A stretch of 64,000 nt of DNA, taken from positions 1-64,000 of the forward strand of contig CAOKHZ010000017.1 of NCBI GenBank assembly GCA_948468385.1. The letters run 5' to 3'. The stretch is from an uncultured Faecalicatena sp. (GTDB lineage Bacteria > Bacillota > Clostridia > Lachnospirales > Lachnospiraceae). This document shows positions 1 to 64,000 of the stretch, one piece after another; the first letter of the stretch is position 1; each line of letters begins with the position of its first letter. The notes under the pieces were generated by a model. That model worked only from the letters and a program-made list of their open reading frames with translations. It searched no databases and had not been told where the DNA came from. Position numbers and translations under genes: made by a program.

Positions 1-251
1 TCCGGCACCCGCATCAACTTGAACGGCTGTCTGGACGTTCCCAGAATCGTGCCGCCGCGCGTCAAAATGCCGGAAAAGTCCCTCGACGTAAGCATCTTGA
101 AATCCCCGTAAATCAATCCCTTATAACCATCCTGGAAACCAAAAATCTCCACGTCCTCCACCTTGGAACAAATGCCCTTCACCACGCCACGCATCGCCGC
201 ATTCAACGCCTGACAATCACCACCGCTCGTCAACATACCAATTCTTAACAT
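1..251 (-). CDS. pfkA: 6-phosphofructokinase, N-terminal part (cut by window edge)
   Basis: Only the first 83 residues are inside the window; the gene continues past base 1. The product opens with MLRIGMLTSGGDCQALNAAM, the glycine-rich nucleotide-binding segment of phosphofructokinase (GGDxxxxN), followed by a GFQDGYKGL segment and a TRGGTILGTSR stretch, all typical of the family. It phosphorylates fructose 6-phosphate in glycolysis in the cytoplasm. Whether it uses ATP or pyrophosphate is decided by residues beyond the edge and cannot be told here. The ATG is preceded by AAAGGAGGAG at good spacing. Family assignment is firm; the symbol is tentative because several paralogue types exist in Clostridia. 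Confidence 0.9.
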   Translation of the reverse strand, partial: MLRIGMLTSGGDCQALNAAMRGVVKGICSKVEDVEIFGFQDGYKGLIYGDFKMLTSRDFSGILTRGGTILGTSRQPFKLMRVP

Positions 252-424
252 CGTGTTGCTCCTCCTTTGGTTAAAAAATGTCCACCTATTCGTTCCCATC
301 CGGGCATCCCTCATCCGGCGTGCCACGCGCCGGCGAACGCTCCTCGCTCGTCAAGGTATGGATGCCACAACATCTTTTGGCTCGTTACCATTCACAGCCA
401 TTCCTCCAATATATTAGCACAAAT

Positions 425-466
425 CCAAAAAACTGCCAAGGGGTTCTAAAAACTTTTACCCCTTGG
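425..466 (-). terminator. Intrinsic terminator of the phosphatase/DUF4474/phosphoesterase operon
   Basis: On the minus strand a perfect 9-bp stem CCAAGGGGT/ACCCCTTGG (436-466) encloses a 13-nt loop and is followed by CAGTTTTTTGG. The TAA stop of the metallophosphoesterase gene (456-458) lies in the loop, so the terminator overlaps the end of the coding region. Confidence 0.85.
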
Positions 467-1352
467 CATATTCCGCAAGCCGCACCGGCCCCGCCAGCAC
501 GTCCCTTCCTATGTATACCACGCTGTCCTCCCGCACTTTGGAACTCCATTTCACAAGGGAAATACCGCCCTGCTCAATTTCCAGCGCCGTGACGCACCTT
601 GGATGCACGCAGCTCCCGTCATTAAAATAATACCCCTTACCAGGCTCCGGAAACACCGAGCGATGCGTGTGTCCCGCGACCAGCATCGTCTTATGCGCGC
701 TCGCCCATTCCGCCAGCCGCTTTTCCGTCTTTTCCTTCTTCTTATAATTTTTCGCCGCGCTGGTGGGGTCGTTACATCCCATAAGCTCCAGCGGCCGCCA
801 TACGTAACGCACCAGAAAACGGGTAAACCGCCAGACGGTGTCATTCCAAAAATCCCCCTGATGGCCGTGGACGAGCAAAATTTCCTGATGGCTGCAGCAA
901 TCCTGAAGCCGGATTGCCTCCTGCACCTTCAACCCCGGAAACAATTCCCTGCACTGCCCTTCGGACTCGCAATAATAAGAGTGGCAATTCACCCGGCAAA
1001 AATCATCCCGCTCCTTTTTCCGGTCATGGTTCCCGTATAACATGTAAAACCGCCCTTCCTGATAAAACTCCGACATGAGCCAGAATTGGTTACTGTGCGT
1101 GCGTATGATTTCCTGCAGGTTGCGGTTTTCCCAAAGTTCGTCCCCGTCCCCCAATTCGATATAGGTAAATTTTCTTTTGTTATAATACTGCAACGCGGCA
1201 AAGAACAAATTCTGGTTTGACTGGAAATTGTCCCCCCAATTTCCAACTCCCCGATGGCAATCACTCATCAACACGATTTTGCTCCGATGGTCTATCGGAA
1301 GGCAAAGGGCTTTTTCATGCGCCTGGTCCAACTTTTTCATGACATGGTTCAT
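456..1352 (-). CDS. Calcineurin-like metallophosphoesterase
   Basis: A soluble protein of about 298 residues carrying the complete binuclear-metal phosphoesterase motif series in order: DCH (in LMSDCHRG, near residue 32), GDGDELWE, GNHD, GHQGD and GHTH. The DCH in place of DxH with a small residue and the GDGDELWE block recall the LpxH/YbbF-like subgroup, but the substrate cannot be named. I chose the ATG at 1352 rather than a longer frame because it overlaps the stop of the upstream DUF4474 gene as ATGA, with GGAAGG just upstream, which implies translational coupling. It is the last gene of a three-gene operon; its stop codon sits within the terminator loop. Confidence 0.85.
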   Translation of the reverse strand: MNHVMKKLDQAHEKALCLPIDHRSKIVLMSDCHRGVGNWGDNFQSNQNLFFAALQYYNKRKFTYIELGDGDELWENRNLQEIIRTHSNQFWLMSEFYQEGRFYMLYGNHDRKKERDDFCRVNCHSYYCESEGQCRELFPGLKVQEAIRLQDCCSHQEILLVHGHQGDFWNDTVWRFTRFLVRYVWRPLELMGCNDPTSAAKNYKKKEKTEKRLAEWASAHKTMLVAGHTHRSVFPEPGKGYYFNDGSCVHPRCVTALEIEQGGISLVKWSSKVREDSVVYIGRDVLAGPVRLAEYAKG

Positions 1353-2416
1353 CTTCGCCTTCCCCCGCGCCCGTACCCCGTCCAATCCTCCTCGTCCCAT
1401 TCAGGGCTTCGCTCTTTTCGTTCCCGTATATCGGAAATTCTTCCGGCTCTTCCCAACCCCGTCACCAAATGAAACACTGCCGGATATTCCATCATCAAAT
1501 AATCCAGCTTGTCGAGCGTCCTGTCAAACGGCTTCGTCAGATGCCAATACAGTTTGCAGTTCCACCGATTCTGCCATTGTATGAACTTACAATGCCATTT
1601 CCCAAAAAACGTCGGCTGTGCCGTTTTAGGTTGGGCGAAATTGATGACCACGCCATTAAATCTGACATAGACGTCCTCCGGCCGATAACCCGCTTGATAG
1701 CATCCAGCCAAAAAGGCACCCTTCATATTTTGATTCGGGAAAAGAATGGAAGCCCTTAGCATCAACTCTGCGGGTTCTGAAAACTCGCCCAACCGAAACC
1801 CGGTCAGCCACCAATGCCTGTCTTCCCGGTAAAACACTCGTTCCCCGTCCTTATACAAGGCCATCGACAAACGCATTTCCTCATCCTCGGACACGGCCTG
1901 GTAAAACACGTCCCCGGCCTCCTTTTCATCCCCGCGGTTCTCCTCCACGTAAATGCCCACCTCGGCCCCCGTCGTGACACCGTACTGCCCTTTCCACAGT
2001 TCAATCAGCCACCTGCGGCCGCCATACGTAAAATAAATCGGTTCGCAATCAATCACCATGTTCATCGCCGGAGCCATTTCATCATACAATTTTCCATAGC
2101 CCATCTTCCGCTGCCACGCATCCCGCAACGAATAAAAGATGTCATTTTCCGCATCATAGGAAAACCCAAACGGCCGCAACGCCTCGTTAATCTCCTGCAG
2201 TTTCCTCGCGTCACCGCGCTCCCTCACCCTGCCCTTGGCTTTTTTATGATGAAGGTGGCGGACATATATCACGATTCCCGCCGCAAGTATCACGATGAAT
2301 ATGACGCATAAAAAAATCCTCTTTCCGTCCAAAATAAAATTCCTCTCTTTCCATATAGTAATGATGCCAAAATCATCTGGCATGGTCATCCGCGTCCATG
2401 CCCCATGCATAGTCAC
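1349..2416 (-). CDS. DUF4474 domain membrane-anchored protein
   Basis: About 355 residues. One hydrophobic segment near residues 34-52 (IFLCVIFIVILAAGIVIYV) is followed by a basic, charged stretch and a soluble domain with EPIYFTYGGRRWLIELWKGQYG and TGAEVGIY, the signature of DUF4474, a family without known function in Clostridia. The hydrophobic segment suggests anchoring in the cytoplasmic membrane. The frame opens with GTG at 2416; ATG codons two and eleven codons later are alternatives and no strong ribosome site decides between them. It sits between a tyrosine phosphatase (45 bp upstream) and a metallophosphoesterase that it overlaps by 4 bases, so the three are probably co-expressed. 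Confidence 0.75.
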   Translation of the reverse strand: MTMHGAWTRMTMPDDFGIITIWKERNFILDGKRIFLCVIFIVILAAGIVIYVRHLHHKKAKGRVRERGDARKLQEINEALRPFGFSYDAENDIFYSLRDAWQRKMGYGKLYDEMAPAMNMVIDCEPIYFTYGGRRWLIELWKGQYGVTTGAEVGIYVEENRGDEKEAGDVFYQAVSEDEEMRLSMALYKDGERVFYREDRHWWLTGFRLGEFSEPAELMLRASILFPNQNMKGAFLAGCYQAGYRPEDVYVRFNGVVINFAQPKTAQPTFFGKWHCKFIQWQNRWNCKLYWHLTKPFDRTLDKLDYLMMEYPAVFHLVTGLGRAGRISDIRERKERSPEWDEEDWTGYGRGGRRR

Positions 2417-2461
2417 CGCCTACCATCACTATATGAAAAAGAGAGGAAATCGTTCATTTTT

Positions 2462-3316
2462 TCAGCCTTCCATCACGGCTTTTCGAATCGCCTCGACCGC
2501 GGATTCCTTCAATCCGTTCGCGTATAAAACCCCTATGTAATCCTTTTCTCTCGCCGATTGAAGAAAATGCCGCATCGTCTCCGCACGGGATTCCATCATG
2601 CAGTGCATTTCCTCCGGAAGGGAAGCGAACATCATTTTATTTTGCCGCAAATAATCTCCCGACACCTGATAATCCGCCAGGATGTCCGCCTCGGCCACGC
2701 CGCATAAAAGATAAATCAGCGCCGAAGTCACGCCCGTCCGATCTTTTCCCACCGAGCAATGATATAAAACCGCTCCCTCTAAAATGTGCTCGCCAATCAG
2801 GTTCAACACGGTCGCCGCCCGTTCGGGAGCTTCCTCTAGCATCTCGTCATACTGCTGCTCCAAGCTCTTCGTAAACCCATTATCAGGGGCAGATGCCATT
2901 TTCTTTTTCAGCATCTCCTTGATTTTCGCCATGTCTTCGAGCGTCACCAATTCCACGTCCACCCCGGCCTTGCCTTCTCTTTTCCCATTTGAAAGCTCAG
3001 ACAACTCGCCCAGGCTGTTCAAGCCATTTTCGTCCGCCTCGCCCCCCTCGGCCATCATCGGACACGAAAACTGCACGATTCCCTCCGGTGCCTTGTACGG
3101 TGTCATCTTCTGTTCGCCCGTCGAGCGCAAGTCAATCATGGTACGGACGCCCATCTCCTCCTTAAGGTAATGCCACTCTTCCTCGCCAAGTGCCGCCGGC
3201 ACGTCTGACCGGTAAATCTTATGATAAGCAAAGAACTTGCCATCCGTACAAGCGTAACCGCCCAGGTCACGGCAATTAAATAAATGGGGAAACGGTATCC
3301 TCTTGTAATCTTTCAT
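2462..3316 (-). CDS. Tyrosine-specific protein phosphatase family protein
   Basis: About 284 residues with the cysteine-phosphatase P-loop HCSVGKDRTG (CX5R, catalytic Cys near residue 187) and the N-terminal FNCRDLGGY segment of the Y_phosphatase3 family. These enzymes remove phosphate from tyrosine residues or act on phosphoinositides in the cytoplasm. An Asp serving as general acid cannot be assigned by eye. The start chosen is the ATG at 3316, with AGAGGTGG eight bases upstream; an in-frame GTG lies at 3328 inside that ribosome site. It heads the operon with the DUF4474 protein and the metallophosphoesterase. Physiological substrate unknown. Confidence 0.88.
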   Translation of the reverse strand: MKDYKRIPFPHLFNCRDLGGYACTDGKFFAYHKIYRSDVPAALGEEEWHYLKEEMGVRTMIDLRSTGEQKMTPYKAPEGIVQFSCPMMAEGGEADENGLNSLGELSELSNGKREGKAGVDVELVTLEDMAKIKEMLKKKMASAPDNGFTKSLEQQYDEMLEEAPERAATVLNLIGEHILEGAVLYHCSVGKDRTGVTSALIYLLCGVAEADILADYQVSGDYLRQNKMMFASLPEEMHCMMESRAETMRHFLQSAREKDYIGVLYANGLKESAVEAIRKAVMEG

Positions 3317-3416
3317 GATTTTTGCCACCTCTTTCTAATTGATAGAACAAACTTTTCTATGGAGTAAAAAAACCACCGTCCCCAAAGCTCTCGGCTCCAA
3401 AAACAGTGATTTCAAA

Positions 3417-3489
3417 TGCGCGATCAGGGGCTCGAACCCTGGACACCCTGATTAAGAGTCAGGTGCTCTACCAACTGAGCTAATCGCGC
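3417..3489 (-). tRNA. tRNA-Lys (anticodon CUU)
   Basis: The minus strand folds as a 73-nt tRNA: acceptor stem GCGCGAT/ATCGCGC, D-arm with AGCTCAGTTGGTAGAGC, anticodon stem CCTGA/TCAGG with loop CTCTTAA giving anticodon CUU, T-arm CAGGG TTCGAGC CCCTG. The 3' CCA is not encoded (the sequence continues ATTT after the acceptor). The anticodon reads AAG codons for lysine. Confidence 0.95.
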
Positions 3490-3520
3490 TCGCCGTATTC
3501 AATTGATTGGCACAAGTGGT

Positions 3521-3549
3521 ATTATATCCAATGTTGGGAGAAAATGCAA
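3521..3549 (-). promoter_or_regulatory. Promoter of tRNA-Lys
   Basis: On the minus strand a TTGCAT -35 box (3544-3549) and a perfect TATAAT -10 box (3521-3526) are separated by 17 bp and lie about 30 bp ahead of the tRNA 5' end. Confidence 0.7.
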
Positions 3550-3596
3550 GTACTTTTTTCAATTTTTTACATTTTTTTGAAAATTCTTTTGAAAAT

Positions 3597-3650
3597 GCGG
3601 GTGATGCCCGTCACAATCCAGCCCATGCTGGCGCGGTGCTGACTTGTAAC
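3597..3650. repeat. Interspersed repeat, copy 1 (GCGGGTGATGCCCGT family)
   Basis: This 54-bp stretch matches 25122-25175 at most positions with no gaps; both start GCGGGTGATGCCCGT, contain GCTGRCGCGG-like sequence in the middle and end in TTGTAAC. A third, shorter copy (21534-21554) lies in opposite orientation. All are intergenic. The start can form a small CGGG/CCCG hairpin. Confidence 0.7.
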
Positions 3651-3667
3651 AAACCCGGTTTTACGAG

Positions 3668-3736
3668 TATGGAAAATAAGGAAATCGGCGTTGCAAGTTT
3701 GCTTGCGAAACGCCAAATTCCTCATTTCTCAATACC
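3668..3736 (-). terminator. Long hairpin at the end of the SGNH/GH3 operon
   Basis: A hairpin with core stem GGCGTT-GCAAG/CTTGC-(GA)-AACGCC around the loop TTTG, extended on both sides by imperfect pairing (GAGTATGG...AAGGAAAT against ATTCCTCATTTCTCAATACC). It begins 19 bases after the stop of the last operon gene (3755). On the minus strand the core is followed by the T-rich tail GATTTCCTTATTTTCC, so it is probably the operon terminator. Confidence 0.5.
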
Positions 3737-3754
3737 CTGAAAGGGGGCACGGCC

Positions 3755-5074
3755 CTACAGATATTCATACAAATAACTTTCCATCTTCGGCACCCACCAG
3801 TCCAAATATCCCGCTTTCGTCGGATGAATGGGGTCGTACATATATCGAAGATACTCCCGCTTTGAAACCGCGTTCATCTCTTCATCGTCCCATAAGTTGA
3901 TGACTCCAATACCATACTTCTCCTGCAATTTCAACAACGCGTCCACCATCGCCTGATATTCCTGACTTTCATATTTCGTACCCGTGTAAAATACAACCGG
4001 ACAATCCCATGTTTGCCTCGCATACACGATGACATATTCCATTGCCCCGATAATCGTCTGCGTGTCAAAAGAATCCAGTTCCCTGGAATCACTGATTTCT
4101 CCCAGCGGCAGTTTTTTCGTCGCGTCATTGGTCGACAACTGGCAGACGAACGCGTCAAATTTCTCATCCGAATCAATATTGTTTAGCATCCGGTGAATAT
4201 AAGAATCCTCATTTTCATCCACCAGTGTCGTGCCGCTCACCGCCTCCTTGACATACTCGCAAGAATTTCTGGCAGAAAGATATTCCACGAAGGACACGCC
4301 GTTCGCCCTCGCGCCGTATGTCACGGAAGAACCCAGGTAACAAATCCGTTTCCCCGCCAGCGGGCTGTCCGCCAACGCCCCTACATTGTCCACGTCATAC
4401 CTGGCGTTCACGCCGGCATCCTCATCATATAGAAACGTACCATTCTCCGGATCTAATGTCACCACCACGCTGTTTTCATGTCCGCTGTGCCAATAAAAGA
4501 ATCCCTCAAAATAATCCAGCGGATCCTCGTCCAATCCTTCCATGCTATGAACCCGGTCGCCATCCGACGCTTTTCCCGAACCATTCATCATCCCCGCGCC
4601 GTCCGTAAGGTTTCCCCAGTTTTCCGTAAAGCTGCAGTCCATTGGCGGTTCCAGCGTCACCTGACACCCCTCCCGCGTGTATTCCCCGGTAAAAACATAC
4701 CGCAATTCAAACGTTCCGTACACCTTGCCCCCGGATTTGTATTTTTCAGGATTGCCCTCCTCGTCAAGCGTGCCTGTCAATTTGGTGTACTCATAAGTCC
4801 CGTCGTCATTTAAAACCAACGTATTGACGGCGCTCATTTTGACCCCCTCCGTCTTCTGCCCATAATCCGTGTTGCCCGCCACGTCCTTGATTTCAAAGGT
4901 ACAAGTATACGTCCCTTCTTTTGCTTCTTTGCCCACCGTCTCTTGACCGTTCATTTCCCGGCCATTTGTATCCCCACCGTCCGGTTCCTTGTCCGCCGCA
5001 CAGCCGCACAATATTCCAATGCATAATATCATCACGCACAGCCGCACGGCTTTTTGGAAACTTTTTCTTGTCAT
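3755..5074 (-). CDS. SGNH/GDSL-type hydrolase lipoprotein
   Basis: 439 residues. A basic N-terminus, hydrophobic stretch and lipobox ILCGC (lipidated Cys25) mark an exported lipoprotein. Residues about 55-140 form a beta-rich module with the pattern NDDGTYEY...YGTFE, also found in the two other lipoproteins of this operon. The C-terminal half is an SGNH hydrolase: GSSVTYG (nucleophile about Ser250), AVSGTTL (Gly), QLSTND (Asn316) and DPIHP (Asp414, His417). Such enzymes remove acetyl or other acyl groups from polysaccharides. It is the last gene of the leftward operon, 21 bp behind another SGNH lipoprotein. The precise substrate is unknown; a surface-glycan or dietary-glycan deacetylase is the likely role. 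Confidence 0.88.
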   Translation of the reverse strand: MTRKSFQKAVRLCVMILCIGILCGCAADKEPDGGDTNGREMNGQETVGKEAKEGTYTCTFEIKDVAGNTDYGQKTEGVKMSAVNTLVLNDDGTYEYTKLTGTLDEEGNPEKYKSGGKVYGTFELRYVFTGEYTREGCQVTLEPPMDCSFTENWGNLTDGAGMMNGSGKASDGDRVHSMEGLDEDPLDYFEGFFYWHSGHENSVVVTLDPENGTFLYDEDAGVNARYDVDNVGALADSPLAGKRICYLGSSVTYGARANGVSFVEYLSARNSCEYVKEAVSGTTLVDENEDSYIHRMLNNIDSDEKFDAFVCQLSTNDATKKLPLGEISDSRELDSFDTQTIIGAMEYVIVYARQTWDCPVVFYTGTKYESQEYQAMVDALLKLQEKYGIGVINLWDDEEMNAVSKREYLRYMYDPIHPTKAGYLDWWVPKMESYLYEYL

Positions 5075-5095
5075 TTCCCGTCTCCTTTTCTCTTC

Positions 5096-6193
5096 CTATT
5101 CCCAAGTCAGATTTCTTTCCTGACAAATCCTTCCGAGTTCTGTCCGCATCAGCTTTGCCAGTTTTTCATAGCCTTCTGGGGTCAGATGAAGCTGATCCTC
5201 AATCCAATATTCCGCAACCGCCTCTGTTCCGTCATTCGCGGACAGCGCGTCCTTGCAGTCCAAAAAATAAAAATTCTCATGTTCCTCACAATACGCCTTC
5301 AGCCACTCGTCACAAGCCACCATTCCGTCATGATATTCCCCGAAATAACGAAGCGGATTCGGAGTCGCCGACATAATCACAATCGCCGTGTCCGGCAGAT
5401 TTTTTGCCGTGTCCTCATAAAACTTTTGTTTGATTTCAATTACTTCCTCAAGGCCGTTTCCATCCGTCCAGTCATTCGTGCTGCTCATAAATACAATCAT
5501 GTCGGGGTTGCTTCCATACAAAAGCCGCGGCGCGTAATAGCTTCTGGTGGCATCGCTTGACCCGCCAAAAGACTTGTTATAAATCGGAAATTCGCTCAAA
5601 TCTTGTTCCATCGTGGTCCATTTGACGAAATTCGAACCGCCGTAAAAAATAATCCCACCTTCCGTCCCCTCGTATTTTTTTACAAGCTGTTCTACCGGCT
5701 CACGGAACGTCTCAATTCGGTTCAACTCGTTATAAGTACTCAAATCACCGACCTTGCAGCGCATCGCAATCTCCAAATCCAGTTCTCCCATTTTGGCATC
5801 ATAGACGAAATTATAATGGGATTTATCCTCATCGGGTAACGCGTCATACGTTTTCCCGTCAATGTTAAGCGTTATTTTCTCACCTTCCACCTCTTCCCAA
5901 CTTCCCGTCTTGTTCTCGTCACTTTCCAGGATCAACGTTCCATCCGCATAGCAGTAAATCACATAATTGGCTATCGTCTCCTTATCCTCACTGATATAAT
6001 ATCCGGTAAATACATACAACTTCTCTTTTTCTTTCACCGCTTCGTCCTCCTCCACTTTCTCTTCCTGTCGTCCTTTCCCCTCTCCGTCTTCATCATAATC
6101 GTCATCCGGTGCCCCCTGACATGCCGCCAGAAGCATGACTGCAATAATAAATGCACATCCATACGCCAGTCCCTTTTTTATTTTTTCACCCAT
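5096..6193 (-). CDS. SGNH/GDSL-type hydrolase lipoprotein
   Basis: 365 residues with a signal peptide and lipobox LLAAC (Cys25), a highly acidic linker (about 30-58), a beta-rich module with YADGTLIL and GSWEEVEGEKITL (about 59-147), then an SGNH hydrolase domain: IFYGGSNF (nucleophile about Ser187), NKSFGGSS, SSTND (Asn240) and DQLHLT (Asp333, His336). The catalytic set is complete, so an active esterase acting outside the membrane is expected. The hydrolase domain is of a different SGNH subgroup from the downstream paralogue, suggesting two distinct acyl linkages rather than simple duplication. It lies 120 bp after the GH3 gene in the same orientation. Confidence 0.88.
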   Translation of the reverse strand: MGEKIKKGLAYGCAFIIAVMLLAACQGAPDDDYDEDGEGKGRQEEKVEEDEAVKEKEKLYVFTGYYISEDKETIANYVIYCYADGTLILESDENKTGSWEEVEGEKITLNIDGKTYDALPDEDKSHYNFVYDAKMGELDLEIAMRCKVGDLSTYNELNRIETFREPVEQLVKKYEGTEGGIIFYGGSNFVKWTTMEQDLSEFPIYNKSFGGSSDATRSYYAPRLLYGSNPDMIVFMSSTNDWTDGNGLEEVIEIKQKFYEDTAKNLPDTAIVIMSATPNPLRYFGEYHDGMVACDEWLKAYCEEHENFYFLDCKDALSANDGTEAVAEYWIEDQLHLTPEGYEKLAKLMRTELGRICQERNLTWE

Positions 6194-6313
6194 CCGCCAT
6201 TTCCTCCTTGTTCCAATATGGATAAACCACGTTCCTCCTGGTATGATTCGAAAAATCCCCCCGCAGACAAGGCTGCGTGCAGGCGCTTATCTATCGGGGG
6301 AATGCTTTGGTTA

Positions 6314-9229
6314 CTATGCTTTTTTCTCTTTTCTCTTCGCATTCACCAGAATCGCCACGCCGGCCAATGCCAACACTCCAAATCCAACCTGCAATCCGAT
6401 GAGTAGCCGCTGCCACCAGGTCGTCAGCTCGACCACCCGGTCATACTGCGACAGCCCGTTCATGGCAGAACTGTTTACCTGCACGTATAGCAGGCGATGT
6501 ACCGCCTGACGCATCAGTTGGCATACATAGGGGTCGTCCTGATATTCATAAAGCGACTCGTCGGTCAGTTCAATGCTGTTGACCCCGTCCCAGATGTCAC
6601 TGCCGCCCTGCAGTCCGACCAGCGAATCGGTATACGTGGAATTTACGGTACAGTCCGTGATCACGTAACCTGCAAATCCCCACTCGCCACGCGCCACGTC
6701 ATTTAAAAGTCCCGCGTGCGCGCCGCCCCATGCCGTCCCGATTCGGTTCATGACCGTCATGTAGCCATGGACGTTTGCCTCCACCGTGGGGATTTCGAAC
6801 GCCGTCAGGTAGATTTCCCGGACGGCCTGCTCATTGCTCCACGTCGTGACTCCCGCCCTATTCGTTTCCTGGTCATTCAGCGCGAAATGCTTCAGCAAGA
6901 CATAAACGCCCTTTTCCTCAATCGCCGCCACTTCCGGTGCCGCCATGGCTCCCGACAAAAAGCCGTCCTCCGAGAAATACTCATAGTTTCGTCCGCTGTA
7001 CGCGGTACGGTGAATATTGGCCGCCGGGCCATAAATGCCATGCGTCCTGGACTTCAAGCCCTGCTCGCCGATGCATGCCCCAATGTCCTTCATCAATTCC
7101 GTGTTCCATGTCGCCGCCATGATCACCTCCGCCGGAAATGCCATGCCGCTGGAACTTCCGTTGATGAAGGAATCCGTGATTCCCTGCGGCCCGTTCGTCT
7201 CCTTGGTGGCCGGCTTCTGAATGGACGTTATCACCTTTGTATTATGGAAGGAATTGGTAATCAGCGTCACCTGCTCGTCAAAACTCATCTGGTCAAGCAA
7301 AAGCTCCCAATCCTCGTCATCATAATCCTTGCCAATCAGGTTCGCCAACATGATCTCGTTCATCTGCCCGTATTTTGGCATTTCGTAACCCGATTCCGTC
7401 TCAAAGTCATTTATGATGTCCGCCGCCATCGCCTCCGTCAGGGTAATCGAAACCGGCCGTGGATAAGTTCCTGCCCAGTCGCTTCGCGACAAGTAAACAA
7501 TCTCCCCGTCATAATTTTCATATGTATTCAAATCTGTATCATCAAAATGATTCGTGATTTTCTCACCGGTCGCTCCCGTCGAAACCAACCTCGTTAATTC
7601 TTCCGCTTGTGCCTTTCCGATTTCCAACTCATACGCGTCCGCCTCGCTTACCCCCGCATCCGCATCATAACCTTTCGCCACGAGAATCTTGTCCACCGCG
7701 TCATGCGCAGAATCCGCGACCGTCAAATAATACGTCCCCTCTTCCACGATATAACTCTTTTCCTTCGTGGCATCATAAGTTCTCATCAGATACTTTGGAA
7801 TGGAGATGGTCACCGTCTCCGTGGCTCCCGCGTCGAGTTCCCCGGTCTTTCCAAAACCAACCAAATCCACCGCGGATTTCTCTACCTTGTTTTCCACGTC
7901 ATACTCCGTGTACGGCTTTTGCAAATATACCTGCACGACCTTTTTCCCCGCAACTTTCCCGGTATTGGCAACGGTCACTTCCACCGTATACTCCTCCTCG
8001 TCCTCCGTCACCGTATAATCGCGATACTCGAACGTCGTATAACTCAGCCCGTGTCCAAACGGGAATGCAACCTCCGAGTGATAATCATACCCAGCCGTGT
8101 TGCCTTGTCCCGTCACGCTGTCCTCATATCGTGTCTCGTAATATCTGTATCCGACATAAATGCCTTCCTGGTATACCACGTAGCTTTCGTTGACCTGCTT
8201 TACCGGATTGTCATCCGTAAGTCCCATTTCCGCCGCATTGGTAAACACATAATCGCCAAAATTCTGCATCGCGGGCGCACTCATGTTGTCATGGCAAAAC
8301 GTGTCCACCAGTGCGCCGGACGGATTTTCCCCGCCCGTCAGAATACGCGCCACGGAATTCAAGCCATACTGGCCGACTCCGCCAATCCAGAGACAAGCGT
8401 CAATCCCATAGTCCGGATTTTCCAGGAAAGCGCAGTTTAAGGCATTGGAGGAATTGAGCAGGACAACCACTTTTTTCACGGTACCCTTTTGCTTCAAAAT
8501 TCCCACCTGCGCCAGCATTTCTTTTTCTTCCTGGGACAATGACAAGTAATCGCCGTTTTCACCATCGGTTCCGGTTCTCCACAAGTCGCCGCCTTCCCCG
8601 CCGCAACGGGCAATAACTACGATGGCCGCGTCGCCGTAGGCCGAGACCGAAGAAATCACCTCGTCTCCGTAAACGGACCACGGAATCTCGTTTATCTTGT
8701 ATTCTCCCTTGGTCGCGCTGCCATCGATGTCCGTCACCGAACGCACGTATTCGCTGCCCGCGCCCTCCAGATAAAAATTCCAGAGCGTCTCATTTACGTT
8801 AAGCCCAGCCCCGGACAGCGCGTCCTTCAACGTTGGCGCGGTGGACGTGTCCACCGAACCGGAACCGGTGCCGCCATAAATGATGTCCACGGCAGAATGA
8901 GAAAAACAGCTCACATTGCTTCCCCCCGAAAGCGGGAGGGCATCGTTCTCATTCATCAAAAGAACGGCCCCTTCCGCTTCCACCTGCTCGCAGATTTCAC
9001 GCTGATAATTGTCAAAGTCCTCCACCGAATCCCACTCCGACTTAAAATATTCCGTGTCCTCGCCATGGTCGGACGTCTCAATCCGATATGTCTCACAACC
9101 CAAATAAGAGTTGATGGATACCGCGAATGAATTTGCCACCGCCGAGCCAATCAAGATCAGGACAAACAACGGCACGAAAATAAACGTCAATACTTTTCCT
9201 AGCTTTTTATTACTCAATAGTTTTCCCAC
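6314..9229 (-). CDS. Membrane-anchored glycoside hydrolase family 3 with inverted domain order
   Basis: About 971 residues. Hydrophobic segments at both ends (near the N-terminus, VLTFIFVPLFVLILIG; near the C-terminus, LLIGLQVGFGVLALAGVAILV followed by KRKEKK) should anchor both termini with the enzyme outside. The GH3 domains come in swapped order: the alpha/beta sandwich first (CLWIGGVGQYGLNSVARILTG region), then a fibronectin-III-like domain (VQVYLQKPY), then the TIM-barrel domain with KHFALNDQETNR and the nucleophile in YVITDC (Asp near 859). Ruminococcus albus and Butyrivibrio beta-glucosidases share this order. I prefer the GTG start at 9229 (GGGGG nine bases upstream, 16 bp after the previous gene); a TTG at 9286 would overlap that gene. 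Likely a beta-glucosidase or related exo-glycosidase. Confidence 0.85.
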   Translation of the reverse strand: MGKLLSNKKLGKVLTFIFVPLFVLILIGSAVANSFAVSINSYLGCETYRIETSDHGEDTEYFKSEWDSVEDFDNYQREICEQVEAEGAVLLMNENDALPLSGGSNVSCFSHSAVDIIYGGTGSGSVDTSTAPTLKDALSGAGLNVNETLWNFYLEGAGSEYVRSVTDIDGSATKGEYKINEIPWSVYGDEVISSVSAYGDAAIVVIARCGGEGGDLWRTGTDGENGDYLSLSQEEKEMLAQVGILKQKGTVKKVVVLLNSSNALNCAFLENPDYGIDACLWIGGVGQYGLNSVARILTGGENPSGALVDTFCHDNMSAPAMQNFGDYVFTNAAEMGLTDDNPVKQVNESYVVYQEGIYVGYRYYETRYEDSVTGQGNTAGYDYHSEVAFPFGHGLSYTTFEYRDYTVTEDEEEYTVEVTVANTGKVAGKKVVQVYLQKPYTEYDVENKVEKSAVDLVGFGKTGELDAGATETVTISIPKYLMRTYDATKEKSYIVEEGTYYLTVADSAHDAVDKILVAKGYDADAGVSEADAYELEIGKAQAEELTRLVSTGATGEKITNHFDDTDLNTYENYDGEIVYLSRSDWAGTYPRPVSITLTEAMAADIINDFETESGYEMPKYGQMNEIMLANLIGKDYDDEDWELLLDQMSFDEQVTLITNSFHNTKVITSIQKPATKETNGPQGITDSFINGSSSGMAFPAEVIMAATWNTELMKDIGACIGEQGLKSRTHGIYGPAANIHRTAYSGRNYEYFSEDGFLSGAMAAPEVAAIEEKGVYVLLKHFALNDQETNRAGVTTWSNEQAVREIYLTAFEIPTVEANVHGYMTVMNRIGTAWGGAHAGLLNDVARGEWGFAGYVITDCTVNSTYTDSLVGLQGGSDIWDGVNSIELTDESLYEYQDDPYVCQLMRQAVHRLLYVQVNSSAMNGLSQYDRVVELTTWWQRLLIGLQVGFGVLALAGVAILVNAKRKEKKA

Positions 9230-9245
9230 GTCGATTTTCCCCCAT

Positions 9246-9797
9246 TTAATTAAAGGAGCTGTCTTGTGCTTCTCCCGCCGGAACAAATCCTTCCGTCACG
9301 CACCTCATCTCAATCGGCCGAACAAAGCTTGCCAGGGAAACTTCCATCCCGAACAGATATCCTCCATTCTCGTCTTTCTCAAGCTCGTATTCCCGCGTGA
9401 AGGTTCCGTCCTCGTTTTCCATGTTAAAGCTTAAAACGCCGTCCGCCTCGCTCCATGTCCCGGTCGCCGTATCCTCATGGTCTTCCACGTCCAGGAATAC
9501 AAGCCCCGGCTCTACCGTCAAAGTGCCGTCATCATACATGTTCAGCACCCACTCAAATCTCACGTCGCTTGCGCCGCTTGCATACGCGCCCTCAAAAGAA
9601 TAAGTCACCTCGGGTTCCTTCTTTTCTTCTTTATCTTCTTTTTGCGTATCGTCATCCGCGTTCGTGCCATATTCCACTTTTGAGTCTGAGCCGCCCTTGT
9701 CACCGTCTCCGCCTTTGCCGCACGCCGCCAGGCCAAACACCAACATCGCGGCCAACATTACAGATACTACCCTTGAAATCATTGTTTTTTTCTTCAT
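9246..9797 (-). CDS. Small lipoprotein with lipocalin-like beta module
   Basis: 183 residues: signal peptide with lipobox LAAC (Cys26), a Gly/Asp/Lys/Glu-rich linker (about 27-60), then a beta-rich module with MYDDGTLTVE, TATGTWSEADGVLSF and a closing EMRCV segment. The same DGT...GTW/GSW...EMRC/AMRC layout occurs in the two SGNH lipoproteins downstream, so this protein is that module on its own. It has no recognisable catalytic site and may bind a ligand or glycan. It is the first gene of the LytTR-controlled operon, with AGGAGGAAAAGTAA before its ATG. Function is not known. Confidence 0.8.
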   Translation of the reverse strand: MKKKTMISRVVSVMLAAMLVFGLAACGKGGDGDKGGSDSKVEYGTNADDDTQKEDKEEKKEPEVTYSFEGAYASGASDVRFEWVLNMYDDGTLTVEPGLVFLDVEDHEDTATGTWSEADGVLSFNMENEDGTFTREYELEKDENGGYLFGMEVSLASFVRPIEMRCVTEGFVPAGEAQDSSFN

Positions 9798-9838
9798 TTA
9801 CTTTTCCTCCTATGGAATTTTTCTTTAAATTTTTCTTT

Positions 9839-9867
9839 ATCATACAAGCAAAATCCAAAGTCCGCGA
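9839..9867 (-). promoter_or_regulatory. Activator-type promoter of the SGNH/GH3 operon
   Basis: On the minus strand a good -10 box TATGAT (9839-9844) has only TCGCGG 17 bp upstream (9862-9867), a poor -35 element. The nearest LytTR box begins ten bases further upstream, as expected for a promoter that needs an activator. Confidence 0.55.
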
Positions 9868-9876
9868 GCGTTTTTC

Positions 9877-9968
9877 CGTAAACCGACGCTTCTTTTTCGC
9901 AAACGAATTTGGCTTTTCGCCAACGGTTTTCTTTTTTTCGTAAACTGCCGGTTCTTTTTCGTGAACGG
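9877..9968. promoter_or_regulatory. Array of five LytTR-type binding boxes
   Basis: Nine-base boxes start at 9877, 9898, 9918, 9939 and 9960 (spacing 21, 20, 21, 21). On the minus strand they read CGGTTTACG, TCGTTTGCG, CCGTTGGCG, CAGTTTACG and CCGTTCACG, each followed by a run of A. They fit the known LytTR-domain consensus of imperfect direct repeats with GTT at the centre and about two helical turns apart. The array fills the gap between the LytTR regulator gene and the divergent lipoprotein operon. Confidence 0.8.
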
Positions 9969-9980
9969 CACCCCCTTGAT

Positions 9981-10009
9981 TTGCCGGTGGGAAAATTTTA
10001 TGATATAAT
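9981..10009 (+). promoter_or_regulatory. Promoter of the LytTR regulator-kinase operon
   Basis: TTGCCG (9981-9986) and a perfect TATAAT (10004-10009) are 17 bp apart, 28 bp before the regulator start codon. The last LytTR box ends 12 bp upstream of the -35 element, so the system probably controls its own expression. Confidence 0.7.
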
Positions 10010-10037
10010 ATGAGCACTTGACGAGGGAGGGAATTCC

Positions 10038-10742
10038 ATGCTTGAGATCGCGATTGTCGAAGATGAACAGATTGCCGCCCGGCAACTGCTGGCAGGATTG
10101 GAACGTTGTTCGAAAGAACAAGGGTTTTCATATCACGCACGGACGTTTTCCGACGGGCTTTCATTCATCACGCAATATCGCCCGGAATATGACATCGTGT
10201 TCATGGACATCATGCTGCCTCAGCTAAACGGCATGGAGACCGCAAGGCATTTGCGAAAGCTCGATCCTCACGTCTGTCTGATTTTTACGACCAACATGGC
10301 ACAATTTGCCATCCATGGATATGAGGTGGAAGCCGTGGACTTCATTTTAAAGCCGGTCACGTACAGCCGTCTTTCCTCCTTGTTCCAAAAGATTTTACAA
10401 AGACTGAACATCCAAAAGGGAATCGAACTGACCATCCATACGACCGGCGGCATCCAACGGATTCTGACCTCGGACATTTTTTATGTGGAAATTGCCGACC
10501 ACCTGCTGCTCTATCATCTGGAAAAGCAAAATATTGAATCATGGGGTACCTTGAAAAAAGCCCGTGAGGAACTTCCGCCGGAGACCTTTTCTCAGTGTAA
10601 CAAAAGCTGCATCGTCAACCTGTCAAAGGTAAAGACGCTTCAGGGAAATGAAATCCTCTTAGGCAACGCCGTCTTAAGCATCAGCCGGGGACGAAAAAAA
10701 GAGTTTTTGGCCGCACTTAACAACTACCTCAGGAGGGGATGA
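10038..10742 (+). CDS. LytTR family response regulator
   Basis: 234 residues: a receiver domain with acidic pair VEDEQ, phospho-accepting Asp in VFMDIMLP (about residue 56), Thr in FTTN and Lys in LKPV, then a C-terminal LytTR DNA-binding domain (about 135-230; ISRGRKKEFLAAL at the end). LytTR domains bind direct repeats in the minor/major groove in phase, which matches the five boxes just upstream. The ATG has AGGGAGG upstream. It overlaps the sensor kinase gene by four bases (ATGA). It most likely activates both its own promoter and the divergent SGNH/GH3 lipoprotein operon. Confidence 0.93.
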   Translation: MLEIAIVEDEQIAARQLLAGLERCSKEQGFSYHARTFSDGLSFITQYRPEYDIVFMDIMLPQLNGMETARHLRKLDPHVCLIFTTNMAQFAIHGYEVEAVDFILKPVTYSRLSSLFQKILQRLNIQKGIELTIHTTGGIQRILTSDIFYVEIADHLLLYHLEKQNIESWGTLKKAREELPPETFSQCNKSCIVNLSKVKTLQGNEILLGNAVLSISRGRKKEFLAALNNYLRRG

Positions 10743-12070
10743 ACATGAACTCCATTCCGTATTATATTGACTTTTTCAAGTTTACCCTGGAAACCGCGTT
10801 TGCTTGTTTTTGTTTCACGGGCAGGATGGAAAAGCGCCCCCATTTTTATCGGCGGTGTCTTGTCATGATATCCGCCATCGGCCTTTTGGTCATCCCCGTA
10901 TCGGCACTTGCCAGATATTTTATGCTTAGCGACTATGGTTTTAGCACTGCCGTCACCTACAGTCTGCTTTCCGTCATGGCCTTTTCTTTTATCTTTTGTT
11001 GCTATCGGGATTCTGTCTGGAACCTTCTTTTTTGCTGCATTTCCGGTGCCATGATTCGCATGTGCGCAAAGAAAATATTTGACATCTTTCTCATCGCCCT
11101 ACGTTTTTCCAACATTGACATCCGTTTATTTGCCAAGGGACGATTTGAACGTTATATTGTATATTATTTGATTTTCTTTTCTCTTTTTCTGGCAATTCAT
11201 TTCTGCTTCCGCAACATTTTCTACAAAGGGCACCTATTGACTCTGAACGGGAAACAATTCTCCGTTTACATCGTCATATTAGGCATCAACCTCATCCTAA
11301 ACAATCTGGAGCCGGTGCTTCTGGAAATCAATGCCAAATATTACGCGCTCCTGGTATTTTGCGAGATGACTTACTATATTCTAATTCTCTGCATGCAAAG
11401 CTTTTTGTTCCAAATGGCACAAGCCAAGTTAGAGGCGCACGATTTACAAGAACTCTGGCGGCAGGACCGACAGCAATACGAATTGATGAAGGAAAATATC
11501 GAAATCATCAACATCATGTGCCATGACCTGCGCCACCAGCTTCACAGCATTGGCAAGCAGACGCAGCTACCGCCCCAATTTATCGAGGAAATGGAGCACT
11601 CCATCTCCGTTTACGACAGCAAGTTCCAAACCGGAAACCAGACACTCGACGTCATCCTGACCGACAAGCATTTACGGTGTGACGCGGAGCGCATCCAGTT
11701 TACCTGCATCGCGGACGGGGAAAAGCTGAATTTCATCGAACACAGCGACCTGATTTCCCTCTTTGGAAACGCTTTGGAAAATGCTTTGGAATACGAAGTG
11801 ACCGTTCCAAACCCCGGGGATCGCTTTATCAATTTGCTGGTTCGGCAAAAAAATGATTTTTTGATTATCAATGTGGAAAATTATTTTGAGGGAGAATTAC
11901 AGATGAAAGACGGGTTTCCCGTCACCCAAAAACAAGACAAGACACTCCATGGATATGGACTCAAAAGCATCCAGCGAATCGTCAGAAAATACGAGGGGAA
12001 CGTGCATATTTCCAAGGAAGGAAACACCTTCCTTTTGAATATCCTCATTCCCCTCCCCAAAAGCACATAG
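10739..12070 (+). CDS. GHKL-type sensor histidine kinase (AgrC/VirS-like)
   Basis: 443 residues. The N-terminal half (about 5-225) holds six or seven hydrophobic membrane segments with short loops and no large extracellular domain; such sensors usually detect membrane-associated or peptide signals. The cytoplasmic part has the H-box CHDLRHQLH (phospho-accepting His about 262), an N-box FGNALENALE and a G-box GYGLKSIQRIV. Its partner is the LytTR regulator encoded just upstream with an overlapping start codon. No signal peptide gene of AgrD type was seen beside it, so the stimulus is unknown; it may be linked to the surface glycan handled by the divergent operon. Confidence 0.9.
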   Translation: MNMNSIPYYIDFFKFTLETAFACFCFTGRMEKRPHFYRRCLVMISAIGLLVIPVSALARYFMLSDYGFSTAVTYSLLSVMAFSFIFCCYRDSVWNLLFCCISGAMIRMCAKKIFDIFLIALRFSNIDIRLFAKGRFERYIVYYLIFFSLFLAIHFCFRNIFYKGHLLTLNGKQFSVYIVILGINLILNNLEPVLLEINAKYYALLVFCEMTYYILILCMQSFLFQMAQAKLEAHDLQELWRQDRQQYELMKENIEIINIMCHDLRHQLHSIGKQTQLPPQFIEEMEHSISVYDSKFQTGNQTLDVILTDKHLRCDAERIQFTCIADGEKLNFIEHSDLISLFGNALENALEYEVTVPNPGDRFINLLVRQKNDFLIINVENYFEGELQMKDGFPVTQKQDKTLHGYGLKSIQRIVRKYEGNVHISKEGNTFLLNILIPLPKST

Positions 12071-12142
12071 CCAACACCTTCGCCGCAAGCCTGCAACGAT
12101 TCCTCCGGCAGACGGCTATTTTGACTCACTTTTCCATTTTTT

Positions 12143-13507
12143 TTACGCTTCCATCGCCGCTTTTTCGGCCTCGGCCTTGGCCCGCTCAATATCCGTCAGG
12201 TTGACCTTGTTCGCCTTCAGCCGGTACGCGCAATAAGCAAACACCGCGACCATCAGCACCACGATCAAAATTTGCCCCTTGGTATCCATCGTAGTAAAAA
12301 GTGCCACCGTTATCAGCAGCGAGCAGAACGTGGCAAATCCCATCACCACGCGAAATGCCGGCACCGGCATGTGGAAAAAGCTTTTCTCCCACGCCTTTGG
12401 ATACTTGCGGGTAAGCCCCACTACCAAAATATTGTTAATCGTATTCAATATCATGGTCGGAATCATCATGACCGAAATCAAGTCCTGCAATCCCAAATCC
12501 ACGAAAATGGAGAGGATGGACGTCGCATATAGGAGCAACATCATCACCCACGGATAGCCATTCCTCGTCCGAACCCCCAAAAACTTCGGCAGCCATCCGT
12601 CATCCACCGTGGCCAGAATCGGGTAACGCACGCCGGCCATCGTGCTGTAAAGCGAAGTCGCGATGGCAAAGCACGCCCCGCCAATGATAAATATGACGAA
12701 CACCGGATATGGAAAAATGGCTTTCGCCACCACGCCCAGATTCTTGCCCGCCACTTCCTCCACCGGCAAAATACCGGCCGAAACGATGCCGATCAGGCAA
12801 TATACGACCAAAATAATCAAGGATGACAACATGATAGCAATCGGAAGGCTCCGCTTGGGATTCTTCGACTGTCCCGCCATGTCTATCGGCAGCGTGGAAC
12901 CCTGGCAGGCGAAGCTCATCGTGGCCACCGCCATGAAAAGCCCTACCACCCCGCCGCTAAAATAATTGTCAGATGCCGGGTTCACGGTAGACCAGTCCAC
13001 CTGCCCCAATCCGACAACCGTATACACCAGCAATGCGAAAATCAAGACGACCACCATGATCAGGTTGAAGCTTCCCATGAACTTGTCGCCGAAAAACGTC
13101 GTGACAAAAAACAGTGTCAAGATCGCGACCTCAATCACTTTGTCATACTCCGCAACCCGGGGAACCACGGTGGCGGCATATTCCACGATGGAAATGGCGT
13201 ACATGGCAAATGCCAGTCCCGAAAACGCGGTCGTAAGCGCCGACGCCCCTACCAAAAGCGGCGGCTGCAAGAGCGCGGCCTGCGAGTACCGTCCGCCCGG
13301 CAGCACGAACATCCCGGCCATGACCGTCTTGTACGCATAGGCAAACAAAACCACGACACAAGCCAATGCCAGCGCCAGCGTGATGGAATGCCCCGTGTAA
13401 CCGATGCTCACGCCCATCGACACGAAGATTCCCGAACCGATGCTATTGCCAATTCCGTAACAAGTCAGCTCCGGCACCCCCAACAACTTTCTCTTTCCTT
13501 CTTCCAT
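12143..13507 (-). CDS. APC superfamily amino-acid permease
   Basis: 454 residues, almost entirely hydrophobic helices (about twelve), with the conserved first-helix motif GIGNSIGSGIF of amino acid-polyamine-organocation permeases and a charged C-terminal tail (ERAKAEAEKAAMEA). It should import or exchange an amino acid across the cytoplasmic membrane. Its ATG shares a base with the stop of the PLP-enzyme gene (TAATG), with AGAGGATA as ribosome site, so the two are translationally coupled. The partner is a carbon-sulfur-lyase-like PLP enzyme, which suggests that the substrate is cystathionine, cystine or a related sulfur amino acid; that is inference from context. Confidence 0.85.
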   Translation of the reverse strand: MEEGKRKLLGVPELTCYGIGNSIGSGIFVSMGVSIGYTGHSITLALALACVVVLFAYAYKTVMAGMFVLPGGRYSQAALLQPPLLVGASALTTAFSGLAFAMYAISIVEYAATVVPRVAEYDKVIEVAILTLFFVTTFFGDKFMGSFNLIMVVVLIFALLVYTVVGLGQVDWSTVNPASDNYFSGGVVGLFMAVATMSFACQGSTLPIDMAGQSKNPKRSLPIAIMLSSLIILVVYCLIGIVSAGILPVEEVAGKNLGVVAKAIFPYPVFVIFIIGGACFAIATSLYSTMAGVRYPILATVDDGWLPKFLGVRTRNGYPWVMMLLLYATSILSIFVDLGLQDLISVMMIPTMILNTINNILVVGLTRKYPKAWEKSFFHMPVPAFRVVMGFATFCSLLITVALFTTMDTKGQILIVVLMVAVFAYCAYRLKANKVNLTDIERAKAEAEKAAMEA

Positions 13508-15300
13508 TATCCTCTTATCCCCCTAATCAAAGATTTCATATCCGGCAGGTCCGCAATCGTCTTGCTGTAATGTGCATATGTAACCTCCATTTTATCATTT
13601 ACAATAATATAGGCCGGAAGCTGCATCTGCCTGGCTCCGGACTGCGGGATATCCTTTGCCCCCACGTCCATCAGCGCCCCGGCAAATTTTTCAAACCCGT
13701 TAAGGTGCAGAATCTTTTTGATGTTCTTGCCCACCAGCTTGTCAAACAGCTTGTCCCCGGTGACCATCCCCAGCGTGTCCTTCGCTTCGAATACATTATA
13801 GCGGTCATATAGCTTCGCCTTCGGATCCCCAATCAGTTCAAATGAGTAGTCTTTCTGCACTTCCTTTAAAATTTCCGCGTCGGTCTGCAGCACGAACTTC
13901 ACCTGACAGCCCGCCTTTTCAAGGATCGGGGCTGCCACCTTCATCAACTTTAGCATCAGAACGGCAATATCGCAACCATAATAACGGGAAAAAACGATCA
14001 GCGTCGACTTGCCGTTCGCATTTGCCGCCAACTCCATGCCCGTCCCATGGCAAGAATCATACACGAATCCTTCCAGCTTCATTCCCTTTTTCAGTGTCTT
14101 ATGGTACGGCCTTCCATTTTCCTTCCAGTCGGCGTAAACCTCCTCCATACCTTTCTTGAAACGCTCCAACGCTTTCAAAAGCGTGCTCTTGGGGCATGCC
14201 AGGTTAATCCGCTGGAACCCCCGTCCGGCAATGCCAAATACCTCTCCGTTGTCCAGAAAGATTTTTTGCTTCTCCAGCATCTTGCGCATCTCCACATGGG
14301 TCAGCCCCAGTCGACGCATGTCCAACCACAAAAGATACGTGCCCTCCAACGGGATTACCTGCACCCTCGGGAAATGCTCTGCCATAAAGCTTTTCACCAG
14401 CTCTTCATTTTCATGAACGACCCCGATCAGCTCCTCCAGCCAGTCTTCACATTCATTGTAAGCCGCCGTACAAGCCGCGTAGGCAAAAATATTTAACGAC
14501 GTGTTCATGTCCAACATCATACACAACGAAGTCCTTGCCCTTGCCGCACTGTTCGGAATGATAATGTTGGAGCACTGCAGCCCCGCCAGATTAAACGTCT
14601 TGCTCGGCGCGGTACAAACCGCGATATTGTCCCTCGCCCGGTCGCTTACGTTCGCCATCACGGTGTGCTCATAGCCCGGCATAATCAAATCATTGTGAAT
14701 CTCGTCGTCAATAATGAAGACCCCATTGTCACAGCAGATGTCCGCCACGCGCCTCAATTCCTCCCGCGTCCACACCCTTCCCACCGGGTTGTGCGGATTG
14801 CAGAACAAAATCGCCGTCACGTCCTTGCGCTTCGCCTTACGCTCCAAATCCGTAAAATCAATCTCGTAATGCCCCGCATTATTTCTTAAATAGCTATACA
14901 CAATCCTCCGGCTCTTGGCCACCACCGTGATGTCAAACGGATAATACACCGGGGACAGAATAAGAACAGACTCTCCCGGCTTCGTGTTCGCGTCAATCAA
15001 GAGCGCCAACGCATTCACCACGCCGGGCGTATTGACAATCCATTCTTTTTTCACCTCGAAGTCATGCCGCCGCCTCATCCACGAACAGACCGCGTCATAA
15101 TACGCGTCCGTCGGACGCGTATAGCCCAGGACGTGCTCCTCCGCCACCTTCTTTAGTGCCTCCTTGATGGGTGGGGCCGTGACAAACTCCATGTCGGCCA
15201 CCGACAGCGGCACATACTCCGTGGAAGCCTCCCAGGCATCGTCCCATTTTGCCGAACCGCAACCCGAACGGTCCACGACAGTCGTAAAATCGTACTTCAT
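13507..15300 (-). CDS. MalY/PatB-like PLP enzyme fused to a redoxin-like domain
   Basis: 597 residues from the ATG at 15300 (GAGGAGG six bases upstream; an upstream in-frame Met lacks one). Residues 1 to about 385 form a fold-type I PLP enzyme of the MalY/PatB group: FCNPHNPVGRVW, DDEIHNDL and the PLP-binding Lys in TAPSKTFNLAG. These enzymes act as cystathionine beta-lyases or aminotransferases. After a linker (about 395-410) comes a thioredoxin-fold domain with LIVFSRYYGCDIAVL, resembling the RYxGCxxC motif of redoxin/AhpC-like proteins but with the second Cys replaced by Ala. The full-length MalY part (usual size about 390) shows that this is a real fusion, not a read-through of two genes. 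A role in sulfur amino-acid breakdown coupled to thiol redox is inferred. Confidence 0.85.
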   Translation of the reverse strand: MKYDFTTVVDRSGCGSAKWDDAWEASTEYVPLSVADMEFVTAPPIKEALKKVAEEHVLGYTRPTDAYYDAVCSWMRRRHDFEVKKEWIVNTPGVVNALALLIDANTKPGESVLILSPVYYPFDITVVAKSRRIVYSYLRNNAGHYEIDFTDLERKAKRKDVTAILFCNPHNPVGRVWTREELRRVADICCDNGVFIIDDEIHNDLIMPGYEHTVMANVSDRARDNIAVCTAPSKTFNLAGLQCSNIIIPNSAARARTSLCMMLDMNTSLNIFAYAACTAAYNECEDWLEELIGVVHENEELVKSFMAEHFPRVQVIPLEGTYLLWLDMRRLGLTHVEMRKMLEKQKIFLDNGEVFGIAGRGFQRINLACPKSTLLKALERFKKGMEEVYADWKENGRPYHKTLKKGMKLEGFVYDSCHGTGMELAANANGKSTLIVFSRYYGCDIAVLMLKLMKVAAPILEKAGCQVKFVLQTDAEILKEVQKDYSFELIGDPKAKLYDRYNVFEAKDTLGMVTGDKLFDKLVGKNIKKILHLNGFEKFAGALMDVGAKDIPQSGARQMQLPAYIIVNDKMEVTYAHYSKTIADLPDMKSLIRGIRG

Positions 15301-15385
15301 AAAAATCCTCCTCTCATTTGTCAGTACACTAGTTTTCAAGTAAATCGCAACGTTTCTTAATCTTCGTCATTATTGTAAGTTTAAG

Positions 15386-15419
15386 AAAAGGCGGTTCGAT
15401 TTAAAAAGATCAACCGCCC
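15386..15419 (-). terminator. Probable terminator after the Rpn-type gene
   Basis: On the minus strand GGGCGGTTGA...TCGAACCGCC forms a stem around an A/T-rich loop and is followed by TTTTCTTAAAC. It lies about 125 bp downstream of the stop at 15544 and upstream of the PLP-enzyme gene. Confidence 0.55.
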
Positions 15420-15543
15420 TGCAATACTTGTCATGCCGACATCGATACCGCCAACCAGCACCGTCGCTACTTTTATTTCATATCACCAAAAACATTTTTT
15501 AACATTTATTTTATAGAGGTCTGACCGAATTCAAATATAAATG

Positions 15544-16503
15544 TTATATCACTTTAGGAGATAATAGGGCAAGGACATATTCCTTTGTAACATTGTACTT
15601 ACGGATAATCGCTTCGATAATATCGTTCTCTGGAGTTCCCATATCTTCCATCATTTCAATAGCCCCGGTAATTTTCATTTTCTTATTATTCTCTTCCATT
15701 GCCAAACACATATCAATGTCACCATCCCTCTCCACAAATTCGAGACCCAAATTAGCAACCTTGTTCAAAAATATCGCGGTACTTCTATCAATCTTCCTAT
15801 GGTTCGTCTCCTCAATCACCTCTACTACACCTTTTTTCTGATACTTTAACGCCTTCATTGCAAGGCCAAAATCTGTATGGAATTTTTCAAACTCACTATC
15901 CGCAATATTGGCTGGTGCTATAAGATTTATCACATAATTCGGAATAAATTTCAAAATTTCCTTATCTTTTACATTTAGCATCTCATGTAAACTTAAGGGT
16001 CCATCCCATTTATAGGCTGACAAACAAACCGTAGCAGTAATAATTGGCATCAACTTATCGGCCTTGCGAAAACCAGATAAGAACTCCTCACTCGATAACT
16101 TGATTTTCAGGGCTCCTTCCTCTATAAACATATCTCCTTCTGATTCTTTTTTGCGATAGGAATGCTTTGCTTCCTCTACCTGTTTTGCATATCCAATCAT
16201 ATCATATAACCCATTCTTCACAGGCATGGCATAATGCGTCTTTCCTTGCAATTCTGCTCCCAACAAAAAATAAACCGCATCATCGTCCATTCTGGCCGAC
16301 CAAATTTTCAAAAGATCCCGATGTTTCTGCATAGGGAACCTGGCACCATTTCCATAGGGAAGCACAATCTGCGTCGTATCCAGTTCTTTTAACTTTTCTG
16401 CTTGTATAATCTGTCGTCCTTTATAAATCAAAAAATTAAAAACATCTGCAAATATTTTGTTATTAGAAAGATAAGCCTTTCCTTCAATATCAATTGCTCC
16501 CAC
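15544..16503 (-). CDS. Rpn family PD-(D/E)XK nuclease / putative transposase
   Basis: 319 residues from a GTG start with GAGAGGG eight bases upstream. The N-terminal NKIFADVFNFLIY segment and the following ELQGKTHYAMPVKNGLYD block (E-x-Q catalytic-type motif) are typical of the Rpn/YhgA-like recombination-promoting nucleases common in Lachnospiraceae; an acidic MDDD precedes it. The C-terminal part is helical and charged (MEENNKKMKI, ENDIIEAIIRKY). These proteins cut DNA and promote RecA-independent recombination in E. coli; many genomes carry several copies. The gene is A+T-richer than its neighbours and stands alone with its own terminator, which fits horizontal movement. A second relative is at 59043-60176. 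Confidence 0.8.
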   Translation of the reverse strand: MGAIDIEGKAYLSNNKIFADVFNFLIYKGRQIIQAEKLKELDTTQIVLPYGNGARFPMQKHRDLLKIWSARMDDDAVYFLLGAELQGKTHYAMPVKNGLYDMIGYAKQVEEAKHSYRKKESEGDMFIEEGALKIKLSSEEFLSGFRKADKLMPIITATVCLSAYKWDGPLSLHEMLNVKDKEILKFIPNYVINLIAPANIADSEFEKFHTDFGLAMKALKYQKKGVVEVIEETNHRKIDRSTAIFLNKVANLGLEFVERDGDIDMCLAMEENNKKMKITGAIEMMEDMGTPENDIIEAIIRKYNVTKEYVLALLSPKVI

Positions 16504-16659
16504 TCACAATTCCCTCTCTTGCGTCCCTCTTTTTCTTAAATCATATTATAGCACATCATAGAACGTTTTACTATTACATTTTTCAACAGATGTCATCCAA
16601 AACACTTGAGTTTCCGCTAATGCTGAAATATAATAATACCAGGGTGAACGCAGCTTTTG

Positions 16660-16705
16660 CCCCCATGATACCCACGGATTGTTACGCGCTTTGCACTCCC
16701 ACAAT
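16660..16705. repeat. Interspersed repeat, copy A (CCCCATGAYACCCACG family)
   Basis: The sequence CCCCCATGATACCCACGG followed by ATTGTTACGCGCTTTGCACT resembles 17497-17543 and 55010-55058. Copies A and B flank the C26 peptidase gene in the same orientation. Confidence 0.55.
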
Positions 16706-16738
16706 CTAAATCAACGATTTTCAAGGAGACGTTTAGAT

Positions 16739-17464
16739 ATGAGCCAGATTACGATTGCCATGCCGCAGATGGGAAACGATCTATTTCGCAAATACATGAA
16801 GGGAAAATACGTCCAAAGCTTACGCCGCTCCGGTGCCGACGTGAAATGGATTGAACTGACGGGCGAAAACGAGGCCGTTTCCCAGGCATTGCACTGCGAC
16901 GGGCTCCTGCTGCCGGGCGGTGCCGACATAGAACCGTCCCTTTACGGGCAGGAGCGTTTTGACAAAACCGGCAAGGCCAATGTCATCCGCGACCGGATGG
17001 AGCCGGAACTCCTCGCCGCCTTCCTTGACGCGGGAAAGCCGATTCTTGGCATCTGCCGGGGAACACAAGTGATGAACGTCCATTTTGGCGGGACGCTGTT
17101 TCAGGACATCAAGGACAAGCAGACCTATAAGCATTCCGATTTTTTTTCCCGGGCGAGGTCTTGTCATCCGGTGGAACTTACGCCCGGCACGAAGCTGTTT
17201 CAATGTATGAACGACGCAGGAGCATGGCCGCCTGGCGCATCGTGCTTTCAGATTAACGTCAACAGCATCCACCACCAGGCTATCGACAAGCTTGGGGACG
17301 GCCTGGTGGTCTCGGCTAAAAGCATGGACGGTTTCGTGGAAGGGATTGAATTAAAGGGCTACCGTTTTTGCATCGGCGTGCAGTGGCACCCGGAGCACAT
17401 GAGCGCGAGAGATTCGGCACAGCAAGCTTTATTTCATGCATTTGTCACCGCATGTAAGAAATGA
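16739..17464 (+). CDS. Gamma-glutamyl-gamma-aminobutyrate hydrolase family (peptidase C26)
   Basis: 241 residues from the ATG at 16739, with AAGGAGA nine bases upstream; a longer frame begins at 16679 within the repeat. It is a class I glutamine-amidotransferase-type hydrolase: LPGGADIEPSLYG oxyanion segment, nucleophile Cys in GICRGTQVMNV (about residue 106), and the His/Glu pair in QWHPEH (about 218-220). Relatives such as PuuD release GABA or other amines from gamma-glutamyl conjugates. No other genes of the Puu pathway are next to it, so the substrate is open. It lies alone between two copies of a palindromic repeat. Confidence 0.9.
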   Translation: MSQITIAMPQMGNDLFRKYMKGKYVQSLRRSGADVKWIELTGENEAVSQALHCDGLLLPGGADIEPSLYGQERFDKTGKANVIRDRMEPELLAAFLDAGKPILGICRGTQVMNVHFGGTLFQDIKDKQTYKHSDFFSRARSCHPVELTPGTKLFQCMNDAGAWPPGASCFQINVNSIHHQAIDKLGDGLVVSAKSMDGFVEGIELKGYRFCIGVQWHPEHMSARDSAQQALFHAFVTACKK

Positions 17465-17496
17465 TGTATCCGCTTATATATCAGAATGCATTTTCG

Positions 17497-17543
17497 CCCC
17501 ATGACATCCACGGATTGCTATGCACTTCGTGGCATCATCATTT
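17497..17543. repeat. Interspersed repeat, copy B
   Basis: CCCCATGACATCCACGGATT continues to CTTCGTGGCATCATCA; the ends pair imperfectly (ATGACATCCACG against CGTGGCATCAT). The copy overlaps the last codons of the AraC-type gene at 17518. Confidence 0.6.
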
Positions 17544-18450
17544 TCCGATATTTTAACGGAGACGTCCCGTAATATTTTTGAAACGTCTCCCCATAGTAGC
17601 TCGCCCCGCCAAATCCATATTCATAAGCAATTTCCGTAATGCTCTTATCGGAATCCAGCAAGGCGGCCAGGCTCTTTCGTAGCCTTAGCTTCGTGGTATA
17701 GGTAATCGGAGTGTCACGAAGATATTTTTTGAAAAGCAGGGCGCACTTGCTTTTGCAGCAAGCCCCCGCCGCCGCGATATTTTCCAAGGTAACACGCTCC
17801 ATAAAATGTTCTTCTATATAAGTAACCATCCTCCGAAGTGACGCAAGCTCGGAGGATTCTTTTTTTATCGGCCGGGCTTCCAAGTCAAGGTGTTCATACA
17901 AGACTTTCATAATAGAAATGAAATCCTCCATCACTTCAAAGTACGCCCCGCCGCCCTCGTTGCAAGCCTTATCTTCTTCCGCATGTTTGCAAAAAGATTG
18001 ATACATTTTGTCCAATTTTTCCAAAATTGCCGCTTCCCAGCCGTCATGGGCAAGGTACAAATAAGGATACGACGAATTTTCCGTTACACGTTCGATATAA
18101 TTCTGGTAAAACCACTCATTTCCCTGCAACAGCTTCGGAGAGAGCAGAATACAAATAAATTCACACTCATTATGCTCCGCCGAAAATCCATAATGCAATT
18201 GGCGGCTGTTCACCATGATTCCGTCATTCTCATATAACTCAACCAACTGACCATTTACATTATAAGTCATCTTTCCCGTCTTTATCAGAATGAATTCCAA
18301 ATCCTCATGCCAGTGGCTGACCGCGGAATAATCTGGATAAGTGGACAAAATCCCGTAGCGGACATAGGCCGGAAATAACGGATTGTTATACGCCACCGTC
18401 TCGGACGAGTCCAGATTGAACAACGAACAATATTCGGCAGTTGTTTTCAT
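17518..18450 (-). CDS. AraC family transcriptional regulator
   Basis: 310 residues from the ATG at 18450 with GAGGAGG seven bases upstream; an upstream in-frame Met is unsupported. The N-terminal part is a cupin-type sensor domain (SHWHEDLEFILIKTGKM, LHYGFSAEHNECEF). The C-terminal 100 residues carry two helix-turn-helix motifs of AraC type (VTLENIAAAGACCKSKCALLF and ITEIAYEYGFGGASYYGETF). Last residues MMMPRSA are encoded within a repeat copy, so the C-terminus may have been altered by repeat insertion. It diverges from the MATE pump and acetyltransferase genes, its probable targets. Confidence 0.9.
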   Translation of the reverse strand: MKTTAEYCSLFNLDSSETVAYNNPLFPAYVRYGILSTYPDYSAVSHWHEDLEFILIKTGKMTYNVNGQLVELYENDGIMVNSRQLHYGFSAEHNECEFICILLSPKLLQGNEWFYQNYIERVTENSSYPYLYLAHDGWEAAILEKLDKMYQSFCKHAEEDKACNEGGGAYFEVMEDFISIMKVLYEHLDLEARPIKKESSELASLRRMVTYIEEHFMERVTLENIAAAGACCKSKCALLFKKYLRDTPITYTTKLRLRKSLAALLDSDKSITEIAYEYGFGGASYYGETFQKYYGTSPLKYRKMMMPRSA

Positions 18451-18636
18451 GTAAATGCCTCCTCGAAATGGAAGATTGTTATAAAATTGTACACTATTTT
18501 GAGAGAATTTCAAGTAAAAACATGATATTATCACAAAAACTATTATTTATAGGTTATTGGTAAACGAAAGGACATTACCATCCGTACACCGTCCCTGCCA
18601 TTTTTCTTGTAAACAATAGTGTCAAGGGAGGTTGAT

Positions 18637-19971
18637 ATGAAGAATACAGATACTTTGTACAAGAAAATGTTCCGCCTGGTTCTGCCCATCGCGTTTCAGC
18701 AATTCATGCTCGCGCTCGTCAGTGCCTGCGACGCAATCATGCTTGGAAAACTGAATCAAAATTCCATGTCCGCAGTGTCACTGGCCTCACAAGTGACATT
18801 TGTATTCAATCTTTTTATGGCGGCGTTCCTCATCGGGGAAAACATGTTCGTGGCACAATATTACGGGAAAAAGGACTACGGCAACATCTCCAAAATAGTC
18901 GGCCTCGTCCTGAAAATTTCCTGCCTCGTGGCAATTTGCTTTTCAATCGGGAGCATCCTTTTTCCAAATGTCATCATGCGCTTTTTTACAAACGATGCCG
19001 AGCTGGCCAGGATGGGGTGTGAATACTTAAGAAATGTCGGGATTTCTTATATCTTATCCGCAATGGCACAAGTATACCTGACCCTGATGAAAAATTGTGA
19101 TGCCGTAAACTTAAGCACGCTGATTAGCAGTACCATGGTCGTTTTGAACATTTTCCTCAACGCCGTCTTTATTTTTGGACTATTTGGGTTTCCCGCCCTC
19201 AAAATTCAGGGCGCGGCCCTGGCGACCGTCACGGCGACGGCAGTTCAAACGCTCTGGAGCGTCGTTTACGTCCATCTGAAAATGAAACAAGTTCGGATTC
19301 ATTTACGGGAACGGCACCGTAATTTATCAAAACGTTTTTGGGAAAAGGTGACCCCGGTTCTGCTAAACGAACTAATCTGGGGCGGCGGCTTCACCATGTA
19401 CTCGGTCATCATGGGGCATTTGGGAGCGGACGCGGTGGCCGCAAACAGCATTGCCAATATTTCCAAAAATCTCGTAGTGTGCCTCTGTCTCGGCTTTGGC
19501 AGTGCCGGGAGCATCATCGTGGGGAACGAACTCGGAGCGAACCATTTGGAAGGCGCGAAAAAGGCCGGAAGAACGCTGACGATTGGCTCCATCCTATGCG
19601 GCGTCTTGTCCGGGATGGTACTATTGGCACTCTCGCCCGCCATCACGAATCTTGTCAGCCTGACACCGGGCGCACGGGAATATCTGAAAGGAATGCTGAT
19701 TATCTCTTCTTACTACCTCGTGGGCAAGTCGATAAACAGCATGACCATCGGCGGCATTTTTCCCGCCGGGGGAGATTCCAGATTCGGGCTGATTTGCGAT
19801 GCCGTGACACTGTGGTGCATCACTATTCCGCTGGGTTATCTATGCGCGTTTATTTTAAAATTGCCTATCATGGCGGTCTATTTTGTGCTAAACTTAGACG
19901 AGATTATAAAACTGCCCGTCGTATACCGGCACTATAAAAAATACGGCTGGGTCAACTGCCTGACACAGTAG
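18637..19971 (+). CDS. MATE family efflux transporter
   Basis: 444 residues from the ATG at 18637 (GGGAGG five bases upstream; a GTG at 18619 would include this site). About twelve membrane helices in two similar halves; early conserved segment LVLPIAFQQFMLALVSACDAIMLGKL matches MATE transporters, which expel drugs or metabolites in exchange for Na+ or H+. A similar segment begins the second half (TPVLLNELIWGGGFTMYSVIMGHLG). It is divergent from an AraC regulator and followed 23 bp later by a sugar acetyltransferase, suggesting a co-regulated detoxification pair (modify and export). Substrate unknown. Confidence 0.92.
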   Translation: MKNTDTLYKKMFRLVLPIAFQQFMLALVSACDAIMLGKLNQNSMSAVSLASQVTFVFNLFMAAFLIGENMFVAQYYGKKDYGNISKIVGLVLKISCLVAICFSIGSILFPNVIMRFFTNDAELARMGCEYLRNVGISYILSAMAQVYLTLMKNCDAVNLSTLISSTMVVLNIFLNAVFIFGLFGFPALKIQGAALATVTATAVQTLWSVVYVHLKMKQVRIHLRERHRNLSKRFWEKVTPVLLNELIWGGGFTMYSVIMGHLGADAVAANSIANISKNLVVCLCLGFGSAGSIIVGNELGANHLEGAKKAGRTLTIGSILCGVLSGMVLLALSPAITNLVSLTPGAREYLKGMLIISSYYLVGKSINSMTIGGIFPAGGDSRFGLICDAVTLWCITIPLGYLCAFILKLPIMAVYFVLNLDEIIKLPVVYRHYKKYGWVNCLTQ

Positions 19972-19994
19972 TAAAAAGAAAGGAACAATGAAAA

Positions 19995-20612
19995 ATGAGC
20001 ACGATGAAAGAAAGAATGCATACCGGCGAGCTTTATCTCCCGGGAGACGAGGAAATCATGAAGGAGCAAGTCGTCTATCAGGACATGTTATGCGACTACA
20101 ACCAAACCAAGCCGTCACAAGGCGAAAAAAGAATGGAAATGTTGAAAAAAATGCTCGGCGACTGCGGCGAAGGCGTATATATCGAGGCACCGTTTTACTC
20201 CAACTTCGGCGGGCACCACTGCCATTTCGGCGACATGGTGTATGCCAATTACGGGCTGACGTGCGTGGACGACACGCACATTTACGTCGGCGACCACACG
20301 ATGTTCGGCCCGAACGTGACCATCGCCACGGCTGGGCATCCGATTCTGCCCGAGCTTCGCGAACAAGGATACCAGTACAACATGCCGGTCCATATCGGCA
20401 GAAACTGCTGGATCGGGGCAGGAGCCATCATCATGCCGGGTGTCACGATCGGCGACAACACGGTCATCGGAGCCGGGAGCGTCGTGACCAAGGACATTCC
20501 GGCAAACGTCGTCGCGGTCGGAAATCCATGCAAGGTCATGCGGGAAATCGGCGAGCATGATGAGAAATATTATTTTAAAGATCGGGAAATCAAAAGAGAA
20601 GAACTGAAATAA
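19995..20612 (+). CDS. Sugar O-acetyltransferase (maltose/galactoside acetyltransferase family)
   Basis: 205 residues. The N-terminal helix segment (MHTGELYLPGDEEIM) and the left-handed beta-helix with hexapeptide repeats (IGRNCWIGAGAIIMPGVTIG, NTVIGAGSVVTKDI) identify the LacA/Maa family; FYSNFGGHHCHFGD and the HIYVGDHTMFGPNV segments match, with catalytic His in TAGHPILPE (about 115). It transfers acetyl from acetyl-CoA to the 6-hydroxyl of sugars, a likely detoxification of non-metabolised sugars. It follows the MATE gene with a 23-bp gap; AAAGGA lies upstream. Large reading frames on both strands in this stretch are shadows of this gene. Confidence 0.93.
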   Translation: MSTMKERMHTGELYLPGDEEIMKEQVVYQDMLCDYNQTKPSQGEKRMEMLKKMLGDCGEGVYIEAPFYSNFGGHHCHFGDMVYANYGLTCVDDTHIYVGDHTMFGPNVTIATAGHPILPELREQGYQYNMPVHIGRNCWIGAGAIIMPGVTIGDNTVIGAGSVVTKDIPANVVAVGNPCKVMREIGEHDEKYYFKDREIKREELK

Positions 20613-20622
20613 CGTTAAAAGA

Positions 20623-20689
20623 AAGCAGTGTTTCTATTACACTTCCCATTCGCATCAATGCGCGATGGCTTGTAACAGAAACACTGCTT
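20623..20689 (+). terminator. Long stem-loop after the acetyltransferase gene
   Basis: AAGCAGTGTTTCTATTACA (20623-20641) and TGTAACAGAAACACTGCTT (20671-20689) pair over 19 bp with one mismatch; the 29-nt loop contains a second small palindrome CGCATCAATGCG. It starts 10 bp after the stop codon. No T-run follows directly, so it may stop transcription with another factor or protect the mRNA end. Confidence 0.5.
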
Positions 20690-20861
20690 ATCCATACCAC
20701 TTCTCTTTTTAATCTCATTTTTATGCAAGGTATGCGTATATTTTATCTATTTTTTGATTTGTACAATATAATCATGCACATCTGACAAGATTGCCCGACT
20801 CTTTTTCCATTATCACCCTTGGAGCACTGCACCAGTCCGATATGGCACTCCCATTTTATGT

Positions 20862-21201
20862 TCATGCCAAATAAGTATACTCTTTTTGTTGTTCCAACAT
20901 CCTCTCCCAGTCACGTTCCTCTCGCAACACTCTGAGAATGTGAACCTCTTGCTTTTCCTCGATCAAGATATAAAAAATAATAGATGGCGGAAATGGTTTT
21001 TTATGTATAAAATAATTACGATACATAATTTGTGTTTTGGGAAATACATTCCCCATGTATCCTAACTTCTCCAGTTCTTTTTTCATTTCCTCCTGAAAAC
21101 AATCCGCCCGCACTTTCCCAAACTCCGCTTCTATATAATCAGCAATATCTGCCATATCTATAGATAGCTTCCCATGTCAAAATAACTTCAAACTCGCGCA
21201 T
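20862..21201 (-). pseudogene. RelE/ParE-type toxin gene, frameshifted
   Basis: The intact ancestral gene would begin at the ATG at 21201, which overlaps the end of the antitoxin gene by 14 bases. It reads MREFEVILTWEAIY and then loses frame; one extra A in TATAGATATG (about 21157-21160) moves the remainder to another frame, which continues DMADIADYIEAEFG to the normal end HILRVLREERDWERML. Joined, the product is a 112-residue RelE/ParE toxin (beta strand, two helices, beta sheet with a conserved Arg near the end). As written, only a 97-residue piece from an internal ATG at 21155 could be made, lacking the first strand; no ribosome site precedes it. The 340-base length (3n+1) agrees with a one-base insertion. 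Confidence 0.75.
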
Positions 21202-21358
21202 CTCTTCTTTTATCTCTCAATTCCGTAATTTTTATAAAGGCATCCTCTAATGGCAGCTCTCGACCGGCTTCCATATCGTCTATCCCTCTATCTAACATTC
21301 GCAGAAAATGTTCGTTTTCCTGTAACCCATCCTTTTGTTTGCTTCTTGTCAATTCCAT
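21188..21358 (-). CDS. Antitoxin of a RelE/ParE-type toxin-antitoxin pair
   Basis: 56 residues from the ATG at 21358 (GAGGAG seven bases upstream; a longer frame begins at 21463 without support). The sequence is charged and helical (MELTRSKQKDGLQENEHF, MEAGRELPLEDAFIKITEL), like short antitoxins paired with ParE/RelE toxins; no clear DNA-binding domain is seen. The toxin start codon lies inside its last codons, the usual coupled arrangement. With the toxin frameshifted, this antitoxin is probably a relic or acts only on toxins elsewhere. Assignment rests mainly on position. Confidence 0.65.
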   Translation of the reverse strand: MELTRSKQKDGLQENEHFLRMLDRGIDDMEAGRELPLEDAFIKITELRDKRRDARV

Positions 21359-21372
21359 AAAACCACTCCTCA

Positions 21373-21413
21373 CTATAAGCACATAAACATCCGTGTTTTG
21401 GATGCCTACATGT
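21373..21413 (-). promoter_or_regulatory. Leader hairpin element, copy 1 (upstream of antitoxin)
   Basis: In plus-strand terms ACTATAAGCAC, then stem CATCC, 7-nt loop GTGTTTT, stem GGATG, then CCTACATG. The same layout with a different stem occurs at 62290-62329. Both copies end 14 bases before a start codon, directly upstream of the ribosome binding site. Confidence 0.5.
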
Positions 21414-21533
21414 GATGATGTTGGGGGCAAAAGGCATTTTGACCTCATGAATAGTTTATGCATTTCGAATTTCCTTAAACATATAATATCATAAGTTGAA
21501 TGCTATCACAATCACTTTTTATATACCCATGTT

Positions 21534-21554
21534 AACGGGCATCACCCACATTTT
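21534..21554. repeat. Interspersed repeat, short copy 3 (inverted)
   Basis: AACGGGCATCACCCACATTTT is the reverse complement of AAAATGYGGGTGATGCCCGTT, the shared first part of the repeats at 3597 and 25122. The rest of the repeat is not recognisable here. Confidence 0.5.
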
Positions 21555-21607
21555 AAGTTGCCTTCGGCGAGGCAGGTTATGCATTCATTGGCTAGATTCA
21601 TGCACAT

Positions 21608-21643
21608 CCTCCCAGCCAATCAGCACAGTGATTGGCTGGGAGG
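21608..21643 (-). terminator. Perfect 15-bp stem-loop after cotH
   Basis: CCTCCCAGCCAATCA, loop GCACAG, TGATTGGCTGGGAGG form a perfect stem beginning 11 bases beyond the CotH stop. No T-run follows on the minus strand, so it lacks the classical terminator tail. Confidence 0.6.
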
Positions 21644-21654
21644 AATAATAACAT

Positions 21655-23484
21655 TCAATCTGATTTCATATCTCCTCCTGGCATTCCCCTGCCGTCCGGC
21701 ATCCCCATTTTGCCTTTCGTCTCTTCACTTCCACCAGACATTCCCATATTGCCATTCATCGTCCCCATGTCGGAAATATTGATACCCGTCGCGTCTACCA
21801 TTTCTCCTGCATTCTGCGTCTGCCCGTCCGAAGTCGAGGGAATGCGCCCGTCCAACTGCCCCGCCACGCTCTCTGCGCGCAGCAGGCAAAATTCCTTCAG
21901 CGTGTCAATCCCCGTCTCAAATTCCTCATACGTGCAAAATTTCGTCGGGTCTTTCTCGACATACGGCGAAATCAACTCCTTCACTCCGTCTATCATCTCC
22001 GCAAAATAACCACTGTCAAAATATGTTTCTACAAATTCTGCAAAATATTCATGGTATATTTGCGCGTACTCCTCACTAGCAAATATCCAGGAAAGCATCG
22101 GCCTGGATTCCACCGTCCCTCCGGATACCGGAGTATCAATTGGATAATTTACAAGCGTCTCCGCATCCTGCGCGCCTTGGAAACCGCCAAATGCCAGGTT
22201 GTAATCCCATGGAATCATCGACAGCCTCCCATCTTTTTCATAAAGATAATAATTGTGAATCATCGTTCCGGTATAGCTGTCAAAATTGCAGACAAAATTA
22301 TGAACCACGAAATAACGGATTACCTCGTCCACATCCACGACATCCTCTATATTTTCCTGTTCGTTCATTTGTTTCAACGAAGCAATCAAACGATCCTTGT
22401 CCGCGTCGGAAACATTCGTCTTGGCATTGTCAAAAATGTTTTGATAACTGGAATGTTCATCGTCCGTATAAATCAGGGACGTGTCACCGCTCCCCATGCT
22501 TCCGCCCATGAAGCCGGCCTCAAATGAGTTTTCGAAACCGTTCCCCGGCAGCTGTTGGCCATCCGGCATTTCTGGCGGTTCCTGCCCCACTTCGCCCTGC
22601 ATGCCAGGCATATCCGACATATCTGGAGATTGCTGCCCATCTGGCATCTCCTGACCATCCGGCATTTGCCGGCCACCAGGCATCTGTTGGAATCCCTGCC
22701 GGTTCGCATCCTCTGGCATTTCCGACGGTTCCTGGCCATTTTCCCAATCGGGCATTTCCGATCGTTCCTGACCCGCTTCACCCTCCGGCATTTCCAACTG
22801 TTCTTGACTGTCCTGCTGCCACTCGTCCATGTCAAACCTTGCTCCGGCTCCCCTGCCGCCGCCCAGGCTTTGGCTGTCCGGCTTATACAATTCCCCATAA
22901 TCCGCACCGTAATTCCGTTTCAGAAAGCTTTCCTCCACGGCCTCCACTGCCAAATACAGTCCCCAGTCCTCGCCATTGACCGTGAGGTAAGCGTAACTGC
23001 AAAGCGGCGCGTCCACGCCAAAATAGCCCATCATTTGATAGGAAAGATAATCCTTCATGTACGTGTTATCCTGAATAATATTATTGAGGCTCAATTTATC
23101 CAGCCCATAATAGCTTTGCGCGTTGTCATAATGGTCAAATTCAATTTTAAAGCTATAGCGGTCATTCCCGTAACTCTCCACCTGCGTCAGCGACGTATTG
23201 CCCTTGGCGCGAATGCCGACGTTCTTGCATGCCTCGTTGTCAATGACGACCGAGCAAAGCGTGTATTCCTCCGACATGCAAGTGTCGAGAAATCCCTCCC
23301 AGTCATCCATCACGATGTCAATGGTATGTACCTTGGAAACGTCAAACAAACGGGTTTCATACCCCATGTCCGTCGACGCCTTCACGATTCCCAGTTTTTC
23401 GCCATTCATGAATGTCACGGTCAATATCAATGAAAAAATGAGTACCGCGCAGCAAACTTTATCAATATATTTATGCGTAGACAT
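21655..23484 (-). CDS. CotH kinase family protein with Met/Pro/Gly-rich insert
   Basis: 609 residues from the ATG at 23484 (GGAGG six bases upstream). An N-terminal hydrophobic segment (VCCAVLIFSLILTVTFM) suggests export or anchoring. The CotH fold is seen in GIRAKGNTSLTQ, YSFKIEFDHYD, GLDKLSLNN and, after an insert, SMIPWDYNLAFGGF. CotH is a protein kinase of Bacillus spore coats; relatives in non-coat settings are widespread. Residues about 240-335 form a low-complexity insert of repeats such as GQEPSEMPE and GGRQMPDGQ, rich in Met, Pro, Gly and Gln, and the C-terminus has similar GMPDGRGMPGG repeats. It is the last gene of the VTC-DUF4956-CotH cassette, known in many Firmicutes; its joint function is not settled. 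Confidence 0.88.
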   Translation of the reverse strand: MSTHKYIDKVCCAVLIFSLILTVTFMNGEKLGIVKASTDMGYETRLFDVSKVHTIDIVMDDWEGFLDTCMSEEYTLCSVVIDNEACKNVGIRAKGNTSLTQVESYGNDRYSFKIEFDHYDNAQSYYGLDKLSLNNIIQDNTYMKDYLSYQMMGYFGVDAPLCSYAYLTVNGEDWGLYLAVEAVEESFLKRNYGADYGELYKPDSQSLGGGRGAGARFDMDEWQQDSQEQLEMPEGEAGQERSEMPDWENGQEPSEMPEDANRQGFQQMPGGRQMPDGQEMPDGQQSPDMSDMPGMQGEVGQEPPEMPDGQQLPGNGFENSFEAGFMGGSMGSGDTSLIYTDDEHSSYQNIFDNAKTNVSDADKDRLIASLKQMNEQENIEDVVDVDEVIRYFVVHNFVCNFDSYTGTMIHNYYLYEKDGRLSMIPWDYNLAFGGFQGAQDAETLVNYPIDTPVSGGTVESRPMLSWIFASEEYAQIYHEYFAEFVETYFDSGYFAEMIDGVKELISPYVEKDPTKFCTYEEFETGIDTLKEFCLLRAESVAGQLDGRIPSTSDGQTQNAGEMVDATGINISDMGTMNGNMGMSGGSEETKGKMGMPDGRGMPGGDMKSD

Positions 23485-23580
23485 TGTCCACCTCCAAATC
23501 ATCTCAAACAGACGCATTGCCACCATCTACGACCGCCCATGACCATTCACGGCCATTTCGGTCCATGAAAATGGAAATTT

Positions 23581-24252
23581 TTAAGACATGTACTCCCCAT
23601 TGTAGCTAACCAGCACCGCGCTGCCCACGCCCGGCATGTCAGAAAGGACGTTTATAAAGTCCGTGTCATCGTCCTTCATGCGAATCTCGACGTTCAACTC
23701 AACCATACCCTTTTGGGCCGTCTTACTCTTGACGACGTATTTTTGCACTTGTTTTTTCAAAAATTCCATCGCCGAACGCTCGCCGTCATGCCCGTCGAGG
23801 CGAAGCACGACGATGTAAGGCCTCATATACGTTTTTTTGTTGGCAAATACAAGTAACACGATTCCGATACCAACGCTTCCAAACACCGCGAGCGGAATCA
23901 TTCCCGCCGCCAGCACGATGCCCGCCGCAATCGCCCAAAAGAGAAACGCAATGTCTAACGGCTCCTTGATGGCGGTGCGAAAACGGACGATGGAAAGCGC
24001 GCCGACCATGCCAAGCGACAGCACCACGTTGGACGTGACCGCCAAAATGACAAATGTGGAAATCATGGTCAAGGCAATCAACGTCACTCCAAAGCCAGAT
24101 GAATACATGATGCCGGAAAATGTTCTTTTATAAACGAAAAAAATAAACATGCCAATGCCAAAGGCAAGGACAATGGCGAGCACCATGTCCAAAACGGAAA
24201 TACTATTTACATTTTCTAAAAAACTGGATTTAAAAATATCTTGAAACGTCAT
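23581..24252 (-). CDS. DUF4956 membrane protein
   Basis: 223 residues with four hydrophobic helices (LDMVLAIVLAFGIGMFIFFV; VTLIALTMISTFVILAVT; the SLGMVGALSIVRFRTAIKEP segment followed by two more) and a cytoplasmic C-terminal domain of about 85 residues. The GALSIVRFRTAIKEPLD motif is the DUF4956 signature. It is part of a conserved cassette with a VTC-domain protein upstream (30 bp) and a CotH protein downstream (96 bp). AGAGGAGGATTATTTT precedes the ATG. The molecular role is not known; a membrane channel or scaffold for the VTC partner is conjecture. Confidence 0.88.
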   Translation of the reverse strand: MTFQDIFKSSFLENVNSISVLDMVLAIVLAFGIGMFIFFVYKRTFSGIMYSSGFGVTLIALTMISTFVILAVTSNVVLSLGMVGALSIVRFRTAIKEPLDIAFLFWAIAAGIVLAAGMIPLAVFGSVGIGIVLLVFANKKTYMRPYIVVLRLDGHDGERSAMEFLKKQVQKYVVKSKTAQKGMVELNVEIRMKDDDTDFINVLSDMPGVGSAVLVSYNGEYMS

Positions 24253-24282
24253 AAAATAATCCTCCTCTTACTGCTTCCTCAA

Positions 24283-24993
24283 TTAATATCCGCGGCAAGC
24301 CGCGTATTTTGAAAACGCCGTCACGCGCGTGGTCGGCGTCTGTACGATGTCACAAACCACGGACGGCAAAAATTCGTCCCACTTGACTTCCAAAATGGCC
24401 GGCCCGTCCCGAACCGGAACCGTGACGCAATCGGGATTCAAAAAATCCGTACATTCCATGCCCGTTCGAATTTCATAATCCAACGTGACCCTGACATTTC
24501 CCGGCGCATAGACGAACGCCTCCCTTATATAGTCCACGATGGTTCTCGGGCGCAGCCCTTGTGAATTCATCTTGCAATACAATTCCCACTGCAATTCCTT
24601 TCCCGCGACCATCGCCCCTTCTCCCGCAAGGCTCCTCTTTGCAGGTGCCGGCCCTTCCCCCGCGAAATTTCCCTCCACGATCGCCCGCACGTCAGTTAGT
24701 TCCAGCCGTGCCTGCGTCTTGTTACAAAGCCCGTTGATCTTGCTTTTCTTCTCCAGCAAAATTAACGACGTATCGCCATTATAATAACGAATACGGAATT
24801 TTTCCCGGCAATTTACGCCGTCCAGCTTTTCCCTTAACGCCTTATCATCCAAATTGTCAAAATACAAGCTTCGTACCGCGTACCGCCCGTTCACGACATG
24901 GGAATCGGGTACAAGAACGGCCGTCAGGCGTGAACGCAAGGCCAATAAATCCGCATGGCTTATTTGATGTTTCCATTCATGGCGAAAATGCAT
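24283..24993 (-). CDS. VTC domain-containing polyphosphate polymerase-like protein
   Basis: 236 residues matching the VTC tunnel-fold domain: FRHEWKHQIS start, RSLYFDNLDD, KFRIRYYNGD and ILLEKKSKING (basic residues lining the tunnel), TIVDYIREAFVY, VRVTLDYEIRTG and ILEVKWDEFLP (acidic metal ligands). In yeast Vtc4 this domain makes polyphosphate from ATP; bacterial homologues in this cassette are annotated as polyphosphate polymerases but activity is not demonstrated for this one. It is first in the cassette; AAAGGAGGAG precedes the ATG. Residues 127-150 (EGNFAGEGPAPAKRSLAG) look like a variable loop insertion. Confidence 0.88.
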   Translation of the reverse strand: MHFRHEWKHQISHADLLALRSRLTAVLVPDSHVVNGRYAVRSLYFDNLDDKALREKLDGVNCREKFRIRYYNGDTSLILLEKKSKINGLCNKTQARLELTDVRAIVEGNFAGEGPAPAKRSLAGEGAMVAGKELQWELYCKMNSQGLRPRTIVDYIREAFVYAPGNVRVTLDYEIRTGMECTDFLNPDCVTVPVRDGPAILEVKWDEFLPSVVCDIVQTPTTRVTAFSKYAACRGY

Positions 24994-25022
24994 GTTTACA
25001 CTCCTCCTTTCGTCATGAGCCT

Positions 25023-25055
25023 ATCATACCCCCTCTACCTTAGATGAGCCTTAGA
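25023..25055 (-). promoter_or_regulatory. Promoter with tandem TCTAAGG repeats ahead of the VTC-DUF4956-CotH operon
   Basis: On the minus strand a TATGAT -10 box (25023-25028) has no good -35 (AGGCTC, 17 bp upstream), but two copies of TCTAAGG (25049-25055 and 25038-25044) lie 11 bp apart across that position. Direct repeats of this period are typical of OmpR-type regulators; one such system is encoded at 27220-29351. Confidence 0.45.
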
Positions 25056-25121
25056 CCAAACAACGAGTTTCACTTGCAAATCTGGCCGATGCATCCCTCG
25101 CTTCACCAAAGGCGAACTAAA

Positions 25122-25175
25122 AATGCGGGTGATGCCCGTTACAATCCATCCCACGCTGACGCGGCACTGAATTGT
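25122..25175. repeat. Interspersed repeat, copy 2
   Basis: GCGGGTGATGCCCGTTACAA through GCACTGAATTGTAAC, nearly the same as 3597-3650, and like that copy preceded by AAAAATGC or AAAATGC. It lies in the gap between the divergent VTC operon and the phosphoesterase gene. Confidence 0.7.
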
Positions 25176-25297
25176 AACCCAAACGAACGCCCATTTGAAC
25201 CAAATACGCATATCCTGTTGCTTTTTTACTTCTTCTCGTTTAAACTTGACTTAATTATCAAAAGTAATCACAAATCTCAGGAGGAATTTTAACCGAC

Positions 25298-27187
25298 ATG
25301 GAGAAAAGATTTGTTAAAAAACAATTTCGAAAAATATATCTGACTTCGTTCCTTGCTACGGCAGCCCTTGCCGAACTGTCCTGGTTTTTTTATGATTTAT
25401 TTACGATGCCTTCGTACGCGCCATGGATTTTGCTCTATTCGTGCGCCCTTTTCGCAGGAAGCGTTTTTCTTTACCGTAAAACGACCCGATTCGAGAAAAC
25501 GCATCAGGCCGTGGATTATGACGCGGAAACGACACAATATTTTCGTTCGCTTTTCGACATGTATACAAAACGCCGCCTGAACGGCATCGCGCTATTGTTT
25601 TCCGTCTTTACCATGTTTATCGCGTTAGAACTAAGTTTTTTCTTTTTCGGGAAATCAAAGCTTGATGAACTGTTGGAAAACATTTTTTCCAACGTCGTCA
25701 TCATCGAAATCCCCCTATACCTCTGCATAAAAAACTTTTTATGTCATAAGTTGGTGCAAAACCGCATCAGGCACTTTGACGAGGGCCTCCGCAAAAAACA
25801 TAGAACACACCTGACGGGGATGACTTTGTTTTCTGCCACGTACTGGTTGGCTGCCGTCATAATCACCTTGTCTGCCGGAAATGCTTTCGGCCACTTTGTA
25901 AATATATTTCTGGTCGCCGGCCTCATTTTCGCAGCCCTGGTGTTGCTTTACAATCTTACCCTGAGAAAGGAAGTCACGTCCCAAAATCTCACGGTAAACC
26001 CGAAAAGAATTGCCGTGGTGACGACTGTCATTATCCTCGTTTCAGGCTACTCCAGACTCCAGAGAGACACCTGGTACACGCAGCCGTACATCAATTCTCT
26101 GCCCGTGGTGTCGCACAACGAGCACGACATTTCCTATCAGGAAGAAACCGGGGTTTACACGATTGTTTCTTCCACGGAGGATTTTAAAATCCTGCATCTT
26201 ACGGACATTCACCTTGGGGGAAGTCTTTATTCTTTCCGCAAGGACTTAAAGGCCTTGAAAGCCGTGTATGCCGAAATCGAGTACACGCAGCCCGACCTCG
26301 TCATCGTGACGGGGGACTTGACGTTTCCTCTGGGAATCATGTCATTGTCGCTGAACAACGCAGCCCCCGTGGGCCAATTCGCCGCCTTCATGCGAAACGT
26401 GGACATTCCCTGGGCGTTCACATACGGAAACCATGACACCGAAAATCTGGCGACGTTGTCGGAGGGAGACCTCGACGAACTTTATAAGTCCTTATCCTAC
26501 AAAACCTCCAGAAACCTGCTATATCCTTATGTCCAACCCGAAATCACCGGCAGGAACAACCAATTGATTGAGATTCGAAATGGCGACGGGACACTGAACC
26601 AGGCAATTTTTTTAATTGATTCAAACGCGTACACGAACGAAGGACTCAATGCGTATGACTATATTCGGGACGACCAGGTCGAATGGTATGAACAAGAAAT
26701 CAAACGCCTGCAAAACGAAGAAGGCCGCCCGATATCGTCGATGGTATTTTTCCACATCCCGCTCCAGCAGTACCGCACTGCCTACGAACTCTATGAACAA
26801 GGCAGCGACGAAGTGACGTATTATTTCGGTGAAAATAATGAAAAAATGATTGACAAGGTCTGCTGCTCCGATTACCCGAGCAAGCTCTTTGACAGCATGC
26901 TCGAGCTCGGAAGTACCAAAGCCGCTTTTTGCGGCCACGACCATTACAACAACATGTCGCTTGAATACAAGGGAATCCGCCTCACGTATGGAATGAGCAT
27001 TGACTATCTCGCAATGCCGGGCATCGAACACGACACGTCCCAGCGAGGCGCCGAGCTTATTACGCTGCACTCTGACGGCACATGGGACATACGGCAAATT
27101 CCTTTGGAGGAAGTAACAATTCCCCCCGTGTCTGCCATCCCATCCTCATTTTACGCTTATCTACCTGAAGCGGATGAAAGGTTATAA
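25298..27187 (+). CDS. Membrane-anchored metallophosphoesterase
   Basis: 629 residues. The first 250 or so carry six or seven hydrophobic helices (TSFLATAALAELSWFFYDLF, GIALLFSVFTMFIALELSFFFF and others). The remainder is a calcineurin-like phosphoesterase: LHLTDIHLGG (DxH), VTGDLTF (GD), YGNHDTE (GNHD), FFHIPLQQY and CGHDHYNN (GHDH). All metal ligands are present. The catalytic domain probably faces outward after the last helix (VVTTVIILVSGYSRL) or lies in the cytoplasm; topology is not clear. AGGAGG lies 13 bases before the ATG, slightly far. It stands alone between the cassette and a two-component system. Substrate unknown. Confidence 0.85.
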   Translation: MEKRFVKKQFRKIYLTSFLATAALAELSWFFYDLFTMPSYAPWILLYSCALFAGSVFLYRKTTRFEKTHQAVDYDAETTQYFRSLFDMYTKRRLNGIALLFSVFTMFIALELSFFFFGKSKLDELLENIFSNVVIIEIPLYLCIKNFLCHKLVQNRIRHFDEGLRKKHRTHLTGMTLFSATYWLAAVIITLSAGNAFGHFVNIFLVAGLIFAALVLLYNLTLRKEVTSQNLTVNPKRIAVVTTVIILVSGYSRLQRDTWYTQPYINSLPVVSHNEHDISYQEETGVYTIVSSTEDFKILHLTDIHLGGSLYSFRKDLKALKAVYAEIEYTQPDLVIVTGDLTFPLGIMSLSLNNAAPVGQFAAFMRNVDIPWAFTYGNHDTENLATLSEGDLDELYKSLSYKTSRNLLYPYVQPEITGRNNQLIEIRNGDGTLNQAIFLIDSNAYTNEGLNAYDYIRDDQVEWYEQEIKRLQNEEGRPISSMVFFHIPLQQYRTAYELYEQGSDEVTYYFGENNEKMIDKVCCSDYPSKLFDSMLELGSTKAAFCGHDHYNNMSLEYKGIRLTYGMSIDYLAMPGIEHDTSQRGAELITLHSDGTWDIRQIPLEEVTIPPVSAIPSSFYAYLPEADERL

Positions 27188-27219
27188 GCAAGATGCCGGG
27201 CGCATTTGCCTAATCCGTG

Positions 27220-28677
27220 TCACTCACGAAAGAGTTTAAACTCAACCACAAACGCAATCTCTCCACTTTTTTGCATATACTCCGCATATATTTTCCCGCC
27301 ATTTGCTTTTACAAGAGATTTTGCCACCGACAGCCCGATTCCATACCCCCCGCTTTTCTGCGTCCGTGCCTCATCGGCCCGGTAAAAACGATCAAATAAT
27401 TTCTCCGGCGGAACCTGCGGCAGACTCTCACACGTATTTTGCACGCGAAGCCGCACCCGTTTCTCCGTCTCCTGCAGACAAATCCAAATCCGCGCGTCCG
27501 GCAGTGCATACCCAAGGGCATCCCTTAACACATGCCCCTGCGGGGCGGACGGACGCTCCGCGTCCGACAATGTATATTTTACGGCATTGTCCAGCAAGAT
27601 GGAAATCAATTGCTCCACATGTTTTTTGTCCGCATACAAAAAAATGCCCGCTGTGATTTCTTTCCGAAGGCAAATCCCTTTCAACTCCATCGCCGGCAAG
27701 AAGCCCTCCAACAGTTCTTCCAAAAGCCCACTGACAGAAAATCGCGAAGCGTCCACCTGCACGTCGGCCTCGTCCATGCGGGAGAGCATGAGCAGATTTT
27801 GCATCAAATCCGAAAGCCGCGCCGTTTGCTCCTTGATGTTCCTGCTCCATTTATTTTCTCCATTATAAAGCTCCATCGCCTCCGTGTTCGACTGGATGAT
27901 GGCAAGCGGCGTTTTAATCTCATGTCCGGCATTTGTGACAAACTGTTTTTGCCGCTCCATATTTTCCGCAATCGGTCGAATCGCCCTTTTGGAAAGTGCT
28001 GCCACGAACAAAAGCATCGCTCCCCAGCAGACAATCCCGATACATCCGGACAACAATAGAACCCGAATATAAGACACGATTTCATTCGACGCGTCCAAAA
28101 AGACGATGGTCTTGCCATCCGTATTCCTCGTCCCCGTCATACGATACCGATATTTCCCCACTTTTCCGCTTTCATGATTTTCCTCGTAGGCATCCGAGGC
28201 AAAAGTTTTTGCCTCCGCCTCACTTACGGCCGACGTTCGGCTGACATCCACATAGACAATTTGGCCTTTCCCGTCAAACCGCACGACAAAAAAATTGGAA
28301 GACAAAAAAATGTCATACTCATTCTTGGGCAGATTCACAAAAAAATCTGAGAACCCAACGTTGGGAATTCTCTCAGGCTGCGGTTTCGTCTCCGGCACCT
28401 CTCCTGGTTGCGGCTCCACTCCCGACGCTTCTCCCGACTGCGGCTCCGTCCCTTGAACTTCTCCCAACTCCGGCTTCGCCGCGCCGCCAAGCCTTGGTGA
28501 CAAATTTCTTTCGTCGCCCTCATTGTCCGAGATAATTTTCAGCGTCGCATCCATTTCATTGCCGACCATCATGATGTTGACCACGTTAATCGCCCCCAAA
28601 AGTAAAAGAAGCAACACCGTAATCGCCGTCATTGACGTAACGATGAACTTTTTCTGTAATGTCTGTATCATGTTCAT
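27220..28677 (-). CDS. Sensor histidine kinase of an OmpR-type two-component system
   Basis: 485 residues from the ATG at 28677, which overlaps the regulator stop as ATGA. Two membrane helices (near 12-35 and 205-230) bracket an extracytoplasmic domain of about 170 residues. That domain begins with Pro/Glu/Gln-rich repeats (EPQSGEASGV, EPQPGEVPET), unusual for a sensor and likely a flexible spacer. The cytoplasmic part has a HisKA box TNAGHEIKTPLAI (phospho-accepting His), N-box SILLDNAVKY, an insertion of about 20 residues in the ATP lid region, DRFYRADEAR and GYGIGLSVAKSLV. It phosphorylates the regulator encoded upstream. Stimulus unknown. Confidence 0.92.
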   Translation of the reverse strand: MNMIQTLQKKFIVTSMTAITVLLLLLLGAINVVNIMMVGNEMDATLKIISDNEGDERNLSPRLGGAAKPELGEVQGTEPQSGEASGVEPQPGEVPETKPQPERIPNVGFSDFFVNLPKNEYDIFLSSNFFVVRFDGKGQIVYVDVSRTSAVSEAEAKTFASDAYEENHESGKVGKYRYRMTGTRNTDGKTIVFLDASNEIVSYIRVLLLSGCIGIVCWGAMLLFVAALSKRAIRPIAENMERQKQFVTNAGHEIKTPLAIIQSNTEAMELYNGENKWSRNIKEQTARLSDLMQNLLMLSRMDEADVQVDASRFSVSGLLEELLEGFLPAMELKGICLRKEITAGIFLYADKKHVEQLISILLDNAVKYTLSDAERPSAPQGHVLRDALGYALPDARIWICLQETEKRVRLRVQNTCESLPQVPPEKLFDRFYRADEARTQKSGGYGIGLSVAKSLVKANGGKIYAEYMQKSGEIAFVVEFKLFRE

Positions 28678-29351
28678 TTCTCCGTCTCCTGCAAGGTATA
28701 CCCGATGTTTCGTTTTGCAACGATGCTTACGCTTGCGCCCAATGCCAACAAGCGTTTTCGTAAATAAGAAATATAGACCCACACCGTGCCGACTTCTGCT
28801 TCCGTCTCATATCCCCACACCTTGCAAAGCAACGTCTCGGTCGATAAAAAAGCTCCCTTGTTCAGCATCAAAAGCTCCAGCAATTGATATTCCAGCCTTG
28901 GCAGGATGACGCTTTGTCCATTGCAAGACAATTCATAGCTCTGCTGGTTCAGCGAAATATCACCGCATTGCAGCACGTTTGGCGTGTATTCTTCCCTTCG
29001 GCGCAGCATCGCCCGGACACGGGCCAGCAAAAGCTTCATGGGAAATGGCTTCGGCAGGTAGTCATCCGCGCCGAGATCCAAACCTTGCACTTGATCCTCG
29101 ATCTCCGCCTTGGCCGTCAAGAGCAAAACCGGCGTGTGATTTCCTTCCCGCCGCAGTGTTTTCAGTACCTCAAGCCCGCTCAATTTTGGCATCATGATGT
29201 CTAAAATAATGCCGTCATATTGTTCCTCCCGCGCATAGGCAAGTGCCTCCTCGCCGTCATACACCGCGTCCACTATATACTTGTGAAAAGTAAGGATGTC
29301 CACGACCGCCTCGGACATGGCCCGCTCATCCTCCGCATATAATAACTTCAT
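28674..29351 (-). CDS. OmpR/PhoB family response regulator
   Basis: 225 residues: receiver domain with acidic YAEDER, phospho-accepting Asp in IILDIMMP (about residue 51), Thr in LLTAKAE, Lys in YLPKPF, and a C-terminal winged helix (SYELSCNGQSVILPRLEYQLLELLM, EVGTVWVYISYLRKRL). It pairs with the downstream kinase with a four-base overlap. The leader of this gene holds one TCTAAGG at 29394-29400 (plus strand), also found twice in the promoter of the VTC-DUF4956-CotH operon; control of that operon is a hypothesis. Confidence 0.93.
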   Translation of the reverse strand: MKLLYAEDERAMSEAVVDILTFHKYIVDAVYDGEEALAYAREEQYDGIILDIMMPKLSGLEVLKTLRREGNHTPVLLLTAKAEIEDQVQGLDLGADDYLPKPFPMKLLLARVRAMLRRREEYTPNVLQCGDISLNQQSYELSCNGQSVILPRLEYQLLELLMLNKGAFLSTETLLCKVWGYETEAEVGTVWVYISYLRKRLLALGASVSIVAKRNIGYTLQETEK

Positions 29352-29440
29352 ACAATCACCCGCCCTAAAAAATGGTTCATCGTTTCCCCCGCCTCTAAGG
29401 CATATGAACCAACTCTTGTAATCCTTTCGCCTTATTTCAG

Positions 29441-29469
29441 ATTATAGCAAATCTTCTCACCCTTTACAA
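29441..29469 (-). promoter_or_regulatory. Promoter of the OmpR-type two-component system
   Basis: Minus-strand TTGTAA (29464-29469) and TATAAT (29441-29446) with 17-bp spacing; the leader to the regulator start would be about 80 nt. Confidence 0.6.
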
Positions 29470-29503
29470 TTTCATTTCATCAAATTTGACAAGCAAGCAT
29501 ACA

Positions 29504-29537
29504 AAAACCGGCACTTCTCTTCAAAAGTACCGGTTTT
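29504..29537 (-). terminator. Terminator after the GH106-type gene
   Basis: Minus-strand AAAACCGGTACTT, loop TTGAAGAG, AAGTGCCGGTTTT with one mismatch, followed by TGTATGC after a T-rich stem end. It also ends the gap before the divergently placed two-component system. Confidence 0.65.
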
Positions 29538-29637
29538 CGTTACTATTCACAAATCCATAAGTTCCGCCGCATGAATGCCGTCCAATAAGCTAATGGGGTC
29601 AGTGGGCATCCAGCCCTGCCGCAAGCGGCAAGATAAT

Positions 29638-32600
29638 TTAAATTTCCACTTTCGTGTAAGTCACCAGTTTCACGTCCCCCACCATGCCGTAATCCTTCAC
29701 CTCGGCATGGACGTCGAACAGCGGCATCGCGTCCGCCCCGGCTTCTCCCCGGCTTTCCTCGCTGCTCATTGCATTATTCGCATTGTCGGCAAGTGCCATG
29801 GAAGACGTCTTTCCTTGCTCATAATATCCCCTTGCCATCAGGCGGTTGTTCAAGCTTGAGGAAACCTCGACCCGAAGCTCGTTCTCCCCGTCTTTCAGCA
29901 AATCACTGATATCTACCGCCAGCGCGTCAAAGTCCACCACCTTCGCCTTTTTGCCGTTGACATAAACGGCAACCGTGTGCTTATTCGTGCTTTCCATTTT
30001 CAGAATTGCACCGTTCTCCTTTGACCAATCGGCCGGAAGCGTGACCTTCGTCTCGTAGAAGCCGATGCCGGACACTTCCTTGCCGATTTTTTCAATGTCC
30101 TTCCACGGTTTCAATTCCGTTTCACCGACAAAAATCTTGTCTTTTTTCGTCTCATAGTAGACTTCCTTCGTCACGATTCCCAATCCGCGGTCCTCGATGA
30201 TTTCCCGCTTCTTGCCCTCGTTCCAGTCTTCCACTTCCAGACTCCAGACGGGCAGTTCAATGTCTTTTGGTGCCTCTACCGTGACCGTCTTCTTGCTTCC
30301 GTCGGAGAATTCCACCTCATATTCCCCTGACTTCGTGGCAATCACTGCAAACCCCGCATCCGTTTTCACTACTTTGTCGGCATTGGTCGAAACCGCGTGC
30401 ACACCCGCCGCCTCATTCTGGTCGATGACATACATGCAGGCCTCGCCCGGTGCCAACGTAATGTCCAACACGGTACGGCCGTTTTCGGCTCTAAAGCATC
30501 CCGCTTCTTCCACCTCGGCATTCCAGCAATCCACGCGGTACACCTTTCCTTCGCCTTGTACCTTCATGGTAAACGAAAACGCTTCCGTTTCCGTATACTG
30601 CATATTGTACGCAAAAACATATCGCCTGCCTCCATCTTCCTGTACGTGGGTCAAAATATTTTTGTTACTCTCGGCAAATTCCGTGCGCGGACGGATTCCC
30701 ATTTCCAAAAGCACCGCATAGGTGTCAGCCTGGTTTTCCACTTCCCTTACATTCGGCAAAGCCTTCATTTTCTCAACGATTTCCTGAAGCCTTGCGTCCT
30801 CCCCGTCGTTAAACGGTGTCATCTCCGCCGCCTTTGCATAAGTCCTCGTCACGCCAAATGGACGAAGCGTCTCATTCACGCCGTTGACAAACAGAATCGG
30901 AAGTCCTTTCGCCGCCAGTTTCAAAAGCTTTTCCGCCGTCTTTACCGGCAACACGTTCTGATAAAGAATCAACGCCTGATAGCCCGGCCCATCCGGCAAC
31001 AATTCTTCATTTGCAAAGTCCACGAAATCCTCTTCCAGAATCTGCGGGGCAAAATAATCCCACGTATAGCCCGCGTTCTGTAATTTCATGTCCTTCCAGT
31101 AAATGCCTTCGTTTCCGCGCATTAACTTCTCTTCATAAACTTCTCTTTCATCCCCGGTGAACACCATATTGTTGAAATTGTAATCCAATCTCACGATGCC
31201 CAAATCCATGCGCGGCTTTCCCTGGCGCAACAGCATCTGGTATCTGGCAATCATCGACGTCCAATCATTATAATGGCAAAATGCCGGCTGCCTGGAACCG
31301 AACCGCTCCGAAAAAATCGGCCACATGCCCTCGTGTCCCGGCCAATACGTGGACTCCTCCGAACCGCGGATACTGGAATATCCATGGAGCACCGTCTTCG
31401 TGACACCCGCCGCGAACTGGGTGAAAATAATCTGCGTATAGAAGTCCAGCCCCATCATATAATTTAACAACGTCGCCCCTGTTTCGCTCGAATACGTCCG
31501 GTTGTAAATGTGCGCCGGCCCCGCCAGATTCCGATAAGATTCAATCTGTGACGCGAATTCCAATGATTCCGTCTCGATTCCGTCCACATATTTTCCCGGC
31601 TGCGAAATTTCAAACGGAAGACCGTAGGAAATCTCCGCACGCAGCGTCATGTTGTGGGTGTGAAGCCATTCCTGCATCGGCTTTAACATATTGTCCATGT
31701 ACATGTCCGTCATGGTCTGGTAAAGGTCGTTTAACAGCTTCTCCGTAAACCGCTCGTCCTCGCTGAAATAGTAATAATTGTAAACCGGCTGCATCATTCC
31801 CGGCTCTTTTAAAATGAACGGGAGATACGGTGTCAGGTCATACCCCCTGCGCTTCTCAAATTCCTCCCGGAAATGATACCCCCAGAACTGGCCGCCCTTT
31901 CCAAACGTTCCAAGCTCCAGAGAATCCATGTACATCATGGTACGGCCATTTTCCTCCACATTTTTACGAAGCTCCGGTGTCAGAACGGTATTTTCCCAAT
32001 ATTCGATAAATGCCTCCACGCCATATTTGTCAATATAATTGATGGTGTACGACGTGCTGACGGAAGGCTCCGCGGTCTGTCCCGTTCCGTGAATCCAGAA
32101 ATAAAACACCAAATAGTCCCCGTCGCTTGGAGCCGTCCAGGTAAACTTCCCTTCCTGTACCCCGGCCGTCAAAACCACGGCAGAGTCCTTGTCCAGATAG
32201 GTTTTTCCCTCTTTTTCCCCGACAATCCGAATCGCGACCACGGCCTCCAGCTCCTGCTTCGTCACGCCGGGCATCGTCAATACGGATTCCAAAATCTCTC
32301 CGTCCTTCGTCTCTTTTGCCTTGACCGTTTCCACCGCGTAATCCAGCTCTTTTGCCGCCGCCTTGTCATCAGGCGTAATCGTAATCAGGTTGGCGTTGGA
32401 CCAGTTCGTCCCGCTCGTCATGCTGACACCCATTTTATGTTTCGTCGTTTCTTCCACGATTGTGTGCGAATCATGCACCCATTCTTCCGAGCCCCAGCCA
32501 TAGAGTTTCGAATCTGCTCCCGGCTCTTCCATCGCCAGAAATTCCACCGCGCCAAATCCCGCGTCGTGCAAGTCCGAAATCTCCATCTTCAATGTCTCAT

Positions 32601-32685
32601 CCGTGTGAAGGCCCTCCGCCAGCCACCAGCGCACGTCCGGCCAGTATTTAATATCCGGTTTTTGCAATTTTTCTAACCTGCTCAT
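29638..32685 (-). CDS. Glycoside hydrolase, GH106-type alpha-L-rhamnosidase
   Basis: 1015 residues without a signal peptide, so probably cytoplasmic. The opening WPDVRWWLAEGLHTDETLKM with AGFGAVEFL and the SGTNWSNAN segment match the N-terminal barrel of the GH106 family; the middle contains EISYGLPFEIS and a domain with CHYNDWTSMIARYQ. A C-terminal galactose-binding-like module (about 875-970; VYVNGKKAKVVDF) is expected in this family. Such enzymes release terminal alpha-L-rhamnose from pectic rhamnogalacturonan or plant glycosides. I chose the ATG at 32685 (AAAGGAG eight bases upstream) over one six bases earlier. It follows a GPH sugar symporter by 80 bp and is near a divergent AraC regulator. 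Confidence 0.8.
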   Translation of the reverse strand: MSRLEKLQKPDIKYWPDVRWWLAEGLHTDETLKMEISDLHDAGFGAVEFLAMEEPGADSKLYGWGSEEWVHDSHTIVEETTKHKMGVSMTSGTNWSNANLITITPDDKAAAKELDYAVETVKAKETKDGEILESVLTMPGVTKQELEAVVAIRIVGEKEGKTYLDKDSAVVLTAGVQEGKFTWTAPSDGDYLVFYFWIHGTGQTAEPSVSTSYTINYIDKYGVEAFIEYWENTVLTPELRKNVEENGRTMMYMDSLELGTFGKGGQFWGYHFREEFEKRRGYDLTPYLPFILKEPGMMQPVYNYYYFSEDERFTEKLLNDLYQTMTDMYMDNMLKPMQEWLHTHNMTLRAEISYGLPFEISQPGKYVDGIETESLEFASQIESYRNLAGPAHIYNRTYSSETGATLLNYMMGLDFYTQIIFTQFAAGVTKTVLHGYSSIRGSEESTYWPGHEGMWPIFSERFGSRQPAFCHYNDWTSMIARYQMLLRQGKPRMDLGIVRLDYNFNNMVFTGDEREVYEEKLMRGNEGIYWKDMKLQNAGYTWDYFAPQILEEDFVDFANEELLPDGPGYQALILYQNVLPVKTAEKLLKLAAKGLPILFVNGVNETLRPFGVTRTYAKAAEMTPFNDGEDARLQEIVEKMKALPNVREVENQADTYAVLLEMGIRPRTEFAESNKNILTHVQEDGGRRYVFAYNMQYTETEAFSFTMKVQGEGKVYRVDCWNAEVEEAGCFRAENGRTVLDITLAPGEACMYVIDQNEAAGVHAVSTNADKVVKTDAGFAVIATKSGEYEVEFSDGSKKTVTVEAPKDIELPVWSLEVEDWNEGKKREIIEDRGLGIVTKEVYYETKKDKIFVGETELKPWKDIEKIGKEVSGIGFYETKVTLPADWSKENGAILKMESTNKHTVAVYVNGKKAKVVDFDALAVDISDLLKDGENELRVEVSSSLNNRLMARGYYEQGKTSSMALADNANNAMSSEESRGEAGADAMPLFDVHAEVKDYGMVGDVKLVTYTKVEI

Positions 32686-32765
32686 CTTCATTACTCCTTT
32701 ATCCTGCTAAAATTATATCGACCTTGCTTCTTGTCCAGTATAATGTTTCTGCCATTTTATTTCTA

Positions 32766-34106
32766 TCATTCTTTCGCCCGAATTTCTTTGATTTTTTCAG
32801 CTTGCGCTTCCAGCCCTTCCTTCGTCAGCGGATAGCCCACTCCGAAAATAATTGCACCAAGCACGCTAAGTACTGCCGGAATCACAATCGCGCTGATGAT
32901 GACAACCGCCCTCACCTCTTCCGGCTGGGACTGCGCCGTCGCGTCAAATCCGACCGCCGCAAGCAAATATCCCGGAATCGCCCCGCCGATTCCCATTCCG
33001 CACTTCGTAATAAAGCTGGACAACGCGGCAACCGCGGCCTCTGCCCGGACTCCCATTTTCAACTCCACGTAATCCGTATTGTCCGCCTGAATTCCATAAG
33101 TAAGAGGCATGCACAAACCGCTGGCAAAGCCCGTCACCACCGTGACAATCATCAGAATCGGGACGTTGGTCACGTCAATCAAGCGAATCAGCGGAACCAA
33201 GCCGATTAAAACCAGTCCTGCAATGTACAGTTTCTTCTTTCCGAACTTCGCAATCAATGTTCCCACAAGGATGGTTGCCGGAAGCAGTGCCACCAGCTGC
33301 ACGATGGACACGACACTGATTAATGCCAGGTTTCCGATTACATAGGTAAAGAAATATGCCAGCATCGTATTCATGACAAACGTTCCAATCATATATACCA
33401 GAGAACTTAAAAACGTGATTGCCACCGGGCGCTGTGCCAAAATCTTCACCAGGTCCTTCAGCCCATATTTGTTCTTGGTCGGGTCGGCCTGGACTCTCTC
33501 TTTCAGTCCCAACGTGCCGACAATCGAGAACACGAACACGACCGCCGTGGTAATCAGAATCAACCGGATATAACCCTCTTTCTCGGAGGTGTTGCCAATA
33601 ATGATCGGGGCAATCATGTTCAGCCCGAACATTCCCAGCATGTAGACGAATCCCTTCAGGGAGCTTAACGTATTTCTCTCACCCATGTCCGTCGTCATGA
33701 CCGGAAGCATACTGTTCAAGGAAATATCCATAACCGGGAACAATACGCCAATCAACAAATATGTAATGTATGCGATGACCAATTTTCCTGACGTGGCCAT
33801 CAGCGGTCCAAACCACAGAAGCAGGAAGTTGATGGAACATAACACGGTACCGATAATCAAAGTCGGACGGAAATGTCCGTGCTTTGTCGTCGGCATGTGG
33901 TCAATCGCAAATCCCACGAACGGGTCATTCAGTCCATCCATGATACGTGCAATCAAGAACAGCGTCGCACAAGCTGCCGGGCTCAAGCCCACGACGTTCG
34001 TGTAGAAAATCAGCAAATATGATCCCAAAATCGTCTGTATCGGAATATTTCCCAGATTAACCAGTGCATAAGACACCTTTTCCTTTAACGTAACTTTGTC
34101 GCTCAT
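32766..34106 (-). CDS. GPH-type sugar:cation symporter (MFS)
   Basis: 446 residues, about twelve membrane helices, with the glycoside-pentoside-hexuronide family segment FLIARIMDGLNDPFVGFAIDH and the following basic HGHFRPT loop. These carriers bring oligosaccharides or glycosides in with Na+ or H+. The next gene downstream is a GH106-type rhamnosidase and an AraC regulator diverges, so rhamnosyl oligosaccharides are the likely cargo. AAAGGA lies ten bases ahead of the ATG. Confidence 0.88.
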   Translation of the reverse strand: MSDKVTLKEKVSYALVNLGNIPIQTILGSYLLIFYTNVVGLSPAACATLFLIARIMDGLNDPFVGFAIDHMPTTKHGHFRPTLIIGTVLCSINFLLLWFGPLMATSGKLVIAYITYLLIGVLFPVMDISLNSMLPVMTTDMGERNTLSSLKGFVYMLGMFGLNMIAPIIIGNTSEKEGYIRLILITTAVVFVFSIVGTLGLKERVQADPTKNKYGLKDLVKILAQRPVAITFLSSLVYMIGTFVMNTMLAYFFTYVIGNLALISVVSIVQLVALLPATILVGTLIAKFGKKKLYIAGLVLIGLVPLIRLIDVTNVPILMIVTVVTGFASGLCMPLTYGIQADNTDYVELKMGVRAEAAVAALSSFITKCGMGIGGAIPGYLLAAVGFDATAQSQPEEVRAVVIISAIVIPAVLSVLGAIIFGVGYPLTKEGLEAQAEKIKEIRAKE

Positions 34107-34316
34107 AATACTCTTTTCCTTTCTCTTTTTAAATGTTATCGTTTTTCATCCCCGCTCTTTCCAGTTATAACAAGAACATGCTCCTCAAAACATGGTCATC
34201 TTAAATTTTGCATACGGGAACAAAGATGAATAAATTGCCTTTTCATCTCTGTTTGTATTTTTACGGTTGCTTTATTCAACTTGTACAGATTTATGCATAA
34301 ACTGCTGAAACATTAG

Positions 34317-34345
34317 TTGATATTTATGTTATAACACGGTATACT
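34317..34345 (+). promoter_or_regulatory. Promoter of the divergent AraC gene
   Basis: TTGATA (34317-34322) and TATACT (34340-34345), 17 bp apart, about 150 bp before the start codon. Confidence 0.55.
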
Positions 34346-34422
34346 CTAATTATCAATTACATAGGTTGCCCAAAAAGATGTAAATATTGCTCCCATAATT
34401 TTTACCTGCGGCTTACCAATCC

Positions 34423-34467
34423 ATGTGGGCAAAAGCAACACACCTATGCAAAGCAAACTGCCCACAT
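34423..34467. promoter_or_regulatory. Inverted repeat in the AraC leader
   Basis: ATGTGGGCA (34423-34431) and TGCCCACAT (34459-34467) are perfect inverted repeats enclosing two near-identical GCAAAAGCAAC / GCAAAGCAAAC units. It lies 27 bp ahead of the start codon, so it may be an operator or an mRNA hairpin. Confidence 0.45.
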
Positions 34468-34493
34468 CAAAATCCATTACAAGGAGGCTTATT

Positions 34494-35513
34494 ATGTACG
34501 ACCCCATGATTCGCGAAATATTTCCCGACAGAACGTCCATTCCGCTTGATTATGCCTTTTCTTCTTCACCTTCAGAAAATCACGCGAACGGCGTTCCTAC
34601 CTATCCGACATTGGAAGATCTTTTCTTCCCTAACTCCAAATATGCGTTGGACTACCTGAAAGGGGACTACGATTTGTCTTATTCGTTATCGCACTATGGT
34701 GAAAATTTTTTCCCCTCTTTCTTCACCCGGAAAAACCTCCTTTACCTGCAATTACTATGTTCCGTAACATTCCCGGAAAGCCATTACACCCGGCGCAGCG
34801 ACCTCTCTTCCTACCTTCTGGCACAGACGTTCTGGGGAAAAGGGATTCTTCGTTATGAACAAAGGGAATATGAATTGTTTCCCGACGACCTCTTTCTAAT
34901 CGACTGCCGAAAAGACCATGAATATTTTGCCGACGCAAACGAAGGTTGGGGGTATCGTTTTCTCCATTTTGACGGTGTCTCTATGCCCGGATACTACAGC
35001 CAGATTGCCGCCGGCCAAAATGTCAAGTTTACATTTCATAAGAATTCTCATTTTCAAGAATTGCTCAAAGAACTTATTCTGACAAATTATAATTCTGAAC
35101 CAACCAAAGATATTATTACAAATCGGATTCTCACTGACATGCTTACGGAAATTTTATGTCAATGCCCGCAGTACCAAGAAACAGAACTGCCTCCTGTCAT
35201 CGCGGATTTATGCAACTTTCTACAGAAGTCATTCCGAGAAAAGCTGACGCTTGACCAAATTGCAGAGGAAGTAAAACTAAGCAAATACTACATGAGCCGT
35301 GAATTTAAAAAATATACCGGAAAGACGATTTTCAACTACATCATAGACTGCCGCATCGCCCTCGCCCAAAGAATGCTTCGCTACAGCGACACGCCAATCA
35401 ACGAAATCGCGGAATATGTCGGCTTCGAGGATCACAACGGATTTTACCGCGCGTTCCAACAACGGGAGGAAATGTCCCCTTCCGCATATCGAAAATATTG
35501 GAATACATTTTAG
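34494..35513 (+). CDS. AraC family transcriptional regulator (probable rhamnoside-use activator)
   Basis: 339 residues from the ATG at 34494 with AGGAGG six bases upstream; the longer frame from 34425 lacks a ribosome site. An N-terminal ligand-binding region with cupin character (LFLIDCRKDHEYFADANEGW, YRFLHFDG) is followed by the two AraC helix-turn-helix motifs (LTLDQIAEEVKLSKYYMSREF and INEIAEYVGFEDHNGFYRAF). It diverges from the GPH symporter and GH106 genes, and probably activates them on binding a breakdown sugar; the ligand is not known. Confidence 0.9.
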   Translation: MYDPMIREIFPDRTSIPLDYAFSSSPSENHANGVPTYPTLEDLFFPNSKYALDYLKGDYDLSYSLSHYGENFFPSFFTRKNLLYLQLLCSVTFPESHYTRRSDLSSYLLAQTFWGKGILRYEQREYELFPDDLFLIDCRKDHEYFADANEGWGYRFLHFDGVSMPGYYSQIAAGQNVKFTFHKNSHFQELLKELILTNYNSEPTKDIITNRILTDMLTEILCQCPQYQETELPPVIADLCNFLQKSFREKLTLDQIAEEVKLSKYYMSREFKKYTGKTIFNYIIDCRIALAQRMLRYSDTPINEIAEYVGFEDHNGFYRAFQQREEMSPSAYRKYWNTF

Positions 35514-35598
35514 TTCTTCCTTTGGGCGGGCGCTTACGCGTCCGTCAGGGTATATCAGGGTATCCCCCCGGGTTCCCGTTCATTTCATGCTAAAAAGA

Positions 35599-35627
35599 TT
35601 GACATTTTCCCCGCATGATGATATTCT
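35599..35627 (+). promoter_or_regulatory. Promoter of glutamate 5-kinase gene
   Basis: A perfect TTGACA (35599-35604) and TATTCT (35622-35627), 17 bp apart, 85 bp before the start codon. Confidence 0.65.
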
Positions 35628-35712
35628 TTCAATCGGAAAAATATTTTCGGCATTTATTATTTTCATGATAAACGAAAAGACAAAAAAGTTCAAGAAACCG
35701 AGGTAGAAAAAA

Positions 35713-36510
35713 ATGACTCATTATCATAATCGTATCGTGGTCAAGGTCGGAACCTCCACCCTGACGAACGAAATGGGACTAAGCGACTTCAAGGCCTTTG
35801 ACAAGCTCGCCTGCGTCCTATCGGACATCCAAAACAAAGGCTACGAGGTGATTTTAGTTTCCTCCGGCGCCATCGCGGTGGGCATGCACAAGCTGGGAAT
35901 GAAGACAAAGCCGGAAAGCATGCGCTTAAAGCAAGCGGCGGCCGCCGTCGGCCAGTGTAGGATTATGTTCTTGTATGACAAGTTTTTCGGCGACTATGAC
36001 AAGACGATCGGCCAAATTTTGTTAAACGCGGAGGACATTGAGAAAGAGGACAAGAAAGAAAACCTCATCAACACGTTTAACGCCCTTTTAGAAATGAACG
36101 TGATTCCCGTGGTAAATGAAAATGATTCCGTCAGTTATTCGGAAATCGAGTCCGAGGAAAGGCTGTTTGGCGACAACGACATGCTGTCGGCGGTCGTGGC
36201 GGTACTTTGCCAGGCTTCCAAGCTGATCATCCTCTCCGACATCGAAGGCTTGTATGACAAAGATCCACGGCTGTTTCCCGATGCCAAACTGATTTCCAGG
36301 ATAGAACACATTGACGAAAGCCTATACCAGGCGGCCGGAAGTGCCGGCTCGAGACGCGGCACGGGCGGCATGAAAACAAAACTGCAGGCCGCCACGCTGG
36401 CGGTCAACCAGGGGATTGAAACCGTGATTACGAACGGGAAACACCCGGAAAGAATTTATGACATCGTCGAAGGGAAAGAAGCGGGAACGAGGTTTATCGG
36501 GAAACTATAA
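35713..36510 (+). CDS. proB: Glutamate 5-kinase
   Basis: 265 residues covering only the amino acid kinase domain: IVVKVGTSTLT, VSSGAIAVGMHKLG, PVVNENDSVS, FGDNDMLSA and GTGGMKTKLQAA. It phosphorylates glutamate to gamma-glutamyl phosphate, the first step of proline synthesis. The C-terminal PUA domain of the E. coli enzyme (367 residues) is absent, as in many Firmicutes. The usual neighbour proA is not next to it; a strong stem-loop directly follows, so it is a single-gene unit with its own promoter. Confidence 0.93.
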   Translation: MTHYHNRIVVKVGTSTLTNEMGLSDFKAFDKLACVLSDIQNKGYEVILVSSGAIAVGMHKLGMKTKPESMRLKQAAAAVGQCRIMFLYDKFFGDYDKTIGQILLNAEDIEKEDKKENLINTFNALLEMNVIPVVNENDSVSYSEIESEERLFGDNDMLSAVVAVLCQASKLIILSDIEGLYDKDPRLFPDAKLISRIEHIDESLYQAAGSAGSRRGTGGMKTKLQAATLAVNQGIETVITNGKHPERIYDIVEGKEAGTRFIGKL

Positions 36511-36515
36511 CGTTG

Positions 36516-36546
36516 ATGAACAGACGGCAACACGCCGTCTGTTCAT
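36516..36546 (+). terminator. Perfect stem-loop after proB
   Basis: ATGAACAGACGGC, loop AACAC, GCCGTCTGTTCAT: a perfect 13-bp stem starting six bases after the proB stop. The following bases (TGATGCTAAAG) contain no T-run. Confidence 0.6.
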
Positions 36547-36634
36547 TGATGCTAAAGTCCCCTCTCCTTATCCCTTATCGCGCCTTCAAATCTCATTACA
36601 TGCAACACTCCATGATATCATGGAATCAGATCTT

Positions 36635-36718
36635 TTACCCAAGTAACTCCGCCCGCTGCCCGTTAGGCAGGGCGTAAATGTCATCAATCGTATAAAGTAC
36701 TTTCTGCGCTAAAGACAT
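36635..36718 (-). pseudogene. Truncated Uma2 family endonuclease, N-terminal stump
   Basis: A 27-codon frame starting at 36718 with GAGGA eight bases upstream reads MSLAQKVLYTIDDIYALPNG then QRAELLG and stops. This is the conserved opening of Uma2 family restriction-endonuclease-fold proteins (YTIxDIYALPxGxRAELIDG), which are normally about 190 residues. Nothing recognisable follows; instead a 16-bp palindrome TCCATGATATCATGGA lies at 36609-36624. It sits 57 bp after the GAF/HD-GYP gene in the same orientation. Confidence 0.6.
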
Positions 36719-36775
36719 AGGTCACGTCCTCATTTCTATTCATTTTTTTCTTTTTCTTATCATGTGATATTGGGG

Positions 36776-38236
36776 TCATCCTTCCCAGCACCGGCTCTCT
36801 TCAAACAACCGAACCAGTTCTTCGTCCAACTTGCCGCCCTTCGCGTCCGTTTTCAAAATGTCCAGCGCCACCTCCGGCGTTTTTGCCTTTTTATAGGGGC
36901 GGTCGGCGGCAGTCAACGCGTCATAAATGTCCAGTATCGTGAGGATGCGCACTTCCAGCGGAATCTCATCCCCTTGTAAATGTCGCGGATACCCTTTTCC
37001 ATTCAGCAATTCATGATGGGACGAAGCCCATTCGCATACATGGGAAAGCTCCTTGGAAAACCGTATCTCGGACAATAGCCTACCCGTAACCGACACATGC
37101 GATTCAATCACTTTGCGCTCTTCGTCGGAGAGCGTCCCCCGAGGAATGAAAAGCATCGCCTTTTCTTCCGGCTCAAGCCACGGCCGTTGACCGCCCTCGT
37201 CACGGTATGTACGACCGGACAAGACTTCCACTGCCTCCTTCTGCTCGTCCGTAAGCGGCCTGCCGATATTCAATTCCCCAATTAAATTTTCCGCCTCCCT
37301 CGTCGCGGCCAGCAATCCCTCATAATCCTCCGAAGACATGTCGCCTTTCAAATGTTCAATCTCACCTTTCAGGCGAATGATTTCCATGCGATGTAAAAAT
37401 GCCTCGTGCTGTTCGGGGCGCAGTCTTGACGGCTTGTCCATCACTTCCAGTGGAATCACCAGCTTGCCGATGTCATGAAGCCACACGCTCATCAACAATT
37501 CCTCCCTGCGTTGCGGCGAAAAGAACGTCGCCCCCTCCCCCTTCTTCGCCCGTGCATTTAGATAGTCAATAAATTTCTCACAATATGCCGCCATGTGGCG
37601 CGTATGGTTCCCCGTATATGGACTGCGCTGGTCAATGGCGGACGACATCGTTCGCACGAAGGAATGAACGAGTTCCTTGATTTCCTGAATATAACGCACG
37701 TTTTGAATCGTGATGGCCGCTTGTGAGGCCACCGACTCAAGCACCAGCGTCATGTCCTCCGAAAACGGGCACACGGCTCCGCTTTCATCCTGCGCGTTAA
37801 TCAACTGCAACACGCCAAGTTTTTCCCCTTCCCGGTTGCTCATCGGCACCACCAGCATGGACCGCGTATGGTAGCCGGTCATCGCGTCATAACGGATGGG
37901 ACCGGAAAAATCATATTCCGCGCATTCCCGCACGTCGGCAACGCACACGGTTCGATCTTCCAACAAGGCCAGCGCGCACACATTTTCCTTCTTTAACGGA
38001 ACCGGCGGCAAGGTTGGCTTCGTCCCGGACGGCCCCTCGTAAGTTCCCATCGTGTCATTCCGCATGATTTCGAAATGCAGCGCGCCATCCTTCAACAAAT
38101 ACAACGTTCCTGCGTCACAATGCGCAAGTTCCATCACATTGGACAAAATTTCCTCCAAAAGCTTGTCTAGATTTCGCTCGGCAGACAAAGAGACCCCGAT
38201 CTGCAAAATTCGTTTGACGTTCTCCCGGCTTAGCAC
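36776..38236 (-). CDS. GAF and HD-GYP domain phosphodiesterase
   Basis: 486 residues from a GTG start that overlaps the previous stop by seven bases, with GAGGGG eight bases upstream. Residues about 10-175 form a GAF sensor domain (DAGTLYLLKDG, SMLVVPMSNREGEKLGVLQLIN). The rest is an HD-GYP domain: HTRHMAAYCE, WLHDIGKLVIP (HD), a long helical insertion, then HHELLNGKGYP and LTILDIYDALTAADRPYK. HD-GYP enzymes cleave cyclic di-GMP or other cyclic dinucleotides; NGKGYP replaces the more common DGxGYP. Last intact gene of the cyclase operon, so it may respond to or break down the nucleotide made by the cyclase. Confidence 0.9.
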   Translation of the reverse strand: MLSRENVKRILQIGVSLSAERNLDKLLEEILSNVMELAHCDAGTLYLLKDGALHFEIMRNDTMGTYEGPSGTKPTLPPVPLKKENVCALALLEDRTVCVADVRECAEYDFSGPIRYDAMTGYHTRSMLVVPMSNREGEKLGVLQLINAQDESGAVCPFSEDMTLVLESVASQAAITIQNVRYIQEIKELVHSFVRTMSSAIDQRSPYTGNHTRHMAAYCEKFIDYLNARAKKGEGATFFSPQRREELLMSVWLHDIGKLVIPLEVMDKPSRLRPEQHEAFLHRMEIIRLKGEIEHLKGDMSSEDYEGLLAATREAENLIGELNIGRPLTDEQKEAVEVLSGRTYRDEGGQRPWLEPEEKAMLFIPRGTLSDEERKVIESHVSVTGRLLSEIRFSKELSHVCEWASSHHELLNGKGYPRHLQGDEIPLEVRILTILDIYDALTAADRPYKKAKTPEVALDILKTDAKGGKLDEELVRLFEESRCWEG

Positions 38237-39066
38237 AACTTCATCCCCTCTCTGGCAAATATAACGGCTCCATCCTCTTTCTTCGCCGTCTCTTCCAACC
38301 GTTGTAAAAACATATCTTCATATTCCGCGTTGTAATGCATCATCACGACCTTTTCCGCCCGCGCCGCACGTCGCACCGCCACGCCCTGCTCCCATGTCGA
38401 ATGCCCCCAGCCGGCTTTCAAATCTTCCTTCGTAAATCCCGCATCCCACAACAATAAATCCGTTTCTTCCGCAAATTTTTCCAAACGCCGCGATGTCTTT
38501 TCGTCCGTCTCACAATCCAAGGCATAAACAAGGCTTTTTATCATGCCGTCCATGCTCTTGCCGTCGATTCGATACAAGACGCTCCCACCCGGATGATTTC
38601 CTTCCATCGTGTCCACCGTAAGGCCATTCAGGGAAAATTTCTCTCCCGGCCGTAATTCATGAAAGAACACCTTCGCCGCAAAATCTGAAAATCCCACCGG
38701 CCAATATGGCGGGCCAATCAATGTTTTCAAATGTCGTTCAAAGCCCGTCGAGCCATATAAATGAATCTCCGTTTCCGAATCATAAAATGGCTGAAACGCG
38801 GGCAATCCCTGCACATGGTCAAGGTGCAGGTGACTCAACAAAATGTCCACCCGCCTAATGGGCACGTCCGAACTCCCGCGCCCGTCAACCGCCGTTTTGC
38901 GCCCCAGACCTGCAATGCCGCTCCCCGCGTCTAGTATGACGATTCCCCCACCATACGTAAGGGACACGCAGGACGTATTGCCGCCGTATTTTAAAAACCG
39001 CTCCTCCGACCGTGGAAACGAGCCACGGCTGCCCCAAATTTCCAACTGCCAATTCTCCTTGTCCAT
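38230..39066 (-). CDS. Metallo-beta-lactamase-fold hydrolase
   Basis: 278 residues with the zinc motif HLHLDHVQGLPAF, a second ligand region GNHPGGSVLYR, LLWDAGF (Asp ligand) and a C-terminal MMHYNAEYED. The start WGSRGSFPR and GGNTSC motif match a subgroup near cyclic-nucleotide phosphodiesterases and the PhnP/ribonuclease Z superfamily. It follows the cyclase gene after 27 bp (AAAGGAG before the ATG) and overlaps the GAF/HD-GYP gene. In this setting a role as phosphodiesterase that destroys the cyclase product is plausible but not shown. Confidence 0.85.
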   Translation of the reverse strand: MDKENWQLEIWGSRGSFPRSEERFLKYGGNTSCVSLTYGGGIVILDAGSGIAGLGRKTAVDGRGSSDVPIRRVDILLSHLHLDHVQGLPAFQPFYDSETEIHLYGSTGFERHLKTLIGPPYWPVGFSDFAAKVFFHELRPGEKFSLNGLTVDTMEGNHPGGSVLYRIDGKSMDGMIKSLVYALDCETDEKTSRRLEKFAEETDLLLWDAGFTKEDLKAGWGHSTWEQGVAVRRAARAEKVVMMHYNAEYEDMFLQRLEETAKKEDGAVIFAREGMKLC

Positions 39067-39093
39067 TCCCGCTCCTTTCCACCGTCAACGCGC

Positions 39094-40896
39094 TCAACCT
39101 TCATTTTCCATGATTTCATCCAACGTCAACACCTCGAACCCTTCCGTCTTGCCTTTCAATTTCACCGTTCCTCCCAGCGAAGTCGTTTTAACCCGCCCCT
39201 CCAACGCGTCGGCCACCGCGCGGGAAATGTAAATGGTTCCGCCGGGCGCGTTCGCCTCCAGCCGGGCCGCGGTATTTACCGTGTCCCCGATGGCCGTGTA
39301 GTCCATGCGATTTGGCGAGCCGATATTTCCCACCACGGCCTCCCCGAAATGGATGCCGATGCCAAAGGACACCGTCTGTCCATATTGCTCTGACAATTCC
39401 TCGCAAAGCGCCTTCGAACCGGCCACCATGTCCCGGGCCGCGCGTGCCGCGTGCATGACGGCATCCTCATCCTTCAACGGCGCCCCCCAGAACGCCATGG
39501 CCGCGTCACCCACGAACTTGTCCAGCGTGCCGCCGTTTTTCAAGATGCATTCCGATATCAGCGTCAAATAACGATTCAAAATTGCCACCACTTGAGGTGG
39601 CGCAAGTTTTTCCGACATGGTGGTAAACCCGCGCACGTCCACGAACAGCACGGCGATTTCTGTCATATTTCCACCCAATTGCAAGGCATCCTTTCCTTCC
39701 TTTAAAAGCTTGGCGACGATTTCCGGCGCCACGTAGCGTTTGAACGTGTTCGTCACCGCCTGCCGCTCCCTTGCCGCCCGCACGTAATGCAAAACGATGC
39801 CCCCGGCATACAAAATCGTCACTCCCACCGGAACCCACGACACGTGTAACACCCAGCCCGCGCGGTACAATCCGATGCAAGACAACACAAAGCCGCCGCC
39901 AAGAACGATCCAGAAAATCGTCGAAAACCTCAACGACCTTCTTTGGAACACCATGGCCGCAAGTAACAAAATCATGGCCAAGATTGCCAACTGTACCCCG
40001 TCACCAACCTCACGCTTATAGTCCTCCCACAAAAGAACCTGCACCGCGTTGGCCTGATATTCCACCCCGTACATTTGCCGCGCGTGGTCAATGGCCGTGA
40101 AATATGCATCCTGCAAGCCGGCCGCCCAGGGACCTATTAACACGATTTTGTCATCAAAATATTCTGCCGGTACCTCTCCTTCCAGCACGTCCACCATGGA
40201 CACCGCATAAAAATCCTCGGGTTCCCCGCAATATGGCAAATACCAAAATCCCCATCGGTCAGTCGGCGGCTCCAAGACTGCCGTCTCACCCCGTGACCTC
40301 CGATAGCGGTTGGCGACGGCTAGCGCCATGGAGTCAACCTCTTCCCCGTCGGGCAAACGAACGAACAGCAAATGATGACGAAGAATCCCGTCACTGTCCA
40401 ACATGGCATTGATATGGGCGCATTCTGTCGCTTCCTTCAACGCCTGATATGGCTCGCCGAACGCCGAAACATAAAACGCATCCATCCTATATCCGCCGTC
40501 CACTTCCGAAATGTCGATTCCATACTGCGCGGCACTCGCAACGATAACGTTCCCATACCGCCCAGCCGCTTCCGCCAACCGCTTGTCCTCCTCTTCGTCC
40601 GATTCCCCGCTAAACAAAATGTCAACGCCAATGACCGCCGGACGACACTCTTCCGACACGTTCAACGTTTCCAACGTCCGGGCAATGCCCTCCCTGCTCC
40701 ACTGCTGGTAAGGCCCATACGCGTCCAACGCTTTCTGGTCGATGCCGATAATGACGATGTTTCCGTCCGTCGCCACGCGCTCCTGATATAATGCGTCCGA
40801 AACGGCCAAATCCGGCCGATCCAGCACGCCAACCCCCGTCAAAAAAACCATCACCACGACAATGATACAACTGATGATAAAATCCCGCCCCTTCAT
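39094..40896 (-). CDS. CHASE2-domain class III nucleotide cyclase
   Basis: About 600 residues from the ATG at 40896 (GAGG nearby; an in-frame ATG at 40926 lacks a ribosome site). An N-terminal helix (IISCIIVVVMVFLTGVG) leads to an extracellular CHASE2 sensor domain (about 25-320; VIIGIDQKALDAYGPY, VLIGPWAAGLQDAYFTAIDH), three more helices, and a class III cyclase domain: FVDVRGFTTMSE (metal Asp), TLDKFVGDAAMAFWGAP (substrate Lys and metal Asp), FGIGIHFGEAVVGNIGSP and DYTAIGDTVNTAARLE. The Lys in DKFVGD favours adenine, so cyclic AMP is the likely product. First gene of a three-gene signalling operon; divergent from an orphan gene. Confidence 0.9.
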   Translation of the reverse strand: MKGRDFIISCIIVVVMVFLTGVGVLDRPDLAVSDALYQERVATDGNIVIIGIDQKALDAYGPYQQWSREGIARTLETLNVSEECRPAVIGVDILFSGESDEEEDKRLAEAAGRYGNVIVASAAQYGIDISEVDGGYRMDAFYVSAFGEPYQALKEATECAHINAMLDSDGILRHHLLFVRLPDGEEVDSMALAVANRYRRSRGETAVLEPPTDRWGFWYLPYCGEPEDFYAVSMVDVLEGEVPAEYFDDKIVLIGPWAAGLQDAYFTAIDHARQMYGVEYQANAVQVLLWEDYKREVGDGVQLAILAMILLLAAMVFQRRSLRFSTIFWIVLGGGFVLSCIGLYRAGWVLHVSWVPVGVTILYAGGIVLHYVRAARERQAVTNTFKRYVAPEIVAKLLKEGKDALQLGGNMTEIAVLFVDVRGFTTMSEKLAPPQVVAILNRYLTLISECILKNGGTLDKFVGDAAMAFWGAPLKDEDAVMHAARAARDMVAGSKALCEELSEQYGQTVSFGIGIHFGEAVVGNIGSPNRMDYTAIGDTVNTAARLEANAPGGTIYISRAVADALEGRVKTTSLGGTVKLKGKTEGFEVLTLDEIMENEG

Positions 40897-40960
40897 AGGC
40901 CACCTCACACTCCCGCCATTTTTCATGAGTTTTTCGCAAGTCTCATTCCATATCTATTAC

Positions 40961-40989
40961 ATTTTACTAAAGGAAGGAACAAAATGCAA
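40961..40989 (-). promoter_or_regulatory. Promoter of the cyclase operon
   Basis: Minus-strand TTGCAT (40984-40989) and TAAAAT (40961-40966) with 17-bp spacing. The -10 is set in the context TTCCTTTAGTAAAATG, the mirror of the divergent promoter. Confidence 0.6.
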
Positions 40990-41005
40990 GAAAACCGTGT
41001 ATAGC

Positions 41006-41034
41006 TTGAAAAAGAACTTTTCCTTTAGTATAAT
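41006..41034 (+). promoter_or_regulatory. Promoter of the orphan gene at 41072
   Basis: TTGAAA (41006-41011) and TATAAT (41029-41034) with 17-bp spacing. The -10 lies in TTCCTTTAGTATAATG, matching the divergent promoter in inverted orientation (perfect ACTAAAGGAA/TTCCTTTAGT arms at 40966-40975 and 41020-41029). Confidence 0.7.
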
Positions 41035-41071
41035 GAGACTAATCATAATTTTCTATCAGGGAGGGAACGAA

Positions 41072-42112
41072 ATGGACGTATTTGACAATGGCAACGGAGA
41101 CATCTGGGGCAGGGGCAAATCCAGGGACAAGCTGATGAAGCTCCCCATCAATCACACGTTTTCCTGGGGTGCGGACGAGCTTTTCATCCCGGCGATTTAT
41201 TACAACGACTCCACCGTCGTCATGGACGTTTGCACCCATTTTTCGGTATCGGACATGCATGTCTTCCTCCAAAAATGGAATCTGGAGCGGCGACTTTCCT
41301 TAAAGACGCACGAAGATTATGAGGAAATGGAGGCCGACAATCCGGCCTGCAAGAATTTTGCGGCCGACTTGTGCCTTGACGGGCAACCTTTAACGTCACG
41401 GATGATCGCCTGCATCCTCTGGTATCCCGTGGAGTTTTTACAAACGGAAGCCCAAAAAGCGGGAGAAACCGGCGACGCTTGGGGCAATGACGCGGACGCG
41501 GAAAAATTAATGGCCGCCTATGGGTGTGACCGGACGCTCTGCTGGCATTTTGAACGACTGCATTTTCGCTGGAAGCAGCCCCCGGCACGCACGCCGCAAG
41601 AGATTTCGCTCACGCTGCGCGCACGCGAGATTTCCATCACCACGGATTATTTTACGACAGACGCGTCTCAGACTTTTCCCAGGGAAATCAAGACCACACA
41701 CCCAATGACCGGGCAGGAATACGTGCTGACCTTGTATGGGTGCGAACAACTTCGGCAAAGCTTTGACGGCATCGGAGAAAAGGGCGTATGTTATCCCGAA
41801 TGTATACAGACGCTTTCCTACGGCGTGTCGCCGGAAATAGAGAAAAACGTGCTCTATGTCTGCGATCAGTCGCAGGGGGATTCTCCACGAAATAAAGAAC
41901 CAGATGAACCGGAAAATGACGGCACAAGTTCCTCCGATGCTTGCGCGGGCAAGGACGGCCCGACAGCCGTCTTCCTCGCCGGGACGAGCCCCATCCCCGG
42001 CCGCCACATGGCCTATTCCGCCCTACATTTCACGCCCGTCAAGGAAGTACGGTGGCGAATCACGTTCCACATAAGAACCGTAGAGGACATGGAAATCTGT
42101 ATTTCCCTATGA
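41072..42112 (+). CDS. Protein of unknown function
   Basis: 346 residues from the ATG at 41072 with AGGGAGG upstream; the frame is open much further upstream but there crosses the promoter. I do not recognise the family. The protein is soluble, without signal peptide or membrane helix, rich in Trp, Cys and acidic residues. It has PINHTFSWGADELFIPAIYY near the start, a central HFERLHFRWK segment, and a low-complexity stretch near 275-305 (KEPDEPENDGTSSSDACAG) before a final KEVRWRITFHI block. Its promoter mirrors that of the divergent cyclase operon, so a link to cyclic-nucleotide signalling is possible. It could be an effector or simply a neighbour. Confidence 0.75.
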   Translation: MDVFDNGNGDIWGRGKSRDKLMKLPINHTFSWGADELFIPAIYYNDSTVVMDVCTHFSVSDMHVFLQKWNLERRLSLKTHEDYEEMEADNPACKNFAADLCLDGQPLTSRMIACILWYPVEFLQTEAQKAGETGDAWGNDADAEKLMAAYGCDRTLCWHFERLHFRWKQPPARTPQEISLTLRAREISITTDYFTTDASQTFPREIKTTHPMTGQEYVLTLYGCEQLRQSFDGIGEKGVCYPECIQTLSYGVSPEIEKNVLYVCDQSQGDSPRNKEPDEPENDGTSSSDACAGKDGPTAVFLAGTSPIPGRHMAYSALHFTPVKEVRWRITFHIRTVEDMEICISL

Positions 42113-42130
42113 CTACGTCAACAGAACAAC

Positions 42131-42150
42131 GAGTCCGGCTTGCCGGACTC
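42131..42150. terminator. Stem-loop between convergent genes
   Basis: GAGTCCGG, loop CTTG, CCGGACTC: perfect 8-bp stem 18 bp after the orphan gene stop and 40 bp before the end of the convergent hydrolase gene. No T-run. Confidence 0.45.
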
Positions 42151-42188
42151 TCGTGCCGGAACGCGGCTGCGTCAGCTAACTTTACCGA

Positions 42189-43172
42189 TTATAACGTAGC
42201 CGTTTTCCTTTCGCAATCTTCATCTATCGTCCCCACGTATTTCCCCAAAAATGCAAACACCCTTTTCCAGTATTCCTCCGGCTGTGCCTGCCTCGACTCC
42301 CCATGACCCGCCCGCTTTGCCACGAAGCATTCTTTCGGGCAGGTGGCCGCCTCGTACAAGGGCTTTAACATCTCGTAAGGCACCAGGGAGTCTTTCTTTC
42401 CATGGATGAACATCAAGGGAATTTTACATTTCGCCACCTGTTTTAAGGCACTGGCCTCCTTCAGGCCATATCCCGCCCTGATTTTGGCAAACATGTCCAT
42501 CATGTGCAATAATGGAAAGGACGGAAGGTGGTACAACATTTTCAACTGATAATGGAATTCATCCCACGCGGAAGTATAACCGCAATCCTCGACAATGGCG
42601 CAAACTTGCGGGGGAAGCTTTTCCCCCGAAGTCATCATCACCATGGCACCGCCCATGGAAATGCCCAGAAGCACGATTTTCTCCGCCCGCTCCTCACTGA
42701 CCAGATGCTCGGCCCAGCGAACAACGTCACGCCTGTCCGGCCAGCCCATTCCTATGTATTTGCCCTCGCTCCTACCATGACCACGGGCGTCCGGCATCAA
42801 AACCTGATATCCCCGCCCATAAAACTCACGGGCAAAGTCGGCCATTTCCTCGGCATGTCCCGTATATCCATGACATAAGACGACCCAGGGCCCTCCTTCC
42901 GGATTTTTCAACAGAATGCCCCGCAGACGCAGACCGTCCTCGGAAAAAATCGTCCGCTCTTGCGTCTTTTGTTTTTTCAGCCAGTCCATGTCACGACTCA
43001 CCGTGGACGGAGGCACGTCATCGCTCGGCTGATTGTGCGGCGCGGAAAATATCTTCGTCTTGTCCACCGTCTGAGTCAGGCAAAGACGATAGAAAAAGTC
43101 TCCCGCCCCCAGGGCGGCCAAAGATGCCGTCAAGCCCCCTCCCAAAACGGCCAGCTTCATCTTTTTCTTCAT
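42189..43172 (-). CDS. Alpha/beta hydrolase (serine aminopeptidase S33-like)
   Basis: 327 residues. An N-terminal hydrophobic segment (LAVLGGGLTASLAALGAGDFFY) may anchor or export the protein. The hydrolase fold shows VVLCHGYTGHAEEM (oxyanion), MPDARGHGRSEG, the nucleophile elbow GISMGGAMV (Ser), and the acid and His in IHGKKDSLVPY and RAGHGES. Relatives act as lipases, esterases or acyl-peptidases. It begins 11 bp after a GPH sugar symporter gene, so the two are co-transcribed; removal of ester groups from imported glycans is one possibility. Confidence 0.88.
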   Translation of the reverse strand: MKKKMKLAVLGGGLTASLAALGAGDFFYRLCLTQTVDKTKIFSAPHNQPSDDVPPSTVSRDMDWLKKQKTQERTIFSEDGLRLRGILLKNPEGGPWVVLCHGYTGHAEEMADFAREFYGRGYQVLMPDARGHGRSEGKYIGMGWPDRRDVVRWAEHLVSEERAEKIVLLGISMGGAMVMMTSGEKLPPQVCAIVEDCGYTSAWDEFHYQLKMLYHLPSFPLLHMMDMFAKIRAGYGLKEASALKQVAKCKIPLMFIHGKKDSLVPYEMLKPLYEAATCPKECFVAKRAGHGESRQAQPEEYWKRVFAFLGKYVGTIDEDCERKTATL

Positions 43173-43183
43173 GTCATCGCCTC

Positions 43184-44647
43184 CTAATGCGAAATCTCCT
43201 CGCTTATCTTTTCGTAAAATTCCTCGGTAATGATGAACTTCTTCCGATAAATCACGTATGCCACAACCAAGAACAATGCCGGAAGAATCGTCATGAATAC
43301 CAAAAGCGCGTTCGTTCTGGACGAAGGAACCTCCGCCAGCAAACGTTCAATCTGAGTCACCTTTTCCTCGACGCTACACCGGCCGGCCGACGCGGCATTT
43401 TCCCAATCAGAAATCTGGTTCGTGACCGAGCGCACCCCGACAAGAAGGTAAATCATCATGACGAGAAACTGTGCGACGGCTCCGGCCAGCTTGGTCATGA
43501 ACGGCCTGACGGAAAAAATGATTCCCTCCTCCCGCCTGCCCGTCTTCCACTCGTTATATTCCACCGTATTGGCGATACAAATCATGAGTAACAAATACAC
43601 CAGAGTCTGCCCTAAAAAGGCGAACAAATTGCTGACGACCAGAAGGGAAAATTTCACCGTCGTTAGGGAGGACGGAACTACCAGTCCAACGATGAGCATG
43701 GCCAGATAACCAGCTACCGACATCAGCGTGCCCCCTTTCATCAACTGGTTCCTATTGTGCCGCTCGGAAAGCGCGGCAAACCGTATCATCAAGATTGCCC
43801 CCGCCAGATTCCCGAGAATGCTGAAAATGGAAAGCAACAATCCATTATATCCGAAAGAAAAATACAAGTAACTGACAGAAAGCCCGTTTCCAAGCAACAC
43901 CTGCCCGATGGAAAAAATCAGGAAACAAAATCCGCACCACACGAGCTGGTCGTTGCCCTTGATGACTTGGAAAATCTTGTGCAGGCTCACCGGCTCCGCT
44001 TTCGTCTGATCCGGATTGTCCTCCTGGACCAGGAGCACGGTCAAAAGCTGAAACACGAAAAACAACGAACAAATCATGATGGAAACCACCCGGTAGGCTG
44101 TAATCGCGTTTCCCCCTATCACCATCGAACCGGCCGTGAAAGTGGGAACGATTATTCCTGCCAGAAACTGCCCCACCCCGGCAAAGAAAACGGTGCGCGA
44201 CGTCAGGCGGTTACGATCCTGCGCCTGCCGGGCCAGAGCCGGTACCATCCCCCAATAGGCAATGTCATTCATGGTAAACACGATACTGTAAGCAAAATAA
44301 AGAATGCCAAATACTACCACGTATGTCCAACCTTGAAACGGATTCGAAAAGGAAAAGAAGATGACCACGATACTCAACATACAGCCAATCGCAATCCACG
44401 GCTTAAACTTGCCAAAACGGGTTCTGGTGGCCTCGATGATATTGCCCATGACGGGATCGTTGAACGCGTCAAAAATCCTCGCCGCCATCATAATCACGCT
44501 CAACATGGCGAACTGCGCCCCCGTCAGGTTCTTCGTAAACAAAACGTATGTAAGCAAGTAGCCGGAAAACATGCCCACCGCCATGTCCCGGCCGATGGAG
44601 CCGACCGGATATGCCCAAAGGTTACGCCTTGACAATTTACCACTCAT
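43184..44647 (-). CDS. GPH-type sugar:cation symporter (MFS)
   Basis: 487 residues from the ATG at 44647 (AGGAGG eight bases upstream; the longer frame is unsupported). About twelve helices; MMAARIFDAFNDPVMGNIIEATRTRFGKFKPW is the GPH signature with the loop after helix 2. A periplasmic-side loop near 425-450 (SVEEKVTQIERLLAEV) is longer than usual. It should carry a sugar or glycoside with a cation. It is followed by an alpha/beta hydrolase gene; substrate unknown. Confidence 0.9.
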   Translation of the reverse strand: MSGKLSRRNLWAYPVGSIGRDMAVGMFSGYLLTYVLFTKNLTGAQFAMLSVIMMAARIFDAFNDPVMGNIIEATRTRFGKFKPWIAIGCMLSIVVIFFSFSNPFQGWTYVVVFGILYFAYSIVFTMNDIAYWGMVPALARQAQDRNRLTSRTVFFAGVGQFLAGIIVPTFTAGSMVIGGNAITAYRVVSIMICSLFFVFQLLTVLLVQEDNPDQTKAEPVSLHKIFQVIKGNDQLVWCGFCFLIFSIGQVLLGNGLSVSYLYFSFGYNGLLLSIFSILGNLAGAILMIRFAALSERHNRNQLMKGGTLMSVAGYLAMLIVGLVVPSSLTTVKFSLLVVSNLFAFLGQTLVYLLLMICIANTVEYNEWKTGRREEGIIFSVRPFMTKLAGAVAQFLVMMIYLLVGVRSVTNQISDWENAASAGRCSVEEKVTQIERLLAEVPSSRTNALLVFMTILPALFLVVAYVIYRKKFIITEEFYEKISEEISH

Positions 44648-44932
44648 AATCTCATCCTCCTCTTTACGATCGTACATTTCACACGACACCATTTTACACC
44701 CGAATACTTCAAATGGCTTTCAAACAGATTTGCATGTCGCCAACGCATGCCCCGCATTGGTGATTCTGCCCGTTTTTTGATCCAAAATTCTCATTTCCTC
44801 GTGCTATCTATACAAAAATTATATTTCGGATTCCTTGAAAAGTCAATATAAAAACAACGTCCGTAAACGGAGGGCTCCTATTCCACGAACCGGAGCGGAG
44901 GCGCAAAAGCGTACGGCTCCGTGAATCGTAGA
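44648..44932. other. Intergenic gap without a gene
   Basis: No credible gene. Near 44850-44930 the minus strand, downstream of the sulfhydrylase gene, holds imperfect pairing CACGGAGCCG.../...CTCCGGTTCGTG and then the small hairpin TCCGT-TT-ACGGA followed by CGTTGTTTTTATATTG. This is a possible terminator. The rest must contain the symporter promoter, which I could not define. Confidence 0.4.
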
Positions 44933-46249
44933 CTATTTCACCGCCTCAAACGCCGCACCCAATGCCGCAATCAAATCCTCCACCTTCTCAATGCCTATCG
45001 ACAGCCGGATGGTATTTTGCTTAATTCCCTGATCAAGAAGTTCTTCCTCCGTGCACTGGCTGTGGGTGGTCGTCGCCGGATGAATGACCAAGGATTTCAC
45101 GTCGGCCACGTTTGCCAATAAAGAGAATATCGCCAGATTGTCAATGAACGCTTGCGCGGTCTGTTCATCTCCCTTGATTTCAAACGTGAAAATGGAACCG
45201 CCGCCATTCGGCAAATATTTCTTATACAATTCATGCGTCGGTTCACCAGGCAATGAAGGATGGTGCACCGCCTCTACCTGCGGATGGCTTGCCAGATATT
45301 CCACGATTTTTAACGCATTACTCACATGCCTCTCCACGCGAAGCGATAACGTTTCCAACCCTTGCAGGAAAATAAAGGCATGGAACGGGGAAAGTGTCGC
45401 GCCGGTATCGCGAAGCAAAATCGCACGAATATAAGTCACAAAGGCCGCCGCCCCCACCGCGTCGGCAAAGGAAATCCCATGATAGCTCGGGTTCGCCTCG
45501 GAAATCCACGGATATTTTCCCGATTCCTTCCAGTCAAAATTTCCGCTGTCGACAATCACCCCGCCAATGGCCGTACCATGTCCGCCAATGAATTTCGTCG
45601 CGGAATGCACCACGATGTCAGCACCGTATTCTATCGGCCGGATGAGGTACGGCGTCGCGAACGTGGAGTCCACCACCAACGGAATCTGGTGCTTGTGTGC
45701 AATTTCCGCCAGATTTTCCAAATCTGCCAGATTCGAATTCGGATTTCCCAGCGTTTCCACGAAAATGGCCTTCGTGTTTTCCTGAATGGCTGCCTCGAAT
45801 GCTCCTTCAGCTTCCGGATCCACGAACGTCGTACTGATATTGTTCGTCAACGGAAGCGTATGGGCAAGCAAGTTATAGGTCCCACCATAAATCGTCTTGG
45901 ATGCCACGATATGCTCGCCCGCTTTCGCCAATGCCTGGAACGTATAGCTGATGGCCGCCGCTCCGGATGCCACCGCCAGTGCCGCCGCACCTCCTTCCAA
46001 AGAAGCGATGCGCCTCTCGAACACGTCCTGTGTCGGGTTCGTCAACCTCCCATAAATATTCCCCGCGTCCCGCAGGCCGAAACGGTCGGCCGCATGCTGC
46101 GAATCATGGAACACGTAAGACGTCGACGCGTAAATCGGAACCGCCCTCGCATCCGTTACCGGATCCGCCTGCTCCTGACCGATATGCAATTGCCGCGTCT
46201 CAAATCCCCAATTTTTAGAATCCTTGATGTCATTATTATAATTTGCCAT
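44933..46249 (-). CDS. metY: O-acetylhomoserine sulfhydrylase (aminocarboxypropyltransferase)
   Basis: 438 residues of the Cys/Met metabolism PLP family: FETRQLHIGQEQADP start, YASTSYVFHDSQHAADRF, YGRLTNPTQDVFERRIASLEGG, and the PLP-binding Lys in HSATKFIGGHGTAIGG (about residue 210). It makes homocysteine from O-acetylhomoserine and sulfide in methionine synthesis, in the cytoplasm. The length and the insertion relative to MetB (about 380) fit MetY. It is a single-gene unit: a terminator lies upstream after the nitroreductase gene and GGGAGGAAGGAAA precedes the ATG. Confidence 0.93.
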   Translation of the reverse strand: MANYNNDIKDSKNWGFETRQLHIGQEQADPVTDARAVPIYASTSYVFHDSQHAADRFGLRDAGNIYGRLTNPTQDVFERRIASLEGGAAALAVASGAAAISYTFQALAKAGEHIVASKTIYGGTYNLLAHTLPLTNNISTTFVDPEAEGAFEAAIQENTKAIFVETLGNPNSNLADLENLAEIAHKHQIPLVVDSTFATPYLIRPIEYGADIVVHSATKFIGGHGTAIGGVIVDSGNFDWKESGKYPWISEANPSYHGISFADAVGAAAFVTYIRAILLRDTGATLSPFHAFIFLQGLETLSLRVERHVSNALKIVEYLASHPQVEAVHHPSLPGEPTHELYKKYLPNGGGSIFTFEIKGDEQTAQAFIDNLAIFSLLANVADVKSLVIHPATTTHSQCTEEELLDQGIKQNTIRLSIGIEKVEDLIAALGAAFEAVK

Positions 46250-46312
46250 TTTCCTTCCTCCCTATGATTCATGCATTCATACTAACATGGTAGGATTAAA
46301 AAGTCCAATACA

Positions 46313-46352
46313 TAAAAAAAATACCCGGCTATAGATTTTTCCTATAGCCGGG
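46313..46352 (-). terminator. Intrinsic terminator of the nitroreductase gene
   Basis: Minus-strand CCCGGCTATAG, 7-nt loop, CTATAGCCGGG (perfect 11-bp stem, 46324-46352), followed by TATTTTTTTTATG. It lies about 120 bp after the nitroreductase stop and ahead of metY. Confidence 0.88.
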
Positions 46353-46470
46353 ATAAACACGATCGTCAAATCCGCCATTTATTTCTCCCACTGTTCGTTT
46401 CAAGGAAACTTTGCATCCCACTTTTTCGTTTTATTTGAAAACGGCATTTGACCCTTGGCCCAGGATCCTC

Positions 46471-47130
46471 TTACCGTACTTTTCTTCCGGACGCCACTTC
46501 GAAATGATATTTCACGATTCCCAAGTCCGTTTTGGTATAAAATCCCATACCGTCCACCTTGATAACCGGTTCCCCTCCTACAAGCCCCACCTTGAACTTC
46601 TGCTGGTTCATGGCGGTCGGAGCCAGCAGCGCGGCCCTCGCGCCTTTCTCAAACCACTCCGGCATGTTTCCCTTCGTAGCCACGATGTCGGACATATCCT
46701 TGCTTTTTCTGGACGCCCCCGAAGTCTCTCCATAACCAAGCGCAATGACCATGCCAAACCTCTCGTCATCCGGAACCAGTTGCTTTACCATTTTCTTGTT
46801 AAACGTCAATGCCACCCAACAAGTGTTCAATCCCAGAACCTGCGCCTCCAGTACGATTTTTTCCCCATAATAGCCGCATCGTTCTTCAAAATCCGAAACA
46901 TTCCTGCCTTTAAGAATAATGAAATTGCTGACATTTCGAAAATTTCCATAATGTGACAATTTAGAATCAAATCCTTCCGGGTTATCATACTCGATCGCAA
47001 TGTTGAGTCCACTCTCTTCATTCACCTGTCGAACGAGCGTGTCTAACTTCTCCCGGATTTCGTCATCGATTTTTTCATCCTTATATGCGCGCACCGAGTG
47101 GCGTGCCTCAATCGCTTCCATAATGTCCAT
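46471..47130 (-). CDS. Nitroreductase family protein
   Basis: 219 residues from the ATG at 47130 (AAAGGAGAG six bases upstream); longer frames are unsupported. MEAIEARHSVRAYKDEKI is the FMN-binding opening of nitroreductases, followed by VALTFNKKMVKQLV, IALGYGE and a C-terminal AALLAPTAMNQQKF segment, all family features. These FMN enzymes reduce nitro groups, quinones or flavins with NAD(P)H. The C-terminal half belongs to a variant common in Clostridia. It ends at its own terminator. A 150-bp gap separates it from the hemerythrin gene upstream. Confidence 0.88.
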   Translation of the reverse strand: MDIMEAIEARHSVRAYKDEKIDDEIREKLDTLVRQVNEESGLNIAIEYDNPEGFDSKLSHYGNFRNVSNFIILKGRNVSDFEERCGYYGEKIVLEAQVLGLNTCWVALTFNKKMVKQLVPDDERFGMVIALGYGETSGASRKSKDMSDIVATKGNMPEWFEKGARAALLAPTAMNQQKFKVGLVGGEPVIKVDGMGFYTKTDLGIVKYHFEVASGRKVR

Positions 47131-47279
47131 CTCAAACTCTCCTTTCAAGTGACTTATATTTTCCCCAATCTTCTTTGCACATGCGGCATGCCATAGCTTC
47201 CCGCTTCTCCGCGATAAAGTTATTAAGGACAAAAGCCCCGAGCCGGCCCTTGCCCTCAATAACTTCATTCTCTCTTTTC

Positions 47280-47702
47280 TTACAAGCACCCGCCGTTCTC
47301 ACGCATGAACTTGTACTCCGCGACAGAACGGTCGAAGCCCTTGATATGGCGGTACAGCCATTCAATCACGTTTTTGTTCACCTGCTCCACGAACGCCTCG
47401 GAGGGTCCTTCCTCTTCCACAAGCATCTCGTGCAAGTCCGTCACGACCTGCCTTAAGTTCTCATGTTCCTTCTTATGCTCCGCAATTCCCGGGTATTCGA
47501 TTTCTTCCTGCAACTTTTCCTCTGCCGTAAAATGAAAATCCGTATAGTCTGCCAGGTAGTCCAGCGTTTTCACCGCCGCTAGCTTGTCATTTCCCACCTC
47601 GCAACTGTCGAGGAGCTTGTTAATCTTCTCTATCAGCTCCTTGTGTTGGGAATCAATCATCTCGTTCCCCGTTACCAACGTCTCATCAAATTCCGCTCTC
47701 AT
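47280..47702 (-). CDS. Bacteriohemerythrin
   Basis: 140 residues from the ATG at 47702 (GGGAGGT six bases upstream). The iron ligands are seen in order: IDSQHKELIEKIN (His, Glu), YTDFHFTAEEKLQEE (His, Glu), YPGIAEHKKEHENL (two His) and WLYRHIKGFDRS (His, Asp). Hemerythrins bind O2 at a di-iron site and serve as oxygen buffer or sensor in anaerobes. It is a stand-alone domain upstream of the nitroreductase gene; both could serve oxygen or redox stress. The 150-bp gap between them holds an open frame (about 47132-47365) overlapping both ends, which I could not recognise. Confidence 0.9.
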   Translation of the reverse strand: MRAEFDETLVTGNEMIDSQHKELIEKINKLLDSCEVGNDKLAAVKTLDYLADYTDFHFTAEEKLQEEIEYPGIAEHKKEHENLRQVVTDLHEMLVEEEGPSEAFVEQVNKNVIEWLYRHIKGFDRSVAEYKFMRENGGCL

Positions 47703-47835
47703 CTTTCTACCTCCCGCATCGTGTGGCGCGGCCAAAAAAACGACCAGCTGATAAACTCCATGCCGTGACAATTTTCACCATCGACATAAGTACAGTCTAA
47801 CCATTCATCCCCGGTTTGTCAAGAATGTTTTCTCA

Positions 47836-49395
47836 TTATCCAACTTTCCTCGCCAGCATCGCCATGCCTTCCTTGCCCGGAAGCTTCACTTCCACCTTAC
47901 CGTTTACACCGCTTTTTGCCATTGTGCGCGTCATTTCCCAAGTATCTATGACCTCCACCTCGTAGCTGCCCGTCTCTGGCAATTCCATGATGCCACGTCC
48001 GCTACACGCCCTGCCAAAATAACGCAGATAGACCTCCTCGCCACATCGGCCAAGCACCTCCATGTGACGCTCGGTAAAGGCTCCAAACTGGCTTTCCGAC
48101 ATCTTCACCATTCCTCTGGCTATGACCGGAAGCCGCTTTAATGCCTCTGGATCTTTCTCCATTTCCTTCAGTTGCTCATAAGACATTGCCGACATTTGTC
48201 CCGAAACGAACTCCAGGTTTCCCGGCAATTCCTCCGCGATGGAACGCAGAAAAGCAATCCTTGCCGGACTTTCCCCTTTCAGCGTACCGCCCTTTGCCCA
48301 CCAGAGAACCTCCTCATCATTTTCAAACACTTCTCCATGCGTACAATACCCGCCCAACGTGACCGCCGTCCAGAACCGCTCCACCATCTCGCGGCCGGAA
48401 ATATTGCCCCAAGGATACTGCAAGTCTCCCTCGTAGCAGCATTCGTCAAATACCACCGGCTTGCCGAACTTTTTTTGCAAATTCGGCACCTGCTTCACGC
48501 AAGTGTCCTGAATACAGCAGTGCGTCGTGTGCTCCTCGGCAAAATCCCAGTATGGAATGCAATTATGATTACTTAGCAGATGATGGTATGGGTCATTCTC
48601 CGCAATAAACTTCGCGAAATCATACCACCACTGCAATTCAAAATGCTCCATCAAATCATACTCATTCGCCAAACTCCACCAAAGATTCGGGTAGGCAGAT
48701 AAACGGCGTAACAAGTAGTCGAGGTAAACCATGCACTCTTCCTCGTTAAGTTCGGCAAATCCCCAGCAGTCATATGGATGGAATAAAATCAAATCCCCCT
48801 GGATGCCCAGCGCTTCCAGCTCGCGGATTCTCTCTTCCAGCGCGTCCCAATAAGCAAAGCACGGACGATGTACGTCCCACCTGTCGTCGGTCTTTTCAAA
48901 CGCGAAATACTCCGGATCGTTATGGTTGTAATCGTAATGCTTGGGGAACGTGCAAAAACGCACTTTGTTGAACGGAGCCGCCTTCAACGTCTCCATCGTC
49001 TGGTCAAGCAATTCCTTCTTCTGATGCACCAACGCGTAAATCGTCGTCCCGAACGGCTTGTAACCGCTGCCGTCGGCATATCGAAAATGTAATCCGTCCG
49101 CCCGCACGATGCCGCGCCCGACATGCCACTTTCCATTCTGCAATGGCAGCGTCCCTTCCGCAGCTACGCACTCTTCCTCGCCGGACGCGTTAACCACGCC
49201 GCTTACCTTCCACTGCCAAAGTCCGGCCGCTTCCGGGTAAAAACGCACCTTGTATGTACCATTCCCGGCATAAAAGCCCTTCAGGGAAATCTTCCTCTCC
49301 CCGTTTGTGAACACTGCGTCCAAATTCACCTGCGCCTCACTGCCTTCCGGTGCCGTTCCAGAAAACGCCAATTCAAATGTCTCGTATTGTCTCAT
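47836..49395 (-). CDS. DUF5060/DUF5605 glycoside-hydrolase-like protein
   Basis: 519 residues, no signal peptide. The N-terminal beta domain (about 1-85; ETFELAFSGTAPEGSEAQV, RFYPEAAGLWQWKV) is DUF5060. It is followed by a TIM-barrel domain with RYADGSGYKPFGTTIYA, NKVRFCTFPKHYDYN, LILFHPYDCWGF, LWWSLANEYDLMEHF (probable acid/base Glu) and KPVVFDECCYEG (probable nucleophile Glu), and a C-terminal beta domain of DUF5605 type. This resembles GH140/DUF4038 apiosidase-like enzymes of pectin breakdown; substrate not proven. AAGGAGG lies eight bases before the ATG. It is a single gene flanked by unrelated units. Confidence 0.82.
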   Translation of the reverse strand: MRQYETFELAFSGTAPEGSEAQVNLDAVFTNGERKISLKGFYAGNGTYKVRFYPEAAGLWQWKVSGVVNASGEEECVAAEGTLPLQNGKWHVGRGIVRADGLHFRYADGSGYKPFGTTIYALVHQKKELLDQTMETLKAAPFNKVRFCTFPKHYDYNHNDPEYFAFEKTDDRWDVHRPCFAYWDALEERIRELEALGIQGDLILFHPYDCWGFAELNEEECMVYLDYLLRRLSAYPNLWWSLANEYDLMEHFELQWWYDFAKFIAENDPYHHLLSNHNCIPYWDFAEEHTTHCCIQDTCVKQVPNLQKKFGKPVVFDECCYEGDLQYPWGNISGREMVERFWTAVTLGGYCTHGEVFENDEEVLWWAKGGTLKGESPARIAFLRSIAEELPGNLEFVSGQMSAMSYEQLKEMEKDPEALKRLPVIARGMVKMSESQFGAFTERHMEVLGRCGEEVYLRYFGRACSGRGIMELPETGSYEVEVIDTWEMTRTMAKSGVNGKVEVKLPGKEGMAMLARKVG

Positions 49396-49543
49396 TGCTT
49401 AATCCTCCTTGTCACAAACTAAATAAACATCCATTTTTGTTTAGTATTACAAACCAATGACTTAATTTCAATATACAATTAAGTATATTTCACTGAATTT
49501 CCACTTAATCCATGTGGTGCAAGAACATTTTCAAGCCGTTTTC

Positions 49544-51313
49544 TCATCCTCTTGCCACTCTGGCCGGATACCATTTCTGAAACCAAACCGTAAAAATCCC
49601 CATCAAGCATGGCAATATGGAATTGACGGCTCCTATCCATCCACCAACCTTGGTTCCCATGATAAAATAAGTCCAAATCGGCGTCAGCAAATACAGAATT
49701 CCCCAGACCAGGGTTAAAATCCAATTCGTCTTGATAAAAAGCGGATTTGAAAGCATTCCCTCCCCGTTATAATCATTCATGGAATAATGGGCAGTCAGCG
49801 GTATCTTTCCAAAACAAGTCGCCGTCCACATCAGGCCAAAGGAGAAATAAGCAAGAGGAACCACGATTCTTTGTGGCACATTTAAAAGCGACGCGATACA
49901 AAAGCCCGTTACCAACGCGGCCGACAAAACATCATAAAATGTCTTTTTATTCTGAAAAAATACCAACGCCGTCAGCGCGCACGCGGCCAGGGTACCTAAC
50001 GCGCCCCAAAAGCCATTGATGGGCACCGCCGCCCAGAGCACGATCCATGGAACAAGCAAAATGTTCATGTTCGTGCTTTTACGGGGCACGTGAAGTCCAG
50101 CCGTCCCTCGTCCGCTCGCACCGTCCCCCTTCCCATCAACGCCCGCACCTTGTCCATTCACGCCACCATGTACCGCCACGCCCGCGTCTTTCGTCGTGCC
50201 TGCGAAATACCTTTCCCAATGAATCATTAAGTTAAAATCGCCCTCCACCCGGTACAAATGCTTCATGAGCGCCTCGTCGCCACGCATTTGCCCCGCCGCG
50301 ATCGTCTTCCACACGGTAATCGGAGTCTCAATCCTGGTGTCAAACCGCCTAGACAAATCGGTGAAAACCTGGCTTCCCTCCTTACCAAGCACGATTTGGT
50401 AGCATTCTCCAATATCCGTATAATCCATTTCCAACACGAAATCCGTGCCAGAATAGCTTTCCTTCCGATAAAGCGCCGCCATCTGCCGTGTAAAAATAAG
50501 CGCGTCCGACTCTTGCTCGCCCGTCTCCTTGTCAATGCCCCAGCTCGCGTCCGCCATACTCTCGAATATTTCCTTCGGATATAATAATTCTTCCAGCTTC
50601 GCCCGCGTCTGCGGGTGGATGCCGTCTCCCCCTCCCGCTTGCGACACGTCCCGGCCGCATGCCCCTCCTTCTCCCAACACGTACAAAACGTACTCCCGGC
50701 CCGCCTCCCGTACGTATCCCAAGTATTCGTCCGTCCTTTGGGACAATTCCGGCACGCGGAATAATTCCCCTTGCCCGCAAAAAATGGTCGTATACCGCTC
50801 TTTCCCGCACATATGGTCAAACAAGCTGCACACACCGTCATAATTTTTTTCCGCACTATAGAACCCGCAAGTAGAAATAACGACCGTCTTCTTTTTACTC
50901 ATGTCGTAACGATGCGGATGCGCGCCACTGCCCGTCTGATCCTCATTCTCCACCATGAATGGGAGTTCCATCGGAAGCTGGCGGTCAATCAAATTCTTGA
51001 GGCCGCCCGGCACCGTGAAATAGTAGAGGGGAAAACTCCATATCGTCACCTCTGCCCATAATAGTTTTTGAATCACGTCACCCATGTCGTCTTGTATACA
51101 ACACTTCCCAGGTGTCTTGTTCCAGCAAGAAAAACAGCCTTTGCAAGGCCCGATATTCAGGCGGTTCACCTGCAATTCCTCGGTTTCGATTTTCCCCCCG
51201 TTACTTTTTGCCTTGACAATTTCCTCTTTCATCCCCTCCAGAAATGCGTTCGTCAACTTATATGTATTACTCTTGTTCCCCTTCGGACTTCCATTTATTA
51301 CTAAAATCCTCAT
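49544..51313 (-). CDS. Flavodoxin-like FMN reductase fused to SCP2-like and membrane domains
   Basis: 589 residues in one frame. Residues 1 to about 190: NADPH-dependent FMN reductase/flavodoxin fold (ILVINGSPKGNKSNTYKL phosphate loop, PCKGCFSCWNKTPGKCCIQDDM with a Cys cluster, FPLYYFTVPGGLKNLIDR). About 270-375: an SCP2-like lipid-binding domain (FVLEMDYTD, TPITVWKTIAAGQM, YRVEGDFNLMIHW). About 378-415: Gly-rich linker. About 418-585: six membrane helices (LLVPWIVLWAAVPINGFWGAL to GWIGAVNSILPCLMGIFTVWF). Ribosome site GGAGGCAGAAAA. It lies 60 bp after a PadR regulator, which probably controls it. An enzyme acting on a membrane lipid or quinone is inferred. Confidence 0.85.
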   Translation of the reverse strand: MRILVINGSPKGNKSNTYKLTNAFLEGMKEEIVKAKSNGGKIETEELQVNRLNIGPCKGCFSCWNKTPGKCCIQDDMGDVIQKLLWAEVTIWSFPLYYFTVPGGLKNLIDRQLPMELPFMVENEDQTGSGAHPHRYDMSKKKTVVISTCGFYSAEKNYDGVCSLFDHMCGKERYTTIFCGQGELFRVPELSQRTDEYLGYVREAGREYVLYVLGEGGACGRDVSQAGGGDGIHPQTRAKLEELLYPKEIFESMADASWGIDKETGEQESDALIFTRQMAALYRKESYSGTDFVLEMDYTDIGECYQIVLGKEGSQVFTDLSRRFDTRIETPITVWKTIAAGQMRGDEALMKHLYRVEGDFNLMIHWERYFAGTTKDAGVAVHGGVNGQGAGVDGKGDGASGRGTAGLHVPRKSTNMNILLVPWIVLWAAVPINGFWGALGTLAACALTALVFFQNKKTFYDVLSAALVTGFCIASLLNVPQRIVVPLAYFSFGLMWTATCFGKIPLTAHYSMNDYNGEGMLSNPLFIKTNWILTLVWGILYLLTPIWTYFIMGTKVGGWIGAVNSILPCLMGIFTVWFQKWYPARVARG

Positions 51314-51373
51314 TTTTCTGCCTCCAAATCTGATCCATACGCCTTTACACGCGACCCGCTGCCCACAAAATGA

Positions 51374-51934
51374 TTATCCGTCCGTTTCTGGCACATCTTT
51401 CTTTTGTAGCCGCTCCATGCAGCTTTGTGCCCAATTGATATGCATTTCAAGGTTTCTGCGCCCATATTCCACCGTCATTTCCCAATACAGTGCCTTCTCC
51501 TTGTCATCAAGAAACTCACTATACGTCTTGATATGCTTTGGCACCTCGTCCAATCCCGCAAGGAACATCTCACAATAGGATTTTAATGCCGTAAAATAGC
51601 CAATATTCTCCTCGCGTTCGCGCTCTCCCATGAAAAATACCTTCATTAAAATCGGCACGCGCAGATTCATTCCCAGCTCATCATTGGCAAGCCACCCGAG
51701 CAGTTCCTCCTTTCCGTTCTTTGTAATTGCATAAACATTTTTATCCGGCTTTCCCTGCTGCGGCACACGCGTTTTTTCAACCCATCCTTGCCGTTCCAGT
51801 GTCTGAAGCTCCCGATAAATTTGGCTGGTCTGCGCATTCCAGAAAAAACGCAAGGAATCCCGAAACACTCCCATGATTTCATATCCTGTCATTTCGTAAT
51901 AATTCAAAAGTCCCAAAATCCCATGCTTTAACAT
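51374..51934 (-). CDS. PadR family transcriptional regulator
   Basis: 186 residues: N-terminal winged helix (LKHGILGLLNYYEMTGYEIM, TSQIYRELQTLERQGWVEK, YAITKNGKEELLGWL) and a C-terminal coiled-coil dimerisation domain (IGYFTALKSYCEMFLAGL). PadR proteins are usually repressors released by small aromatic or cationic compounds. A 20-bp perfect palindrome inside its own promoter is the likely operator, so it should repress itself and the fused flavodoxin gene 60 bp downstream. AGAGGGATATGA precedes the ATG. Confidence 0.93.
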   Translation of the reverse strand: MLKHGILGLLNYYEMTGYEIMGVFRDSLRFFWNAQTSQIYRELQTLERQGWVEKTRVPQQGKPDKNVYAITKNGKEELLGWLANDELGMNLRVPILMKVFFMGEREREENIGYFTALKSYCEMFLAGLDEVPKHIKTYSEFLDDKEKALYWEMTVEYGRRNLEMHINWAQSCMERLQKKDVPETDG

Positions 51935-52060
51935 TCATATCCCTCTTTTCCAAGAACACGAAACATGCGAAAAAATATTTCCGCGCTTCATGTGACAATT
52001 TTCCATTATCATTCTTTCCAGTACACAATTTGCAACGCAACATATGTCAACGCTGTCACT

Positions 52061-52089
52061 ATTATATTCCACAAGTGGAATATAGTCAA
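52061..52089 (-). promoter_or_regulatory. PadR promoter with embedded operator
   Basis: Minus-strand TTGACT (52084-52089) and TATAAT (52061-52066), 17 bp apart. The perfect palindrome ATATTCCACAAGTGGAATAT (52064-52083) fills the spacer and touches the -10 box, so a bound PadR dimer would block RNA polymerase. Confidence 0.75.
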
Positions 52090-52138
52090 GAACAAATCCG
52101 AACTCAAGCACTTTGGACAAACTTCAAGAAAAAACCGT

Positions 52139-52597
52139 TTAAAACTGATTGCAGTGCACCTCACCGCACGGCATCGTGCACAGCGACACGATCCGTTCCA
52201 TATGGATTACCACCCCGTCCTCCATGACCACGACCCGTTCATATTCATCCACCCGCTTTATATTTCCAACGTAAGAAACATACGCGCCGCCGGATTTCTT
52301 CTCATCCGGTTCAAAGTACGTTATCGTCACGTCCACCGGCAGGCCTCTTTTTAACCGTTCCTGAATCACTCGCATCTCTTCATCCATCCTTTCCGTCACG
52401 TCCTCGTCCAACTCCTTTTCTTCATCCGTCAGCCGGGCGGTCTCACGAATGGCCGCGTCATACCCGGTCAACGCGGCAAACGGCGAGAACTGGGCGGCAC
52501 GGTCATGCAAAGACATCCTCGGATGCGCGGCCGAAGTGGGATTTGGCAAATGGATGATGTCATCATATTGACATGTTCCTTTTTCTTCCATGGCCAC
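52139..52597 (-). CDS. YolD-like domain protein
   Basis: 152 residues from a GTG start with AGGGGA six bases upstream (ATG six bases later possible). The YolD-like signature is clear: HPRMSLHDRAAQFSPFAALTGYDAAI, a run of acidic residues (EEKELDEDVTERMDEEM), and VTITYFEPDEKKSGGAYV, GNIKRVDEYERVVVMEDG. YolD-like proteins accompany Y-family polymerases of the UmuC type in Firmicutes and are thought to act as UmuD-like partners in error-prone repair. Here it follows such a polymerase gene by 75 bp, in line with that pairing. Confidence 0.9.
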   Translation of the reverse strand: MAMEEKGTCQYDDIIHLPNPTSAAHPRMSLHDRAAQFSPFAALTGYDAAIRETARLTDEEKELDEDVTERMDEEMRVIQERLKRGLPVDVTITYFEPDEKKSGGAYVSYVGNIKRVDEYERVVVMEDGVVIHMERIVSLCTMPCGEVHCNQF

Positions 52598-52672
52598 TTC
52601 TTGTCCCCTTCCAATTTAATTTCTTTTCTTGCCCTGCGCAACGCGCATGCCTTTTCCACATCTCTTCGTCCC

Positions 52673-54229
52673 TTACGCCTTGTGCCCGCCAATCTGGGTG
52701 TTTCTCTCTTTCGCGGTCGCGTCCGCCCCGAGGTTCATCCCCTTCAATATGGCATTTTTCCCATATTTCCGTTTAATGTCTAGCACTGCCTGCTGCATGA
52801 GCCTCTCACGCTCCAATGCCGCCTCTTCCTCCGCTTGCTTTTTTTCTTGTTCCGCGTAATCGGTAAACAACTCTAATTGCTCGTACCGTTCCTTGCCGGT
52901 CGCCTCACCTTCCGTGACGACCCGGTTTGCCGTCATGGTAACGCGCCTCACCAGCAAATTCTTGTCGGTAATTCTTTCATAAAGCCCCACGATTGCCTGC
53001 ATGATCATTCGCGTTGACGAAGTCGGCCTCTCAAGGTTCGTCGTCCCATGGGCGTGTTTAGGCACCTTCCGACCGTAACGATCCGTAGTGACGGTGCCCT
53101 TATACGAACCCCTTCGCCCCGGATCGGACAAATTGTCCCTATCATAGCCAATGGTCAATACAAGTTGATCCGTCACCAGCCCCTTATCAACCAGGTCAAG
53201 TGCCATAAGATCCGCCATTTCCTTTACCACCAGCCTCGCCTGCTCAAACGTATAGGGACAAGGAAGCACCTGCCCCGAACAAAGGCTGTTCACTTGTGGC
53301 TTGTAAGCCTTGATTTCGGCCATGGTACACGGCTCATATCCCCATGCGTGGTCGATAAGCAGCTCCGCGTTAATACCGAAAAGTTTATAAAGCAATTCCT
53401 CGTTATAATATTCGTTCGCGCCCCCGACGGAGCACCTTGCGACGTCTCCCATCGTATAAAGCCCGTTTTGTTCTAATTTTTTCGCATAGCCTGCCCCGAC
53501 CCGCCAAAAATCTGTCAGCGGGCGATGCCCCCAAAGCAGCTTCCGGTATGATCCCTCGTCAAGTTCCGCGATACGCGCGCCTTGCTCGTCCGGCTCGGCA
53601 TGCTTCGCCATGATGTCCATGGCGACCTTGCACAGATAAAGATTGGTGCCAATACCTGCCGTGGCGGTGATTCCCGTCTTCTGGCAAACGTCCTCCATCA
53701 TTGTCCTTGCCAGTTCCCGCGGCGTCATCTGATAGGTTCTCAAATAGGATGTCGCATCTATGAACACCTCGTCTATGGAATAGACGTGCATGTCCTCCGG
53801 CGCGACATATTTCAAATAAATCTCGTAAATACGCGTGCTATACGTGATATAGCAAGCCATTCGCGGGACGGCGACGACATAGTCAAGCTCCAGCGCCGGA
53901 TTGTTCTTCACTTCCACGTCATTATAAGACCCTCCCGAAAAAGTCTGCCCCGGAGCCTGACGCCTGCGATTTTCATTTATTTCCCTTACTTTTTGCACCA
54001 CTTCGAACAGCCTTGGCCGCCCGGGAATGCCATAGGATTTGAGGGACGGCGAAACGGCCAGGCAAATCGTCTTGTCGGTCCTGCTCTCGTCGGCCACGAC
54101 AAGGTTGGTGGTCATGGGGTCGAGGCCGCGCTCCCTGCATTCAACGGAAGCATAAAAAGACTTCAAATCAATCGCGATATATGCTTTTTCGTCATCAACC
54201 GGGTAATCGTCCAATCCGTCCATTTCCAT
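52673..54229 (-). CDS. Y-family DNA polymerase (UmuC/YqjW-like)
   Basis: 518 residues. Catalytic features: AYIAIDLKSFYASVECRERG (first metal Asp and steric gate region), YSIDEVFIDAT (second metal Asp-Glu), TAGIGTNLYLCKVAMDI and a C-terminal little-finger domain, then an acidic/Gln-rich coiled tail (YAEQEKKQAEEEAALERER) that may contact the sliding clamp. It copies past DNA lesions with low fidelity. It is the first gene of a two-gene operon with a YolD-like protein; GAGGAG seven bases before the ATG. A complete LexA box (GAAC-N4-GTTC) was not found upstream; only a half site is present. Confidence 0.93.
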   Translation of the reverse strand: MEMDGLDDYPVDDEKAYIAIDLKSFYASVECRERGLDPMTTNLVVADESRTDKTICLAVSPSLKSYGIPGRPRLFEVVQKVREINENRRRQAPGQTFSGGSYNDVEVKNNPALELDYVVAVPRMACYITYSTRIYEIYLKYVAPEDMHVYSIDEVFIDATSYLRTYQMTPRELARTMMEDVCQKTGITATAGIGTNLYLCKVAMDIMAKHAEPDEQGARIAELDEGSYRKLLWGHRPLTDFWRVGAGYAKKLEQNGLYTMGDVARCSVGGANEYYNEELLYKLFGINAELLIDHAWGYEPCTMAEIKAYKPQVNSLCSGQVLPCPYTFEQARLVVKEMADLMALDLVDKGLVTDQLVLTIGYDRDNLSDPGRRGSYKGTVTTDRYGRKVPKHAHGTTNLERPTSSTRMIMQAIVGLYERITDKNLLVRRVTMTANRVVTEGEATGKERYEQLELFTDYAEQEKKQAEEEAALERERLMQQAVLDIKRKYGKNAILKGMNLGADATAKERNTQIGGHKA

Positions 54230-54347
54230 ACAACTTCTCCTCGTACTCTTATTTCACATATCCCACAATTCATACTTACTGATTCCATTTTATGTTCCCA
54301 AACAAAAATACTTTGTTACTTTTACCATCTTTTTATGAATGGCATCA

Positions 54348-54375
54348 TTGACAGTAAAATATTTTAAAGTATAAT
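54348..54375 (+). promoter_or_regulatory. Promoter of the PAP2 phosphatase gene
   Basis: Perfect TTGACA (54348-54353) and TATAAT (54370-54375), spacing 16 bp, in an A/T-rich stretch 45 bp before the start codon. Confidence 0.75.
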
Positions 54376-54419
54376 AATATAATGAATATCATACCGTGAA
54401 AAACATAAGGAGATTTATC

Positions 54420-55004
54420 ATGACAGCTATCGAACTTCGCATTTTGGACTGGATCCAAACATTGCACACTCCGTTTTTGGACGCGTTCATGTCCGCTTTC
54501 ACAAAGCTGGGCGACGCAGGAATCGTCTGGATTCTGTTGGCCCTTATTTTGCTCCTCGTCCCCAAGACGCGCAAAATGGGTCTCGTTCTCATGGCCGCAC
54601 TTTTGGTGGACGTGATCTTATGCAACGGCATCCTCAAAAATTGGGTGGCAAGGACACGTCCCTTCGACGTGAATACCGCCATCTCGCTTTTGGTGCCAAG
54701 GCCCCATGACTTTTCTTTCCCTTCGGGTCATACTGCGGCCTCTTTCGCGTCCATAGCGGCACTGTACCTTGTAAACCGAGACAGCGCGCGTCTTGGCATA
54801 CCTGCCCGCTTAAGCAAAATCCTATGGAAAGCCGCGCTAGTGGTTGGATGCCTTCTGGCTCTTTCCAGACTGTACTTGTACGTACATTTCCCGACCGACA
54901 TACTCGGGGGAATCCTGGTCGGCATACTGTCCGGATATCTCGGCTATCAGATTTACGTCTGGTTAGAATCAAAGCGTATGGACAAAAGTAAAAGACAGCA
55001 ATGA
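54420..55004 (+). CDS. PAP2-family membrane phosphatase
   Basis: 194 residues from the ATG at 54420 (AAGGAGA six bases upstream). Five or six membrane helices and the acid-phosphatase motifs KNWVARTRPF (KxxxxxxRP), SFPSGHTAASF (PSGH) and SRLYLYVHFPTDI (SRxxxxxHxxxD). Relatives dephosphorylate phosphatidic acid, phosphatidylglycerophosphate or undecaprenyl pyrophosphate at the outer face of the membrane. It has its own promoter. The following gene is an AraC regulator with a repeat copy between, so it is probably a single-gene unit. Confidence 0.93.
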   Translation: MTAIELRILDWIQTLHTPFLDAFMSAFTKLGDAGIVWILLALILLLVPKTRKMGLVLMAALLVDVILCNGILKNWVARTRPFDVNTAISLLVPRPHDFSFPSGHTAASFASIAALYLVNRDSARLGIPARLSKILWKAALVVGCLLALSRLYLYVHFPTDILGGILVGILSGYLGYQIYVWLESKRMDKSKRQQ

Positions 55005-55009
55005 CTCTG

Positions 55010-55058
55010 ACCCCATGACACCCACGAATCGCTTCGCACTTCGTGCTCCTGGTATCAT
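55010..55058. repeat. Interspersed repeat, copy C
   Basis: CCCCATGACACCCACGAATC, then CTTCGCACTTCGTG and GGTATCATCAT; related to copies at 16660 and 17497. Internal arms CACGAA/TTCGTG and outer ATGACACC/GGTATCAT pair. It lies directly after the PAP2 gene. Confidence 0.6.
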
Positions 55059-55086
55059 CATATTTTTAACAACGAGGGATGAAATT

Positions 55087-56244
55087 ATGCTTACCAAGCA
55101 ACAGACGGAACTCTTTTTAAAAGAATTGGATCCGATGGAACGGGTACTGAAATACGCCCACGAACACGGCGAAAACTTAAACACGACGGCCAGCCTGGAC
55201 ACAAAACGACTCGACGCATACAAGGCCGTCCTTTCCTATGTTTTTAAAGATTATGATTGGAATTATAAACTTCACAAAATTTGTGCATTTTCGCAAAATC
55301 CCACGGAAACTTCTCACGAACCGGAACAAAAGACTCGCGATATGCGCACTCACATGACGCACATGGACTATTCCCTCGAAAACGGAAAAAACTTGTGCAT
55401 CGTGCGACACAACCGCTACGCCCCCGCGCAGATGCACGACCACGAATTCATTGAATTGTCGTATGTATTTTCAGGAAACTGCCACCATGATTTCCTGGCG
55501 AGCGAAAGCACAAACGACACCAAAACGTCACTCCCCGGCCATTCTTCGTCCGTCGACATGTCGGAGGGCGAACTCATCATCATTCCCCCGGGAATGGCCC
55601 ACCAAATCGCCGTTTATGATGAGAGCGTCATCATCAACATCCTCGTAAACCGCAACACGTTTCAGAGCGTGTTTTTGCAAAATCTGCCTAGCGGGAACCT
55701 TTTATACCAATTCTTCTGGAAGATGATTTTTTCCGAGGAAGAAAGCAGCTACCTGATATTTAAAAAGACCGACCAGAGCCAGCTTCGGGATTATATCCTG
55801 CAATTAGTCATGGAATACGTGGAGGAAGAACCCTACGGCCCGCAAGTATGCGAACATCTTTTAGGCATCCTTTTTCTCAAGCTGATGGAAAGCGCAAAGG
55901 AAACGTCGCTCTCCCCGCATTTGCCCAAGGCCGCGGAACGAATCGCGCCGATGATACTCTACATCCAAGAAAATTACCAAAAACTCACACTTGAAGAACT
56001 CGCCCGGAAATTCCATTATTCCCGGGCAAACATTAATAATATTTTCAAAAAATTTACCGGAACCACCATTCGCCAGTACATAAAAAAACTACGCCTGCAA
56101 AAAGCCGAAGGGCTCCTGCAAAACAGCCGGCTCTCCGTGGAGGAAATTTCCATGAAAGTGGGCTATAATGACATCTCGTATTTCATTGAGCAATTTAGGA
56201 TTTGTTATGGGATGACACCGTTGCAATATCGGAAAAACAAATGA
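55087..56244 (+). CDS. AraC family transcriptional regulator
   Basis: 385 residues from the ATG at 55087 (GAGGG upstream); the longer frame runs through the repeat. A cupin sensor region is seen (MHDHEFIELSYVFSGNCHHD, GELIIIPPGMAHQIAVYDES) with an extra 100 residues ahead of it. The C-terminal DNA-binding part has both AraC helix-turn-helix motifs (LTLEELARKFHYSRANINNIF and VEEISMKVGYNDISYFIEQF). It precedes a GH78 rhamnosidase gene in the same direction by 118 bp and probably controls it; rhamnose or a rhamnoside is the inferred inducer. Confidence 0.92.
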   Translation: MLTKQQTELFLKELDPMERVLKYAHEHGENLNTTASLDTKRLDAYKAVLSYVFKDYDWNYKLHKICAFSQNPTETSHEPEQKTRDMRTHMTHMDYSLENGKNLCIVRHNRYAPAQMHDHEFIELSYVFSGNCHHDFLASESTNDTKTSLPGHSSSVDMSEGELIIIPPGMAHQIAVYDESVIINILVNRNTFQSVFLQNLPSGNLLYQFFWKMIFSEEESSYLIFKKTDQSQLRDYILQLVMEYVEEEPYGPQVCEHLLGILFLKLMESAKETSLSPHLPKAAERIAPMILYIQENYQKLTLEELARKFHYSRANINNIFKKFTGTTIRQYIKKLRLQKAEGLLQNSRLSVEEISMKVGYNDISYFIEQFRICYGMTPLQYRKNK

Positions 56245-56274
56245 TTTTCCCATATTTTTTTCATGTTTCGTCCG

Positions 56275-56303
56275 TGGAAATTTTATTACAAAGCATCTAT
56301 ACT
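56275..56303 (+). promoter_or_regulatory. Possible promoter of the GH78 gene
   Basis: TATACT (56298-56303) with TGGAAA (56275-56280) 17 bp upstream. The -35 element is imperfect, as for activator-dependent promoters. The gene also could be read from the AraC promoter. Confidence 0.4.
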
Positions 56304-56362
56304 GTATTTCAAGAAGAATCATGCGACACACGATTCCATTTATGAACACGAGGAGGACAAAC

Positions 56363-58966
56363 ATGAAAGTTTACAATTTACAAATCAACCATTTGACCAC
56401 CCCCGTCGGCATCGACGGCACGCACGTTCGCGTCAGTTGGAACGTAACCGGCGCGTTGTCGCAAAGTGCTTTTCAGGTAACTGTGACGGATGAAAACGGC
56501 GACGTGCTGGAAGACTCCGGAAAAATAGCATCGGCAAGCATGGCGCACCCTCTACACTTCCCGCTCGCCTACAAGGGAAAATATTTCGTCTCGGTACAAG
56601 CCTGGGATGAAAATGACAAGGCCGGCACGCCGGAATCCATCGCCATCATTACCGGGATTGACAAGACACAGTGGGTGGCGCGGTGGATTAACCCCGAACC
56701 GAAAAATGACACCCGACCAGAACGCGAAACAGATACCACCGCTCAAGAGCGCAAGCGCGCGAGCTACCTGACAAGGGAATTTTCGCTGACCGAAACACAA
56801 GTAAAAACGGCCGCCACGCAAGGAGCATACCTTTACGCGACCTGCCATGGCCTGATGAACATTTATCTCAACGGCAAGGAAATCACCAACCACCAGTTGA
56901 TGCCGGGAACGCAGCAGTACGACAAGCGTCTGATGGTGGAGACGTTGCCGGTGGCCGAGTTCTTGCACGCCGGGGAAAACAAAATCGTCGTCACCTTAGG
57001 TGACGGCTGGTGGCGCGGCTCCATGGGACACGGCCAGGAAAGAAACGTCTACGGCACGGACATCGCCTTCCTCGGGCAACTGGAAATCCATGGCGTACCG
57101 GTGCTCGTAACGGACGGAGACTGGCAGGCAACACAAGAAGGCCCGCTTGGAAAGAACGATTTCATGGCCGGGGAAGAATATGACGCGACCCGGACGCTTT
57201 CCGGCATGCACACGGTAACGGCAGAAAATTTCGGCTACGACAATTTAATCTGCGTCGACACCGTGCCGGTCACGCCGCACGAGACATTTGCGGCCAAATG
57301 GGTTGACACGCCAAACGGCGAGAAGGTACTTGATTTCGGACAAAACCTGGTGGGATACGTCAGGATGGATTTTGAGGGAACGGCCGGGAGGCAGATAACC
57401 CTGACGCACGGCGAGGTGTTGGACAAAGATGGGAATTTCACAATCGCCAACTTCCAGAACCCGGCCGTCGCCACGAAACAAGAAGTCCACTACATTTGCA
57501 TGGACGGACGAAACACGTACCATCCGACCAAGACCTACATGGGATTTCGCTATGTTAAAGTGGACGCGGATTTCGATGTGAAACCGGAGTACTTTACCGC
57601 GGTAGCCATTTATTCCGACATGCGAACGACCGCGGAATTTGACTGTGGCATAGAAGAAGTAAACCAATTATTCAAAAATGCGTTGTGGTCAATGAAAGGT
57701 AATTTCGTCGACGTGCCGACCGATTGCCCGCACAGGGAAAAATCCGGCTATTCCGGCGACTGCCAGGCATACATCCATACGGCAATGTATTTGATGGACT
57801 GCTATCCGGTCTATGCCAAATGGCTGCGGGAACAAGCCGCCGGACAGTACGAGGATGGCTCCATACCACAAATCGCCCCCAAGTGCAGCGCACCGGGACA
57901 AAAGCAAATGATGATGGGCATGATGTCGATGGACGACGGCATTGGCTGGTGTGATTCGTTTGAAATCGTACCCTATCGGCTGATGAAACGTTACGGGGAC
58001 GACGAACTGGTCGTGGAAAACTACGAAGCGCTCAAGAAATGGACGGAGTACGAGATTCACCGCGCCGCACAGACCAGGCCCACGAACATGGACAAACTGC
58101 CGGAAGGACATCGCGATTACATGATTGACACGGGCTGGATGTGGGGTGAATGGCTCGAACCGGGACAAAACGAGGACGGTGCCGCCTACATGACAAACCT
58201 GATAGTAAACGGCGACCCCGAGGTCGGCACGGCTTTCTTTTATTTACATTTATGTTACATAGAACAGATGGCCGCAAAATTGGGTAAAGACGAGGACGCA
58301 ACCCGCTATCATGGCCTTGCCGAAAAAGCAAAGGCCGCCTACCGCGCGGTTTATACGAAAAACGGCCGCGTAACCGAGGAGAAGCGGCAATGCCGCTTCG
58401 TACGTCCGATTGCACACGACCTTCTATCTCCAGAAGAAAAGTGCCAAGCGGCCGCCGATTTGGCTGAAAAAATTCGCGAAAACGGCACGCATCTGGGCAC
58501 CGGATTTCTGACCACGCACGAATTGTGCCGCGCCCTAAGCCGTAACGGACAAAATAGAACCGCTTATGATTTATTACTGCAGGAGGAAAAACCGGGCTGG
58601 CTCTACGCGGTGAAAAAAGGATGCACCACGATTCCCGAAAGCTGGGACTGCTTTGATGAAGAGGGAAACCCGCACGACTCCTTCAACCACTATTCCTACG
58701 GAGCCATCGTAGGGTGGCTTTTTGACTGCGCCTGCGGCATCGTATTGGAGGACGGCATGATTCGCATCCAGCCATATCCCGACGAACGTCTGGGACATGC
58801 GAAAGCCGTATATCATTCCCCTTATGGAAAAATCGTTTCCGGCTGGAGCTATGAGGATGGAAAATGCAAATACGAGGTCGAAATTCCGGCCAACATGACG
58901 GCAACAATCCTGCTACCGGGAAAAGAGGCGGTACATGTGACCGCCGGATGCTATACTTACAATTAA
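56363..58966 (+). CDS. Alpha-L-rhamnosidase, glycoside hydrolase family 78
   Basis: 867 residues from the ATG at 56363 (GAGGAGG six bases upstream), no signal peptide, so intracellular. Domains in order: an Ig-like N-terminal domain (about 1-100), a rhamnosidase N-domain with YLYATCHGLMNIYLNGKEI (carbohydrate-binding-like), a beta-sandwich with DFGQNLVGYVRMDF, then the (alpha/alpha)6 barrel: VDVPTDCPHREKSGYSGDCQ (acidic catalytic segment), WCDSFEIVPYRLM, ESWDCF and SFNHYSYGAIVGWL. A C-terminal beta domain closes the protein. It hydrolyses terminal alpha-L-rhamnosyl bonds. It follows an AraC regulator. Confidence 0.93.
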   Translation: MKVYNLQINHLTTPVGIDGTHVRVSWNVTGALSQSAFQVTVTDENGDVLEDSGKIASASMAHPLHFPLAYKGKYFVSVQAWDENDKAGTPESIAIITGIDKTQWVARWINPEPKNDTRPERETDTTAQERKRASYLTREFSLTETQVKTAATQGAYLYATCHGLMNIYLNGKEITNHQLMPGTQQYDKRLMVETLPVAEFLHAGENKIVVTLGDGWWRGSMGHGQERNVYGTDIAFLGQLEIHGVPVLVTDGDWQATQEGPLGKNDFMAGEEYDATRTLSGMHTVTAENFGYDNLICVDTVPVTPHETFAAKWVDTPNGEKVLDFGQNLVGYVRMDFEGTAGRQITLTHGEVLDKDGNFTIANFQNPAVATKQEVHYICMDGRNTYHPTKTYMGFRYVKVDADFDVKPEYFTAVAIYSDMRTTAEFDCGIEEVNQLFKNALWSMKGNFVDVPTDCPHREKSGYSGDCQAYIHTAMYLMDCYPVYAKWLREQAAGQYEDGSIPQIAPKCSAPGQKQMMMGMMSMDDGIGWCDSFEIVPYRLMKRYGDDELVVENYEALKKWTEYEIHRAAQTRPTNMDKLPEGHRDYMIDTGWMWGEWLEPGQNEDGAAYMTNLIVNGDPEVGTAFFYLHLCYIEQMAAKLGKDEDATRYHGLAEKAKAAYRAVYTKNGRVTEEKRQCRFVRPIAHDLLSPEEKCQAAADLAEKIRENGTHLGTGFLTTHELCRALSRNGQNRTAYDLLLQEEKPGWLYAVKKGCTTIPESWDCFDEEGNPHDSFNHYSYGAIVGWLFDCACGIVLEDGMIRIQPYPDERLGHAKAVYHSPYGKIVSGWSYEDGKCKYEVEIPANMTATILLPGKEAVHVTAGCYTYN

Positions 58967-58991
58967 CTCCATTTTTTCCAATCATACCTAC

Positions 58992-59040
58992 GGAACCGAA
59001 TGATATCTTTCCCTACGAAATCATTCGGTTCCTCTTTTGG
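58992..59040 (+). terminator. Terminator after the GH78 gene
   Basis: GGAACCGAATGAT (58992-59004) and ATCATTCGGTTCC (59020-59032) form a perfect 13-bp stem with a 15-nt loop, followed by TCTTTTGG. It separates two convergent genes and may serve both. Confidence 0.75.
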
Positions 59041-59042
59041 GC

Positions 59043-60176
59043 TTACATAACTCTTGCAATATTCTTTTCTTTCCTGCTTTTTGCCAATTCTTTTATAATT
59101 TTCCCCAAATCATAATCACAGCCCAACCGATTTACCACCTCACAGATTTCCTGCACGACCGATTCCTTTTCTTCCAACATGTCTGCAATCTCCGCCACAT
59201 CATACCCTTTTTTCATTTTCTTGCAAATCAGGCTGACAAGTTTCTCTTCTCTTCCTTCCTCTCTTCCTTCCTCCCTGCTAACCCGTCTTGTCTCCTGCAC
59301 GTCATATGCCTCAAAGCTGTCAAACAACATGTCAAATTTCCTCCGTTCTATCTGGTCGGTAAATGCCTCCACCTCGTCGCGAGGCACGTTCAGACGATAA
59401 AGCAAAACAGCTATGATTTTACCGATCAGATGCAATAAATATTCCGGGGTGTTCTCGCTCAAATTATCCAGATATTTAACCGGAACATCCTTTAACTTTT
59501 TGAACTCTGAAGAATTCCGTAGCTTGTTTATCAACATCAACAAGGATAATTCGTCGCCCTTTTCAATCAGTTTTGCATCACTGTAATCATGAAGTGGGAC
59601 GACCAAATAACGGAAATCAGGAATGTACTCACCCAATACGTCACTTAAATACACCCGCTCATGGAAATTTTTCACCGCGCTCCATGTTTCACTGCCCTCA
59701 TAATATACAATGGGACGAATCGGCGGATATTTAAAATCCTTCGTTTTTGTGATACCCGGATGCAATCGTTCCTGTTCATTTTCATAATCCGTCAATACCA
59801 TCACGATGTAACGCAATAAACGAAACGCCATATCATAATGTACTTTTGACTGATGTTCCACGATGGCAATTAAAAATAGTTCCATGCCCCTAATACGAAC
59901 TTTCTTCACGACATCCGAATCCCGTCCCTCCTGAAACATCGGTAAAAAGCGTTCGGAAATATCCTCGATGTCCTCCGGCCGCACGTCTTTCAAGAACGGG
60001 ATTTCCGTGTAACCACGCAAAAATTCGGCACACAAAATGGGATCCTCGAAAATCAGTTTCGCCCCATTGTCACCAACCTGCCTATTCCTGATAACTTTTT
60101 CTGCGCCTTTCTCCACACGCGCTTTCCCCTGATTTCTGGTCATGTTTTCCTTTCTTACGTTTCGTTTGCTGCCCAT
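59043..60176 (-). CDS. Rpn family PD-(D/E)XK nuclease / putative transposase
   Basis: 377 residues from the ATG at 60176 (AAAGGAG seven bases upstream). After a basic start the Rpn/YhgA-like domain shows DPILCAEFLRGYTEIPFL, IAIVEHQSKVHYDMAFRLLRY (E-x-Q type catalytic segment), and PIVYYEG. The C-terminal tail has the usual REEGREEGREE repeats followed by a helix-turn-helix-like region (YDVAEIADMLEEKESVVQEI). Proteins of this type are abundant, often degraded, DNA-cutting recombination promoters. It differs in subfamily from the Rpn gene at 15544 and stands alone. Confidence 0.85.
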   Translation of the reverse strand: MGSKRNVRKENMTRNQGKARVEKGAEKVIRNRQVGDNGAKLIFEDPILCAEFLRGYTEIPFLKDVRPEDIEDISERFLPMFQEGRDSDVVKKVRIRGMELFLIAIVEHQSKVHYDMAFRLLRYIVMVLTDYENEQERLHPGITKTKDFKYPPIRPIVYYEGSETWSAVKNFHERVYLSDVLGEYIPDFRYLVVPLHDYSDAKLIEKGDELSLLMLINKLRNSSEFKKLKDVPVKYLDNLSENTPEYLLHLIGKIIAVLLYRLNVPRDEVEAFTDQIERRKFDMLFDSFEAYDVQETRRVSREEGREEGREEKLVSLICKKMKKGYDVAEIADMLEEKESVVQEICEVVNRLGCDYDLGKIIKELAKSRKEKNIARVM

Positions 60177-60805
60177 GCACAATCTCCTTTCTTTTTGCCT
60201 TGAACAAAAAACGAATACGCTTACATGTATTATAACAAGCAAGCACTAAAATAACAATCCAGAATTTCCAGACCATTATAGTTTATCCTTTATTTGTTAC
60301 TGTAAAAGGTAACTCGTTTTCTGTTCTTGTCATTTGTTTTCATGCCGCACGCCAAGCACGTCTTCCATACATGGCAAACGACATCTCCGCATTATAGTTT
60401 TTACATCAATCTTGAATTCTCTGGTGAAATACCACGAAACCTGTGAACCACCCGTCGGCAATCCCCTTGTATAACCGGCACCCAAAGACTCATGAACGTC
60501 GTCATGTATCGGACAGATATGATTTTCGAAATGAATCCGTCCAGAATTTTGATGCGTAAATATCATACCACGTCATATTTCCAATCGTCAACATGGCATA
60601 TTGCATAAAAAATAGACATTCTATAATTACTAATGAACGGGGCTGTCGGAAAATGACGAGTCATGCACGATATACAATGTAAACGCTCACATGCTGCATC
60701 TATATATTGTTCAGAAATATCATTTCCCGACGGCCCCGCTTCCTTCCCATTTATTTTTGTAAAAATCTGGTTACTTCGGATATAAAATTCCTACAGCCGT
60801 CCTTT
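60177..60805. other. Intergenic gap with a 101-bp inverted-repeat element
   Basis: No confident gene in 629 bp. A 78-codon frame on the minus strand (60330-60566; with GYTRGLPTGGSQ inside) has no good ribosome site and no recognised family. From 60638 to 60738, CGGGGCTGTCGGAAAATGA and TCATTTCCCGACGGCCCCG are 19-bp inverted ends (two mismatches) enclosing 63 bp, like a small non-coding mobile element or a decayed insertion sequence end pair. It lies 68 bp after the broken symporter gene. Confidence 0.5.
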
Positions 60806-62275
60806 TCACACGTTTCCCTGCAATTCCTGATTCGCCTTCTCCACGTTCAGCCTCGACAAAATCAGCGTGATAAGCAGGTTAATGGCAAATGGGATCCACA
60901 AGTACATGACATACAGCATGTTGATCGTGGACGGTGCCTGCACGACTGCCTTGCCGTCGAACCCGCTGACCGCCAAGAGCCATCCGGCCACCGCCGTTCC
61001 GATGCCGCCGCCCAGCTTGATTCCAAGCGACGTACAGGAATACATCGTCCCGTCCACCCGCTTATGCTTCGTAAGCCAGGTATACTCCGAGCAGGAGGCA
61101 ATGACCGCGTTCATGTCACCCTGCCACGGCCCCTGCCCGAACGCCGCCACCGCAGTAAATAAAAGCATCAGCGGCACGCTGCCCAGATAGGCCGCCAGGA
61201 TTACCAACGCGCGTCCGACGGTGGCAATCGTGTAACTGGCCACGTTTAACTTATACATGCCCTTCCATTTTGCCACGAGCATCGGCGTAAATACCAACGC
61301 CACAATCAGCGGAATGTTGATGAACCAGGAAAACACGCCGTAAAGATTTTCATTCAATAGTACATAGGTCATAAAATATACGCCCATGTTGAGCATTGCC
61401 GTGTAAATCTGCTGCAAAATGTAGGCTCCGCAAATCATCAGGTAATATTTGTTCGCCACGAGCAATTTCATCGCTTCGACGAGGCCGTATTCTTTCTCCT
61501 GCGTCGTCGAACCGTCTCCTGCCGTTACCGCACCAACGGCCGCCGTCGCAGTGCTTCCCGCTTTGTCCATCGCCGCCGTGCCTGCCCGCTCGTCTTCTTC
61601 CCCCGATTCAATCTCCGCCTTCGCGTTGCCCTCCGCGAGCTCCTCCTCCGGCAATTCCTTCACCGAAAACACCGATAAAGAATTAATCATGAGTCCGATG
61701 ACGGCATAAATGATGGCAATCGTCCGCCAACCATTCGCCCCGCCGCCAAGCATTGAAACCGCCTGCAACGTGATTGACTGAATCAGCAGGCTTGTGGCAA
61801 AGGCGAACATAAAGCGAAACGAACCCATTTGCACACGTTCCTTGCTGCTTTTCGTCACCAACGAGGTCAGAGCCGAATAGGCGATATTGTTCGCCGTATA
61901 AAATACCGCGTTCAGTAGCGTATACGTAATAAAAAACCAGGCATACTGTGCCGTCTCTCCAAGGTTTACGGGAATGGCAAAAATCCCGATTAACGTCAGG
62001 GCACAGCCAAAATACCCATAAAACATCCACGGCCTCGCCTTCCCCATTTTCGTGTTCGTCTAGTCAATCATCGCCCCGAAAAACACGTCCGTCACCCCGT
62101 CAAACAGCTTGGAAACCGCAATCAGGCTCCCGACGATTCCGGCATTCAGACCAATCGAATTTGTCAAATACAGCATGACGAAAGACGAAAGAAACGCATA
62201 CACGACATTTCCGGCAATGTCTCCCGAACCATAACCAATTTTGTTATACCATTTCAAATATGTTCTCTCTTCCAT
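60806..62275 (-). pseudogene. GPH-type sugar symporter interrupted by an in-frame amber codon
   Basis: The first 71 codons (from ATG at 62275, with GGAGG upstream) encode WYNKIGYGSGDIAGNVVYAF and VSKLFDGVTDVFFGAMID, the GPH signature. A TAG at 62060-62062 follows, and the same frame continues with TNTKMGKARPWMFYGYFGCA and about ten further helices to 60806. Joined, 489 residues make a full-length symporter. In relatives this position holds Gln, Arg or His, so a CAG-to-TAG change is the simplest explanation. The distal part could be translated from the ATG at 62047 but lacks two helices. Acidic loop near 190 (ELPEEELAEGNAKAEIES) is long. It lies downstream of a beta-galactosidase gene. Confidence 0.85.
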
Positions 62276-62289
62276 TTTAATCCTCCATT

Positions 62290-62329
62290 ACTATGAGCAC
62301 TTGGCGTTCGTCTTTTGAACGCCTACATG
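62290..62329 (-). promoter_or_regulatory. Leader hairpin element, copy 2 (upstream of broken symporter)
   Basis: In plus-strand terms ACTATGAGCAC, then stem GGCGTTC, 7-nt loop GTCTTTT, stem GAACGCC, then TACATG. Its flanks and loop match 21373-21413 while the stem differs with pairing kept. It ends 14 bases before the start codon. Confidence 0.5.
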
Positions 62330-62336
62330 CGAATGT

Positions 62337-62383
62337 ACTCCGCACACTTTGGCAAGGTGTTTTCGAGCCTAGTTGTGCGGAGT
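62337..62383 (-). terminator. Stem-loop after the beta-galactosidase gene
   Basis: ACTCCGCACA (62337-62346) and TGTGCGGAGT (62374-62383) are a perfect 10-bp inverted repeat with a 27-nt loop, beginning five bases after the beta-galactosidase stop. No T-run follows. Confidence 0.45.
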
Positions 62384-62387
62384 TTCC

Positions 62388-64000
62388 TCACCCCACTAGC
62401 ACCTTGATCACAAAAGAAAACTCCTCGTCATCAAACCGATACTTTTCTTTCAACCCGGGTCCGCAACTGTTGGAGCCGATGCCATTTTGCGCCGCGTCCA
62501 AATGAAGCACGGTACTCCCGCATGACTCAAGCTCGTAATTGTGCTCCTTGTTTGTCAATTCCTCCGGCGTATAAATCGAAGCGTTAAAGCTAAACGTTTC
62601 CGCTCCTGCCGACGCGCCTTTCGAATTCATCCCGCCAAACGCCGTCAGCTTGTTTTTACCGCCTTCCACCACGACATAATCACAATCATAATGGCTTCCA
62701 TTTTCCTGCGGCCGCAAATAATCCTCGTGCATTTTCTCCACTTCCGTTTGATAAATGCCGTGGGCACAAGCCCTCCGCTTATCCCGATAGCTTTCCAGCG
62801 GCCCCATGCCACAATATGTGACGTGCGTCATTTCCCGCGGAAGGTACAAGCGCAGGCCAAACCGCGGCAATTCAGGAAATTCCCGGTTCCGTCTTACTTT
62901 TACGTCGAGAGACACGTTTCCGCACCCGTCAATTTCCCACGTCGCGTCCAGATTTAAAATTCGCTGCCTCGATACCGTCACCACCCCCATTTCACTGTGA
63001 ATCTGAAACGCCTTGCCCACCCATTTGCAATCCGTTTCATAGGCCCTCGTCTGCGTCTTGTTATATCCGGCTTTCAGCCATTTGGATTTCAACTGGCAGT
63101 CGTTGTCGGTGGGCGCACGCCAAATGTCAATTTCCATCGGACGGTCAAGCAATTTTTTATTTTCCATCTCCATGGAATGGAACACGCCGCGAAGCTTGTC
63201 ATAAACATAAGAAAAACGTTTGGTACAAACCGTGAGAAAACGGTCATCCTCTGACACGAGGTTCATTCTTGACGCATCGCACACGCCCGGTATACCGAAT
63301 ATTCCTGCCATGTCAGGCCCGTCTATTCCGGCATGCAAACTTGCCATGTCAGTCCCGTTCGCTCCGGCATGCAAACTTGCCATGTCATATCCGCCTACGC
63401 TTCTGAGCAACGACAGTTTTCGCCCCATCCGCACCACGTCCTGATTTCGCCCGTCCTCGTTTGGCAGCGGTACCTCGTCAAAACCCAATTCATGCCCCGC
63501 CGCAAGCGGCTCAGCATCACACTTTAAGTAATATTTTAACTTTAAAAAGCATTTTCCCTTTTCCGGAATCACCCGGCAAAATGCCCCGCCGCCTTGTTTA
63601 CACTGCAGTTCGCCACCCAGAAACGCCTCCGGAACCCGCAATGTCACGTTTCCCGTCGCGTGCGGTAAAATGGTTTGTAGTTCCACCATCTCGCGCTCCC
63701 CCGAAACAATGGTTCTGCCATCACATGTGACTTCATAAGTCACATAAATCCAGTCCCGCAAATCCGTGAAATTCAATTCGTTTCGCAGAACGACGACTCC
63801 GTTTTCCAAGTCCGCCACGACAACCCTGGCCGGACGATGGACGTTCTTGTACTCCAAAAGCCCCGTGTGCGGCCTCCGATTCGGGTATACCAGTCCGTCC
63901 ATGCAAAAATTCCCATCATGCGGATACTCCCCATGGTCGCCGCCATACGCGTACATTTCTTTTCCATTTTCCATCCTGCCCTTATAAATGGCATGGTCGC
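62388..64000 (-). CDS. lacZ: Beta-galactosidase, glycoside hydrolase family 2 (C-terminal part; cut by window edge)
   Basis: About 537 residues of the C-terminal half; the frame is open through 64000 and starts within the barrel. The edge segment DHAIYKG...YAYGGDHGEYPHDGNFCMDGLVY is the end of the GH2 TIM barrel, followed by GLLEYKNVHRPARV and the beta-sandwich and Bgal_small_N domains (IDIWRAPTDNDCQLKSKWLKAGY, LPRFGLRLYLPREMTHVTYCGMGPLESYRDK), as in E. coli LacZ. Catalytic glutamates are beyond the edge. Between the sandwich and the last domain, three imperfect 12-residue repeats (GxDMASLHAGxN) are inserted. It hydrolyses lactose-type beta-galactosides in the cytoplasm; a (broken) sugar symporter follows. 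Confidence 0.93.
   Translation of the reverse strand, partial: DHAIYKGRMENGKEMYAYGGDHGEYPHDGNFCMDGLVYPNRRPHTGLLEYKNVHRPARVVVADLENGVVVLRNELNFTDLRDWIYVTYEVTCDGRTIVSGEREMVELQTILPHATGNVTLRVPEAFLGGELQCKQGGGAFCRVIPEKGKCFLKLKYYLKCDAEPLAAGHELGFDEVPLPNEDGRNQDVVRMGRKLSLLRSVGGYDMASLHAGANGTDMASLHAGIDGPDMAGIFGIPGVCDASRMNLVSEDDRFLTVCTKRFSYVYDKLRGVFHSMEMENKKLLDRPMEIDIWRAPTDNDCQLKSKWLKAGYNKTQTRAYETDCKWVGKAFQIHSEMGVVTVSRQRILNLDATWEIDGCGNVSLDVKVRRNREFPELPRFGLRLYLPREMTHVTYCGMGPLESYRDKRRACAHGIYQTEVEKMHEDYLRPQENGSHYDCDYVVVEGGKNKLTAFGGMNSKGASAGAETFSFNASIYTPEELTNKEHNYELESCGSTVLHLDAAQNGIGSNSCGPGLKEKYRFDDEEFSFVIKVLVG
63328..63387 (-). repeat. 36-bp tandem repeat inside lacZ
   Basis: The 24-base sequence beginning CCGGCATGCAAACTTGCCAT occurs at 63328-63351 and again, unchanged, at 63364-63387, with a period of 36 bp; a decayed third unit precedes at about 63304. 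The unit keeps the reading frame and adds twelve residues each time. Confidence 0.8.

Follow-up and report, generated by a model that had tools for sequence, protein, structure and literature searches.

In a 64,000-nucleotide stretch of DNA from an uncultured Faecalicatena sp. (hereafter the window), the intergenic region 9798-10037 holds five direct repeats, flanked by leftward surface-protein genes on one side and by a rightward response regulator gene and kinase gene on the other. What reads these repeats, which of the two gene sets do they serve, and do all five of them count? An earlier note on this DNA had described five 9-base boxes between divergent promoters, and we found them as described: the plus-strand CGNNAAC cores start at 9877, 9898, 9918, 9939 and 9960, that is, at a spacing of 21, 20, 21 and 21 bp. 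On the minus strand the unit of the array (9878-9969) reads NNNGTTNNC and then an A-tract; each of the five can also be written NNNGTTNNCG, again followed by the A-tract. Since the A-tract comes after each GTTNNCG, the unit that repeats extends beyond nine bases, with at least four consecutive A per unit at a phase of ~21 bp. Considered as boxes, these are 9-bp direct repeats with three spacers of 12 bp and one of 11 bp. All five lie on the minus strand and point leftward, toward the lipoprotein-GH3-SGNH operon: promoter-proximal box 1 (9878-9886, TCGGTTTAC), box 2 (9899-9907, TTCGTTTGC; 21 bp from box 1), box 3 (9919-9927, ACCGTTGGC; 20 bp from box 2), box 4 (9940-9948, GCAGTTTAC; 21 bp from box 3) and box 5 (9961-9969, GCCGTTCAC; 21 bp from box 4).

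The array stands out from its surroundings. A motif-free chain finder gives it a score of 25 with 5 units, the best other chain in the 64 kb scoring 14; eight 64-kb Markov shuffles do not exceed 16, and when the local T-rich 230 bp are shuffled 3000 times 25 is never reached, although the best shuffle comes close at 23. The array is absent from the Tandem Repeats Finder listing (score 40), probably because the repeat covers only part of each unit. Tandem repeats with a 36-bp unit are present elsewhere in the window, at 22710-22808 (2.8 copies) and 63306-63387 (2.3 copies), and an exact 12-bp tandem duplication, AATTTTTCTTTA, is found in the leader at 9816-9839, ending at the leftward -10.

The rightward genes encode a response regulator (10038-10742, plus strand) with receiver (PF00072) and LytTR (PF04397) domains, and a GHKL histidine kinase (10739-12070, plus strand) with HATPase_c_5 (PF14501) and, in a simple scan, five hydrophobic segments. 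All three domains score above the Pfam cut-offs, as expected of a LytTR two-component system and in agreement with the claim that the regulator beside the array carries a LytTR domain. LRS regulators are not known to carry a receiver. Given the receiver domain and the GHKL kinase, we did not adopt a LytTR regulatory system (LRS; regulator plus inhibitory membrane protein) as the model for this locus.

On the minus strand, the array-proximal gene encodes a small lipoprotein of 183 aa (9246-9797) with a lipobox and without a Pfam match. It is followed by a GH3 enzyme (6314-9286), the true start of which may lie downstream of 9286. The GH3 domain order is permuted, in that the C-terminal domain (PF01915, 108-380) precedes PF00933 (707-880), and hydrophobic segments are located near both ends (residues 32-50 and 963-981); by sequence, the closest solved relatives of the enzyme are beta-glucosidases. 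Next come two GDSL/SGNH proteins, SGNH1 (5096-6193), which has a lipobox, and SGNH2 (3755-5074). SGNH1 is similar in its N-terminal part (5624-6193) to the small lipoprotein (33%, E 9.9e-5; 32% in alignment), and the leftward operon may share a surface domain between the two. Regulator and GH3 together make up a LytTR-GH3 pair, i.e. a LytTR regulator located near a GH3 that is secreted and has a membrane helix at its C-terminus.

Sixty genomes of relatives, besides the window's own genome (G000), yielded a single clear ortholog of the regulator, 81% identical, in G008; the next best match is 41% identical. A scan of named genomes gave one ortholog-grade match among 77 loci (L090), which is probably the same record as G008, hence one ortholog counted. 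Identities across the G008 locus are 86% for GH3, 71% for SGNH2 and 70% for the kinase; the small lipoprotein is 70% identical by BLAST and 76% in alignment. No match to SGNH1 was reported in the 19-kb G008 stretch by a search in which each reading frame is assigned its single best query. Because only one SGNH gene was matched there, the gene set common to the window and G008 consists of lipoprotein, GH3 and SGNH2; the leftward set as first proposed, with two SGNH hydrolases, is present in the window, but only one of the two is matched in the ortholog.

The two divergent promoters differ in quality. As the earlier note had it, the leftward promoter combines a good -10 (TATGAT, 9839-9844, minus strand; 5/6 consensus) with a poor -35 (TCGCGG, 9862-9867, minus strand), a position that we placed by inference from the -10, and the nearest box ends ten bases upstream. 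The G008 counterparts are TATGCT (4/6) and TCGCAA. The 17-bp spacer is the same in both genomes, as are the 10 bp between box 1 and the -35, the position of a LytTR activator site. The rightward promoter (9981-10009, plus strand) reads TTGCCG (9981-9986)-17-TATAAT (10004-10009), with 10/12 consensus bases (a full -10 and 4/6 of the -35), and TTGCTT-17-TATAAT in G008. A consensus promoter scan listed the rightward promoter and missed the leftward one because its -35 is too poor.

We consider it probable that the neighbouring LytTR two-component system uses the array as its operator and activates the leftward operon from it, with boxes 1 and 2 as a conventional site and three further boxes in phase. 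Since all boxes point at the leftward operon, an activator site for that operon is the most likely function. The GHKL kinase would sense a membrane signal and phosphorylate the regulator, which would bind the boxes head-to-tail. A dimer occupying boxes 1 and 2, directly ahead of a promoter without a proper -35, would recruit RNA polymerase and so switch on the small lipoprotein, the membrane-tethered GH3 and the SGNH enzymes. Boxes 3-5 would add binding on the same face of the DNA, raising occupancy or steepness, while regulator and kinase would be expressed from their own ordinary rightward promoter. The box array, its spacing, the promoter-like geometry, the gene content and the conservation in a single ortholog are observed. 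Binding, activation, its direction, co-transcription of the operon and the role of boxes 3-5 are what we infer here, the first two from geometry and conservation.

The conservation is that between the window and G008. All five box positions are kept at the identical spacing of 21, 20, 21 and 21, the odd 20 included. Box cores are identical at 42/45 positions and the two free positions per box at 6/10, compared with 24/40 for the spacers and 63/145 for the rest of the intergenic region (Fisher P 2.5e-9 for cores against all non-core positions, 4.5e-4 against spacers alone). The GTT core is kept in boxes 1, 2 and 4 but gone from box 3 (CTT) and box 5 (TTT). In the sole ortholog found, judging from the sequence, the array is kept together with regulator and operon.

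The two lost GTT cores bring up the possibility, on balance a doubtful one, that only boxes 1 and 2 function and that boxes 3-5 are decaying, functionless copies from local tandem duplication. It would also fit that no other region of the cassette family described below yields five units when the chain finder is run at its stricter threshold; the looser threshold gives chains of 3 or 4 in 14/39 regions (duplicates, ortholog and window included), which we take as noise. Functionless copies are harder to reconcile with core identity that extends over all five boxes and exceeds that of the spacers, with a distance between the leftward and rightward -35 that works out at 113 bp in both genomes, and with the precedent of CoxC, for which efficient binding is reported to require all three repeats (PMC11347149). 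The lost GTT cores favour a lesser role of boxes 3-5, while the positions next to them, being retained, speak for a role of some kind. Cooperative assembly on the boxes would be plausible. We find it rather unlikely that a head-to-tail row of regulators on five in-phase boxes gives a steep or stepwise response of the surface enzymes. If true, we know of no phased LytTR operator longer than this row, which would be located in a genus with multiplied LytTR-GH3 cassettes, several of which have drifted to private box sequences.

Do the boxes also act to the right? The earlier note had suggested a shared enhancer for both operons. Its leftward half agrees with the activator position of box 1; against the rightward half stand the orientation of the boxes and the quality of the regulator promoter (complete -10, 4/6 -35), which leave array control of that promoter no more than possible. 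A two-way operator, on which bound regulator would also repress or boost its own rightward promoter, is an option we hold with little conviction. Box 5 lies 11 bp from a rightward -35 that both genomes keep, and autoregulation has been reported for LRS operons (PMC6193735); yet box 5, like the other four, points away from that promoter, its G008 counterpart is without GTT, and the rightward promoter appears sufficient alone.

It is very improbable that the repeats are phased A-tracts giving intrinsic DNA curvature, and not protein boxes. While four or more A per unit at a phase of ~21 bp are what curvature would call for, the GTT and CG positions beside the tracts are conserved as well, spacing and promoter distance equal those of published LytTR sites, and the neighbour is a LytTR regulator.

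Motif scans bear on whether the boxes belong to this regulator. A box-pair sequence model (R1) was run over 12 genomes of the genus; with 150 of 1340 candidate places scored in G000 and 150 candidates in each of the other genomes, further sites could be missed. Among the scored candidates only the array (three hits) and its ortholog in G008 (two hits) come up at E <= 0.01, with another G008 array hit at E 0.0138 and the remaining listed hits at E >= 0.0186. The two model-positive genomes (2/12) are those with a close regulator ortholog, the next best regulator matches within the genus being at most 41% identical. A search for the same box array beside LytTR genes of related genomes, as the earlier note proposed, gives one case, G008, and at E <= 0.01 no other in this non-exhaustive scan. 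Hits in G006 (E 0.0507), G002 (0.59) and G007 (0.61) are weak, belong to a more distant system and were not counted. At the end of a kinase gene, these three genomes (L200, L207 and L213, respectively) have a pair of boxes at 21 bp, CCGTTTACG / CCGTTGRCG; the pair resembles the window's boxes and is near a more distant LytTR regulator.

A strict search for chains of at least three C.GTT..[CG] units in 54 LytTR loci (L001-L054) found only L013 and L025, overlapping copies of the window's own locus. This is a weak control because the ortholog array (L026) was missed too, owing to its CTT and TTT boxes, and came to light by alignment. We dropped a four-unit chain in L035, where the sequence is merely rich in pyrimidines. 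The three-unit chains of L075, L101 and L080 score 12-13, a level also reached by shuffles of 3.7 kb (13), the length used for this comparison. With 24 LytTR domains in the genome the boxes could in principle serve another regulator, but strict-motif chains confined to the window's own locus, weak control as they are, and box-pair matches confined to array and ortholog make this most improbable.

How singular is the locus? In the window's own genome we counted, besides the 24 LytTR domains, 64 GH3-like matches, from which 19 long membrane-type GH3 genes like that of the window were picked by hand; a LytTR gene stands no more than 3.5 kb away from 10/19 of them (1.1 expected; binomial P 2.4e-8) and no more than 6.2 kb away from 12/19. 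Starting from the regulators, 25/35 fetched loci have a GH3 match, a count that includes some stretches cut short by the end of a contig, a few partial or weak matches or ones several kb off, and two overlapping loci (L061 and L067). For L090-L109 the figure is 17/20, L090 repeating the ortholog. A tyrosine-phosphatase-family gene of the window (PF13350, 2462-3328) has a 68% identical copy in the same genome (L062, 7653-8486), where it directly adjoins another LytTR-GH3 cassette.

We then asked which repeat lags recur upstream of GH3 matches with E <= 1e-60 in 55 loci (L055-L109), excluding stretches under 150 bp; dropping the L061-region duplicate and the ortholog copies L070 and L090 reduced 37 regions to 34, which include orthologous cassettes and are therefore non-independent. 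At lag 21, a repeat of at least 10/12 is found in 7/34 regions (shuffle mean 0.43, maximum 3 in 300), with 4 at lag 20, 2 at lag 22 and 0-3 at other lags from 13 to 40. One lag-21 positive (L092, about 244 bp upstream) may lie in coding sequence. A clear repeat is missing at lag 21 in 27/34 regions and at lags 20-22 in 22/34. The repeat sequences vary between cassettes, e.g. CAGTTATGC, CCGTTTAGG and AATTACGGC. Given the recurring GH3/LytTR pairing and lag-21 repeats of differing sequence, we therefore count the window among the members of a cassette family that has expanded. GTGCCAG motifs upstream of GH3 in L056, L073 and L083 have offsets of 0, 11 and 20, counted by eye; in L083 (G008) part of the GTGCCAG block is duplicated, which may be a further case of box expansion.

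The array is a compact candidate operator for a recurring, little-studied switch in gut Clostridia, in which LytTR sensors stand beside membrane-tethered GH3 enzymes. How its boxes are read would show how many similar sensor systems per cell escape cross-talk, and whether the steepness of the response is set by additional LytTR boxes.

Control of such surface enzymes had been put forward as a new use of LytTR systems. As a linkage it is not new, since LytTR-GH3 pairs are already published, and the pairing recurs in the window's own genome. Three LytTR regulators of Butyrivibrio proteoclasticus (PUL7, 21 and 33) were reported in 2010, each of them close to a GH3 that is secreted and carries a C-terminal membrane helix, the same proximity as in the window; they differ in that the passage describing them names no box array, lipoprotein or SGNH partner (PMC2914790). 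The Roseburia polysaccharide locus Ros-7 is also described as having a LytTR regulator (PMC5320581).

At the level of the operator, the typical LytTR site is given as a pair of 9-bp repeats separated by 12 bp (PMC2714321; PMC2766830), and sites in LRS operons as strongly biased to 10 bp upstream of the -35 (PMC6193735). Boxes 1 and 2 match this repeat and spacer size (PMC2714321) and this -35 distance (PMC6193735). There is a likeness to the PlnC/PlnD promoters of Lactobacillus plantarum, where 9-bp GTT-centred repeats with a 12-bp spacer lie directly upstream of the -35 and are bound cooperatively; the PlnC consensus TACGTTAAT has its central GTT in common with the window's boxes, but these promoters have two repeats each and serve bacteriocin quorum sensing (PMC2714321). 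In agr P2/P3 of Staphylococcus aureus, as in the window, LytTR sites lie between two promoters of a single intergenic region and the activated promoters have imperfect elements, whereas the repeats are paired, one set per promoter, and not a single unidirectional run of five (PMC4227749). We considered agr and did not adopt it. Among the window neighbours scanned no agr peptide genes were seen, and the Pfam scan, which covered eight window proteins, showed no AgrB among them. A regulator printed as "AcrA", probably AgrA, is stated to bind multiple tandem repeats (PMC5859096).

The array has five repeats in place of the single pair of a typical LytTR activator site. That LytTR sites are normally single pairs, as the earlier note put it, is true in most cases, yet operators with three repeats have been described for RcoM1 and CoxC; these CO-sensing regulators work without a partner kinase, CoxC is a repressor, and their repeats number three against five here (PMC11347149). 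In the literature searched, to which subscription papers contributed little, we found no LytTR operator with at least four evenly phased repeats, a weak absence. With the LytTR-GH3 linkage itself already described (PMC2914790), the five in-phase boxes are what remains unusual about this locus.
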